A stretch of DNA of 41,624 nucleotides, taken from positions 1-41,624 of the forward strand of contig JAIQGD010000010.1 in assembly GCA_020072765.1 (NCBI GenBank), written 5' to 3'. Position 1 is the stretch's first letter. Each line of letters opens with the position of its first letter. The stretch comes from Terriglobia bacterium. Its GTDB lineage: Bacteria; Acidobacteriota; Terriglobia; Acidiferrales; UBA7541. Below, piece by piece: positions 1 to 41,624 of the stretch. Position numbers and translations under genes: made by a program. The notes beneath the pieces were generated by a model. That model was given only the letters and a program-made list of their open reading frames with translations, was not told the DNA's origin and did no database searches.

Positions 1-2
1 AA

Positions 3-230
3 TACGACGGGCGGCGCCGCGCCATCCTGGCCTACGCCTCGCAGTTCCGCCCGCGCATCAAGGAGCGCGGCTCGAAGGTGGCCCTTCCGCTCGACGCGCT
101 CGAGCAGCGCATGAGCCTCCAGGCGCGCCACTACGGGCGCATGATCGGCGTGTTCTACGCCGAGGGATTCGTGGTGAAGGAGGTCGCCGCCGTCGAGGAC
201 GTGGTGGCCCTCCCGGTGCGCTCGATGTAA
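3..230 (+). CDS. bshB1: Bacillithiol biosynthesis deacetylase BshB1, C-terminal fragment
   Basis: The window opens inside this gene; about 75 C-terminal residues remain, ending at TAA 228-230. The tail has the layout of the PIG-L/LmbE deacetylase family in its BshB1 branch: an AILAYASQF-like helix, a long helix with LEARARHYG-like spacing (here LEQRMSLQARHYG), then IGVFYAEGF, where family members carry IGxxYAExF near the end. BshB1 removes the acetyl group from GlcNAc-malate during bacillithiol synthesis and uses zinc. The zinc-binding N-terminal motifs lie outside the window, so activity cannot be judged. A general PIG-L deacetylase is the alternative. Confidence 0.7.
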   Translation, partial: YDGRRRAILAYASQFRPRIKERGSKVALPLDALEQRMSLQARHYGRMIGVFYAEGFVVKEVAAVEDVVALPVRSM

Positions 231-254
231 ACCGCGAGAAGCCTCGCTTCAGAA

Positions 255-291
255 ACAAAAACGCCCTGGACGGAATCTCCGCCAGGGCGTT
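255..291 (-). terminator. Intrinsic terminator downstream of glnA
   Basis: A strong inverted repeat has arms AACGCCCTGG (260-269) and CCAGGGCGTT (282-291), extended inward by CGGA/TCCG. An A-rich run at 255-260 reads as a U-tract on the minus strand, so the hairpin ends glnA transcription, whose stop codon is 20 bases upstream. It lies between two convergent genes and may also stop bshB1 transcripts, though the plus-strand side has only a short T-run. Confidence 0.8.
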
Positions 292-311
292 CTTGCGTGA
301 TCGAACCAGCG

Positions 312-1742
312 TTAGAACTGGTTCCAGAGGTACTGGTTGTAGACCTCGTGGTGAAACTGCACTTCCGGAGCCTTCACAAACGTGCCCAGCAAACGAGCGC
401 AACGGTCGGCCGAGGCCTGCTTCAGGTCCGCGTAGCGGCCCTTCACGTCCTCGCCCAGCAGTGTCGTCGTCCACTTGGCCTTGCGGAAGTCTTCGATGGC
501 CGTGTAGATGTTGTCCGGCAGGTAGCGCTCCGCCTGCCGCAGGTTGGCGATCTTGGCCGTTTCGCCCTCGATCCCCGTCCGGAAGACGGTGTAGAGGGTC
601 AAGTACGGATTGGCGTCCGGAGCCACCGAGCGGACCTCGACGCGCATGCTCTTCTCGTTGCCGATGGGAATGCGAACCATCGAGCCGCGATCGACGGCGG
701 AAGCCTTCAGTTGGTTGGGCGCCTCGAAGTGCGGGTCCAGCCGCCGGTAGGCGTTGACGCTGGCATTCAGCGCCAGGCAGGTATCGTTGCCGTGCGTCAG
801 AATGCGGTCCACGAACTCCCAGCCCATGGCCGAGAGTTTTTCCTCGCCCTTGGGATCCCAGAACAGGTTCTTGCCGCCCTTGCTGATCGAGACGTTGGTG
901 TGCATGCCGCTGCCGTTGACGCCCACCACCGGCTTGGGCAAAAACGAGGCGGTGAAGCCGAGGCTGTTGGCCACTTGGCGGCAGATCAGCTTATACAGCT
1001 GGATCTGGTCCGCGGCCGCCACCACTTCGCCGTAACCGTAGTTAATCTCGAATTGCGACGGCGCCACTTCCGGATGATCCTTCTCGTTCTCAAATCCCAT
1101 GGAGCGCTGCACTTCGGCCACGGTGTCGATAAAGGTCCGCAGCGGATCGCCGGGCAGCGAATGATAATAGCCGCCGGTGTTGACGTACTCGAACTTCCCG
1201 GTTTCATGGTAGCGCCGTTCCGCGTCCTTACCGTTGAACAGGAACCCTTCGATTTCGTTGGCCGCGTTCAACGTGTACCCGTCCTTCTTGTGCAAGCCTT
1301 CGGCAAAACCCTTCAGGATGCCCCGAATGTCGGCGTTGTAAGGCGTCCCATCCTTGTCGATTACCTCGCCGAAGACCATCACCTTTCCGTTGCCGAAGAA
1401 ATCGGCCGGCCCCCAGTAAAACGCGGCCCAGTCCATCATCAAGCGCAGGTCGCTTTCGCGCTGCGCCGTGAAGCCCCGGATCGAAGAGCCGTCAAACGTG
1501 AGGTTGTCCCAGCTCTTGAGCAGGAACTTCTTGTCGTAATCGAGCATGTGCAGGCGGCCTTCCAGGTCGCTGAACAGCACGGTCACGGCCTTGATGCGCT
1601 TCTCGTCCGTCAAATACTTCAGGCGCTCTTCCCGAACGGTTTCCGCCGGGACGCGATTCTTCCGCTGTTCCTTGGCCTTCAGGTTCAGTTCTTCCAGTTC
1701 TCCGTACGACAGTGCTAGGAAATTGCGCAGTTCGTTGGACAT
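312..1742 (-). CDS. glnA: Glutamine synthetase, type I
   Basis: The enzyme makes glutamine from glutamate, ammonia and ATP, the main entry point of nitrogen. The 476-residue product has the beta-grasp segment with DGSSIRGF (84-91), the metal-site glutamates of NEIEGFLF (162-169), the EVAPSQFEINYGYGE block (225-239), the ATP-site loop KPVVGVNGSGMHTNVSI (270-286) and the arginine-bearing MRVEVRSVAPDANPY region (366-380). The C-terminus ends in EVYNQYLWNQF, the normal family ending. I see no clear adenylylation-site motif of the E. coli NLYDLP kind, so control is more likely by feedback or transcription. The ATG is preceded by AGGAG at a good distance. A terminator follows at 255-291. It stands alone as a transcription unit. 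Confidence 0.96.
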   Translation of the reverse strand: MSNELRNFLALSYGELEELNLKAKEQRKNRVPAETVREERLKYLTDEKRIKAVTVLFSDLEGRLHMLDYDKKFLLKSWDNLTFDGSSIRGFTAQRESDLRLMMDWAAFYWGPADFFGNGKVMVFGEVIDKDGTPYNADIRGILKGFAEGLHKKDGYTLNAANEIEGFLFNGKDAERRYHETGKFEYVNTGGYYHSLPGDPLRTFIDTVAEVQRSMGFENEKDHPEVAPSQFEINYGYGEVVAAADQIQLYKLICRQVANSLGFTASFLPKPVVGVNGSGMHTNVSISKGGKNLFWDPKGEEKLSAMGWEFVDRILTHGNDTCLALNASVNAYRRLDPHFEAPNQLKASAVDRGSMVRIPIGNEKSMRVEVRSVAPDANPYLTLYTVFRTGIEGETAKIANLRQAERYLPDNIYTAIEDFRKAKWTTTLLGEDVKGRYADLKQASADRCARLLGTFVKAPEVQFHHEVYNQYLWNQF

Positions 1743-2092
1743 GAATCTCCTTCAAATTGGGGTGAACCTCTATTGAAAACTATCTAATTCGGTGTGGCCG
1801 ATAGGCCCGGCTCCCACAAAAGGGTACCGCGCCGGTCTTTCAAGCGTCAAATCCAAAATGACGATGGGATGGATGGAAAAACCGATGGGGTCGAGCCCCT
1901 GCACGCCCCGCAAAAACGTTAATCCCTAAGTTAACATGGGCGCCCGGTCCCATCCGTCCCGAGGCCCCGGGCCCCCGCCTTGCCCCTATTTTCCTGCGCG
2001 ATCATCCGTGCGTTGGGCGCAACCCCCACAATATGCGGTGCGTCGCCCGTCACCGGATTTGTTACACTGGCGGCAGGAGCGCACTCATACCC
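1743..2092. other. Divergent intergenic region between glnA and an unknown gene
   Basis: These 350 bases must carry the leftward glnA promoter and the rightward promoter of the next gene. The glnA ribosome site (AAGGAG) lies at about 1748-1754 on the minus strand. At 1918-1935 there is an AT-rich inverted repeat, GTTAA and TTAAC separated by eight bases, which could be an operator. GGCC-gata-GGCC occurs at about 1796-1807. I could not pick a convincing -35/-10 pair or a sigma-54 element for glnA. Confidence 0.35.
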
Positions 2093-2725
2093 GTGAAGCT
2101 GTTTGGCCGCAAGCCGCAAGCCGAAAATGGCGCCCGTTCGGGACAACTGGACGGCCAGGACGATCCCGCCACGTTATCCCGCCGCCTGACGATGTCCCTG
2201 ACTCAGGCAGAGCGCCTCGCGGCCATGCTCGCCCGCAGCCGCGCCTCCCGCGTGGTCGAGGTGGCCGACCTGCTCGCCGGCATGTACCTGAGCGACTGGG
2301 ATCACCTCGCCGAATATTGGGAGGAGGATAGCCAGGAGAAAGTCGAGAACTTTCTGCGGCGTCTATGCCGCATCAGCCCCCCGCGATGGCATTCCTGGAT
2401 CGAGTTTTACGACCGCGAACGCCGCGAGGGAGCGCAGCGCCAGATCTGGCGCTTGCTGCAGCGGCTGAGAAAGCCCCCTGCCGGAAAGCGGGCCCTCAAG
2501 CCCTCCGCGGCGCTCTCCGCCGTGCTGACCCGGGCCGAACTGCTGGCGCCCCATCGTGATAAGGTCGGCGACCGCACCATCCCCATTCTGACCAACGAGT
2601 GCGTTCTTCTGTGCATCCTGCGCAGCGACAATTCCGAAATCAGCCGCAAGCTCGCCGAGACCGGCCTGGATTCCTTTAAGCTTGAACGCGAAGCGCTCTT
2701 CCCCCGCCACGAACCGCTGGTGTAG
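2093..2725 (+). CDS. Hypothetical protein, about 210 residues
   Basis: I do not recognise the family. The start chosen is GTG 2093 (protein begins VKLFGRK), preceded by AGGAG at 2075-2079, about 13 bases away; an internal ATG at 2191 (MSLTQAERL) is the alternative. The product is soluble, rich in Arg and Leu, with no signal peptide or membrane segment. It looks largely helical: a helix with RLAAMLARSR, a segment with WDHLAEYWEEDS, then an ERREGAQRQIWRLLQRLR helix. Codon positions are GC-biased like the neighbours, which supports a real gene. The stop codon lies three bases from a palindromic repeat element. It stands alone, divergent from glnA. Confidence 0.6.
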   Translation: MKLFGRKPQAENGARSGQLDGQDDPATLSRRLTMSLTQAERLAAMLARSRASRVVEVADLLAGMYLSDWDHLAEYWEEDSQEKVENFLRRLCRISPPRWHSWIEFYDRERREGAQRQIWRLLQRLRKPPAGKRALKPSAALSAVLTRAELLAPHRDKVGDRTIPILTNECVLLCILRSDNSEISRKLAETGLDSFKLEREALFPRHEPLV

Positions 2726-2727
2726 CA

Positions 2728-2897
2728 CCTTGTTGAAAAACCTTCCGAGCTTGTCATTCCGAGGAGCGGAGCGACGAGGAATCCCTCTTTTCCCTAGCCA
2801 TGGGCGACGAGAGATTCCTCGTTCCGCAACCCCATCCGGAACGCAAACCTCGCGCTTCGCTCGGAATCACAGGAACAAAAGCGTTCTTCAACAGGCC
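2728..2897. repeat. Palindromic, MITE-like intergenic element
   Basis: The ends are near-perfect inverted repeats: CCTTGTTGAAAAACC at the left (2728-2742) and the reverse complement of CCTGTTGAAGAACGC at the right (ending about 2895). Inside, GTCATTCCGAGGAGCGGAGC on the left is answered on the opposite strand by GTGATTCCGAGCGAAGCG. The whole can fold into a long hairpin of about 170 bases. There is no open frame that looks coding. It resembles the non-autonomous palindromic repeats with a TGTCATTCCGAG core seen in many bacterial genomes. Confidence 0.6.
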
Positions 2898-2972
2898 GTG
2901 AGAGACTGGCCCAACTGCAAGACACCTTCCGAACAATGGCGGCCGCTTCCCGTCGCACGCCTCACCCGTTCG

Positions 2973-4559
2973 TCAAATGATCATCTTGAAGCGAGGCCAG
3001 AGCACGGCGAGCGGCGCGCGCGGCTTGCGGCAGAGGTACACAGGAAGGCGCTGTTCGACCGGCATGGCGTGCGCACTGGCGATGGTGGCCACGCGCTGCA
3101 CATCCTCGAAATAGGTAATGAACTCGCTGGATCGCTCGCCGAACACGATCACGCACCCGCCCGAGTAACCCCGCGGCCCCCAGTCAAAATAGCTGTTGTG
3201 TCCACTCAGGGCTTTGGGAAGCCCCAGTGCCGGCCCGTAATAATCAATCGCTCCCGCTTCGCCGTAGTTGCCCGCTAGAATCGCGCAGTCCGCCCGCTCC
3301 GCCGCAGGCAGATCGTGGTACACGCCCGCCACCGTCGCGGCCATGTTTTCCCAACCGAACATGTCGGCGTAGAGCTGCGGAAGTTCGACTTGGACGGCGT
3401 CGCGTTCCGTCTTCGCCATGGTCGCATACGGCAGCGCCTGGGAATATTGGAGGAAAGCCTGCACCGGCAGAACCGGGACGCCGAACGGCAGCGCGGCCAG
3501 TCCTCCCACAGCCAACAGCGCAGGACACGCCGTTCTCAGCCATCGTCGGTCGCGCGATTGGGCCAGCGATTCCACCGCCGCTCCTCCCGCGGCCATCACC
3601 AGCGGATAGACGGGCAGCGCGTAGTACGATTTTCCGCTCAGAATCATGAAGGCGCCCAGCACGATCAGCCACGCCCAGCCCAAGAACTGGAAGCGCCTCC
3701 CTTCCCGGCGCACACAAAGCCAGATCACCCCGGCCAGCCACACGGGAAGCGCCAACGGCTGAAGGAACGCCACCTGGTCCGCGAGGAAGCGCAGCGGCGA
3801 AACCGGAAGATTCTTGTACAGCCGCGCATTGCGCACCACTTCAATCTGCGGCCAGCCGTGGCGCGCCTCCCACAGCAGGTTCGGAAGGAAAATCCCGAGC
3901 GCGATCGCCACGCCCAGCCAGATCCATTTCGAGCCCAGCATGCGCCCTTGGCCCGCGAGAATCAGCCCGGCGACCAGCGCAAAACCAAAAACCAGCATCG
4001 TGTGCTTGTTCTCCAGCCCCACGCCCGCGATGGCGCCAAACGCCAGCCACCACTTCGGGGAAGCTCCCTTCACAATCCGAACGGCAATCCAGGCGCACAC
4101 GAGCCAAAAAAGTGGTTCAAACGCGTTCATGGAAAGAAAGCTGTCGAAGGCCAGATAGGCCGGCGCAAGCAAAATTCCCGCGGCGGCGAGAAACTGCGCG
4201 AAGCGGCCCCCGCCGAGTTCGCGCGCCAGCACGCCCGTGAGAAACACGACTGCGGCGCCGGCCAGCGCCGGGAACAAGCGGATGGAGATCAGGGAATTGC
4301 CGAACAGATGCCGGGCCAGCCACGCCACCAGGGCGATGAGCGGAGGCTGATCCACGTAGCCCCAGGCCAGATGCTCGCCGCAGGCCAGGTAGTAGAGTTC
4401 GTCGCGAAAGAAGCCGTACTGGCGGATGCCCGCAAATTGCATGAGCAGCTTGGCCATGGCCAAGCCCACAAGAATACCCGTCGCGCTGGCGGCTTCCGCC
4501 CGCAGGAGAGCCGGCGCGACGGCCCGCTCGTTGCCTTCCGCCACTCGAATCTCGTTCAT
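2973..4559 (-). CDS. Integral membrane glycosyltransferase, GT39/ArnT-like (PMT_2 domain)
   Basis: The 528-residue protein has about ten hydrophobic helices and the first-loop signature of polyprenyl-phosphate-sugar dependent transferases: FRDELYYLACGEHLAWGYVDQPPL (51-74; DE at 53-54 is the usual catalytic pair, GYVDQPP the second motif). Such enzymes move a sugar from a lipid carrier to lipid A, protein or another lipid on the outer face of the inner membrane. A soluble C-terminal periplasmic portion follows about residue 380. The ATG at 4559 is taken; an in-frame GTG at 4574 would add five residues, and neither has a strong ribosome site. It follows the cyclophilin gene by about 50 bases, so it may be the last gene of the sdh transcript. 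The substrate is unknown. Confidence 0.8.
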   Translation of the reverse strand: MNEIRVAEGNERAVAPALLRAEAASATGILVGLAMAKLLMQFAGIRQYGFFRDELYYLACGEHLAWGYVDQPPLIALVAWLARHLFGNSLISIRLFPALAGAAVVFLTGVLARELGGGRFAQFLAAAGILLAPAYLAFDSFLSMNAFEPLFWLVCAWIAVRIVKGASPKWWLAFGAIAGVGLENKHTMLVFGFALVAGLILAGQGRMLGSKWIWLGVAIALGIFLPNLLWEARHGWPQIEVVRNARLYKNLPVSPLRFLADQVAFLQPLALPVWLAGVIWLCVRREGRRFQFLGWAWLIVLGAFMILSGKSYYALPVYPLVMAAGGAAVESLAQSRDRRWLRTACPALLAVGGLAALPFGVPVLPVQAFLQYSQALPYATMAKTERDAVQVELPQLYADMFGWENMAATVAGVYHDLPAAERADCAILAGNYGEAGAIDYYGPALGLPKALSGHNSYFDWGPRGYSGGCVIVFGERSSEFITYFEDVQRVATIASAHAMPVEQRLPVYLCRKPRAPLAVLWPRFKMII

Positions 4560-4610
4560 ACCGGTTGCACACACATGCCGAGGCTTCGTCGCGGCGATCT
4601 TGCGCCGGCG

Positions 4611-5318
4611 CTACGGCTTCGGCGCAGCGCTCCCGGCGGCGGGCGCAACAATCGTCGCCGACGTGATGCGGTCGAGATTCGGGAAACTCTTGTCCAGATA
4701 CGCTTTGCCCTGCATGGTGATGGCGCCCTGGTCCGGCTTCTCTCCGTAACCTTTATAAAGTTGCTTCACCACGTCCATCCCCGAGGTCACCGTGCCGAAC
4801 GGGGAGAAACCCTGGCTGTCGAGAAACGTGTTGTTGCCGAAGTTGATGAACAGCTGCGTGGTGCGCGTGTTGGGTCCCGCCGTGGCAAACGTCAGCGTGC
4901 CGGGACGATTGCTCTGCGTGACCTTGTCATCCTTGATTCGGGCGCCCTGCCACACGCGGGAAACCGCCGGGTCGGCGCTCAGCCCGAATTGCACGATAAA
5001 ATCCGGGACCACGCGGAAAAACGCCGCGTCGGTGAAGAAGCCGTGCTGCACCAGATTGTAGAACCGGTCCGCGCCGATCGGCGCCCACGCCCGCGTGACC
5101 TTCACCACGAAATCGCCCTTCGTGGTGCTGAACTTCACCTCATACACATCCGGGGCCGTCGCGTTCAGAGTTTCCGGGTGCAGCAAAGCAGGATCGGTCG
5201 TCATGTGGGTTGTCCTCGTCTCGGTCGGATGTGCTGCGGTTTGCGCCTGCCCCGCGCCTGCGGCGAGGGCCACGGCAAAATAAACACAAAGCGAAACTAA
5301 AGCAGCCAGAAGTTTCAT
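4611..5318 (-). CDS. Exported cyclophilin-type peptidyl-prolyl isomerase
   Basis: This is a 235-residue protein. Residues 1-26 form a signal peptide (hydrophobic run then AGAGQAQTA), so it acts in the periplasm, where cyclophilins speed proline isomerisation during folding. The cyclophilin core runs from about residue 60 to 220: VKFSTTKGDFVVKV, DRFYNLVQHGFFTDAAFFRVVPDFIVQFG, TQLFINFGNN and GFSPFGTVTSGMDVV match the conserved blocks, including the FFRVVPDFIVQ active-site segment. The tail is Ala/Pro-rich. It lies between sdhB and the glycosyltransferase on the same strand, 142 bases from sdhB. Confidence 0.92.
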   Translation of the reverse strand: MKLLAALVSLCVYFAVALAAGAGQAQTAAHPTETRTTHMTTDPALLHPETLNATAPDVYEVKFSTTKGDFVVKVTRAWAPIGADRFYNLVQHGFFTDAAFFRVVPDFIVQFGLSADPAVSRVWQGARIKDDKVTQSNRPGTLTFATAGPNTRTTQLFINFGNNTFLDSQGFSPFGTVTSGMDVVKQLYKGYGEKPDQGAITMQGKAYLDKSFPNLDRITSATIVAPAAGSAAPKP

Positions 5319-5460
5319 GCGATTGTTCCTCTCATCGATTCAGCGGCGGCTCCGCACGCTGTCGGTGCCGGAGCGTACGGCCGCCGAAAAGTTTCTCAAC
5401 ATCGGTCCCGGACTCGCCTTCCTGCAGCAGGGCCTCCGTGATGGGCGGAGGCGTAAGGCG

Positions 5461-6216
5461 TCAATCCCGGCCGTGAAACCAAGTCTTGATGGCGTGCCGC
5501 AGCACCTGGCCGTTGACGTCGGCCAGCGACTCGGTGAGCGGAATATTCTTGGGACACACCTTGACGCAGTTCTGCGCGTTGTCGCAGTCCGCGATCCCGC
5601 CGGGGCCCATCAGCGCGTCCAGGCGTTCGGCGGCGTGCATCGCGCCGGTGGGATGCATGTTGAACAGCCGCACCTGGCTGACGATGGCGGCGCCCACGAA
5701 CTGCGTGTCCTCGTTCACCTTGGGGCAAATCTCCAGGCAATTGCCGCAGGTAATGCAGCGCGACAGCGGATAGCCCGCCTCCTGCGTCGCCGGCGACATC
5801 CGCGGCCCTGGACCCAAATCGTACGAGCCGTCGATGGGAATCCACGCCTTGGTGCGCTTCAAATCCTGAAACATCTTCGAGCGGTCCACCACCAGATCGC
5901 GCACCAGCGGAAACTTCGTCAGCGGCTCGATGCGGATCGGCTTCTCCAGGTTATCGACCAGCGCCGAGCAGGCCTGCCGCGGCTGCCCGTTGATGATCAT
6001 GGCGCACGCGCCGCAGACTTCTTCCAGGCAATTGGCCTCGTAGCTCACCGGCGTCAATTCCCGGCCGTCGCGCGTGGTCGGCCTCTCGGCGATGTCCCGC
6101 AGGCACGTGATGACGTTCATGTGCGGGCGATGCCGCAGTTCGAACTCCTCCCAGCGCGCCGGCTCATCCGGACGCTGCTGGCGCTTGATGCGAACGATGA
6201 AGGTTTTTTCAGCCAT
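5461..6216 (-). CDS. sdhB: Succinate dehydrogenase/fumarate reductase iron-sulfur subunit
   Basis: This subunit carries electrons from the flavoprotein to quinone through three iron-sulfur clusters. In the 251-residue product the [2Fe-2S] cysteines are C63, C68, C71 and C83; the ferredoxin-like half has CITCGNCLEICPK (C154, C157, C160, C164) and C211, C217, C221 for the [4Fe-4S] and [3Fe-4S] clusters. The start is ATG 6216 (MAEKTFIVRI). The gene follows sdhA by 35 bases and is third in the sdhC-sdhA-sdhB order typical of the B-type (Bacillus/Wolinella-like) complexes. A longer upstream frame exists but lies inside sdhA. Confidence 0.96.
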   Translation of the reverse strand: MAEKTFIVRIKRQQRPDEPARWEEFELRHRPHMNVITCLRDIAERPTTRDGRELTPVSYEANCLEEVCGACAMIINGQPRQACSALVDNLEKPIRIEPLTKFPLVRDLVVDRSKMFQDLKRTKAWIPIDGSYDLGPGPRMSPATQEAGYPLSRCITCGNCLEICPKVNEDTQFVGAAIVSQVRLFNMHPTGAMHAAERLDALMGPGGIADCDNAQNCVKVCPKNIPLTESLADVNGQVLRHAIKTWFHGRD

Positions 6217-6251
6217 GTCTGATTCACCCAATGCCGGTGCTCGCCGGGCCG

Positions 6252-8036
6252 TCATTTCGCCGCGGTGTACTTGCGCTCCCGCAGCGGCAGCAGCGAAACG
6301 TCCACCGGCTCGTACGACAGCTCCACCTGGCCGTTGCGGTAACTCGCCTTGGTGGTCTTCAGCCAGTTCGCGTCGTCGCGGTTCGGGAACTCCGGCTTGT
6401 AGTGTGCGCCGCGTGTTTCGTTCCGCTCCAGCGCGCCCATCGTCACCACCCGCGCCAGCACCAGCATGTTGCCCAGTTCGCGCGTGAAGTTCAGCGTCTG
6501 GTTCGACCACTGCGTGCGATCCTGCAAATTGATCTTCTTGAAGCGCTCGCTCAGCTCATCCAATTTCGTCAGCGTCTTCTTCAGGTTCGCGTTGTACCGG
6601 ATCACGGTGACGTTCTCGGTCATCACGTCGCCCAGATCCCGCCAGATCGTCAGCGGATTCTCGGTTCCCTGCTGGTGCAGCAGGCCGTCGGTCGCGTCTT
6701 GCTGCCGGACCCGCTCGCGCTCAAACACGCTCGATGAAGAGCTCTCGTGGCCCTGCTCCAGATTTTCCGCGTAGCGCACCGCCGCCGGGCCGGCGATCCC
6801 CCCGGCGTAAATGCAGGACACCAGCGAGTTCGCGCCCAGGCGGTTGGCGCCGTGATACTGATATTCGCATTCCCCGGCCGCGTAGATGCCCGGGATGTTG
6901 GTGGCCTGGTCTTGGGTGTTCACCCAGAGTCCGCCCATCGTGTAGTGCATCGCCGGAAAGACCTTCATCGGCTCTTCGTGCGGGTCCACGCCCACGAATT
7001 TCTCGTAAATCTCCAAAATGCCTTCCAGCTTGCGCTCCAGCACGTCGCGCGCAATGTGCGAGACGTCGAGGTAAACCGCCGGGCCGTCCAGAAGGCCCAT
7101 CTTCATCTCGAATACCACTTTGTGAATCGCCCGGGTGGCCACGTCGCGCGGAACCAGATTGCCGTACTTCGGATACCACTCCTCGAGGAAATAGAATCGC
7201 TCGCCTTCCGGGATGTCCTTGCCGCGCCTGCTGTCGCCGGGTTGCTTGGGCACCCACACGCGCCCGCCCTCGCCGCGCGCCGACTCGCTCATCAGCCGGC
7301 ATTTGTCCTCGCCGGGGATGGCCGTCGGATGGACCTGGATGAATTCGCCGTTGGCGTAATAGGCTCCCTGCTGGAACAGCGCCGATTGCGCCGAGCCGGT
7401 GCACACCACTGAATTCGTCGAGCGGCCAAACACCGCCCCGATCCCTCCCGTGCAGAAAATCACGGCATCGGCCGGGAACGTGACGATCTCCATCGTCTTC
7501 AGATTCATCGCGCAGATCCCGCGCGCCACTCCCCCGTCGTCCAGCACTGCCGAGAGAAACGACCAGCCCTCGAATTTCTTGACTTTGTCTTCCGATTCAA
7601 ACCGCCGGACTTGCTCATCCAGCGCGTAGAGAAGCTGCTGGCCCGTGGTGGCCCCGGCAAAGGCCGTCCGATTGTAGAGCGTGCCTCCGAAGCGGCGGAA
7701 GTCCAGCAGGCCTTCCGGCGTGCGGTTGAACATCACCCCCATGCGGTCCAGCAGATCGATGATGGCCGGCGCAGCCTCGCACATGCCTTTCACCAGCGAC
7801 TGGTTGGCCAGAAAATCGCCGCCATAAATCGTGTCGTCGAAGTGCTTCCAGGTGGAATCGCCCTCGCCCTTGAGGTTCTTCGCGGCGTTGATGCCCCCCT
7901 GCGCGCAGACCGAATGGGAGCGCTTGACCGGAACAATCGAGAACAGATCGACGGGCACGCCCGCTTCGGCAACCGAGATGGTTGCCATCAGACCGGCCAG
8001 ACCGCCGCCAACAATGATGATCTTGGGTTGTCTCAT
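6252..8036 (-). CDS. sdhA: Succinate dehydrogenase/fumarate reductase flavoprotein subunit
   Basis: The 594-residue catalytic subunit oxidises succinate to fumarate. The N-terminal dinucleotide fold has GGGLAGLMATI (11-21). The histidine in HSVCAQGGINAA is the usual site of covalent FAD attachment. Further matches are HPTAIPG, SARGEGGRVW (catalytic Arg region), HYTMGGLWV and GECEYQYHGANRLGANSL. Its ATG overlaps the sdhC stop in an ATGA tetranucleotide (8033-8036), so the two are translationally coupled. The sequence does not by itself tell dehydrogenase from reductase direction; absence of other fumarate reductase genes and the acidobacterial setting favour a TCA-cycle role. Confidence 0.97.
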   Translation of the reverse strand: MRQPKIIIVGGGLAGLMATISVAEAGVPVDLFSIVPVKRSHSVCAQGGINAAKNLKGEGDSTWKHFDDTIYGGDFLANQSLVKGMCEAAPAIIDLLDRMGVMFNRTPEGLLDFRRFGGTLYNRTAFAGATTGQQLLYALDEQVRRFESEDKVKKFEGWSFLSAVLDDGGVARGICAMNLKTMEIVTFPADAVIFCTGGIGAVFGRSTNSVVCTGSAQSALFQQGAYYANGEFIQVHPTAIPGEDKCRLMSESARGEGGRVWVPKQPGDSRRGKDIPEGERFYFLEEWYPKYGNLVPRDVATRAIHKVVFEMKMGLLDGPAVYLDVSHIARDVLERKLEGILEIYEKFVGVDPHEEPMKVFPAMHYTMGGLWVNTQDQATNIPGIYAAGECEYQYHGANRLGANSLVSCIYAGGIAGPAAVRYAENLEQGHESSSSSVFERERVRQQDATDGLLHQQGTENPLTIWRDLGDVMTENVTVIRYNANLKKTLTKLDELSERFKKINLQDRTQWSNQTLNFTRELGNMLVLARVVTMGALERNETRGAHYKPEFPNRDDANWLKTTKASYRNGQVELSYEPVDVSLLPLRERKYTAAK

Positions 8037-8683
8037 GGAAGATAACTATCGAAGGGGGTCCAGTGAAACCGGAAACCCGCCAGAATCGCCAAGCCCGCGA
8101 CGGAGAAGGCAATGGCGGTCAGCGCGCCGAACCACCCGGCCGCGCGCTGCGACCGCGCCGTCACCGCCAGTCCCCATTTACACGCAAAGTTCCACAGCCC
8201 GTTGCCCAGGTGAAACGACGCGGCCAGCACCCCAACCGCATAGAGGGCGGCGAACCTCGCATCGGCCATGGTCTGCGCGATATCGGCATACGTGGTCTTG
8301 CCGTGAGAAAGAAACCGCACCGTCCACACGTGGTATCCGATGAACAGAAACGCCAGCACCCCGGTCCAACGCTGCAGGAGATACATCCAGTTCGCCATCC
8401 AGGGGTGCGAGGTGGCGTTTTGCTTCCCGCTCCACCAGATGCGGAGGCCATAGCAGGCATGAAACGCGATCGGCGCCCAAATCAACAGGATCTCGAGGGG
8501 CAGCCGCCACGGCACCGTCTCCAGCTTGCTCGCCACGTAGTTGTACTTCGCGGGACTAACCAGGGCGTAGCTGTTCTCGAAGAAATGCTCCGCCAGATAG
8601 GCGCCGATGGGGATCACGCCGCTCAAGGAATGCAGTTTGTCGAGGAGGAAACTCGTTCTGGAATCAGCCGCAGCCGACCGCAT
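8033..8683 (-). CDS. sdhC: Succinate dehydrogenase cytochrome b subunit (b558 type)
   Basis: This 216-residue protein has five predicted membrane helices, the size and layout of the single di-haem anchor of B-type succinate:quinone reductases, which explains the absence of sdhD. Histidines at helix positions are available as haem ligands: LHSLSG (near 18), FHACYGL, GYHVWTVRF and FHLGNGLWNF. It anchors SdhAB to the membrane and passes electrons to quinone. It is the first gene of the operon, with a strong promoter at 8725-8753, about 40 bases upstream of the start. Confidence 0.92.
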   Translation of the reverse strand: MRSAAADSRTSFLLDKLHSLSGVIPIGAYLAEHFFENSYALVSPAKYNYVASKLETVPWRLPLEILLIWAPIAFHACYGLRIWWSGKQNATSHPWMANWMYLLQRWTGVLAFLFIGYHVWTVRFLSHGKTTYADIAQTMADARFAALYAVGVLAASFHLGNGLWNFACKWGLAVTARSQRAAGWFGALTAIAFSVAGLAILAGFRFHWTPFDSYLP

Positions 8684-8724
8684 GCACGCTCCGGAAAATC
8701 TTCTCTCGTACTGAAAGCCTGCAC

Positions 8725-8753
8725 AGTATAAGCATCCGCGAAGAAGTTGGCAA
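8725..8753 (-). promoter_or_regulatory. sdhC: Sigma-70 type promoter of the sdhCAB operon
   Basis: On the minus strand the sequence reads TTGCCA (8753-8748), a 17-base spacer and TATACT (8730-8725). The -10 box is about 41 bases upstream of the sdhC start codon. Five of six positions match the consensus in both boxes, with ideal spacing. Confidence 0.7.
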
Positions 8754-8856
8754 GACGAGACAGCGGGTCGAAAATCAAACAGGACACATGCGGCAAGGAA
8801 GGCATACCCAGCGGGGCCAACTCAGGGTAAAGTATCTAGTTGGGTGAGCGCACAGG

Positions 8857-9408
8857 GTGAGTGACACTTCGATGGCGAGCGAGACGCTGGGTGAGCTGAA
8901 GCAGTGGGCGCTGGAACTTGCGCAGGGCGGCGCAAAGGGCAAGGACGTCCACCTGAACCCCGCCGCGCAACTGATCGCCAAGACTTTTGACGTCCAGACG
9001 CACGAGGTGGCCATCCTGGGCGTGACTGCGGACGGCCGCTTTCTGCGCTTCCTCTCGCCGGATAACTTGAGCGCCGTCGGCCAGATTCCCCTGTCGAGCG
9101 TGCAGTCCCTGGCTTCGCGCACCGTGCGCGATAAACGCCCCGAGATGATCAACAATTTCTCCGTCGTGCCCCATGCCAATGTCTTTGAGGCGGTCCCCCA
9201 GGCCGATCGCCAACGCACCGATCCGGTTCAGAAGATCATGAGCGCGCCCATTACTCACGACCATAAGGTCATTGGCGTCGTCCAGGTCTGCCGCAAGGGG
9301 AAATCGATGGCAGAGGCCGGCGCCGACTTCACGCTCGGCCAACTCCACCAACTGCGGACCATCTCGGAAACGCTCGCGCCGTGCGTCCTGCTGCGCAACG
9401 AGGAGTGA
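8857..9408 (+). CDS. GAF-domain sensor protein
   Basis: The 183-residue soluble protein is almost entirely one GAF domain (about residues 25-178), with the usual pattern of a DGRFLRFLSPDN strand, the segment SVQSLASRTVRDKRPEMINNF, then a strand MSAPITHDHKVIGVVQVCRKG. GAF domains bind small ligands or cyclic nucleotides, or dimerise; there is no attached kinase, cyclase or DNA-binding domain, so its output is unknown. The start chosen is GTG 8857 (MSDTSMASE); ATG 8872 has GGGTGA about 11 bases upstream and is equally plausible. It is divergent from sdhCAB and lies 137 bases before the arginine decarboxylase. Confidence 0.75.
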   Translation: MSDTSMASETLGELKQWALELAQGGAKGKDVHLNPAAQLIAKTFDVQTHEVAILGVTADGRFLRFLSPDNLSAVGQIPLSSVQSLASRTVRDKRPEMINNFSVVPHANVFEAVPQADRQRTDPVQKIMSAPITHDHKVIGVVQVCRKGKSMAEAGADFTLGQLHQLRTISETLAPCVLLRNEE

Positions 9409-9459
9409 GCTGCAGCCGCCTGTCTTTTCCGGTTCTGCGGGCGCCCCACCGGAAATCAG

Positions 9460-9488
9460 TTGACATCACCGGGCGCGCTTGTTAATTT
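9460..9488 (+). promoter_or_regulatory. pdaD: Sigma-70 type promoter of the arginine decarboxylase gene
   Basis: A perfect -35 box TTGACA (9460-9465) is followed by a 17-base spacer and TAATTT (9483-9488). The start codon is at 9546, leaving a leader of about 50 bases with no evident terminator and no strong Shine-Dalgarno sequence. It separates the decarboxylase from the GAF gene transcriptionally. Confidence 0.75.
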
Positions 9489-9545
9489 GCGAGCGCACTT
9501 TTTTTCGACTCACACGACGGGAGACACCGTACACCGGCACTGCAC

Positions 9546-10103
9546 ATGGCGTTCGTCGCAAAGAAAATATTTCTCACCAAGGGAGTCGGAAAACACCGCG
9601 AGCGCCTGTCGAGCTTTGAGCTCGCGCTGCGCAACGCCGGCATTGCCGCCTGCAACATCGTCCGCGTCTCCTCCATCTTCCCGCCCCACTGCAAGCTGAT
9701 CTCGCGCAGCGAGGGGCTCAAACATCTCAAGCCCGGTCAAGTCGCCTTCACCGTCATCAGCGAGAATCAGACGCGCGAGGCGCACCGCTTGATCGCCGCC
9801 AGCGTCGGATTGGCCCTTCCCGGTGACAAATCCATGTACGGCTATCTCTCCGAGCATCACTCCTTCGGCGAAACCGAGGAAGTCGCCGGGGAATACGCCG
9901 AGGAACTCGCCGCCGAGATGCTGGCCACCACCCTGAACGTCGAGTTCGATCCGGACCTCTCCTGGGACGAGAAAAAAGAGGTCTACCGGATTTCCAATAA
10001 GATCGTCCGCACCATGAACATCACGCAGTCGGCCGTCGGCGATAAGCGGGGATTGTGGACCACCGTGCTCGCCGCCGCCATCCTGCTCGGCGACGACGAT
10101 TAA
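9546..10103 (+). CDS. pdaD: Pyruvoyl-dependent arginine decarboxylase
   Basis: The enzyme converts arginine to agmatine. It is made as a proenzyme that cuts itself between two serines; the new N-terminal serine becomes the pyruvoyl group. Here the site is VSSIFPPHC, Ser42-Ser43, matching the VSS-I-PP pattern of archaeal and bacterial members. The catalytic segment [14 protein letters not shown] (97-110) supplies the conserved glutamate. Length (185 residues) is normal. The tail [23 protein letters not shown] also fits. It has its own promoter (9460-9488) and sits with a deoxyhypusine-synthase homologue and agmatinase, a polyamine set. The ATG at 9546 lacks a clear ribosome site. Confidence 0.93.
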
Positions 10104-10457
10104 TCCAGCCCTGGGCAAGGCGCAGAAGTAAATCTGGCGCGATGCGTCCTTTCAAACTTGCCTGCCCTGCCCCGAAGCGCCGGCGGTGCCACCACCGGAC
10201 GACCTGGCCCGGCTTTCTCACCACAAACTCAACCGCACTACACCGAGCCGATCATTGATAGATGTGGCTTCTTGCTGTTTCTCCGTAGGGGCATCCCGCG
10301 GATCACGCGGGACCGTGCCCGACTGGGCCACATCGTCGCCAGTCTGGCGCACAAGTACGCGCCAGTTCGCTTTTCACCGGGCGCTATTCTGAGAAGGTCA
10401 GGGTAGGCACAAAGCGAGCATCATCCTGTCGTCCATTTACTTCGCGGAGGCGAGACC
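10104..10457. other. Convergent intergenic region with two stem-loops
   Basis: No gene is visible in these 354 bases between two converging genes. Two hairpins occur: TCCCGCG-gatca-CGCGGGA at about 10292-10310, and CTGGCGC...GCGCCAG at about 10345-10367, the latter followed by TTCGCTTTT, so it may act as a weak plus-strand terminator for the decarboxylase. Short open frames here have no family resemblance or ribosome sites. Confidence 0.4.
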
Positions 10458-11537
10458 TTACCCCTTGCGCCGCCCCGGCTTGAGGTAGCCGATGCGCTCC
10501 AGCACGGCGCCCACAATCAGCGGCAGCGCCACAGTCGCGTCGTCGAGCACCTCGGCCAGGCGCCCGCCTTCTTCCGGCGGCACGAATTTCCCCCACGACA
10601 CCGCCTCGGTGTACGTGCTGCCGGAAAGGCCGCCCCAGTTCACCGGCTCGGGACACACCCGCACGCCGTAGTTGTAGCGCTTCAGCGGAAGCTTTTTATA
10701 ACCGCGCCGCGCCAGCAGCTCGGCGTAGACGCCAAACTGCTGCGCCCAGTTGCGCGGCACACCCCCTCCGATGGTGAAGATCCCCATGCGCTTGGTCGCC
10801 AGCATCGTCGTGGCAAACTGCTCGAAGTCCTCGAATGGATCGAAGCGCAGCGCCGGCCGCCCGGCCTTTTTGCGCACCCGCTGGTGCAGAGCGAAGTCGA
10901 TCCCCAGCTCGGAGTCGGTGAAGGCCGGGACGAACACCGGCACATTCTTCGCGGCGCAGGATTTCAGGATGCCGCGCCCCTTGGCCTTCCGCAGGAGATA
11001 TTCGCCGATGCGCCGGTTGATCTTCCAGCTGCTAACCGCCTCGCGCGCGTCCCATCCATCGAGGATGTGCTGCATCACCTCCTCGACGTGATCCAGATTC
11101 AGCTCCGGCTCCAGCGAATCGTAGACGCGATTGTAGCCGGCCACGAACAGCTCGCGGTCGTCCATCTTCGCCGCGTCGTACCGGAAATGCGACCGGCCCG
11201 TCGCTTCGACCAGCCCGTGCGCCATCAGCGCCCCGGTCGAGACGATGGCGTTCACAATCCCGGATTCCACCAGGTCGCAGAACACCAGGCCCATCTTCCC
11301 CACCGTCAGCGCGCCGGAGAGCGTCAGGACCACAAAGCAGTCCTTATCGCGCGCCATCGCTTCGAACACATCGGCCGCGTCGCCGATCTGCCGCGCGGTG
11401 AAGGCAGTCTGCCCCATCGCCCGGACCATGTCGTCAATCGTGCGAATCCGCGAAAGGTCGAGCGGATAGATCGGAGTCAATCGGTCCGCGACGGGATTGT
11501 GGAGATACCGTCCCGTCGCACCCTTTTTCTTTGCCAT
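10458..11537 (-). CDS. Deoxyhypusine synthase-like protein
   Basis: In archaea and eukaryotes deoxyhypusine synthase moves the aminobutyl part of spermidine onto a lysine of a/eIF5A, using NAD. Bacteria lack eIF5A, and bacterial homologues are linked to polyamines such as homospermidine. The 359-residue product keeps the family core: a Rossmann-like NAD region with LTLSGALTVGKMG and VSTGALMAHGLVEATG, and near the end EAVSWGK, in which Lys317 aligns with the lysine that forms the enzyme-imine (Lys329 in the human enzyme). Start is ATG 11537 (MAKKKG). It lies between arginine decarboxylase and agmatinase, facing the former and divergent from the latter. A polyamine-forming role is inference; the acceptor cannot be read from sequence. 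Confidence 0.88.
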   Translation of the reverse strand: MAKKKGATGRYLHNPVADRLTPIYPLDLSRIRTIDDMVRAMGQTAFTARQIGDAADVFEAMARDKDCFVVLTLSGALTVGKMGLVFCDLVESGIVNAIVSTGALMAHGLVEATGRSHFRYDAAKMDDRELFVAGYNRVYDSLEPELNLDHVEEVMQHILDGWDAREAVSSWKINRRIGEYLLRKAKGRGILKSCAAKNVPVFVPAFTDSELGIDFALHQRVRKKAGRPALRFDPFEDFEQFATTMLATKRMGIFTIGGGVPRNWAQQFGVYAELLARRGYKKLPLKRYNYGVRVCPEPVNWGGLSGSTYTEAVSWGKFVPPEEGGRLAEVLDDATVALPLIVGAVLERIGYLKPGRRKG

Positions 11538-11676
11538 TCAGCGTCCTCGCAGGTAATGTAATTCAGCCCGGCCGTGCCGGGAGCGCACGTACGCGTTTGC
11601 GCGCCTCATTGATATTACATTTGGGGCGTCCAGCGAAAGAAGTATTTCAAACTATCTAAGGACACACAAACCACCG

Positions 11677-12567
11677 ATGAGCAGCTACACGCCGGCACCG
11701 CCCAGCAATTTCGGCGGACTTTCCGAAGAACACTCGCAGTACGAAAACTCCCGCGCCGTGATTTTCCCGGTGCCGCTCGAGCGCACCACCACCTACGAGC
11801 ACGGCACGCGCAACGGCCCGGCCGCCATCCTCGCCGCCAGCGGCAACATGGAGCTCTACGACGAGGAACTCCGCATCGAGACCTATCGCAAGATCGGCAT
11901 CCACACGCTGCCGCCCATCGACACCATGAACGGCACGCTCGAAAATGTGCTCGCCGAACTCCGCGAAGCGCAACGCGAACTTCTTGACGACGGCAAGTTC
12001 CCCGTGGCTCTCGGCGGCGAGCATTCGCTCACCCCGCCCCTGGTGACCGCCACGGCCAGAAAATTCAAGAATCTCAGCGTGCTGCAAATCGACGCGCACG
12101 CCGACCTGCGCGACGAATATCAGGGCAACCCGGCCAGCCACGCCTCCGCCATGCGCCGCGTCGTCGAAGTCTGTCCCGCCGTGCAGGTGGGCATCCGCTC
12201 GCTCTCGGTGGAAGAGGCTAAGGCGATCCCGCACCTGCGCACGAAAATTTATTGGGCCAAGGATATCGTGCGCGCTCCGCTGAACAACTGGATCGCCAAG
12301 GTAGTAAAAGACCTCAGCCCCAACGTCTACTTGACCATCGACCTCGACGGCTTCGATCCGTCGCTCGTCCCCGCCACCGGCACGCCCGAGCCCGGCGGAC
12401 TCGACTGGCACCAGGTCATCTCGCTGGTGCGCGCCGTCGCGCGCCACAAGAAGATCGTCGGCATGGACGTCGTCGAACTGCTGCCGCAGCCCGGCGACCA
12501 CGCCTCCGATTTCCTGGCGGCCAAACTGATCTACAAGTGCCTGGGCTACATCTTCTGCAAGCGTTGA
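11677..12567 (+). CDS. speB: Agmatinase (ureohydrolase family)
   Basis: It hydrolyses agmatine to putrescine and urea with two Mn2+ ions. All metal-binding motifs of the arginase/agmatinase family are present in 296 residues: GGEHS (113-117, H116), DAHADLRDEY (139-148, D139, H141, D143) and DLDGFDPS (222-229, D222, D224). SHASAMRR (154-161) and ATGTPEPGG (233-241) are the substrate loops; the SHASxMRR form is typical of agmatinases rather than arginases. It follows the decarboxylase step of this cluster. The ATG at 11677 follows a short AT-rich leader (AACTATCTAAGGACACAC), with AAGGA close by as ribosome site. Confidence 0.93.
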   Translation: MSSYTPAPPSNFGGLSEEHSQYENSRAVIFPVPLERTTTYEHGTRNGPAAILAASGNMELYDEELRIETYRKIGIHTLPPIDTMNGTLENVLAELREAQRELLDDGKFPVALGGEHSLTPPLVTATARKFKNLSVLQIDAHADLRDEYQGNPASHASAMRRVVEVCPAVQVGIRSLSVEEAKAIPHLRTKIYWAKDIVRAPLNNWIAKVVKDLSPNVYLTIDLDGFDPSLVPATGTPEPGGLDWHQVISLVRAVARHKKIVGMDVVELLPQPGDHASDFLAAKLIYKCLGYIFCKR

Positions 12568-12595
12568 CGCGCTGCACATCGAAAGGAGGGCCGTC

Positions 12596-12922
12596 ATGAC
12601 CTCGATCGCGTGGATCGCACTCCTGCAAGACCGGGCCTACTTCTTCGGCGTTTCCGTTTTTTCCCCGCGGGGCTGGCTGGGCTGGATCGTCATCGGCCTG
12701 CTGGCCGGATGGATTGCGGGCCTGCTGACGCGCGGCCGCGGCTTCGGCTGCATCGTCAACGTGCTGCTGGGTCTGATCGGCGCCGTCATCGGCGGCTGGA
12801 TTTTCATGCGCCTGGGCGTGGTCGCCTGGGGATTCGTCGGCAGCCTGGCGGCGGCCACCGTTGGAGCCGTGCTCCTGGTGACAATCGCGCGCTTGTTCGC
12901 CGGCGGCGGCAAGTCGCATTAG
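12596..12922 (+). CDS. GlsB/YeaQ/YmgE family small membrane protein
   Basis: This 108-residue protein has three hydrophobic helices and the family signature GWIAGLLTRGRGFGCIVNVLLGLIGAVIGGW (38-68), with the Gly-rich G-GFG-I-N-L-G--GA--GG pattern of the transglycosylase-associated (PF04226) family. Members are stress-induced inner-membrane proteins whose molecular role is unknown. A strong ribosome site (AAAGGAGG) precedes ATG 12596. It begins 28 bases after agmatinase and may be co-transcribed with it. Confidence 0.88.
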   Translation: MTSIAWIALLQDRAYFFGVSVFSPRGWLGWIVIGLLAGWIAGLLTRGRGFGCIVNVLLGLIGAVIGGWIFMRLGVVAWGFVGSLAAATVGAVLLVTIARLFAGGGKSH

Positions 12923-12955
12923 ACGCGGCGAGCCTCGCTGCAGCAAGGCGCTGGC

Positions 12956-12977
12956 GCCGCGCGCCTCAGCGCGCGGC
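12956..12977. other. GC hairpin between convergent genes
   Basis: A perfect 9-base inverted repeat, GCCGCGCGC-ctca-GCGCGCGGC, lies between the small membrane protein gene and cdsA and contains the cdsA stop codon. It has no T-tract, so it is either a weak bidirectional terminator or a REP-like palindrome. Confidence 0.45.
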
Positions 12978-13823
12978 TAGCCACTGCCAGGCAACCCACA
13001 CCACCGGACTTGCCAGGATCAGGCTGTCGATGCGGTCGAGCACCCCGCCATGCCCGGGCAGCAGTGTCCCCGAATCCTTCACCCCGGCCCCGCGCTTATA
13101 CGCCGACTTGCTCAGGTCGCCCATCTGCCCGGCGATGTTGGCCAGGCCGGCAATCGCCAGCAGCGCGAGCGCGTCGGCGTGCATCCAGCGCGTGAACAAC
13201 ACCGCCACCACCAGCGAACCCACCATGTTCGCCACCGCTCCCTCCCAGGTCTTCTTGGGACTCAGCGCCGGCGCCATGGGCACGCGCCCGATCGACCGCC
13301 CCACAAAATACGCGAACGTGTCGCCCGCCCACATCATGCACAGCGTCAACAGCACCAGTTGCCGGCCCGCGCGCTCAATTTCGCCGATCCGCACCAGATA
13401 GCTGAACGGCAGCGCGACAAACAGCAGCCCCGCCGAGCTCACCGAGATCGCCGGCAACACTTCCTGCAGCGGCCGGCGCGTCCCCAGCCCGATGCCCGCC
13501 GCGCCAAATAAAAACACCAGCAGCACGGCCTCGACCGAAAGCGTGCCGCCCGCGGCGTCGCGCACGAAGGAAAAGCCTCGGCCCAGCGTGTGCACGCGGA
13601 CCAGACCCTGCGAATACTGCGCGTAGAAAATCCCCGCGGCGCAGACCATGGTCCACTTCCAGAAACCGCGCAGCCCCACCCGGTCGCCCAGGTTGAAAAA
13701 TTCGGCCAGCGCCAGCAGGGCCACGCCTGCAGTCCCCGCCGCCAGAAGCTCTGCCGGTCCCCACCACACCAGCGCCACAACGGCGGGAATCAGAACCGCG
13801 GCGGTCACGATACGCAGGAGCAT
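12966..13823 (-). CDS. cdsA: Phosphatidate cytidylyltransferase
   Basis: CdsA makes CDP-diacylglycerol from phosphatidic acid and CTP at the inner membrane, the branch point of phospholipid synthesis. The 285-residue product has about eight membrane helices and the family signature near the end: SPKKTWEG (188-195) and LPGHGGVLDRIDSLI (255-269), whose Asp residues bind metal. Start ATG 13823 is seven bases downstream of the uppS stop, so the two are one operon, the common bacterial order. A longer in-frame extension upstream lies wholly inside uppS and is not used. Confidence 0.95.
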   Translation of the reverse strand: MLLRIVTAAVLIPAVVALVWWGPAELLAAGTAGVALLALAEFFNLGDRVGLRGFWKWTMVCAAGIFYAQYSQGLVRVHTLGRGFSFVRDAAGGTLSVEAVLLVFLFGAAGIGLGTRRPLQEVLPAISVSSAGLLFVALPFSYLVRIGEIERAGRQLVLLTLCMMWAGDTFAYFVGRSIGRVPMAPALSPKKTWEGAVANMVGSLVVAVLFTRWMHADALALLAIAGLANIAGQMGDLSKSAYKRGAGVKDSGTLLPGHGGVLDRIDSLILASPVVWVAWQWLAAR

Positions 13824-13830
13824 CGGCGCG

Positions 13831-14718
13831 CTAACCTCGCACCGGCTGCGCCCGGCGCCCGGCGGCTTCGCCATCCACCGCCGCCGCATGGCTCCGCGAA
13901 GAGCCCAGGCCGCCGTAGCGCCGCTCGCGCTTCTGAAAATCCACCAGTGCTTCCAGCAGCCGCGCGCGGGAAAAATCCGGCCACAGCTCCTCGGTGACGT
14001 AAATCTCCGCATAGGCGATCTGCCAGAGCAGAAAATTGCTCACGCGCATCTCGCCGCTGGTGCGGATCAGCAGATCGGGGTCGGGCAGGCCCGCGGTGTA
14101 GAGATGGTTCGAAATGGTCTGTTCGTCGGCGCGAAACGCGGCCAGCCCGTTTTCCCGGACGTGCTCCAGCATGGCGTTGAACGCGTCGGCCAGTTCCGCC
14201 CGGCCCCCGTAGTTCAGCGCGACCACCAGCTTCATCCCCGTGTTGTGCGCCGTCAGCCGCATGGCCTCGTCGATGTCCTTGCGCACGCCCTCGGGCAACT
14301 GCGCCAAGCGGCCGATCACCAGAAAACGAATGTTGTTCTTGTGGATGGAGGGCATCTCGCGCTTCAGGTACTCGCGCAGCAGCCGCATCAGAAAAGCCAC
14401 TTCCGCCTGCGGGCGCCGCCAATTCTCCAGCGAAAACGCGTACAGCGTGAGGCACGGCAGTTGCAGCTGGACGCACGTCTCGATCACTTGCCGCGCGGCC
14501 TTCACCCCGGCGCGATGCCCCGCGATGCGCGGCAGGTGCCGCCGCTGCGCCCACCGCCCGTTGCCATCCATGATGATGGCCACGTGCTGCGGCAGGCGTT
14601 TGACGTCGAGTTTTTCGAGAAGCTCCGCTTCCTCGCGGTTGGCAGGCTTCAGCAGGTCCGTGGCTTTCACTGGAAATGGCTCAGGGAGCGTGGATTCTGT
14701 AGCGACCGGCCCGCCCAC
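13831..14718 (-). CDS. uppS: Undecaprenyl diphosphate synthase (cis-prenyltransferase)
   Basis: UppS condenses isopentenyl diphosphate with farnesyl diphosphate to make the lipid carrier for cell-wall and O-antigen synthesis. Its motifs are HVAIIMDGNGRWAQRR (45-60, catalytic Asp51), LYAFSLENWRRP, LNYGGRAEL and the C-terminal DLLIRTSGEMRVSNFL followed by AEIYVTEELWPDF. The N-terminus carries about 40 extra residues before the core compared with E. coli UppS. Starts available are GTG 14718 and a later in-frame GTG before KATDLLKP. The C-terminal 30 residues are Arg/Ala-rich and not conserved. It is first in the operon with cdsA. Confidence 0.95.
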   Translation of the reverse strand: MGGPVATESTLPEPFPVKATDLLKPANREEAELLEKLDVKRLPQHVAIIMDGNGRWAQRRHLPRIAGHRAGVKAARQVIETCVQLQLPCLTLYAFSLENWRRPQAEVAFLMRLLREYLKREMPSIHKNNIRFLVIGRLAQLPEGVRKDIDEAMRLTAHNTGMKLVVALNYGGRAELADAFNAMLEHVRENGLAAFRADEQTISNHLYTAGLPDPDLLIRTSGEMRVSNFLLWQIAYAEIYVTEELWPDFSRARLLEALVDFQKRERRYGGLGSSRSHAAAVDGEAAGRRAQPVRG

Positions 14719-14937
14719 TCGCTCCGCGCATGCTCAGAAAACGTCCGCCAGCGAAAGTAGCACAGCCGTTAACACCACGCAACCCTCCACGCCGTCGAAC
14801 TGCGCCTCGCTCTCCGGCACGCCTCACCGTAACCTCCATTCGGCAACGTGATCGAGATCTACCGCACGCTCGCCGAAGCCGCCAAGGATTTTCCGCGCGC
14901 CCAGTAGCGCCGCCTTTTTTGATGTGCCGCGCGCCCT

Positions 14938-15012
14938 CCGAGGTTTCAATGTAGCGCCGCGGCCTTCAGTGCGCTTTTTGCCTCCCGGACAGCAGTCGGG
15001 ACGCAGCATCCG
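14938..15012 (+). repeat. Direct repeat R, copy 1
   Basis: Copy 1 of a unit beginning CCGAGGTTT, then ATGTAGCGCCGCGGCCTTC, AGTGCGCTTTTTGCC and the hairpin TCCCGGA-cagcag-TCGGGA. It matches copies 2 and 3 at nearly all positions. All three copies have the same orientation. Confidence 0.85.
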
Positions 15013-15040
15013 TCAATTTCCCGGCAACGCCCCCTCACGC

Positions 15041-15100
15041 TGTCATCCCGAACCCGGTCGCGCAGTATGCGAACGGGGGTGAGGGATCTGCTTTTGCTCG
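15041..15100 (+). repeat. TGTCATCCCGA element, copy 1
   Basis: The unit starts TGTCATCCCGAACCCGG and ends GGGATCTGCTTTTGCTCG, with a variable middle. A second, inverted copy is at 40631-40722, about 25 kb away. The ends are shared almost exactly while the middle differs in length and sequence. Confidence 0.75.
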
Positions 15101-15173
15101 AAGGTTTAAATGTAGCCCCGCGGCCTTCAGTGCGCTTCTTGCATCCCGGACAGCAGTCGGGACGCGGCATCCG
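15098..15173 (+). repeat. Direct repeat R, copy 2
   Basis: Copy 2 differs from copy 1 at a few positions (for example TGTAGCCCC for TGTAGCGCC, and CTTCTTGCA for CTTTTTGCC). It is followed by a GCGCCTCTGTGCCTCCGTGG segment that also follows copy 3 in variant form. Confidence 0.85.
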
Positions 15174-15240
15174 CGCTTCCGCGCCTCTGTGCCTCCGTGG
15201 CTTCCCTCCTTCCCAGGTCCGGCACCTCCTGCAAATTAAC

Positions 15241-15270
15241 TTCATTTCCGGTTCCCGCCATGGCTACAAT
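15241..15270 (+). promoter_or_regulatory. Possible promoter of the amidase gene
   Basis: TTCATT (15241-15246), an 18-base spacer and TACAAT (15265-15270) stand just before the GGAGGG ribosome site. The -10 box is good (one mismatch), the -35 box weak, and the leader would be only about ten bases. Confidence 0.35.
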
Positions 15271-15286
15271 GCGGCCCGGAGGGACT

Positions 15287-17083
15287 ATGTCGAAATCGCG
15301 CAGGCAATTCTTGACGCATGCATCGCTGGCCCTGCTGGGCGCGGCCGCCGGATGCCGCGGCAAATCGCAGAAGACCGCCGAACCGCCGCCCGGCGCGCCG
15401 CCCGCGTTCGGCACATCTCAGGCGGCCGGGCCCGAGGTATCGCCCGCCACCTTTGCCGAAGCCGAGAAACTCATGCAGGTCGAGTTGAGCAAGCCCGAGC
15501 GCGCACTGGCCGCCAAGAGCTGGCGGCTGAACATGGGCTCTCTCTTCGAGCGCCGTACCGGCCCGCGCAAGGTGGCTCTCGGCCCCACGCTCGCTCCCTA
15601 CTCGCAGTGGAACCCCGTTCTGCCCGGCGAAAAAGCCGGCCCGGGCCGCGACCGGTTTGTCCGCAGCAAGACCGATCCCGGCCCATTGCCCGCGAGCGAT
15701 GCCGAGATTGCCTTTGCGCCGCTCACCAAGCTCTCTCGCTGGATCGAGCACCGCAAGCTCACCTCCACGCGGCTCACGCAAATCTATCTCGACCGCATCG
15801 CGCAGTTCGATGGCAAGCTGCGCTGCGTCATCACCCTCACGCGCGACCTCGCCCTCGCGCAAGCCGCGCAAGCCGACGCCGAAATCGCGCGCGGCCGCTA
15901 CCGCGGTCCCCTTCACGGCATTCCTTGGGGCGGCAAGGACCTGCTCGACACGGCCGGCATCCCAACCACCTACGGCGCGGAAATGTTCCGCAATCGCATC
16001 CCCTCCTCCGACGCCGCCGTCGTCAAGCGCCTGCACGATGCCGGCGCGGTCATGCTCGCCAAGCTCAGCCTGGGCGCGCTCGCGCTCAACGATATCTGGT
16101 TCGGCGGCCAGACCATGAATCCCTGGCTGCTGGAGGAAGGATCGTCGGGATCGAGCGCCGGTCCGGGCGCCGCCACGGCAGCGGGATTGGTGGGGTTCGC
16201 CATCGGAAGCGAGACGGGAGGCAGCATCGTAAGCCCTTCCACGCGCTGCGGAATCACCGGGCTCCGCCCCACCTACGGGCGCGTGCCGCGCACCGGCGCG
16301 ATGACCCTCTGCTGGTCGCTCGATAAACTCGGCCCCATGGCCCGCGGCGTCGAGGACACGCTGCTCGTGCTGCAAGCCATCTCAGGTCCCGACCCCGGCG
16401 ATCTGGCGAGCGTCCCGAGCAAACTTGATTTCGACGCCGCCGCGAGCGTGAAGGGCCTGCGCGTTGGCTACTTCCCCGCCTGGATGAAGGAAGCTCCCGC
16501 CACCGATGTCGACCGCGCCGCGCTCGACGCCGTGCGCACCGCCGGCATGCTCCCTGTGGAAGTATCCCTTCCGGACTGGCCCTACGATTCGCTTTACGTC
16601 ACTCTCTTTGCCGAGGCCGCCGCGGCCTTCGAGGAAATCACGCTCAACCACGACATGGACAAGCTGCGCATGCAGGTGCTCGACGCATGGCCGAACCTGT
16701 TCCGCCAGTCGCGCTTCCTCTCCGCCGTGGACTTCGTGCAGGCCGATCGGTTCCGCCGCCGCGTCGCCCAGGAGATGGCCCGCGTCTTCTCCCAGGTGGA
16801 TCTGCTGCTGGTGCCCTCGCTGCGCGATGAAATGCTCATCATCACCAACGCCACCGGCCACCCCTCGCTCACCCTGCGCGCGGGCTTCCTCGAAGTCTCG
16901 ACCGCGCGCAGCGACTGGGCGCCCGACCCCAGCAAACCCCTGCCGACCTTTTCGCCCCCGCGCCGCGTGCCTCACGGCGTCACGCTGATCGGGCGCCTGT
17001 TCGACGAGGGCACCCTCGCCCGCGCCGCCCTGGCTCTGGAGCGCATTGCAGGAGTGGTCGACCAGCGCCCGCCCGGATTCTAA
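15287..17083 (+). CDS. Exported amidase-signature hydrolase (Tat, probable lipoprotein)
   Basis: The 598-residue enzyme has the amidase-signature Ser-cisSer-Lys triad: Lys217 in GIPWGGKDLLDTAG, the cis-Ser at 286-287 in EGSSGSSAGPG, and the nucleophile Ser313 in GSETGGSIVSPS. The N-terminus is unusual for the family: MSKSRRQFL is a twin-arginine motif, followed by a short hydrophobic run and AAAGC at 19-23, a plausible lipobox with Cys23. It is therefore likely folded in the cytoplasm, exported by Tat and possibly lipid-anchored. An added segment of about 110 residues precedes the amidase core. ATG 15287 has GGAGGG at ideal distance. The substrate is unknown (GatA-like gene partners are absent), so it is not the tRNA amidotransferase. 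Direct repeats flank it on both sides. Confidence 0.88.
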   Translation: MSKSRRQFLTHASLALLGAAAGCRGKSQKTAEPPPGAPPAFGTSQAAGPEVSPATFAEAEKLMQVELSKPERALAAKSWRLNMGSLFERRTGPRKVALGPTLAPYSQWNPVLPGEKAGPGRDRFVRSKTDPGPLPASDAEIAFAPLTKLSRWIEHRKLTSTRLTQIYLDRIAQFDGKLRCVITLTRDLALAQAAQADAEIARGRYRGPLHGIPWGGKDLLDTAGIPTTYGAEMFRNRIPSSDAAVVKRLHDAGAVMLAKLSLGALALNDIWFGGQTMNPWLLEEGSSGSSAGPGAATAAGLVGFAIGSETGGSIVSPSTRCGITGLRPTYGRVPRTGAMTLCWSLDKLGPMARGVEDTLLVLQAISGPDPGDLASVPSKLDFDAAASVKGLRVGYFPAWMKEAPATDVDRAALDAVRTAGMLPVEVSLPDWPYDSLYVTLFAEAAAAFEEITLNHDMDKLRMQVLDAWPNLFRQSRFLSAVDFVQADRFRRRVAQEMARVFSQVDLLLVPSLRDEMLIITNATGHPSLTLRAGFLEVSTARSDWAPDPSKPLPTFSPPRRVPHGVTLIGRLFDEGTLARAALALERIAGVVDQRPPGF

Positions 17084-17094
17084 TTGTAGAGACT

Positions 17095-17169
17095 CCGAGG
17101 TTTGAATGTAGCGCCGCGGCCTTCAGTGCGCTTTTTGCCTCCCGGACAGCAGTCGGGACACGGCATCTG
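17095..17169 (+). repeat. Direct repeat R, copy 3
   Basis: Copy 3 is almost identical to copy 1 (14938-15012) and lies 12 bases after the amidase stop. With copies 1 and 2 it brackets the amidase gene in direct orientation. After it, bases up to 17288 hold a variant of the GCGCCTCTGTGCCTCCG segment and the leader of the next gene. Confidence 0.85.
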
Positions 17170-17288
17170 CGCTTCCTCACCTCTGCGCCTCCGCAGCTTC
17201 CCTCAAACCCCATTCTCGGTGCTTTCCTCAAAAAGCTCTTCGAATTACCGATTCCCAATCTGGCAATAATGGTGTAGAAATCCTCACC

Positions 17289-19058
17289 ATGCCCCCTGAC
17301 ACCAATCAAGGTCAAGTCGGAGAACTGGAACGCCTCGCCCCCGCCCGCTTCTCGGATTTGACCGCAGCCGAAATCAAGTTGCTGCGTGCCGCGCCCAACG
17401 GCGACCTAGCCGTTTGCGGCCCAAGCAAGGAGAATCATGACCCCGCCAATGATCCAGCAAAGGCCGACGAATGGGGCAAAGAGCGCGAAATCCGCGCCGA
17501 CCTGATTCGCTGGCTCTGCGTGGATCGCCAAGCCCGAGAGATGGTGGACCCTAAGGGGATTCTCGTGGCTGGAGCCAAGATATTGGGCACGCTGGATCTC
17601 TCCTATGCCAGAGTCCCCTTCGGCCTGAATCTCTGGCGTTGCCGTTTGACCGGCAAAACGAACCTGCAAGCTACGGAGATCGCTGAACTCGATTTCCAAG
17701 GCAGTTGGCTAGATTCGATCGACGCCGACAGTGTTAAGGCGAAGGGTAACGTTCTTTTTTGCAGAGGCTTCCACGCCACAGGACAAGTACGACTGCTGGG
17801 TGCCGAGATCGGAGGGGGTCTCGACTGCACCGGTGCCACATTTGAGAACCCACTACAGTCCGAAGTCCCTGGCGCATTGATCGCGGACCGCGCTGTCGTC
17901 AAGGGCAGCGTCTTCCTGAAAGACGGCTTCACGGCCAAGGGTGAAGTGCGACTACTGAACGCCGAGATCGGAAGCAATCTCGACTGCAGCGGTGGCAAAT
18001 TTGAGAGCCCGCCCCAAACAGGAGTCGCTGCGAGGGGCGATGCATTCAGCGCCGACGGCGCCCTCGTCAAAGGCAACATCTTCCTTAAGCAAGACTTCAG
18101 CGCCAAGGGCGCAGTACGACTTCCAGCAGCCCAAATTTGGGGCGACCTCACCTGCAGCGGTGGCACATTTGCCGGAACATTAATGCTGGAAAGAGCTTCA
18201 ATCAAAGGTACGCTGTGGTTGGATGTCGCTGATGCTGCCCACGTAAGTCTTGATCTTATAAATGCGTCGGTAGATGCACTTGTTGATAACACGAAGAGCT
18301 GGCCCGCGCCCGGAAACCTCGCCCTCGACGGATTTGTTTACAGGCGTTTTTCCGCCGGCGCTCCAAACGACGCCGCGAGTCGCCTCGACTGGCTCGCTCG
18401 CCAAGCGCCGTTTGTGCCGCAACCATATCGCCAACTCGCCAAGGTCCTGAGAGACGAAGGCGACGACTCGGGTGCGCGGCGTGTGCTCTACAAAATGGAG
18501 TGTCGGCGGAATAGCGACGAAGGGCACGTATGGAAACCGCAGGCGACGCACGGCTGCATCCGGCAATCAATCAGCTACGTTTCGCACCATCTTAAGGCGC
18601 CGGCAGTTAGCGTTTGGAACGCTGCCTTGCGGCTAACGATAGGATACGGCTACTACCCCGGAAGGGCCCTTGCTTTGCTGCTGCTCTTCGTGGCCCTCGG
18701 ATGGCCCCTGTTTCGGTGTGGCTACTTCTACTGGAACATCGTCCCGTCCGAAAAGGAGGCGTACTCGGACTTCAAGAAGGATCACCGGCCTCCCGCGCAC
18801 TACGAACGATTCTGCGCGTTCGTCTACTCTTTGGAGAACTCTTTTCCTTTGGTGAAACTGGGCCAAGTCGACCGCTGGCAGCCCGACCCAAGCCCGCCTG
18901 AGCCGCACGATCCAGCGAAAGACTCAATCCGTCGAATGGGTCGGGCTTTTGTATCGGCAGGATTCCTGCGCATATTCCGATGGTTCCAGATTCTGCTCGG
19001 GTGGGTTCTTGCCACACTTTTTGCCGCCGGCGTCACCGGGGTTGTTCGCAAAAACTGA
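17289..19058 (+). CDS. Beta-helix repeat protein with C-terminal membrane domain
   Basis: The function is unknown. The 589-residue product has three layers. An N-terminal part (1-100) starts with LERLAPARFSDLTAAEIKLL. A repeat region (about 95-345) contains three obvious copies at 155-187, 208-240 and 264-296, each of the form V-F-x-GF-x-A-x-G-x-VRLL-x-AEIG-x-LDCSG-x-F, spaced 53-56 residues, which suggests a right-handed beta-helix like pentapeptide proteins. The C-terminal part (about 450-589) has hydrophobic helices at 457-476 and 566-586 around FVYSLENSFPLVKLGQVDRW. I recall very similar repeats in actinobacterial proteins labelled, on weak grounds, membrane-associated oxidoreductase; no redox motif is visible. 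Its codon use is less GC-rich than the neighbours, consistent with transfer. Confidence 0.75.
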   Translation: MPPDTNQGQVGELERLAPARFSDLTAAEIKLLRAAPNGDLAVCGPSKENHDPANDPAKADEWGKEREIRADLIRWLCVDRQAREMVDPKGILVAGAKILGTLDLSYARVPFGLNLWRCRLTGKTNLQATEIAELDFQGSWLDSIDADSVKAKGNVLFCRGFHATGQVRLLGAEIGGGLDCTGATFENPLQSEVPGALIADRAVVKGSVFLKDGFTAKGEVRLLNAEIGSNLDCSGGKFESPPQTGVAARGDAFSADGALVKGNIFLKQDFSAKGAVRLPAAQIWGDLTCSGGTFAGTLMLERASIKGTLWLDVADAAHVSLDLINASVDALVDNTKSWPAPGNLALDGFVYRRFSAGAPNDAASRLDWLARQAPFVPQPYRQLAKVLRDEGDDSGARRVLYKMECRRNSDEGHVWKPQATHGCIRQSISYVSHHLKAPAVSVWNAALRLTIGYGYYPGRALALLLLFVALGWPLFRCGYFYWNIVPSEKEAYSDFKKDHRPPAHYERFCAFVYSLENSFPLVKLGQVDRWQPDPSPPEPHDPAKDSIRRMGRAFVSAGFLRIFRWFQILLGWVLATLFAAGVTGVVRKN

Positions 19059-19478
19059 GATCGGTTGGAGCTCGCGTGGCGGAGCCTGAGAAATCTCCCT
19101 GCCTCCTTGCTTTTCTACCTCCGATACCTCCAACAAATTACGTATTCCTACGGACAGACATGGCCGCAGCCTTGTGCTACCGTGGCCTGTGGCTCACCAA
19201 CGACAACTCGCCCGACGCGCAAAGGCGCTAAGCGCCATCACACCTTCCCCTGCCGCCCGCCCCCTTGCTTCCCTGTCTCCGTGCCTCCGTGCCTCCGTGG
19301 CTTCCTCGGGGGATATTTCCGGCGCGCCATCGAGCCATTTCCCTCCCGGGCCTGCATTTCTAATCGCAACACACCCGGAAACAGAAATCGCTGTAAGTCA
19401 TTCAGAACAAACACCCGGCGCCCGTTCTAATCGCAGCACTTTTGCACGCCTGGCGAACGCCAAATTCCGACACACGGA
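19059..19478. other. Repeat-rich intergenic region
   Basis: About 420 bases without a credible gene. It contains GCGCAAAGGCGCTAAGCGCC at about 19218-19237, a C/T-rich stretch with GTGCCTCCGTGCCTCCGTGG near 19280, and two copies of TTCTAATCGCA(A/G)CAC at about 19358 and 19425. All look like decayed intergenic repeats. Confidence 0.5.
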
Positions 19479-19513
19479 TCACGAGTCACGAGTCACAAGT
19501 CACGAATCACCCA
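19479..19513 (+). repeat. Degenerate 7-nt tandem array
   Basis: Five consecutive heptamers: TCACGAG, TCACGAG, TCACAAG, TCACGAA, TCACCCA. The last covers the stop codon of the transporter gene (TCA 19507-19509 on this strand). Confidence 0.75.
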
Positions 19514-20835
19514 AACAGCCCCGCGGCGGAAGGCAGGAAAATCTCGGCGTAGAGGAGGACCAGCGTGAGGACGATCATGATGATGCTGGCGCCCCACGCG
19601 ATGACGTTGAAACCCCAGGAATTCGTGTGTTCGCCCATCAGGTCGCGCCGGTTGATCAGCAACAGCATGAAGATCAGCACCACGGGGAGCCACACGCCGT
19701 TGGCCACCTGCGAGAGAACCAGAATCTTCATCAGCGGTGCCTTCGGAATCAGGATGATGCCCGCGCCCGCCACAATCAGCAGCGTGTAGAGCGAATAAAA
19801 CGTCGGCGCTTCCTTCAGTTTGTTGTCCAGGCCCGCTTCGAAGCCCAGCCCCTCGCAGATCACGTGCGCGGTCGAAAGCGGCAGGATCGACGCCGCAAAC
19901 AGCGACGCGTTGAGCAGCCCGAAGGCGAACAGGCTGGCCGCCCATCGGCCCGCCAGCGGCTTCAGCGCCTCCGCGGCCTGCGCCGCGTCGGTAATGCTGG
20001 TCAGGCCGTGCACGTTCAGCGTCGCGGCGCAGCACACGATGATGAAAAACACAATCACCATGCACGACACGCTGCCCACCAGCACGTCCAGCCGCGCATG
20101 CTTATACTGCCGCGCCGCCACCCGCTTCTCGACGAACCCCGCCTGCAAATAGAAGAACTGCCACGGGGCGATGGTCGTGCCGATCAGCGCCGTAAGCATC
20201 AGCAGGTAGCCCGTATTCATGTGCAGCGAGGGCAGCACGGTTTGCTTGGCGGCCAACAGCCAATCCGGCTTGGCCAGAATCGCCGACACGATGTAGGAAA
20301 GATACAGCCCGCAAGCCACCAGAAAAATTTTCTCCACCTGGCGGTAGCTGCCGCGCACCACCAACACCCACACGGCCAGCGCCGCCAGTGGAACCGAAAC
20401 GTATTTGCTGACGCCGAAGATTTGCATGGCGGCGGCGACGCCCGCGAATTCCGCCACCGTGTTTCCCAGGTCCACCACGAAAGCCGCCAGCATCACGAAG
20501 AACGTCGAGCGAAAGCCGAACTCCTCGCGGATCAGGTCCGAAAGGCCCTTGCCCGTCACCACCCCCATGCGCGCGCACATCTCCTCGCTCACGTACAGCG
20601 CGATGGTCATGGGAATCAGCGACCACAGCAGGGCGTAGCCGAATTGCGCGCCCGCTTGCGTGTACACCGTGATGCCGCCCGCGTCGTTGTCCACGTTCGA
20701 GGTGATGATCCCCGGCCCGACCACGGCCAGAATGATCGCCAGCCGCCGGCGCAGCGAGCGCGTGCGGCGGCCGAATTCCTTCCCGCCGGCCGCCAGGCGC
20801 GAGAACGTGTCCCTCAATGTGCTCCACGTGTTCAT
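19507..20835 (-). CDS. Nramp-related divalent metal transporter, probable Mg2+ type
   Basis: The 442-residue protein has about eleven membrane helices and the Nramp (LeuT-fold) pattern, but the two metal-site motifs differ from Mn2+/Fe2+ members. The helix-1 DPGN is DAGG (51-54, in NVDNDAGGITVYTQAGA), keeping Asp51. The helix-6 MPH is APW (223-225, in GTTIAPWQFFYLQ), so the methionine that favours transition metals is alanine. As I recall, loss of this methionine marks the Nramp-related magnesium transporters. The gene begins 57 bases after the stop of a PRC-MgtE_N-CBS protein on the same strand, which supports Mg2+ as cargo. Specificity for Mg2+ is inference. The stop lies in a 7-nt tandem array. 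Confidence 0.88.
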   Translation of the reverse strand: MNTWSTLRDTFSRLAAGGKEFGRRTRSLRRRLAIILAVVGPGIITSNVDNDAGGITVYTQAGAQFGYALLWSLIPMTIALYVSEEMCARMGVVTGKGLSDLIREEFGFRSTFFVMLAAFVVDLGNTVAEFAGVAAAMQIFGVSKYVSVPLAALAVWVLVVRGSYRQVEKIFLVACGLYLSYIVSAILAKPDWLLAAKQTVLPSLHMNTGYLLMLTALIGTTIAPWQFFYLQAGFVEKRVAARQYKHARLDVLVGSVSCMVIVFFIIVCCAATLNVHGLTSITDAAQAAEALKPLAGRWAASLFAFGLLNASLFAASILPLSTAHVICEGLGFEAGLDNKLKEAPTFYSLYTLLIVAGAGIILIPKAPLMKILVLSQVANGVWLPVVLIFMLLLINRRDLMGEHTNSWGFNVIAWGASIIMIVLTLVLLYAEIFLPSAAGLFG

Positions 20836-20892
20836 GACATTCGAAAGGGCCGGACCTCCCGGCCCTGCGGCAACCTTATTCCTCTCTCCGCT

Positions 20893-22134
20893 TCACAGCC
20901 GGGCGCGCAGCCGGCTCACCACGTCGTCCACGGTGATGGCCCCGATCGGGCAATTCCCCTCGTTCACCACCGTCAGACTGCGCAGATTGTATTTGTCAAA
21001 CAGCTCGAACACTTCTTTGTCGCCCAGGTCCGGCTTCACCGAAAGCAGCGGCTCAAAAACCAGTTCGGCCATGCGCTGATTGCTGGCCGCGAGAACGATG
21101 TGCGCCAGCGGCACCGTGCCCGCCAGGGCCGCCTCCCGATTGATCAGGATGATGTTGTCGAGCTGGTCCGGCTTCACCTCGTGGAAACGGATGTAATCGA
21201 TCACCTCGCCGCGGGTGGCGTCTTCGCCCACCACGACGATCTCGGTGGTCATCATGCCGCCGGCGGTGTTCTCCTCGAAGCGCAGCAACGCCTCGACTTC
21301 ATGCGCTTCGGTCCTCTGCATCTCTCCGAGAACTTCCTTGGATTTCGCCGGTTCGAGGTTCTGCATCAGGTCGGCGGCCTCGTCCGGATTCATCTCCTCC
21401 AGAATGTCGGCGGCCCTTCCGGGGGTGAGCTTCTCGACCACCTGCGTTTGCAGGCGCTTGTCGAGCTCCGCGATCGTCTCGGCGGCGGTCTCTTCGTCCA
21501 GCGAGTCCACAATCGACTGCCGCTCGGCAGGCGACAGCTCTTCCATGATGTCGGCCAGGTCCGCCGGGTGCAGCTCGGCGAGTTTCTGGCTGGACAGGCG
21601 CAGTTTGACCCGGCGCAGGGGGTCGGGCTCGATCAGGTTGACGAACTCCCAGCGGATCGTCCGGGTCGGCAGTTTTTCCTGGAGCCGGCGGATGGCCATG
21701 GGCGGCACCACGCCTTGCAGCAGCCGCCGGACCGCGGCCGGCAGTCCGACATCCACCTGCGTGACGCGCAACTCCGTGTTCCCGTTGGTGCGCTGGTCCG
21801 CCAGATCCACATCATTGACGCGCACGACCTTGCGGCCGTTGGTGTCAATGATCTGCTGATCGAGCAAGTCCTTGCGGACCGCCAGCCAGGCTTCGTTGGG
21901 CTGGTAGAGCTCCAGCGTCGATTCGTCCGTGGTCAGGTCCACGCGGCCCGGACTGACCGCACCGATCTGGTTGTACCGCGCGATCAGCGGGCGGTACCGG
22001 CCCCGGCCCAGCAGGAGCCGCGAGACGCGGTTCGGCTGTTCGGCCGGGACAATGAACATCTCCTTCACGCGGCCGACGAAATGGCCGAGCGAGTCGTACG
22101 CTTCGGCTCCGAGAACTTCCGTGGCATGCAGCAT
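20893..22134 (-). CDS. Soluble PRC-barrel, MgtE_N and CBS-pair protein, probable Mg2+ sensor
   Basis: The 413-residue protein has no membrane helix. Residues 1-150 look like PRC-barrel material (DSLGHFVGRVKEMFIVP; DTNGRKVVRVNDVDL). About 185-290 is an MgtE N-domain of stacked helices (HPADLADIMEELSPAERQSI; GRAADILEEMNPDEAADLM). About 290-413 is a CBS pair, with ENTAGGMMT at the junction as in MgtE. In MgtE these two domains sense cytosolic Mg2+ and gate the channel, but the MgtE channel domain is missing here. The next gene is an Nramp-related transporter, so the protein may gate or regulate it. Start ATG 22134 has GGAG eight bases upstream. A longer frame from TTG 22206 would run into the terminator hairpin and is rejected. 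Confidence 0.85.
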   Translation of the reverse strand: MLHATEVLGAEAYDSLGHFVGRVKEMFIVPAEQPNRVSRLLLGRGRYRPLIARYNQIGAVSPGRVDLTTDESTLELYQPNEAWLAVRKDLLDQQIIDTNGRKVVRVNDVDLADQRTNGNTELRVTQVDVGLPAAVRRLLQGVVPPMAIRRLQEKLPTRTIRWEFVNLIEPDPLRRVKLRLSSQKLAELHPADLADIMEELSPAERQSIVDSLDEETAAETIAELDKRLQTQVVEKLTPGRAADILEEMNPDEAADLMQNLEPAKSKEVLGEMQRTEAHEVEALLRFEENTAGGMMTTEIVVVGEDATRGEVIDYIRFHEVKPDQLDNIILINREAALAGTVPLAHIVLAASNQRMAELVFEPLLSVKPDLGDKEVFELFDKYNLRSLTVVNEGNCPIGAITVDDVVSRLRARL

Positions 22135-22204
22135 TGGTTCACTCCGTATCGAGCGAAAGCAACCCGGCCAAGCCGGGGTCGCGACATCCTGGATTCGTCC
22201 AGGC

Positions 22205-22245
22205 AAAAAAAAAGCCCGGAACCGGCAGTGCTTCCGGCCACGGGC
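22205..22245 (-). terminator. Strong intrinsic terminator upstream of the MgtE_N gene
   Basis: On the minus strand, GCCCGTGGCCGG (22245-22234) pairs with CCGGTTCCGGGC (22225-22214) around an eight-base loop, then nine T residues follow (22213-22205). It lies about 70 bases upstream of the MgtE_N start and downstream of the CYTH gene on the same strand. It either ends the CYTH transcript or acts as an attenuator in the leader of the metal-transport operon. Confidence 0.85.
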
Positions 22246-22266
22246 ACGCAGAAAACCGCGCTCGGA

Positions 22267-22473
22267 TTACTTCAGGCCGGGCCTTGCCTCCCTGTGCCCG
22301 CGCGCCCATCCGCAACGGGCGCTCACGGGTTCAACAAAGGGGTCGGTCAGACACGCCGCACACGCGCCGCGTTCGAAAGCGCGAAGCTGTTCTGCGGCTC
22401 CTGGCCAGGCCTTCCCTGCCGGCCCGGCGGAGCAGCTACTTCCCGGCTCCGAATTGGACGAAACCGATTCCAT
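22267..22473 (-). CDS. Possible small protein, 68 residues
   Basis: A frame from ATG 22473 to TAA 22267 begins MESVSSNSEPGSSC and holds four cysteines, including CAAC at 38-41. GGGAGGA lies about 13 bases before the ATG and the terminator at 22205-22245 follows closely. These favour a real short gene or a leader peptide. Against it, the composition is that of chance high-GC frames and I know no relative. The remaining bases 22474-22524 and 22246-22266 show nothing else. Confidence 0.25.
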   Translation of the reverse strand: MESVSSNSEPGSSCSAGPAGKAWPGAAEQLRAFERGACAACLTDPFVEPVSARCGWARGHREARPGLK

Positions 22474-22524
22474 CGCGGTGCTCGTGTCCTCCCATTTGAC
22501 TAGTAGCGGCAGATGAAATTTTTG

Positions 22525-23160
22525 TCAAGCAAAGAGTGCACGTTTGGCCGATTTTTGCGCTTCAAACAGCATATTTTCCGGAAAACGGCCGCGGCGGCGG
22601 CAATCCGCGGCGTACAGATCCCAGTAGGTGCCCCGAATGTAGTCCCGCGGGGAAAAACCCAGGGCGCGGGCGGCGCGGTCGATGCCTCGCGGCGCACCTT
22701 CGATCTCCAGAAAGTCGCCCACCGGCGTCTCGTCCAGGTCCAAATGCAGCCCGGGGAGACGATAGGCGGTGCGGTATTTCTCGTAGCGGAAGCCAGGTTG
22801 CATCCCCAGCGCGCGCAGAACGGAAGGCCAACGCTCCGGGATCCGCACCTCCCGTTCCCGTTCCAGCTTCTCCTTGTAGCGCGAGCCGGACGGAGACCGG
22901 ACGGGGGCTTTGGCTGTGATCACGCCCCGCCGCGAACCGCTCCGCACGCCCGGCAGGCCGGCCGGCGTCTCGATGCGCAACCGCAGAAGGCGCCCCCGGC
23001 GGCAGAGATCGCCCCCGGGCGTGTCGTACAACGCGTTCCGCTCGAGGACGCGTCCGAGCGAGGTGGCACCGAGACGGCGAAGAGTGCGCCGCAGAGCCGG
23101 CAGGTCCGCGATGCGCAGCTTGATTTCTGTTTCGCGGGTGGCAACACGGCGAGCGGGCAT
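22525..23160 (-). CDS. CYTH-domain (triphosphate tunnel) phosphohydrolase or cyclase
   Basis: CYTH enzymes form an eight-strand tunnel that binds triphosphates and divalent metal; members include thiamine triphosphatase, inorganic triphosphatase and class IV adenylate cyclase. The 211-residue product starts with the ExExK motif (ETEIKLRI, residues 9-16), then YDTPGGDLCRRGRLLRLR, an ITAKAP lysine strand, EKLEREREVRI, EKYRTAYRL, HLDLDETPVGDFLEIEG, the last with the paired acidic residues that bind metal. Start ATG 23160 (MPARRVATRETE) is preferred to an upstream TTG frame. The substrate is not clear from sequence. It is divergent from mutS. Confidence 0.87.
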   Translation of the reverse strand: MPARRVATRETEIKLRIADLPALRRTLRRLGATSLGRVLERNALYDTPGGDLCRRGRLLRLRIETPAGLPGVRSGSRRGVITAKAPVRSPSGSRYKEKLEREREVRIPERWPSVLRALGMQPGFRYEKYRTAYRLPGLHLDLDETPVGDFLEIEGAPRGIDRAARALGFSPRDYIRGTYWDLYAADCRRRGRFPENMLFEAQKSAKRALFA

Positions 23161-23316
23161 GGCTGAGTATAGCTTACCCTTCGCAGCGCAGCGCCACGGA
23201 GAAGCAGACACAATCTTTACCGCAGAGACGCAGAGTACCCAGAGAGGACGTGCGATTTCGGAGAAACCGACGGAACGACTGCCGCAAGGATGCCGCCGAC
23301 GCTCCGACGAAGGGTG

Positions 23317-23346
23317 TTGCCAAAGTCACGCGCCAGCCCGCATAAT
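23317..23346 (+). promoter_or_regulatory. mutS: Probable promoter of mutS
   Basis: TTGCCA (23317-23322), an 18-base spacer and CATAAT (23341-23346), 31 bases before the start codon. About 100 bases upstream, at 23219-23236, a copy of the common ACCGCAGAGACGCAGAG intergenic repeat is present. Confidence 0.55.
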
Positions 23347-23376
23347 CGCTTTCCTGCCGAGGCCTTGCGCGCAGCC

Positions 23377-26232
23377 ATGACCGAACCAACCACGCCGCTG
23401 ATGCAGCAATACCATGCCGTGAAGAAGCAGCATCCCGGAGCGCTGCTGCTCTTCCGGCTAGGGGATTTCTACGAGCTGTTCTACGACGATGCCGTGGTCG
23501 CCTCGCGCGTCCTGCAAATCACCCTCACCGCCCGCAACAAGGAAAAAGGGCAGCCCGTGCCGATGTGCGGAGTTCCCTACCATGCCGCGGAAAACTATAT
23601 TGCGCGGCTGATCCGCGCCGGACATCGAGTCGCCATCTGCGAGCAGATGGAAGAGCCGGGGCCGGGGAAAAAGCTCGTCCGGCGCGAGGTGATTCGCGTG
23701 CTCACGCCGGGGACCGCGACCGGTGCAGCCCTGCTCGAACCCAAGGAGAACAATTTCCTCGCAGCGGTTGCGCGGGCTCCCGCCGCACGCGCCGCCGCGG
23801 CGGCGGGGGGACGCGCCGGCAGCCGTTTGCCGGAGACGCGGATCGGTCTGGCGTTTGTCGACCTTTCCACCGGCGAATTTCGCGCCACCGAGTTCAGCGG
23901 CGAAAAGGCCGAGGCAAAGCTCCGCGATGAGCTAGGCATCCTGCGGCCGCGCGAACTTCTGCTTCCGCAGCCCGCCACGCTGTTTCCCGAGGCTCCTCCG
24001 TCGGACGTGGACGGGCTGGGCGCTCTGGCCACGCGTCTGGATGAATGGGTGTTTGAAAGCAACTACGCGGCGCGGCAACTCGAGGAACACTTCCGCGTGG
24101 TGACACTGGAGGGATTCGGGTTGACCGGTCACCCGCAGGCGGCCGCGGCGGCAGGGGCCATCGTCCACTATCTCCGCGAAACGACGGCGATTCCGGCGCG
24201 CAAGCCGGAGGACATGCTGGCGATTCCGTCGCTGCGTCCGGCGGCCGCGGGCCTGGAGCACCTGAACCGCATCGCCTACTACGAGCAGCAGGACGCGCTG
24301 GTGCTGGATCAAGTGACCGTGCGCAACCTGGAACTGGTCGAGCCGTCCGCGGGAGATGACGCCTCGGCCACACTGCTCCGAGCGATCGACGAGACCGCCA
24401 CGGGCATGGGAGCGCGCCTGCTGCGCGGATGGCTTCTGCGTCCGGAGATCTCGCTCGATGAAATTGAAGAGCGGCTTGATGCGGTTGCGTCGTTGAAAGC
24501 GCGCACGGTCGCGCGGGAAGAACTTCGCCGGGAACTCGAGGGCATCCTCGATCTCGAGCGGCTGACGAGCCGGGTCACGCTGGGGGTGGCTACGCCCCGG
24601 GATCTGCTGGCGCTGCGAGGATCGCTGGAAAAGATTCCGCGGGTACGCGCGATGATGCAGGAAATAGAGGAGGCAAAGAAGGTCAAGGAAGTAGAGGAGA
24701 AGGCCACACCCACGATGGCTGCGGAGCAAAGCAGTTTTGCAGAGCATCTTTCCCAAAGAAAGCACGGCGGAACCCGCCTTGCGGAATTGCGCGAGCAGAT
24801 GGACGAGCTGGCCGATGTGCGGGACACCATCGCGCGGGGGATCGCCGATGATCCGCCCGCCGTGGTCAATCAACCCGGCGTGATCCGGCGCGGATTCCAC
24901 GGCGAACTCGACGAATTGCGCGACATCCTGAAACAGGGCCGGCAGATCATCGCGTCGATGGAAGAGCGCGAGCGCAAACGGACGGGCATCGCGTCGCTGA
25001 AAATCCGCTACAACCAGGTGTTTGGTTACTACATCGAGGTGTCGAAGCCCAACCTCCACCTCGTGCCCGCGGATTACGACCGCAAGCAAACGCTGGTGGG
25101 AGCCGAGCGCTTCACGTCGGGGGAGTTGAAGGAGTACGAACACAAGGTAGTGTCCGCCGAGGAACGCATCCTGGAAATCGAGCGGCGGCTCTACAGCGAA
25201 ATCCGGGAGTCGATTGCGCGAGAGGCGGGGCGAGTGCGCCGGGCGGCATCCGCCATCGCGCAGCTCGACGTGCTGGTGAACTTCGCGCGCCTGGCAGCGG
25301 CGCGCAATTACTCGCGGCCGGAGTTCACTGAAACCGAAGTGGCCCGGAAGGCGCCGCGCGGCGCGCTGCTGGTGGCCGGTGGGCGCCATCCGGTGATCGA
25401 AAAGCTGATCGAGGAGCGCGGCGAGCGCTTTGTGCCCAACGATCTCTATCTGGGCGATGAGTCGCAATTCCTGCTGATCATCACCGGGCCGAACATGGGC
25501 GGCAAGTCGACCTACTTGCGCCAGGCGGCGCTGATTTCGATCCTCGCGCAAATGGGATCGTTTGTGCCCGCGGCGAAAGCGCAACTGCCCCTGCTGGACC
25601 GGATTTTCACCCGGATCGGCGCGTCGGATAACCTGGCGCGCGGCCGGTCGACATTTCTGGTGGAGATGAGCGAAGTGGCGGCGATTCTGAACACGGCGAC
25701 GCCGGCAAGCCTGGTGCTGCTCGACGAGGTGGGACGCGGAACGTCGACGTTCGACGGGCTTTCGATCGCCTGGGCGGTGGTCGAGGCACTGCACGCGGGG
25801 GCGCGCCCGAAAACGCTGTTTGCCACGCACTATCATGAGCTGACCGATCTGGAGGCGCTGCTGCCGGGCGTGAAGAACGTGCACGTCTCGGTCGAGGAAG
25901 CGGGCAGCGACATCGTTTTTCTGCGGCGCGTCGAGCCGGGGAGCGCGGACAAGAGCTACGGCATCGAGGTCGCGCGCCTGGCAGGACTTCCCCACGACGT
26001 GATCGCGCGGGCGCGGGAAATCTTGCGGCGGCACGAGCAGAGCGAGGAACAATTGACCGAGGCGCTGGCCGAGCACGGCGCTCCCGGGTCGGTTCCACCC
26101 CCGGCGCAGCAGACCAGCTTTGCGGCCATCGACCAATCGGTGCTCGATGCGCTGCGCGGCGCGGACTTGAACAAGCTGACGCCGCTCGAGGCTCTGAATT
26201 TGCTGGCGGCGCTGCAGAAGCAATTGGAATAG
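23377..26232 (+). CDS. mutS: DNA mismatch repair ATPase MutS
   Basis: MutS recognises mismatches and starts repair. The 951-residue protein has the mismatch-binding Phe-x-Glu (F31-Y32-E33 in GDFYELF), connector and lever domains, the clamp with [12 protein letters not shown], Walker [10 protein letters not shown] (from about 704), Walker B with [12 protein letters not shown] (from about 785), and the helix-turn-helix with [14 protein letters not shown]. It is about 100 residues longer than E. coli MutS. Two extra segments explain this: an Ala-rich loop near 135-150 and a charged linker of about 40 residues encoded at 24655-24774 in the lever region ([13 protein letters not shown] then KHGG). 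The start is ATG 23377 ([12 protein letters not shown]); an upstream frame adds non-conserved residues. No mutL is present nearby. Confidence 0.96.
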
Positions 26233-26525
26233 AGCGGCGGATGAGAATCGAAGGAAAGACTTGTGCGTCACGGCAAAGCGGGCACGGCGGTGCCGTGCCC
26301 CTACGGCGTGACGGCGAGGACTGTGTCATGAGTGCAGCCGCGACTATGTGCGATACGGTGCAGCTAGATGTTGAAAGAGGCGCGTCAGGGAACTTGAGTG
26401 GCTAAAGAGGCTGTGCGGCAACTGAGATTTTCGTCCCTCAGCGGCTGAAGCCGCACTCAATTTGCGGGAGTAGCGGCACGGCTAAAGCCGTGCCCTGACG
26501 CAAGACTGAAGCGGGACGGGCGAGG
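26233..26525. repeat. Spacer with REP-like palindromes
   Basis: The 293 bases between mutS and anmK contain at least three short palindromes of related type: GGGCACGGCGGTGCCGTGCC at about 26279-26298, CAGCGGCTGAAGCCGC at about 26438-26453, and GGCACGGCTAAAGCCGTGCC at about 26474-26493, followed by CTGACGC. The (A)GCCG(T/C)GCC arms are shared. No gene is evident. Confidence 0.6.
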
Positions 26526-27740
26526 ATGATGCGAGCGATGCGCGTGCTGGGCATGATGTCGGGGACCTCGGCGGACGGTATCGACGTGGCGCTCGTGAAG
26601 ATCTCCGGGCAGCCGCCGACCGGGGCCGGGAGATCTGTGCGCGGGGGAACCAGCCTTTCGGCGCGGCTGGAAGCTCACTACCATCTTCCCTACCCCGGTT
26701 ACATCCGCGCGGCCATTCTGCGGCTGGCCAACGGCGCGGCGACGACCACGGCGGAAGTGAGTGAACTCAATTTCCTGATCGGGGAGGAGTTCGCGCGCGC
26801 GGCGATGGCGGCGTGCAAGAAATGGCGCGTGCCTCTCAAGGCGATTTCGCTCATCGGGTCGCACGGGCAGACGGTGTTTCATTTGGGCTCGCCAGCGCGT
26901 TTTCAGGGCAAGGTGCGCATCGCTTCCACGCTGCAGATCGGCGAGAGCAGCATCATCGCCGAGCGGACGGGGATTCCGACGATCGGAGATTTTCGCCCCG
27001 CGGACATGGCGGCCGGAGGCCAGGGCGCGCCGCTCGTCCCGTTTGTGGATTATCTGTTGTACCGCGATGCACGGCGCGGGCGGGTGGCGCTGAATATTGG
27101 GGGCATCGCGAACGTCAGCGTGATTCCGGCGGGAGCGCGGCCGCGCGACGTGTTCGCGTTCGATACCGGGCCGGGCAACATGGTGGTGGACGCGCTGGTC
27201 GAGCGCATCACGCGCGGGAAAGCCGCGTACGACCGCGACGCGCGCATGGCCCTGGCCGGCCGGACGAACCAGGAGTTACTCGCCCGCCTGCTGCGCGATC
27301 CTTATTTGCGCAAGAAGCCGCCGAAGTCGGCTGGGAGAGAGCAGTTCGGCACGGAGTACGCCGCGCGGCTGATGGCGTGGGGAAACCGGCACCATGCGGC
27401 TCCGGCGGACCTGGTGCGCACGGCGACCATCTTCACTTCCCTGTCCATTGCGGACGCCTTCCGCCGGTTCATCGTGCCGCGCGCGAAAGTGCAGGAGTTG
27501 ATCGTGACCGGAGGCGGCGCGCATAACCCCCTGCTCATGGGCCAGCTCGCGGCGGCGCTGCCCGGAATCGAGATCGTCCCGGCGAGCACGTTCGGTGTTT
27601 CGGCCGAGGCCAAGGAGGCGTTTGCCTTTGCCGTGCTGGCGTACGAGAGCTATCACGGCCGCGCCAACAACCTGCCTTCGGCCACCGGCGCGGCGCATCC
27701 CGCCGTGCTCGGAAAACTGGCGCGGGGACGCACGCGATGA
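26526..27740 (+). CDS. anmK: Anhydro-N-acetylmuramic acid kinase
   Basis: AnmK phosphorylates and opens 1,6-anhydro-MurNAc released from the cell wall, feeding it back to amino-sugar metabolism. The 404-residue protein carries the N-terminal phosphate loop MMSGTSADGID (about 10-20), GSHGQTVFH, GDFRPADMAAGGQGAPLVP with the catalytic Asp of the DxxxxGxGAPL type motif, NIGGIANVS, FDTGPGNMVVD and VTGGGAHN. Start is ATG 26526; ATG 26538 (MRVLGMMSGTS) fits relatives slightly better. Its stop overlaps the start of the next gene (ATGA, 27737-27740), coupling it to a solute-binding lipoprotein. Confidence 0.95.
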   Translation: MMRAMRVLGMMSGTSADGIDVALVKISGQPPTGAGRSVRGGTSLSARLEAHYHLPYPGYIRAAILRLANGAATTTAEVSELNFLIGEEFARAAMAACKKWRVPLKAISLIGSHGQTVFHLGSPARFQGKVRIASTLQIGESSIIAERTGIPTIGDFRPADMAAGGQGAPLVPFVDYLLYRDARRGRVALNIGGIANVSVIPAGARPRDVFAFDTGPGNMVVDALVERITRGKAAYDRDARMALAGRTNQELLARLLRDPYLRKKPPKSAGREQFGTEYAARLMAWGNRHHAAPADLVRTATIFTSLSIADAFRRFIVPRAKVQELIVTGGGAHNPLLMGQLAAALPGIEIVPASTFGVSAEAKEAFAFAVLAYESYHGRANNLPSATGAAHPAVLGKLARGRTR

Positions 27741-29287
27741 TCCGACCATCCCGCGTGTCCCGCCTCTGCCTGCTCGCGGCGGTGGCATGCGCCATCGTGA
27801 GCGGGGGCGCATGCAGCAAGCCACGCGATGCGGGGGAACCCGGCACGGTCAATTTCCTGATCGAGTCGATGCCGGTCAATCTCGATCCGCGGATCGGCAC
27901 CGAAGCGCAGTCGCAACACCTGGACGGCTTAATTTTCTCGAGCCTGGTGGCGTACGACGCGCAGATGAACATCGTCCCCGACCTCGCCGAGACATGGGCC
28001 ACGCCCGACCCGCTGACGTATGTGTTTCATCTGCGGCGGGGAGTGAAATTTCACGACGGGCGGCCGCTCACGTCCGCCGACGTCAGGTTCACCTTTGAAT
28101 CCATTCTTTCGGGCGCGGCGCAGTCGCCGAAGCGCGGAACGTTTCTGCTGGTGCGGTCGATCGAAACGCCCGACGAAGCGACCGTGGTGTTCCACCTGCG
28201 CGAACCGTCCGCGTCGTTCCTGTGGAACATGGCGCGGCCGGCCGTGGCCATCGTGCCGGCAGGCTCCGGCGCGGAGGTGGCCCGAAACCCGGTCGGCACG
28301 GGACCGTTTCGGGTTGCGAGCATGAGGCAGGACGAGGAGATCGTGCTCGAACGCAATCCGGACTATTTCGGCGGCGCGCCGAAAATCCAGCGCGTGCGAT
28401 TCCGCGTGGTGCCCGAGGCCCTGGTGCGGGCGCTGGAGCTGCGCAAAGGCACGGCCGACGTGGGCGGCGTGAACTCGCTAACGCCGGACATGGCGGTGAC
28501 GCTCGCGCAAGAGCCGGGAATCATCGCCGAGCAGCAGCCGGGAACGGTGATCGCTTATGTGGGCTTCAATCTGGATGATCCGATTCTGGCGCGGCGCGAG
28601 GTGCGGCAGGCGCTCGCCTATGCCACCGACCGCGCCACGCTCATCCGGTATCTTTTGCGCGGGCAGGCGCGGCCTGCGGCGGGCTTGCTGCCGCCGAACC
28701 ATTGGGCGTATGAGCCGAACGTCCAGCAGTACGCCTACGACCCAGCGCAGGCGGCGCGCCTTCTCGATTCGGCGGGATTACCACTGGGCAAGGATGGCGT
28801 GCGCTTTCATCTGACGCTAAAGACTTCGACCGAGGAGTCCGCGCGCCTGCTCGGCGAAGCGCTGGCGGACCAGTGGAAGCGCGTGGGTGTGGCGCTCGAC
28901 TTGCGGCCGCTGGAGAACGCCACGTTCCTGGCCGACATCGGGCGCGGAAGTTTTCAGCTCTACACGCTGCGCTGGCTGGGCGCCAACAACGACCCGGATA
29001 TTTTCGACTACGTGTTCAACTCGAAGAGGATGCCGCCCGACGGTGCCAACCGCGGGCACTACCGCAACGCCGCGCTGGATGCCCTGCTGGCCCAGGAGCG
29101 CGTCGAGATGAACCGGGAGAAGCGGAAGGCGCTGCTGTCGGAGATTCAGAAGATCGTCGCGGAAGACGAGCCGTATATCAATCTGTGGTACATCGACAAC
29201 GTCTGCGTGCACCGGGCGCGGGTGACCGGGATTGTGGTTTCGCCGGGGGGAGATTATGACTTCCTGCGAACGGCGGAGCTGCGGTGA
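27737..29287 (+). CDS. ABC transporter substrate-binding lipoprotein, family 5 (oligopeptide/dipeptide type)
   Basis: The 516-residue protein has a lipoprotein signal (hydrophobic run, then SGGAC with Cys about 27), followed by a family-5 binding protein fold: NFLIESMPVNLDPR, VYDAQMNIVPDLAETW-like segment, YVFHLRRGVKFHDGRPLTSADV (the SBP_bac_5 signature), NPVGTGPFRV and ALAYATDRATLI. It collects a peptide or related solute in the periplasm for an ABC importer, whose permease and ATPase genes are not in the window. Overlap with anmK suggests a link with murein recycling, perhaps muropeptide uptake, but this is inference from position only. Confidence 0.9.
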   Translation: MIRPSRVSRLCLLAAVACAIVSGGACSKPRDAGEPGTVNFLIESMPVNLDPRIGTEAQSQHLDGLIFSSLVAYDAQMNIVPDLAETWATPDPLTYVFHLRRGVKFHDGRPLTSADVRFTFESILSGAAQSPKRGTFLLVRSIETPDEATVVFHLREPSASFLWNMARPAVAIVPAGSGAEVARNPVGTGPFRVASMRQDEEIVLERNPDYFGGAPKIQRVRFRVVPEALVRALELRKGTADVGGVNSLTPDMAVTLAQEPGIIAEQQPGTVIAYVGFNLDDPILARREVRQALAYATDRATLIRYLLRGQARPAAGLLPPNHWAYEPNVQQYAYDPAQAARLLDSAGLPLGKDGVRFHLTLKTSTEESARLLGEALADQWKRVGVALDLRPLENATFLADIGRGSFQLYTLRWLGANNDPDIFDYVFNSKRMPPDGANRGHYRNAALDALLAQERVEMNREKRKALLSEIQKIVAEDEPYINLWYIDNVCVHRARVTGIVVSPGGDYDFLRTAELR

Positions 29288-29294
29288 GGCGAGC

Positions 29295-29350
29295 CGACAG
29301 CCGAAAGTCAACAGTTCACAGCCAACAGTTTTCAGCCGACAGCTAACACC
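29295..29350 (+). repeat. Degenerate 7-nt tandem array
   Basis: Eight heptamers in a row: CGACAGC, CGAAAGT, CAACAGT, TCACAGC, CAACAGT, TTTCAGC, CGACAGC, TAACACC. The consensus is about CRACAGY. It fills the gap between two convergent genes. Confidence 0.75.
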
Positions 29351-29373
29351 CCGGTTCCAGCGCGGGGCACGCG

Positions 29374-30045
29374 TTACGATGCGAGGGCCTTCTCGATTTC
29401 CGCGTCGGGGATCGCGCCCTGGCGGGCGATGGACCACTCATTGCCATCAATGCGCACAATGGTGGAGGCGAGCGTGGCGCCGGTGTCGCCCCCGTCCAGA
29501 ATGAGCGGAAGCCGGTTGCCCAACTGCTCGACGATCTGCTGGGCGTTGGTGCAGGAAGGATGATCGGAAAGATTGGCGCTGGTGCCGGTGATGGGGCCGC
29601 CGACGGCTTCGATCAGCGCGGTGGTGACGCGCGAATTGGCCCAGCGCAGCGCGACGCGGCCGCTGTTGCCGGTGACTTTGAGCGGCAGGCGGCTGGTGGC
29701 TTCGACGACCAATGTCAGCGCGCCGGGCCAGAACTTGCTGGCCAGCGTGAGGAAAACGTCCGGCACATCGCGGGCCATCGTGACGGCCTGTTCGATGGAG
29801 CGGACCAGAATGGGCAGGGCCCGATGCTCGGGGCGCCCCTTCACCTGGAAGACGCGCTCGATGGCCGCCAGATTAAACGGGTCGGCCGAAAGGCTGTAGA
29901 AGGTGTCGGTGGGAATGGCGACGACGCGGCCGCGCCGGATGAAGGCGGCAGCGTAATCGATCACGTGCTGCTCGGGTGCGCCGGGTGAGACCTTGAGAAT
30001 TTCGACGGGCAAATGTTCACTCGCGGCTGGCTGCGCCGTACTCAT
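29374..30045 (-). CDS. tsaC: L-threonylcarbamoyladenylate synthase (YrdC/Sua5 family)
   Basis: The enzyme makes threonylcarbamoyl-AMP from threonine, bicarbonate and ATP, the first step to t6A37 in tRNAs that read ANN codons. The 223-residue protein has the YrdC fold: AIPTDTFYSLSADPF (44-58), VFQVKGRPEHRALPILV with the conserved K-x-R-P segment, KFWPGALTLVVEA, VALRWANS and GPITGTSANLS. It lacks the extra C-terminal Sua5 domain, so it is the short TsaC form. Start ATG 30045 (MSTAQPAAS). The frame stays open far upstream, but that is only the shadow of neighbouring plus-strand genes. It is divergent from the SpoU gene. Confidence 0.93.
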   Translation of the reverse strand: MSTAQPAASEHLPVEILKVSPGAPEQHVIDYAAAFIRRGRVVAIPTDTFYSLSADPFNLAAIERVFQVKGRPEHRALPILVRSIEQAVTMARDVPDVFLTLASKFWPGALTLVVEATSRLPLKVTGNSGRVALRWANSRVTTALIEAVGGPITGTSANLSDHPSCTNAQQIVEQLGNRLPLILDGGDTGATLASTIVRIDGNEWSIARQGAIPDAEIEKALAS

Positions 30046-30162
30046 GCGAAAAATTACCACAGCCTGCCCGCGGACGCAATACGGCCAGCGAGACGTCGAA
30101 TCAGTCCTGGGCGAGTTTACGCCGCTGAGATCGTTTGTTAGGCTGGCTGCAGGGACTTGCAC

Positions 30163-31041
30163 ATGGAACCGCGGCGCACGGCACAGCCGATGAACATGAT
30201 CACGAGCCGGGACAACAAGTGGCTGAAGACTTTTCGCGCGGCGCTTCGCGGCACCGGGCCGGCAGAGAATGAGCCCATTGGCGTGGAGGGGCCCAAACTG
30301 GTGGCCGATGCCCTGCGGTCGGGGCTGGAGGCCGAAGCCCTGCTGGTCAGCGACGCCGCCGAGCGGGAGGCCGAGCAGATCCTGCGCGTGGCCAGCGAAA
30401 GCGACGGCGGCATTCCCCGCTCCAACATCCTGCGAACGACCGACAAACTGTTTCGGAGCGTGGCCGGAACCGAGGCGCCCCAAGGGGTGGCCGCGCTGTT
30501 CCGGCAGCGGGCGTGGACCTTCGACGACATCCTGCGGGGTGCGGGCGCCATGCGCGAAAGCTCTCCGCTGGTGATTGTGCTGGCGGCGGTGCAGGACCCT
30601 GGAAACGTGGGCACGATTGTGCGGTCGGCGGAGGCGTTTGGCGCCACGGGAGTGGTGGCCACGCGCGGGACGGCCGACCCATGGTCGCCCAAGGCGCTGC
30701 GAGCCTCGGCGGGCTCGGCCTTGCGGTTGCCGGTCCTGCGCGGGATGGCCATTCCGATCCTGCTCGCGCAGCTGCGCGTGGCGCAGATGAAGATCTATGC
30801 GGCCAGTTCGGAGCCGGGCGCCAGAACGCGCGCGGCCAGCGGCATTGAGGCCCAGGCGGACCTGCGCGGAAGCGCGGCGATTTTTGTGGGCAACGAGGGA
30901 GCGGGGCTGCCGCCCGAAGTGAAGCGCGCCGCCGATGGGGTGATCTCGATTCCCACCGGGGGCGCGGTCGAGTCGCTCAATGCCGGCATCGCGGCCTCGA
31001 TCGTTTTGTACGAGGCGGCGAGGCAGCGCGCCCTTCCCTAG
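30163..31041 (+). CDS. SpoU/TrmH-family RNA 2'-O-methyltransferase
   Basis: This family methylates ribose 2'-OH groups of tRNA or rRNA using SAM and has a knotted SPOUT fold. The 292-residue protein has an N-terminal substrate-binding part (about 10-110, with VEGPKLVADAL) and the catalytic part with the three SpoU motifs: QDPGNVGTIVRSAEAFGA, FVGNEGAGLP and PTGGAVESLNAGIAASIVLYEA. ATG 30163 has AGGGA eight bases upstream; an in-frame ATG at 30190 (MNMITSRDN) is the alternative. Which RNA it modifies cannot be told from sequence; RlmB and other TrmH members have the same motifs. Confidence 0.9.
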   Translation: MEPRRTAQPMNMITSRDNKWLKTFRAALRGTGPAENEPIGVEGPKLVADALRSGLEAEALLVSDAAEREAEQILRVASESDGGIPRSNILRTTDKLFRSVAGTEAPQGVAALFRQRAWTFDDILRGAGAMRESSPLVIVLAAVQDPGNVGTIVRSAEAFGATGVVATRGTADPWSPKALRASAGSALRLPVLRGMAIPILLAQLRVAQMKIYAASSEPGARTRAASGIEAQADLRGSAAIFVGNEGAGLPPEVKRAADGVISIPTGGAVESLNAGIAASIVLYEAARQRALP

Positions 31042-31140
31042 CCGATCGTCGGGCGGCGTTGTCTGGCGCTGTTTGCATCTAACGGTCGGACGATTAACAT
31101 GGATTGTAGGGCTATCGGTTTCCCGCATACCTGATTGGAC

Positions 31141-32502
31141 ATGAGGACCATGGGACTGTTTCGCGCTGTCGAACCCGAAGAAGAACCGCAGGCGGGCAGG
31201 CCGCTGGCCGACCGCATGCGTCCGCAGACGCTGGACGAATTCGTCGGCCAGGAAGAACTGCTCGGACCGGGCAAACCCCTGCGCACGCAGATCGAGCGCG
31301 ACGAACTGGGCTCGATGTTGTTCTGGGGCCCGCCGGGCTGCGGGAAGACGACGCTGGCGCGGATCATCGCCAAGCGCACGCGATCGGAATTTGTGCCGTT
31401 CAGCGCCGTGCTTTCGGGGATCAAGGAAATCAAGGAAGTGATGGCCAAGGCGCAGAGCGCGCGGCGGTACGGCAGCCGCACCATTGTGTTCGTGGACGAA
31501 GTGCACCGGTTCAATCGCGCGCAACAGGATGCCTTTCTGCCGCACGTCGAGGCGGGCAACATCCTGCTGATCGGCGCGACGACGGAGAACCCGTCGTTCG
31601 AGGTGATCGCGCCGCTGCTCTCGCGGATGAAGGTGTACGTGCTGCGATCCCACTCGCAGGAGCAGATCGTCGCGCTGCTGCGGCGGGCCATCGCCGATGC
31701 GGTGCGCGGGCTGGGGAACCAGCATGTGGAGGCCGACGGCCAAATTCTCGAGCGCATCGCGCTGTATGCCAATGGCGACGCGCGCGCGGCGTACAACATC
31801 CTGGAAGCCCTGGCCCTGGGCACCGAACCGGACGCGAGCGGCCGCCGCGTGATCTCCGAACAGCGCCTGGAAGACGTGCTGCAAAAGAAGCTCCTGCCGT
31901 ACGACAAGTCCGGCGAGGAGCACTACAACCTGATTTCGGCGCTGCACAAATCGGTGCGCAATTCCGACCCGGACGCGGCGCTGTACTGGCTGGCGCGGAT
32001 GCTGGAATCGGGCGAAGACCCGCTCTACCTGGCGCGGCGCATGGTGCGCATGGCCAGCGAGGACATCGGTCTGGCCGATCCCCGGGCGCTGGAGGTCACC
32101 CTGGCGGCCAAGGAAGCGTTCGATTTCATCGGGCCGCCGGAGGGCCACCTGGCCCTGGCGGAAGCGGTCGTCTACCTGTCTCTGGCGCCCAAGTCGAACG
32201 CGCTGTACACGGGCTACGGCGCGGTCCGGGAAGACCTGCAAAAAACCATCGCGGAGCCGGTCCCGCTGCATCTAAGGAATCCTGTGACGGGGCTGATGGG
32301 CCATCTGGGATACGGCAAGGGCTATCGGTACGCGCACGACACGGAGGAAAAGGTGACCAATATGCGCTGCCTGCCTGAAAGCCTGGCCGGACGCGTCTAT
32401 TACCAGCCCACCGATCAGGGGGTGGAGGCGCGCATCCGGCAGCGGCTGGAAGAGATTCGGCGCATACAAAAGAAGGCGCCCGCCACGAGGGGTGAGGAGT
32501 GA
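31141..32502 (+). CDS. rarA: Replication-associated recombination protein A (AAA+ ATPase)
   Basis: RarA/MgsA is a clamp-loader-like ATPase that acts at stalled replication forks. The 453-residue protein shows PLADRMRPQTLDEFVGQEELLG, Walker A GPPGCGKTT (from about 63), Walker B VFVDEVHRF (from about 116), the sensor-1 block GATTENPSFEV, and the C-terminal tetramerisation region with ALYWLARMLESGEDPLYLARRMV and SEDIGLADPRAL. Starts at ATG 31141 and 31150 are both possible; GAGGA lies too close to the second. The next gene overlaps its stop by four bases. Confidence 0.94.
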   Translation: MRTMGLFRAVEPEEEPQAGRPLADRMRPQTLDEFVGQEELLGPGKPLRTQIERDELGSMLFWGPPGCGKTTLARIIAKRTRSEFVPFSAVLSGIKEIKEVMAKAQSARRYGSRTIVFVDEVHRFNRAQQDAFLPHVEAGNILLIGATTENPSFEVIAPLLSRMKVYVLRSHSQEQIVALLRRAIADAVRGLGNQHVEADGQILERIALYANGDARAAYNILEALALGTEPDASGRRVISEQRLEDVLQKKLLPYDKSGEEHYNLISALHKSVRNSDPDAALYWLARMLESGEDPLYLARRMVRMASEDIGLADPRALEVTLAAKEAFDFIGPPEGHLALAEAVVYLSLAPKSNALYTGYGAVREDLQKTIAEPVPLHLRNPVTGLMGHLGYGKGYRYAHDTEEKVTNMRCLPESLAGRVYYQPTDQGVEARIRQRLEEIRRIQKKAPATRGEE

Positions 32503-33650
32503 TCCATCCCCCGGGTGTTTGGCCAAACGCCGCGAGCCGGTGGTTGCGGCGGATCGCCGCTATGATTTTCATGCTGCTGGGGCTTGCCTGGCCATCCCGC
32601 CTGCCCGCGCAGGATACACCGAAGTCGGTCGTGGAGGAGGATTGCCAGGTCTTCGACATCGCGGCGGACAACTCCGTCGTGTATGCCACGCCGCGGATCA
32701 AGCGGAGCAAGCAGCTGGTGATCGAGCGGGACGACATCGGCATCGCCACCGCCTCGGGCAAGACGCGCCGCATAGTGGAGGCGGACAAATTCATATCCGA
32801 TCCGCCTGGATCGGGCTACCAGGTCGATTCCCTGTCGTGGTCGCCGGACGGGCACCGCATCGCCGTCGGCATAACGCTTCAGAAGGCGCCGCCGGACTAT
32901 CACGAGGACACGAAGAAGCAGAAAGACGAGAACCGGGACAGCAATGTGTTCATGGCGGCGGTGGCGGCGGGAAAAGCCATCGCGCTGCTCGATAACGAGG
33001 GCCATGAGATTCCGGTGGCCGGGTCCAAGACGCGCTTCATCGAAAACGCAACCAGCGCGACGTGGCTGGCCGACGGCGCGACGGTCGTCTATCTGACGGA
33101 GGCACCCTGGAAGATCGTGCGCGTGAGGCCCGCGGATGGACAGGCAACCACGCTATTCCAGGGTCACACGTTCGACGCGGTCGCCTGGGACGCCCGCCGG
33201 AACCGGGCGTTCGCCATCGGCAAGAATCTGAGTTTGACGGGGCGGCTGGCGCTGGTCGAACTCGACCTGGTGCACGAGACGGTGACGGAAATTGCGCGGC
33301 TGGAGAAATACGAGAGCGCGCTCAGCGTGTCGCCCTCGGGCACGAAGATCGGTTTTTTCGAGGATGGCGACACGATTGAAGTCATTGACACGGCGCATCC
33401 CTCGTCGCCGGTGCGCGTGCGCGCGGGCATGGGGCGGTTCGGATGGAGCCGCGACGAGCGCCGTCTGCTGCTCAAGCGCGGCTCGCCGGATCGCTCCAAT
33501 GACCTGGTATGGGTAGGGCTCTATGATGGGACGTTCACGCCGATCCTGCACGGCTTGACGTTCCGCGATTTCCAGATTGCGCCCGACGGAGGGTCGGTCG
33601 GGGTCACCGTGCCGGGCAAGAGGGTGCTGAAGGTGTTCGCGCTGCCGTAA
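32499..33650 (+). CDS. Exported beta-propeller-like protein of unknown function
   Basis: The protein starts at GTG 32499, overlapping the rarA stop (GTGA), so it is translationally coupled. Of 383 residues, the first about 38 form a signal peptide (WLRRIAAMIFMLLGLAWPSRLPAQ), so it is periplasmic. The rest is made of repeated four-strand blades of the TolB/WD40-like type, for example LSWSPDGHRIAVGITL, VAWDARRNRAFAIG, LSVSPSGTKIGFFEDG and QIAPDGGSVGVTV. No catalytic motif is visible. A scaffold or binding role is typical of such folds. No relation to rarA function is apparent. Confidence 0.72.
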   Translation: MIHPPGVWPNAASRWLRRIAAMIFMLLGLAWPSRLPAQDTPKSVVEEDCQVFDIAADNSVVYATPRIKRSKQLVIERDDIGIATASGKTRRIVEADKFISDPPGSGYQVDSLSWSPDGHRIAVGITLQKAPPDYHEDTKKQKDENRDSNVFMAAVAAGKAIALLDNEGHEIPVAGSKTRFIENATSATWLADGATVVYLTEAPWKIVRVRPADGQATTLFQGHTFDAVAWDARRNRAFAIGKNLSLTGRLALVELDLVHETVTEIARLEKYESALSVSPSGTKIGFFEDGDTIEVIDTAHPSSPVRVRAGMGRFGWSRDERRLLLKRGSPDRSNDLVWVGLYDGTFTPILHGLTFRDFQIAPDGGSVGVTVPGKRVLKVFALP

Positions 33651-33708
33651 CGGATAGCGCTGGGTCGGGTGACGCCCCGCTCGCCCCGGGAATGGGGTGG
33701 GGGGCCGG

Positions 33709-34176
33709 TCAATCGGCGGGCAGGCGGAAGCGCTTGATGTGTTCCTTCAGGATACATTTGTTCACGATCACGACCAGGCCGGCTCCACGGCCCCGCTCGG
33801 CCGCCTCGGCGTGCATCACTCCCTCCTGCATCCACACGCTGCGGGCTCCGATGCGAATGGCCGCCTCGACGATTTCGGGCACGAATTCGGAGCGCCGGAA
33901 CACATCGACGATATCGACGTGCTCGGGAATGTCTTCCAGCCGGGCGTAGCACTTCTGGCCCAGCACTTCGGTCTCCGCGGGATTGACGGGTATGACGCGG
34001 TAGCCCGCCGATTGCAGGTATTGGGCGACGCCGTGACTGGGACGATGCGGCCGGCTGGAAAGGCCGACCACCGCGACGGTGCGGCCGGTCTTGAGAATCT
34101 CCGTGGTGGGATCGCCCGCAACCGCAGGTGCACTGCGCCCCGCCCTGCCGTTCAGGTCTGCCCCGGATTCGATCAT
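33709..34176 (-). CDS. CoA-binding domain protein (YccU type)
   Basis: The 155-residue protein is a single Rossmann-type CoA_binding domain: VAVVGLSSRPHRPSHGVAQYL, GYRVIPVNPAETEVLGQKCY, DIVDVFRRSEFVPEIVEAAI and GARSVWMQEGVMHAEA match the YccU/succinyl-CoA-synthetase-alpha-like family. Such proteins bind CoA or acyl-CoA; their biological role is unclear. Start ATG 34176 (MIESGADLN) follows GGGAGGGG at about nine bases. The plus-strand propeller gene ends 58 bases away, convergent. Confidence 0.88.
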   Translation of the reverse strand: MIESGADLNGRAGRSAPAVAGDPTTEILKTGRTVAVVGLSSRPHRPSHGVAQYLQSAGYRVIPVNPAETEVLGQKCYARLEDIPEHVDIVDVFRRSEFVPEIVEAAIRIGARSVWMQEGVMHAEAAERGRGAGLVVIVNKCILKEHIKRFRLPAD

Positions 34177-34418
34177 TCCGCCCCTCCCAAGTATGCCTCT
34201 CCGTCCCGGCGCGCCCACGGCGCACCTCAAGAGAAAACCCGGAGAAGTTGTTCGCCACAGGCGCGCGCACCGGCCTGAACGCCGGCCGCCAATCCGGGAG
34301 CGATGACGCGCTCCGGCTTAGCGCCTGCGCCTGCCAGTGGGTCCTGCAAATGGCTGTTCCGACATCCCCCCAAGCGTGGGGGTATCATACCGAATTTTTA
34401 CGGAAACAGAACGGGTAA
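34177..34418. other. Intergenic region with a GC hairpin
   Basis: No gene is seen. At about 34364-34385 a hairpin ATCCCCCC-aagcgt-GGGGGTAT stands, followed on the plus strand by GAATTTTTACGG. It may be a repeat remnant or a weak terminator. Confidence 0.35.
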
Positions 34419-35168
34419 TTATACGGAGGGGCGGCGAAGCTTCCGCCGGGGTTTGCGGGGCTTGGGCGCGGCGACCGGGCCTTCCACGGCGCGGCCCAGC
34501 GCCTTCACCTCGGCGGGCGAGAGTTCGCGGTGGCGGCCCGGCGCGAGCGAACCCAGCTCGATAGTTCCCACGCCCACGCGCTTCAGCTTTTCGACCGGGT
34601 GGCCGGTCTGAAACAACCTATTGCGCAGGGCGTCGCGGCGGGCCTCCGCGAGGGTCACTTCGTACCAGGGCGCATCCTTGCCGCGCAGGCGCGAGATGCG
34701 CGCGCCCGTGGCGCGGCCGAGTTTTTCGATCTCCTCGAAGGTGAGCAGGGTCTTGAGCTTCAGGTGGTAGGTCTGCGGCAGGCGATGAGCCTGGAGGATG
34801 CGATTGGCGAGGTCTCCGTCGTTGGTGAGCAGGACGAGTCCGGAAGAGTGATATTCGAGGCGTCCGATCGGGAACACGCGCTCCGGGATTCCGTGAAGCA
34901 AATCGCGCAGCGAGGCCCGGCCCTCGGGATCGCTCATCGTGGAGACAACCTCGGGCGGCTTGTGCAGGGCCAGATAGACGAGCTTCGCTTCCGGGCGCAG
35001 AAGCCTTCCGGCGACCTTGATGTGGTCGCGCGAGGGGTCCGCCTTGGTGCCCAGTTCCGTGACGGTATGGCCGTTCACGGTCACCAGGCCCGAGGTGATC
35101 ATCTCCTCGGCGTGGCGGCGGGAGGCGAGTCCCGCCCGGGCGATAATTTTTTGCAGGCGTTCTTCCAT
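34419..35168 (-). CDS. RsuA/RluB-type pseudouridine synthase homologue with Glu at the catalytic position
   Basis: The family converts specific uridines in rRNA to pseudouridine. The 249-residue protein has an N-terminal S4 RNA-binding domain (RLQKIIARAGLASRRHAEEM, 4-23; VTVNG), then the catalytic domain with ALHKPPEVVSTMSDPEGR (67-84) and TYHLKL. The key motif, normally GRLD-x-x-(S/T)-x-GL, reads GRLEYHSSGLVLLTNDG (102-118): the invariant catalytic Asp is Glu105 (codon GAA at 34856-34854). All other family landmarks are intact. The C-terminal tail is Arg/Lys/Pro-rich, likely RNA-binding. Whether it still isomerises uridine is uncertain. It is downstream of the VWFA gene on the same strand, 64 bases away. 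Confidence 0.9.
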   Translation of the reverse strand: MEERLQKIIARAGLASRRHAEEMITSGLVTVNGHTVTELGTKADPSRDHIKVAGRLLRPEAKLVYLALHKPPEVVSTMSDPEGRASLRDLLHGIPERVFPIGRLEYHSSGLVLLTNDGDLANRILQAHRLPQTYHLKLKTLLTFEEIEKLGRATGARISRLRGKDAPWYEVTLAEARRDALRNRLFQTGHPVEKLKRVGVGTIELGSLAPGRHRELSPAEVKALGRAVEGPVAAPKPRKPRRKLRRPSV

Positions 35169-35232
35169 AGAGGTCGCGGTGCGGGCACCGCCAGACCTAC
35201 AGTCTAGCGGAAAACGGTCGGACGACGAAACG

Positions 35233-37401
35233 CTACGGTTCCTGGCAATGGCAGAGTTTCCACAGGCTGTCAAAGAAGTGCTTCGCACTCGCATCCACCG
35301 GCAGGTCGCCCGAATAGGCCGGCTCGTTTCCGTTCAAGTCCACCAGAGCAACTGGACCGGCAAAGCTCCGAAACTGAAACGTAAAATTCGGTGCCGTGCC
35401 GGACGGATACTTCGGCACGAGTCTTCCTGCCTCGCAGTGGAATGGTTGCTCGAAATACATCTGGAAGAACCCATGTGCACCCTGACCGACGGTCAGATCA
35501 CCCTGGTACAACAGCTTGTCGTTTCGCCAATCGAGCACGCTGGTCCCGCCGGCGGGCGAGTGAAACGTGAGACGGATTATCACAGGCATCGGCCCCGTCT
35601 TGGGCGCCGGGGGCGTGCCCGGCACAGTAGAACTCAGGGACGCGGGCACGCTGCCGAAGTCATGCGGATGAGCCGGCACGTCCACCGATCCGGCGACTCC
35701 ACTGGGCACATCGAGGACGACAAAGCGCAGTCTTTGGTCCTGCGTTTTGGCCTGGTAATCGAAGATGTTCCGAAAGCCGTTTTGGCGCCAGCCCTGATAG
35801 ACCGCCTCGGGCACCGATCGCGAGAGATCTCTCGGATAGAACTGATAGGAAGTTCCCTTGGGATCGTACTCGCAGATCGCCATCTGAAGATTCACGGCGC
35901 GCGCTTCGCCTTCCGGAGCAAAGCTCAGGGCATTCGGGGAGATGGTCAGCAAGTATCGGACTTCGTTCGCATCCCTGGAGCCGTTTGGTGACGGAAGGGC
36001 ATCCGCCGTCAGCCCGATCGAGGTTGAAAGGAGTGGATCACCACAAGCCTCCTGGAGGAGCTTCTGCGGCGGCTCGTGGCCGGCCCGAGGGCCGGTATCC
36101 GTGGCGAAGTAGCCCCCGCGGTACGAGAGCTTGACGCCATGGCGCGCGGACTTAATTCTGATTTTGTGGAAGCTCCCGTCCCAGGTGACGTCTTCCGGGT
36201 AATACGCCAACTCATAGTAGGACGAACTTTCGTCGAGCGCTCGCTGCACGCAGGCGGCCAGGCTATTGGTGTTTTTGCAGGTTTTTCCGCCGGTCTCATC
36301 GGCCAGCTCATCCATGGTGGCCTGCGCCATCGTGCGCTCATCGCTTTCGCGCTGGAGCGCCGCAGCGATGTCCCCGCCCGGGTGCCGACGGGTCGACGAA
36401 TTTTCATTGACAGCGGAGTACGACTGAGGCCCTTCGAGTCCGCGCGCATCCACGGGATACACGGCGACGCGCGCCTCGGAAAGGGCATGGGCCGCGGCGC
36501 GCACTTTGTCCTGGTAGACGGCCGCTCCGCTAAACTCCTGGCCGGGAAGCTTCACGCCGGTTGGATTGGAGCTGACCGCCGGATTGCCTCCATTTTCCGA
36601 CGTCGGCTGAATCCAGAGCGGGAACGATTCGGAAAACCAGAGCAGGTTCTTCCGGCCGGGGTAACCGCCGAGAAATCGGGCGATAGCCTTCATGGCGTCG
36701 GCAGTCTCATCCACGCGCTGGCCCGTCTGCTCGACGTACACCGTTTTCTCAAAGTCCTGGAGGGCCTGGACGACTTCCCCGGGCGTGCTGGGAGACACGC
36801 CCTGGAGCCGATTCGAAGCGCTATTCGGATCATCCTGGGGGTTCTGCTCGAAGGTGGAGGGGCTATGAGCCCGGTCCACAGCGGCCTGCAAGAGTTTCAA
36901 GTCGGAGGTGAAGTTCTGGACCACGCGCACGGTGTGTCCCAAAAGGAATACGGCCACCGGCGTATCGGGCGGCAGGCTCTTGAGGAACAGCAGCATGTCG
37001 CGGCGGACGCGGACCTGATTGAACGTTCCGGTGTTCAAAGCGTCCATCAGCATCACCGTGGGCGCTACCTGGGATCTCGTGAGCGACAGATTGGAATAGG
37101 CGCTGGGTCCCGCCGGCAATGCCGGAGCGCCCGCCGTCAGAGCCGTCGAAGCCGCTGACAGGTCCACGAACTCCATCCGAACAATTTTTTGCTCTCCGCT
37201 ATGCCCGTCGAATACTTGAAGATCCTCGCGCTGGAGATCGCGAATCGCGTGGCCGTGCGCATCGGTGGCGACCACATCAACCGTGATCAGGCGCGTCTTG
37301 ACCTTCAGGGCATTGTCCGGCTTGGGGGCTTGCGCTGCCGCCCCGGACACACCCAGGGCAGCCAACAGCACAAGATGCGTCGCGGCGTTCCTGATGCGCA
37401 T
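35233..37401 (-). CDS. Secreted VWFA-related protein, Acidobacteria type
   Basis: The 722-residue protein begins with a signal peptide (MRIRNAATHLVLLAALGVSGAAAQA). Then comes VKTRLITVDVVATDAHGHAIRDL and a FEDG-like QREDLQVFDG segment, typical of the VWFA-related domain family described in Acidobacteria (TIGR03436). A von Willebrand A-like fold follows, with VAPTVMLMDALNT (a partial MIDAS: D-x-L-N-T), RRDMLLFLKSLPPDTPVAVFLL and GRKNLLWFSESFP. The C-terminal half (about 480-722) is beta-rich and less conserved. Members occur in many copies per genome; their role is unknown, probably adhesion or surface interaction. Start ATG 37401 has AAGGGA upstream. This gene is the strongest taxonomic marker in the window. 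Confidence 0.9.
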   Translation of the reverse strand: MRIRNAATHLVLLAALGVSGAAAQAPKPDNALKVKTRLITVDVVATDAHGHAIRDLQREDLQVFDGHSGEQKIVRMEFVDLSAASTALTAGAPALPAGPSAYSNLSLTRSQVAPTVMLMDALNTGTFNQVRVRRDMLLFLKSLPPDTPVAVFLLGHTVRVVQNFTSDLKLLQAAVDRAHSPSTFEQNPQDDPNSASNRLQGVSPSTPGEVVQALQDFEKTVYVEQTGQRVDETADAMKAIARFLGGYPGRKNLLWFSESFPLWIQPTSENGGNPAVSSNPTGVKLPGQEFSGAAVYQDKVRAAAHALSEARVAVYPVDARGLEGPQSYSAVNENSSTRRHPGGDIAAALQRESDERTMAQATMDELADETGGKTCKNTNSLAACVQRALDESSSYYELAYYPEDVTWDGSFHKIRIKSARHGVKLSYRGGYFATDTGPRAGHEPPQKLLQEACGDPLLSTSIGLTADALPSPNGSRDANEVRYLLTISPNALSFAPEGEARAVNLQMAICEYDPKGTSYQFYPRDLSRSVPEAVYQGWRQNGFRNIFDYQAKTQDQRLRFVVLDVPSGVAGSVDVPAHPHDFGSVPASLSSTVPGTPPAPKTGPMPVIIRLTFHSPAGGTSVLDWRNDKLLYQGDLTVGQGAHGFFQMYFEQPFHCEAGRLVPKYPSGTAPNFTFQFRSFAGPVALVDLNGNEPAYSGDLPVDASAKHFFDSLWKLCHCQEP

Positions 37402-37538
37402 GCGCCGTCCCTTCCGGGCCGCGCGCGGGCCCGTGCGTTTCCTACGGAGGCACATTCTATATGAATTACGCGCTGACGGCCGCAAGGAAAGAGCCGGGGG
37501 ACCCGCGCAGCAGACGCACGTCCCAACACAATGAACCG

Positions 37539-38300
37539 CTACAACAGTTCCGAGCCGCCGACGGAGGCTGCGCGGGACTGTTCGGCCGCTTCCGGCGCAT
37601 CCTCACCCAGCTCGGCGAGGTCGTCGGTTTCGCCGGAGGCAAAAAGTTCGGCGGCGGCCGGGGCCGGGGGCGCGGCGGCGGCATTCCCTGTTTCCGCCGG
37701 CGCGGTGGTGGCGTCGGAGGGAGCGGCCTCGGGTTCGGTAGGCGCGATTCCGGCGTCGGAGCCGAGCGCGGCCTGGGCGAGTTGCTCGAATTCCTTCAAG
37801 CTCGGCAGCTCCTCGAGATCGGAGAGGCCGAAGCGCATCATGAACTGCTTCGAGGTGCGGTACAGGATCGGCCGGCCGATCACTTCCTTGCGTCCGGCGG
37901 TGGTGATGAGGCGCTTTTCGAGCAGCGTCTTGATGACGCCGCCGACATTGACGCCGCGAATTTCGTTGATCTCCGGCACGGTGACCGGCTGCTTGTAGGC
38001 GATGACGGCCAGCGTTTCCAGCGCGGGCATGGTCAAACGCAGCGGCGGCTGGAGGCTCTTGATGAACTTGCGCACGGCGTCGTGGTGCTGCGGCTTGGTG
38101 TAGAACTTCCAGCCGCCGGCGACCTTGCGGACCTCGACGCCGCGCTCGTCGGTCTGGTACGACGCGACCAGAAGATCGATGCCCGCGCGGGCCTCGGTCT
38201 TTTCCACGCCGAGGGCGTGGGCGATCTGGTCGAGCGTGGCGGGCTCGTCCGCGGCGTAGATGATGGCTTCCAGTGCGGCTTGCATTTCCTGTGGTGTCAT
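37539..38300 (-). CDS. scpB: Segregation and condensation protein B
   Basis: ScpB joins ScpA and SMC in the bacterial condensin that compacts and separates chromosomes. The 253-residue protein has two winged-helix domains within about residues 1-170 (ALEAIIYAADEPATLDQIA; LPPLRLTMPALETLAVIAYKQPVTVPEINEIRGVN-type block; LITTAGRKEVIGRPILYRTS). The last about 65 residues are an Ala/Pro/Glu-rich low-complexity tail, longer than usual. Together with scpA 70 bases upstream it forms the normal pair. smc is not in the window. Confidence 0.94.
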   Translation of the reverse strand: MTPQEMQAALEAIIYAADEPATLDQIAHALGVEKTEARAGIDLLVASYQTDERGVEVRKVAGGWKFYTKPQHHDAVRKFIKSLQPPLRLTMPALETLAVIAYKQPVTVPEINEIRGVNVGGVIKTLLEKRLITTAGRKEVIGRPILYRTSKQFMMRFGLSDLEELPSLKEFEQLAQAALGSDAGIAPTEPEAAPSDATTAPAETGNAAAAPPAPAAAELFASGETDDLAELGEDAPEAAEQSRAASVGGSELL

Positions 38301-38326
38301 CCTCGATCCCTCGGCGCCCGTCCCGC

Positions 38327-38375
38327 CGTGGCGGTGCGGGCGCTACAAATCTGCCGGCGAGACACCGGCGCTACA
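38327..38375 (-). repeat. Tandem GTAGCGCC-type repeat between scpA and scpB
   Basis: On the minus strand two units follow each other: CTGTAGCGCCGGTGTCTCGC (from about 38375) and TTGTAGCGCCCGCACCGCCA (from about 38348). The TAG of the first unit is the scpA stop codon. The GTAGCGCC start is shared with repeat R at 14938, 15098 and 17095. Confidence 0.6.
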
Positions 38376-39147
38376 GATACTGCTCCTCGATCTTCGACAT
38401 GGCCTCGGGGCCGGCGAAGACGGCGTCGAACATTTTGTGCTTGCGCACGCGGATATCGGAAAACAGCTCCGACTGCACCAGGATCACGGCCTGCATGCGC
38501 ACCATCTCGAGCACGGCCAGCAGCGCGACGATCATGGCATTGCGCGTCTCGCAGGTTTCGAAGAAATCCACCAGGGAGACGGCGTCCTCGCCCGCGAGCA
38601 GGCGCTGGCGGAGGCGGTCCATCATCTGCGCGATGGTCACCGTGTCGTGGTGCAAGGAAAACTTGGTCACTTCCTTGCGGCGCTCCAGTATTTCCTGGAA
38701 CGTCTTCACCAGGTCCACCAACGAGACGACCATCTCGCCTTCGATGGCATCGCCGGTGTACAGCTCGCGGTCGGGCCGGGACCAGACGTGGTCCTCGATC
38801 TGCTGCTTCTGATACAGGAGCTGCGCGGCGTTCTTGAATTTCTCGTGTTCCAGCAGGCGGTGGACCAACTCGTCGCGCGGGTCCTGCTGGTCCTCGGGAC
38901 CCGCCAGCGGGTCTGCCGGGAGCAGCATCTTCGACTTGATGTGAATCAGCGTGGCAGCCATGTAGATGAAATCGGCGGAGACGTCGATGTCGAGCTTCTC
39001 GATCCCGTGCAGGTAATCGAGGTACTGCTCGGTGACCTTGGCGATGGGAATGTTGTGGATGTCCATCTCCTGCTTGCGGATCAGGTCCAGCAGGAGATCG
39101 AGCGGGCCTTCGTAGACCGGCAGATTGATTCGATAGGGACTCGCCAT
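38371..39147 (-). CDS. scpA: Segregation and condensation protein A (kleisin)
   Basis: ScpA is the kleisin that bridges the SMC heads. The 258-residue protein starts with the family signature INLPVYEGPLDLLLDLIRKQEMDIHNIPIAKVTEQYLDYL (8-47), then DVSADFIYMAATLIHIKSKMLLP. The C-terminal winged helix ends with RNAMIVALLAVLEMVRMQ. Start ATG 39147 is eight bases downstream of the trpS stop, so trpS-scpA-scpB is probably one transcript, an order common in several phyla. The stop codon lies in a repeat unit. Confidence 0.95.
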   Translation of the reverse strand: MASPYRINLPVYEGPLDLLLDLIRKQEMDIHNIPIAKVTEQYLDYLHGIEKLDIDVSADFIYMAATLIHIKSKMLLPADPLAGPEDQQDPRDELVHRLLEHEKFKNAAQLLYQKQQIEDHVWSRPDRELYTGDAIEGEMVVSLVDLVKTFQEILERRKEVTKFSLHHDTVTIAQMMDRLRQRLLAGEDAVSLVDFFETCETRNAMIVALLAVLEMVRMQAVILVQSELFSDIRVRKHKMFDAVFAGPEAMSKIEEQYL

Positions 39148-39155
39148 GGTTTGCT

Positions 39156-40439
39156 CTATGTCGCTCGCGTGGGCGCCGCGGCTTTGCGCGCCTCGTCCCA
39201 CTTGAAAATCGCGTTGCGGACCCGGCGCATCGTGCGGCGGGCCACGCCGCGCGCCTTCTTCGAGCCTGCGTCGAGGATATCCCAAACTTGCCGCGGATGC
39301 GCCTCGAATTCTTTGCGGCGCGCCTGCACCGGCTCGATCCAGCGGACCAACGAATTGCCCATCAGCGCCTTGCAATCGACGCAGCCGATGGCCGCGCTGC
39401 GGCACTCGCGGTCAATGCGCGGCAGGATGTCCGCATCGGCGCCGTTCGCGGGGGTCGAAAACAGCTTGTGATACGCGAAGACCGGGCAGATTTCCGGCCG
39501 GCCCGGATCGGTGCGGCGCTGGCGCTGCGGGTCGGTCATCATGTTGCGGACCTTGGTGCGGATGTCGTCGGGCGCGTCGCTCAGCCAGATGGCGTTGCCG
39601 TAGCTCTTGGCCATGCGGCGGCCGTCGGTCCCCGGTAGACGCGGCGTTTCTGTGAGCATCGCCTGCGGCTCATCCAATACTTCCTTTGCCCGAAAACACT
39701 TAGCTGCCTTAGTCACACGTCGCGCTCGCTCCAGGAAGTTGGAAAACCCCATTTTGCCCGCTGCTTCGCGGAGCCTTCTCTCTATCGTTTGGCGCGTCTC
39801 CGCCCTAAGCTCTCCTCCCGGACCAGCCAATGTACTAAAGGGATCATCGAAGAATTCGTTCCACAGGTCACGAAGTACGTCCTTGTTACTTGGCGCAAAT
39901 AAGTCGCTTCGGATCTCAAAACCGAAATTGGAGTTAAATCGCCGCACAACTTCGCGAGTAATTTCGACGTGCGGCACCTGATCCTCGCCCACGGGAACGA
40001 AATCGGCGTCGTAGATGACGATGTCGGCGGATTGCAGGAGCGGGTAGCCGAGGAAGCCGTAGGTGCCGAGGTCGCGGTCGCTGAGATTCTCGATCTGCTC
40101 CTTGTAGGTCGGGACGCGCTCGAGCCAGGGGAGCGGCGTGATCATCGAGAGCAGGACGTGCAGCTCGGCGTGTTCGAGGATGCTCGACTGGACGAAGAGC
40201 GTGGATTTCGCGGGATCCAGGCCGACCGAAAGCCAGTCGATGGCCACCTGCAGCGTGTTTTCGGCGATGGACGAGGTGTCCTCGTAGTGCGTGGTCAGGG
40301 CGTGCCAGTCGGCGACGAAGAAGAAGCAATCGTACTGTTCCTGGAGTTTCAGCCAATTGGAGAGGGCGCCGAAATAATGGCCCAGATGGAGGCGGCCGGT
40401 GGGCCTCATGCCGCTCAGAACTCGTTTGCGCTTCGCCAC
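39156..40439 (-). CDS. trpS: Tryptophanyl-tRNA synthetase, iron-sulfur type, with an in-frame insertion
   Basis: TrpRS charges tRNA-Trp. Start is GTG 40439 (VAKRKRVLSGMRPTG), giving 427 residues. Motifs: HIGH as HLGH (18-21), PVGEDQVPHVEITREVVRRFN (149-169), and KMSKS as RMAKS (275-279), with the second lysine kept. Near the C-terminus C318-x27-C346-x6-C353-x2-C356 matches the [4Fe-4S] cluster pattern known in Thermotoga TrpRS (C-x22-C-x6-C-x2-C). Between RRFN and EVLDEPQAML, where relatives have about ten residues, this protein has about 80 more (about 170-250; DNA 39690-39932). The added part is AT-rich by hand count (about 47% GC against about 67% nearby) and uses rare codons such as TTA, GTA, AGT, ATA and AGA. 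It has no stop or frameshift, so the gene is probably functional. Confidence 0.93.
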   Translation of the reverse strand: MAKRKRVLSGMRPTGRLHLGHYFGALSNWLKLQEQYDCFFFVADWHALTTHYEDTSSIAENTLQVAIDWLSVGLDPAKSTLFVQSSILEHAELHVLLSMITPLPWLERVPTYKEQIENLSDRDLGTYGFLGYPLLQSADIVIYDADFVPVGEDQVPHVEITREVVRRFNSNFGFEIRSDLFAPSNKDVLRDLWNEFFDDPFSTLAGPGGELRAETRQTIERRLREAAGKMGFSNFLERARRVTKAAKCFRAKEVLDEPQAMLTETPRLPGTDGRRMAKSYGNAIWLSDAPDDIRTKVRNMMTDPQRQRRTDPGRPEICPVFAYHKLFSTPANGADADILPRIDRECRSAAIGCVDCKALMGNSLVRWIEPVQARRKEFEAHPRQVWDILDAGSKKARGVARRTMRRVRNAIFKWDEARKAAAPTRAT

Positions 40440-40460
40440 TCTTGCGTGGATCTCCTGGAC

Positions 40461-40495
40461 GGAAAATGGAAAAGTGAAAATAGAAAATCGTAAAG
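40461..40495 (+). repeat. Degenerate 7-nt tandem array
   Basis: Five heptamers upstream of the trpS start: GGAAAAT, GGAAAAG, TGAAAAT, AGAAAAT, CGTAAAG. On the trpS strand they form a C/T-rich leader. Confidence 0.65.
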
Positions 40496-40630
40496 GCGAT
40501 GCTAGCACAGAAGCTGGGCTTTGCGAGTCAAGAGTTGCATGGCGGCCGGGGACGAAGACTCACCGCAAAGGCGCAGAAACCTCCATTCTGCATGCGACGA
40601 GGGCACGGATCGTGGTTGGCTATGCGGAGT

Positions 40631-40722
40631 GAGCAAAAGCAGATCCCTTCCCGCAAGACGACGCGGGACGCAAACACCGCGCACACCGTCCGCAAACGGC
40701 GCGGCCGGGTTCGGGATGACAG
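40631..40722 (-). repeat. TGTCATCCCGA element, copy 2 (inverted)
   Basis: Read on the minus strand it starts TGTCATCCCGAACCCGG and ends GGGATCTGCTTTTGCTC, like 15041-15100, but with a longer middle containing TTTGCGGACGG. The rest of the 40496-40783 spacer holds ACCGCAAAGGCGCAG (about 40561-40575), a relative of the ACCGCAGAGACGCAGAG repeat, and no gene. Confidence 0.7.
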
Positions 40723-40783
40723 GTCAGGTGACTCGTGCAGTGAACTGCCAACTCTCGACGCGCGGAATCGCGGGGAGGCCCGG

Positions 40784-41569
40784 CTACAGCTTCAGGAAGT
40801 CGCGGAGGCGCTTGGTCTGGTTGCGGGAGACGGGGATTTCGCTCGAGCGCTTGTCGCTCATCTTGAGCATGAAGCTGGATTTGAACCACGGCACGACTTC
40901 CTTGATGTGGTTGATGTTGACCAGGTAGGAGCGGTGCGGCCGCCAGAACACATCGGGGTCGAGCGCCTCCATCAATTCGTCGACGGTGCGGAAGTTCGAC
41001 ACGCCCTCGGTGTCGCGCGCAAAAATGGTGATCGCGCCGTCCTGGATGGAGGCGTAGATCATGTCCTGCGAGTCGATGAGCATCATGCGCGCCTGCGATT
41101 TGACCAGCAGCTTCACAGGCTGCGCTGCCCGCGCTCGGGGCGTGCCCGCGCCGAGCTTGCCCACCAACGTCTCCAGCCGCTCGACCGGCGAGACGCTGGC
41201 GTCCAGCATTTTCTTCGCGCGATGGATGGCCCGGGCGATGCGGGCCTTGTCGAAGGGCTTCAAAACGTAATCCACCGCGTTGACCTCGAAGGCGTGGACC
41301 GCATAGTGGTCGTAGGCCGTGGAGAAGACAATCTGCGGCAGGCGCGCTTTGCGCTCAACGAGTTTCTTGATCACGCCGAAACCGTCCAGGCCGGGCATCT
41401 GCACGTCGAGGAACACCAGGTCCGGATTGTGTTCCTTGATGAGCGCGAGAGCCTCCAGCCCGTTCTTGCCCTGGGCCACCACGTTGATCTCGGGAAAACC
41501 CTTGAGCAGATAGCTGAGTTCGTCCCGGGCGGGACGCTCGTCGTCCACGATGACTGTGTTCATGGCCAT
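40784..41569 (-). CDS. LytTR-family response regulator
   Basis: A two-component regulator of 261 residues. The receiver domain (1-120) has the acidic pair D9-D10, the phosphate-accepting D55 (VFLDVQMPG), T84 and K104 (VLKPFDKAR). A linker follows, then a LytTR DNA-binding domain from about 150: KLLVKSQARMMLIDSQDMIYAS, then FWRPHRSYLVNINHIKEVVPW, the conserved R-H-S-Y-L-V-N block. LytTR regulators often control cell-surface, export or peptidase genes. The partner kinase is not in the window; the 55 bases upstream show no coding evidence. Starts ATG 41569 and ATG 41563 are both possible. Confidence 0.93.
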   Translation of the reverse strand: MAMNTVIVDDERPARDELSYLLKGFPEINVVAQGKNGLEALALIKEHNPDLVFLDVQMPGLDGFGVIKKLVERKARLPQIVFSTAYDHYAVHAFEVNAVDYVLKPFDKARIARAIHRAKKMLDASVSPVERLETLVGKLGAGTPRARAAQPVKLLVKSQARMMLIDSQDMIYASIQDGAITIFARDTEGVSNFRTVDELMEALDPDVFWRPHRSYLVNINHIKEVVPWFKSSFMLKMSDKRSSEIPVSRNQTKRLRDFLKL

Positions 41570-41624
41570 GCCTGCGCTCGAACAAGTATACGGGAAGCGG
41601 AGGAGGAAGAGGAAGCAAAGGAGG

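Follow-up and report, generated by a model that had tools for sequence, protein, structure and literature searches.

Among 237 Acidobacteriota genomes, a gene for a soluble protein with the Mg2+-sensing domains of MgtE and a gene for an Nramp-type transporter of the NRMT branch occurred together in 71 and were both missing from 166 (profile scan, among the matches listed). This co-occurrence (71/71) supports the view that the two genes form a functional unit, and it excludes their random association in this phylum. Moreover, genomes with the pair are mostly devoid of MgtE, i.e., the pair replaces MgtE. The pair was analysed in a 41,624-nucleotide stretch of DNA from a soil Terriglobia bacterium (the window). 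Both genes lie on its minus strand, at the positions given by the original prediction, which had read them as a split Mg2+ system. Of that reading, the functional unit and the assignment to the NRMT branch stood; novelty of the pairing had to be rejected, as it is already in print (Shin et al. 2014, PMC4072509). New are the exact co-occurrence, the replacement of MgtE, M-boxes on homologues with the same metal site, the assignment of the PRC-barrel, and a conserved leader ORF with a predicted terminator, through which control by Mg2+ becomes testable.

The sensor and transporter genes

The upstream gene (positions 20893 to 22134, minus strand, ATG at 22134) encodes a protein of 413 amino acids, hereafter called sensor, with a predicted PRC-barrel region (residues about 1–130), an MgtE_N domain (residues 188–289) and a CBS pair (residues about 293–411). 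The linker contains an invariant stretch, W162-E-F-x-N-L, which adjoins the PRC part and is a candidate contact site. Pfam matches were obtained for MgtE_N (E 5.6e-26) and CBS (E 6.6e-9), and no match to the MgtE channel domain (PF01769) was found in the sensor or in the whole genome. PF05239 was matched below threshold by the window's sensor alone (E 0.0026) and at E ≤ 1 by 40 of 40 members of the sensor family (best 7e-11). A separate AlphaFold model of residues 1–174 had a pLDDT of 83; a fold search with this model returned the PRC-type proteins CdpB1/B2 as best match (8qzo, E 3e-4) and, more weakly, 1pm3, 8onw (PRC1/PRC2) and reaction-centre H subunits. Judged by the PF05239 matches and the fold of the model, the N-terminal part of the sensor is a PRC-barrel, which bears out the predicted combination of PRC-barrel, MgtE_N and CBS domains without MgtE channel upstream of an Nramp gene.

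The sensor matches the cytosolic half of T. thermophilus MgtE (PDB 2yvy, 2yvx) in sequence (2yvy, E 1.8e-28) and in predicted fold (2yvy, E 9.6e-19). The likeness comprises the MgtE_N domain, the CBS pair and three retained sensing aspartates. MgtE has a membrane channel, whereas the sensor carries the N-terminal PRC-barrel instead and is altered at other sensing residues. The sensing residues of T. thermophilus MgtE compared here are D91, D95, D247, D226, E216, D250 and E59; a literature search for them yielded nothing pertinent. In an alignment of 40 sensors, the equivalents of D91, D95 and D247 were retained in 40, 37 and 40 proteins, respectively, and that of E59 in 19. The position of D226 was occupied by N in all 40, that of E216 mostly by K and that of D250 mostly by S. 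This pattern suggests that the N-domain/CBS closure switch has been retained in the sensor and that contacts towards the channel have been lost.

The downstream gene (19507 to 20835, minus strand) is separated from the sensor gene by 57 nt and encodes a protein of 442 amino acids that matches Pfam Nramp (PF01566, E 2.8e-96). Its closest solved structure is the Mg2+ transporter EleNRMT of the SLC11/NRAMP family (7qia, PMC8806188; 351 bits, E 6.7e-104); the best MntH match scored 110 bits (E 1.2e-30). The NRMT signature combines a helix-1 DxxG with a helix-6 TxxA/T (PMC8806188). The window's transporter has this signature with D51-A-G-G54 and T220-T-I-A223-P-W, and its D51, T220 and Q376 align with D55, T224 and Q379 of EleNRMT. 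The canonical MntH/Nramp site (DPGN and MPH) is absent from it, exactly as predicted (DAGG for DPGN and Ala-Pro-Trp for Met-Pro-His). Among 72 aligned transporters (the window plus 71 relatives; rows of 250 residues or fewer or with internal stops excluded), the helix-1 motif was DAGG in 66, EAGG in four, DPGG in one and a gap in one; in helix 6, T occupied the first position in 68 and A the fourth in 71. These sequence features support placing the transporter in NRMT, the Mg2+-associated branch. The other Nramp in the window's genome is of a different type (DAPS/ATVTPW).

The same two gene families, adjacent and in the same order, occur in the operons of NrmT and an MgtE-like fragment described for A. 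capsulatum (Acp2976-2977) and C. acetobutylicum (Ca_c0685; PMC4072509). According to that report, most NrmT genes are adjoined by a homologue of the MgtE N-terminal domain and some of the operons carry M-box riboswitches, and feedback regulation by the fragment was proposed as a speculation. The parts of it consulted do not mention the PRC-barrel or the exact co-occurrence. In the portion of the EleNRMT paper covered, the terms "CBS", "operon" and "genomic context" are absent from the main text, a sensor partner is not treated, and "MgtE" refers to the transporter or appears in references (PMC8806188). Neither a later functional study of the MgtE-like fragment nor a report of the present leader was found in the literature searched, which included few subscription journals.

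Co-occurrence of the pair and replacement of MgtE

Adjacency of the two genes is not a matter of chance. Among the best 80 of 174 sensor relatives, nearly all recorded as Acidobacteriota, the transporter gene lies directly downstream on the same strand in 76, and the contigs of the remaining four end 4 to 182 nt past the sensor gene. Of the 76 pairs, 66 have two intact genes, and the gap in these has a median of 39.5 nt and ranges from −4 to 476 nt; the ten pairs left out had a gene that was cut, contained a stop or was of odd length.

The original prediction had proposed a count of co-occurrence across genomes as a check, and the 237 genomes were scanned with profiles of both proteins. An NRMT scoring at least 470 bits was present in 60 genomes, all 60 of which encode a full-length sensor. 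A second NRMT type, assigned partly by adjacency because its scores overlap with those of unpaired Nramps (a member at 286.7 bits versus unpaired Nramps at up to 294), was present in 11 more genomes, each with a sensor and with reversed gene order. In the other genomes with the pair, the NRMT gene follows the sensor gene within 500 nt (25 genomes), the two lie within 0.7–5.6 kb (17), or they are unlinked (18; on different contigs in 17 and 199 kb apart in one). Five genomes had only weak matches to the sensor profile and lacked the pair. Long open frames in four genomes (G129, G145, G160, G213) were inspected as possible fused sensor-transporter chains; the two genes had separate stops in each.

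Of the 60 genomes that carry the main NRMT type, 8 have MgtE, versus 130 of the 177 others; counting both types, it is present in 11 of 71 genomes with the pair versus 127 of 166 without. This exclusion also holds within families (p 0.0046, ten families typed). CorA, on the other hand, is not excluded by NRMT (37/60 versus 106/177 genomes). Neither CorA nor an MgtE channel was found in the window's own genome, which is 96.6% complete; the CorA search was positive in 14 of 14 control genomes. This genome also encodes an MgtA-type pump and a CNNM protein.

The leader region upstream of the operon

In the window's clade, the operon is preceded by a promoter, an ORF of about 49 to 70 codons and an intrinsic terminator, in this order. 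In the window, these are a promoter-like sequence TTGACA-N17-TACTAG (22500 to 22528, minus strand), whose −35 element shares nucleotides with the stop codon of the CYTH gene upstream; a leader ORF of 68 codons plus TAA (22267 to 22473, minus strand) with conserved N-terminal SSNSEPG and C-terminal REARPGLK; and an intrinsic-terminator-like hairpin (GCCCGTGGCCGG...CCGG..CCGGGC plus T9; 22205 to 22245, minus strand; predicted −20.2 kcal/mol), which sits between the leader ORF and the sensor gene. The promoter-like sequence was not listed by a generic promoter scan; TTGAC-N17-TA(C/G)TAG precedes the leader ORF in 17 of 18 group A leaders. Group A comprises the window and 17 further leaders, and group B comprises 21. 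A model of the leader element (R1; 22206 to 22299, minus strand), which extends from the end of the leader ORF through the terminator, gave one strong site in the window's genome (E 6.2e-21; next 0.21).

Hairpins of −15 kcal/mol or lower were present in 69 of 78 leaders versus 10 to 15 of 78 in each of five dinucleotide shuffles, and in none of 73 stretches taken from the interior of the sensor gene. They are mostly of one type (GCCCGyGGCCG...CGGGC-T5-9) and lie about 17–27 nt past the stop codon of the leader ORF in groups A and B. In group A, this distance is 17–22 nt irrespective of the distance to the sensor gene (31–271 nt). Thirty-five upstream pieces of other families (30 sensor, 5 NRMT) contained four hairpins, all of other kinds, and lacked a similar ORF.

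Group A ORFs have 49–70 codons and read M...SSNSEPG...REARPGLK, while those of group B mostly have exactly 50 codons and read MSASNELEPGP...GWGGFTGG. The start motif was in frame with the stop codon in 17 of 17 group A leaders (seven distinct distances) and 21 of 21 group B leaders (four), i.e., in all 38 testable cases; distances were measured on nucleotides, blind to frame, and one leader without the motif (L010) was dropped. All three stop codons are in use. For the ORFs of group A, pN/pS was 0.35 at one end and 0.44 at the other; values this low arose in 7 and 3, respectively, of 200 column shuffles. The value for group B was 0.88, which was not significantly below shuffles (73 of 200). 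After the stop codon, GGTAAGTCC was present in 21 of 21 group B leaders, a very strong conservation at the nucleotide level; the GGTAAGT that follows the stop codon in this group is complementary to ACTTGCC, which overlaps the first arm of the terminator. A long-range helix joining both ends of the leader ORF appeared possible by eye and was dropped since the changes in it are non-compensating. Taken together, the leader contains a conserved short ORF that is predicted to be translated, with a putative terminator between it and the operon.

The strong conservation behind the stop codon in group B, the 150-nt length fixed in 17 of 21 ORFs of this group and the M-box found at the same place in a sister clade (see below) would also fit a riboswitch-type structured RNA, composed of aptamer and terminator, with an incidental ORF. 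We regard this as unlikely, because the frame is retained through seven distinct lengths in group A and four in group B, all three stop codons are used, and change is biased towards synonymous substitutions at either end of the ORF in group A; in addition, Rfam gave no meaningful match on the leader even at E ≤ 10, and RNAalifold revealed no compensatory changes, including in the alternative hairpin. Still less probable is that the hairpin merely terminates the CYTH gene, which does lie upstream on the same strand, and that the ORF is noise. Hairpins of high GC content with a run of T are widespread, but here a conserved promoter and ORF intervene between the CYTH stop codon and the hairpin, the hairpin of group A is tied to the ORF stop rather than to the sensor distance, and model R1 has a single strong site in the genome.

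Substrate and regulation of the transporter

In the sister clade, represented by 11 loci (L072, L073, L075–L083) whose sensors are about 46–48% identical to that of the window, an M-box riboswitch (RF00380) lies upstream of the sensor-NRMT operon in seven; three of the four loci without a match have less than 460 nt of upstream sequence. The readable transporters of this clade have DAGG in nine of nine and GTTIAPW in eight of nine cases. The M-box on an operon with the same metal site speaks for Mg2+ as substrate of the branch, which runs counter to the Mn2+ finding published in 2014. Upstream of the pair in the window no M-box match was obtained, nor was one found in 38 other loci scanned. 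A scan of the 237 genomes was likewise negative, with about 11 candidates scored per genome; the M-box-bearing clade perhaps lies outside these genomes. Unlike some of the published NrmT operons and most of those of the sister clade, the window and the close relatives scanned thus lack an M-box and carry the conserved leader ORF and putative terminator instead.

Mn2+ selectivity, which the original prediction had named as speaking against it, has been reported for one relative. The NrmT of A. capsulatum, an acidobacterium like the source of the window, fully rescued a Mn2+ mutant of B. subtilis and rescued a Mg2+ mutant weakly and only at low-millimolar Mg2+; co-expression of the sensor fragment gave no further rescue (PMC4072509). 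A feedback inhibitor should bring no gain in rescue when Mg2+ is low; hence the co-expression test is compatible with gating by the fragment. That the transporter is mainly an importer of Mn2+ (or of divalent cations in general), with the MgtE-like protein as its Mn2+-responsive partner, its chaperone or its brake, would agree with this rescue, with the loss of part of the MgtE Mg2+-site residues from the sensor, and with the absence of the canonical DPGN/MPH site from the other Nramp in the window's genome. We nevertheless consider it rather doubtful in view of the M-box on the homologous operon, the replacement of MgtE by the pair and a later paper whose abstract ascribes prokaryotic Mg2+ uptake to the branch (PMC10115441). 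Furthermore, one locus (L105) has a canonical MntH (DPGN/MPH) directly behind NRMT, which suggests division of labour. Mg2+ and Mn2+ may both be substrates. The 18 genomes with unlinked genes could also indicate that the sensor is a general Mg2+-dependent regulator of other partners, linked to NRMT by shared regulation only. This is improbable, since shared regulation alone would not require that 0 of 237 genomes have one gene without the other.

With slightly better than even confidence we favour a Mg2+ uptake operon in which NRMT is combined with a soluble copy of the Mg2+-sensing cytosolic half of MgtE and with attenuation in the leader. The observed parts of this explanation are the domain content, the NRMT site, the strict co-occurrence, the M-box of the sister clade, and the conserved leader ORF and terminator. 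NRMT would import Mg2+, with Mn2+ probably as a second substrate, and the sensor would close on Mg2+ via the retained aspartates of the N domain and CBS pair, thereby restraining NRMT at high Mg2+. Counted against this explanation were the preference of the A. capsulatum transporter for Mn2+ and the lack of effect of its sensor, the altered equivalents of D226, E216 and D250, the lack of CorA replacement across the genomes scanned, the MgtA-type pump in the window's genome, codon statistics in favour of the leader ORF for group A but not for group B, the alternative hairpin without a compensatory pair, and the single acidic-Pro in the window's leader peptide. Given the strict co-occurrence, the replacement of MgtE and the M-box on close homologues, the role of the fragment in Mg2+ control is directly testable, and these data indicate the lineages concerned.

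The proposed attenuation is modelled on the leader peptide MgtL of E. coli, whose translation is aborted at EPDP by ribosome drop-off when Mg2+ is low, with transcription of mgtA as the result (PMC11282234); CorL of corA served as a second comparison (PMC11552253). Acidic residues near the start that are adjacent or one apart destabilise the ribosome, helped by Pro (PMC11282234). Within the first 13 residues, 20 of 21 ORFs of group B but none of the 18 of group A contain the pattern acidic-x(0,1)-acidic-Pro. A single acidic-Pro occurs in 16 of 18 group A ORFs, including that of the window (SEP), which lacks the double motif; the proposed link to Mg2+ is accordingly stronger in group B than in the window itself. 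The leader shares with MgtL and CorL a short ORF upstream of a known or probable Mg2+ importer, acidic residues and Pro near the start, and possible alternative RNA folds. It differs from them by its length (about 49–70 codons versus a very short peptide), by an intrinsic instead of a Rho-dependent terminator and by the phylum. By this analogy, it is a candidate Mg2+-sensing leader-peptide attenuator. When Mg2+ is ample, the ribosome would complete the leader peptide and the terminator would form; when Mg2+ is scarce, the ribosome would drop off early at the acidic-Pro start, allowing an alternative hairpin to form and the operon to be read. In group B, a ribosome that has reached the stop codon would mask GGTAAGT, thereby favouring termination, and early fall-off would set GGTAAGT free.

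It is conceivable, at somewhat lower than even chances, that the window's clade evolved a Mg2+-sensing leader peptide with intrinsic terminator independently of enterobacterial MgtL, in replacement of the M-box of its sister clade, and is thus under double control. Ribosome stability would then govern transcription, and the detached MgtE-type sensor would govern transporter activity. Predicted attenuators of this phylum were almost all listed without assigned function in the part consulted of a 2010 survey (PMC2965389); should the present leader prove to be a Mg2+ sensor, it would add an independent example, from outside enterobacteria, of Mg2+ sensing by the ribosome.

Magnesium riboswitches and a porin gene beside the operon

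In the sister clade of 11 loci named after the M-box, the Mg2+ riboswitch, the operon encoding the MgtE_N-CBS sensor and the Nramp-type transporter NRMT is adjoined by an OprB-type porin gene at loci L082 and L083 (L083:2822-4522). Locus L083 carries two M-boxes, of which one (2845-3018) belongs to the porin gene while the other (4719-4892) precedes the sensor gene. The porin may provide an outer-membrane route under Mg2+ control.

Additional Nramp genes

At locus L105 a canonical MntH-type Nramp gene (734-1963; DPGN and MPH motifs) is located directly 3' of the NRMT gene, and a Mg2+/Mn2+ split of roles between the two transporters is possible. The second Nramp of the window genome (L002:1231-2664) contains the motifs DAPS and ATVTPW, which fit neither the NRMT nor the MntH signature.

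Short ORFs, RNA matches and repeats near sensor genes

Short ORFs upstream of the sensor gene whose stop lies just 5' of the same type of terminator-like hairpin as in the window were found in further relatives, at L026, L034 and L068 and at L032, L037, L038 and L044. Their sequences differ, yet are clade-specific; examples are MASSRPWGRSTSAD and ...PVALSPGI, each followed by the stop. Matches to the Acido-Lenti-1 RNA are located near sensor genes at L088:1364-1409, L114:1541-1586 and L082:271-316. The region immediately 5' of the sensor gene at L024 (1-234) is filled by tandem repeats of approximately 30 nt.

Other ORFs

A Pfam search (E≤0.001) with the 589-aa ORF at window positions 17289-19058 gave no match. 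In one genome, an unrelated 346-aa ORF (L108:3264-4304) separates the sensor and NRMT genes, which are 1.1 kb apart.
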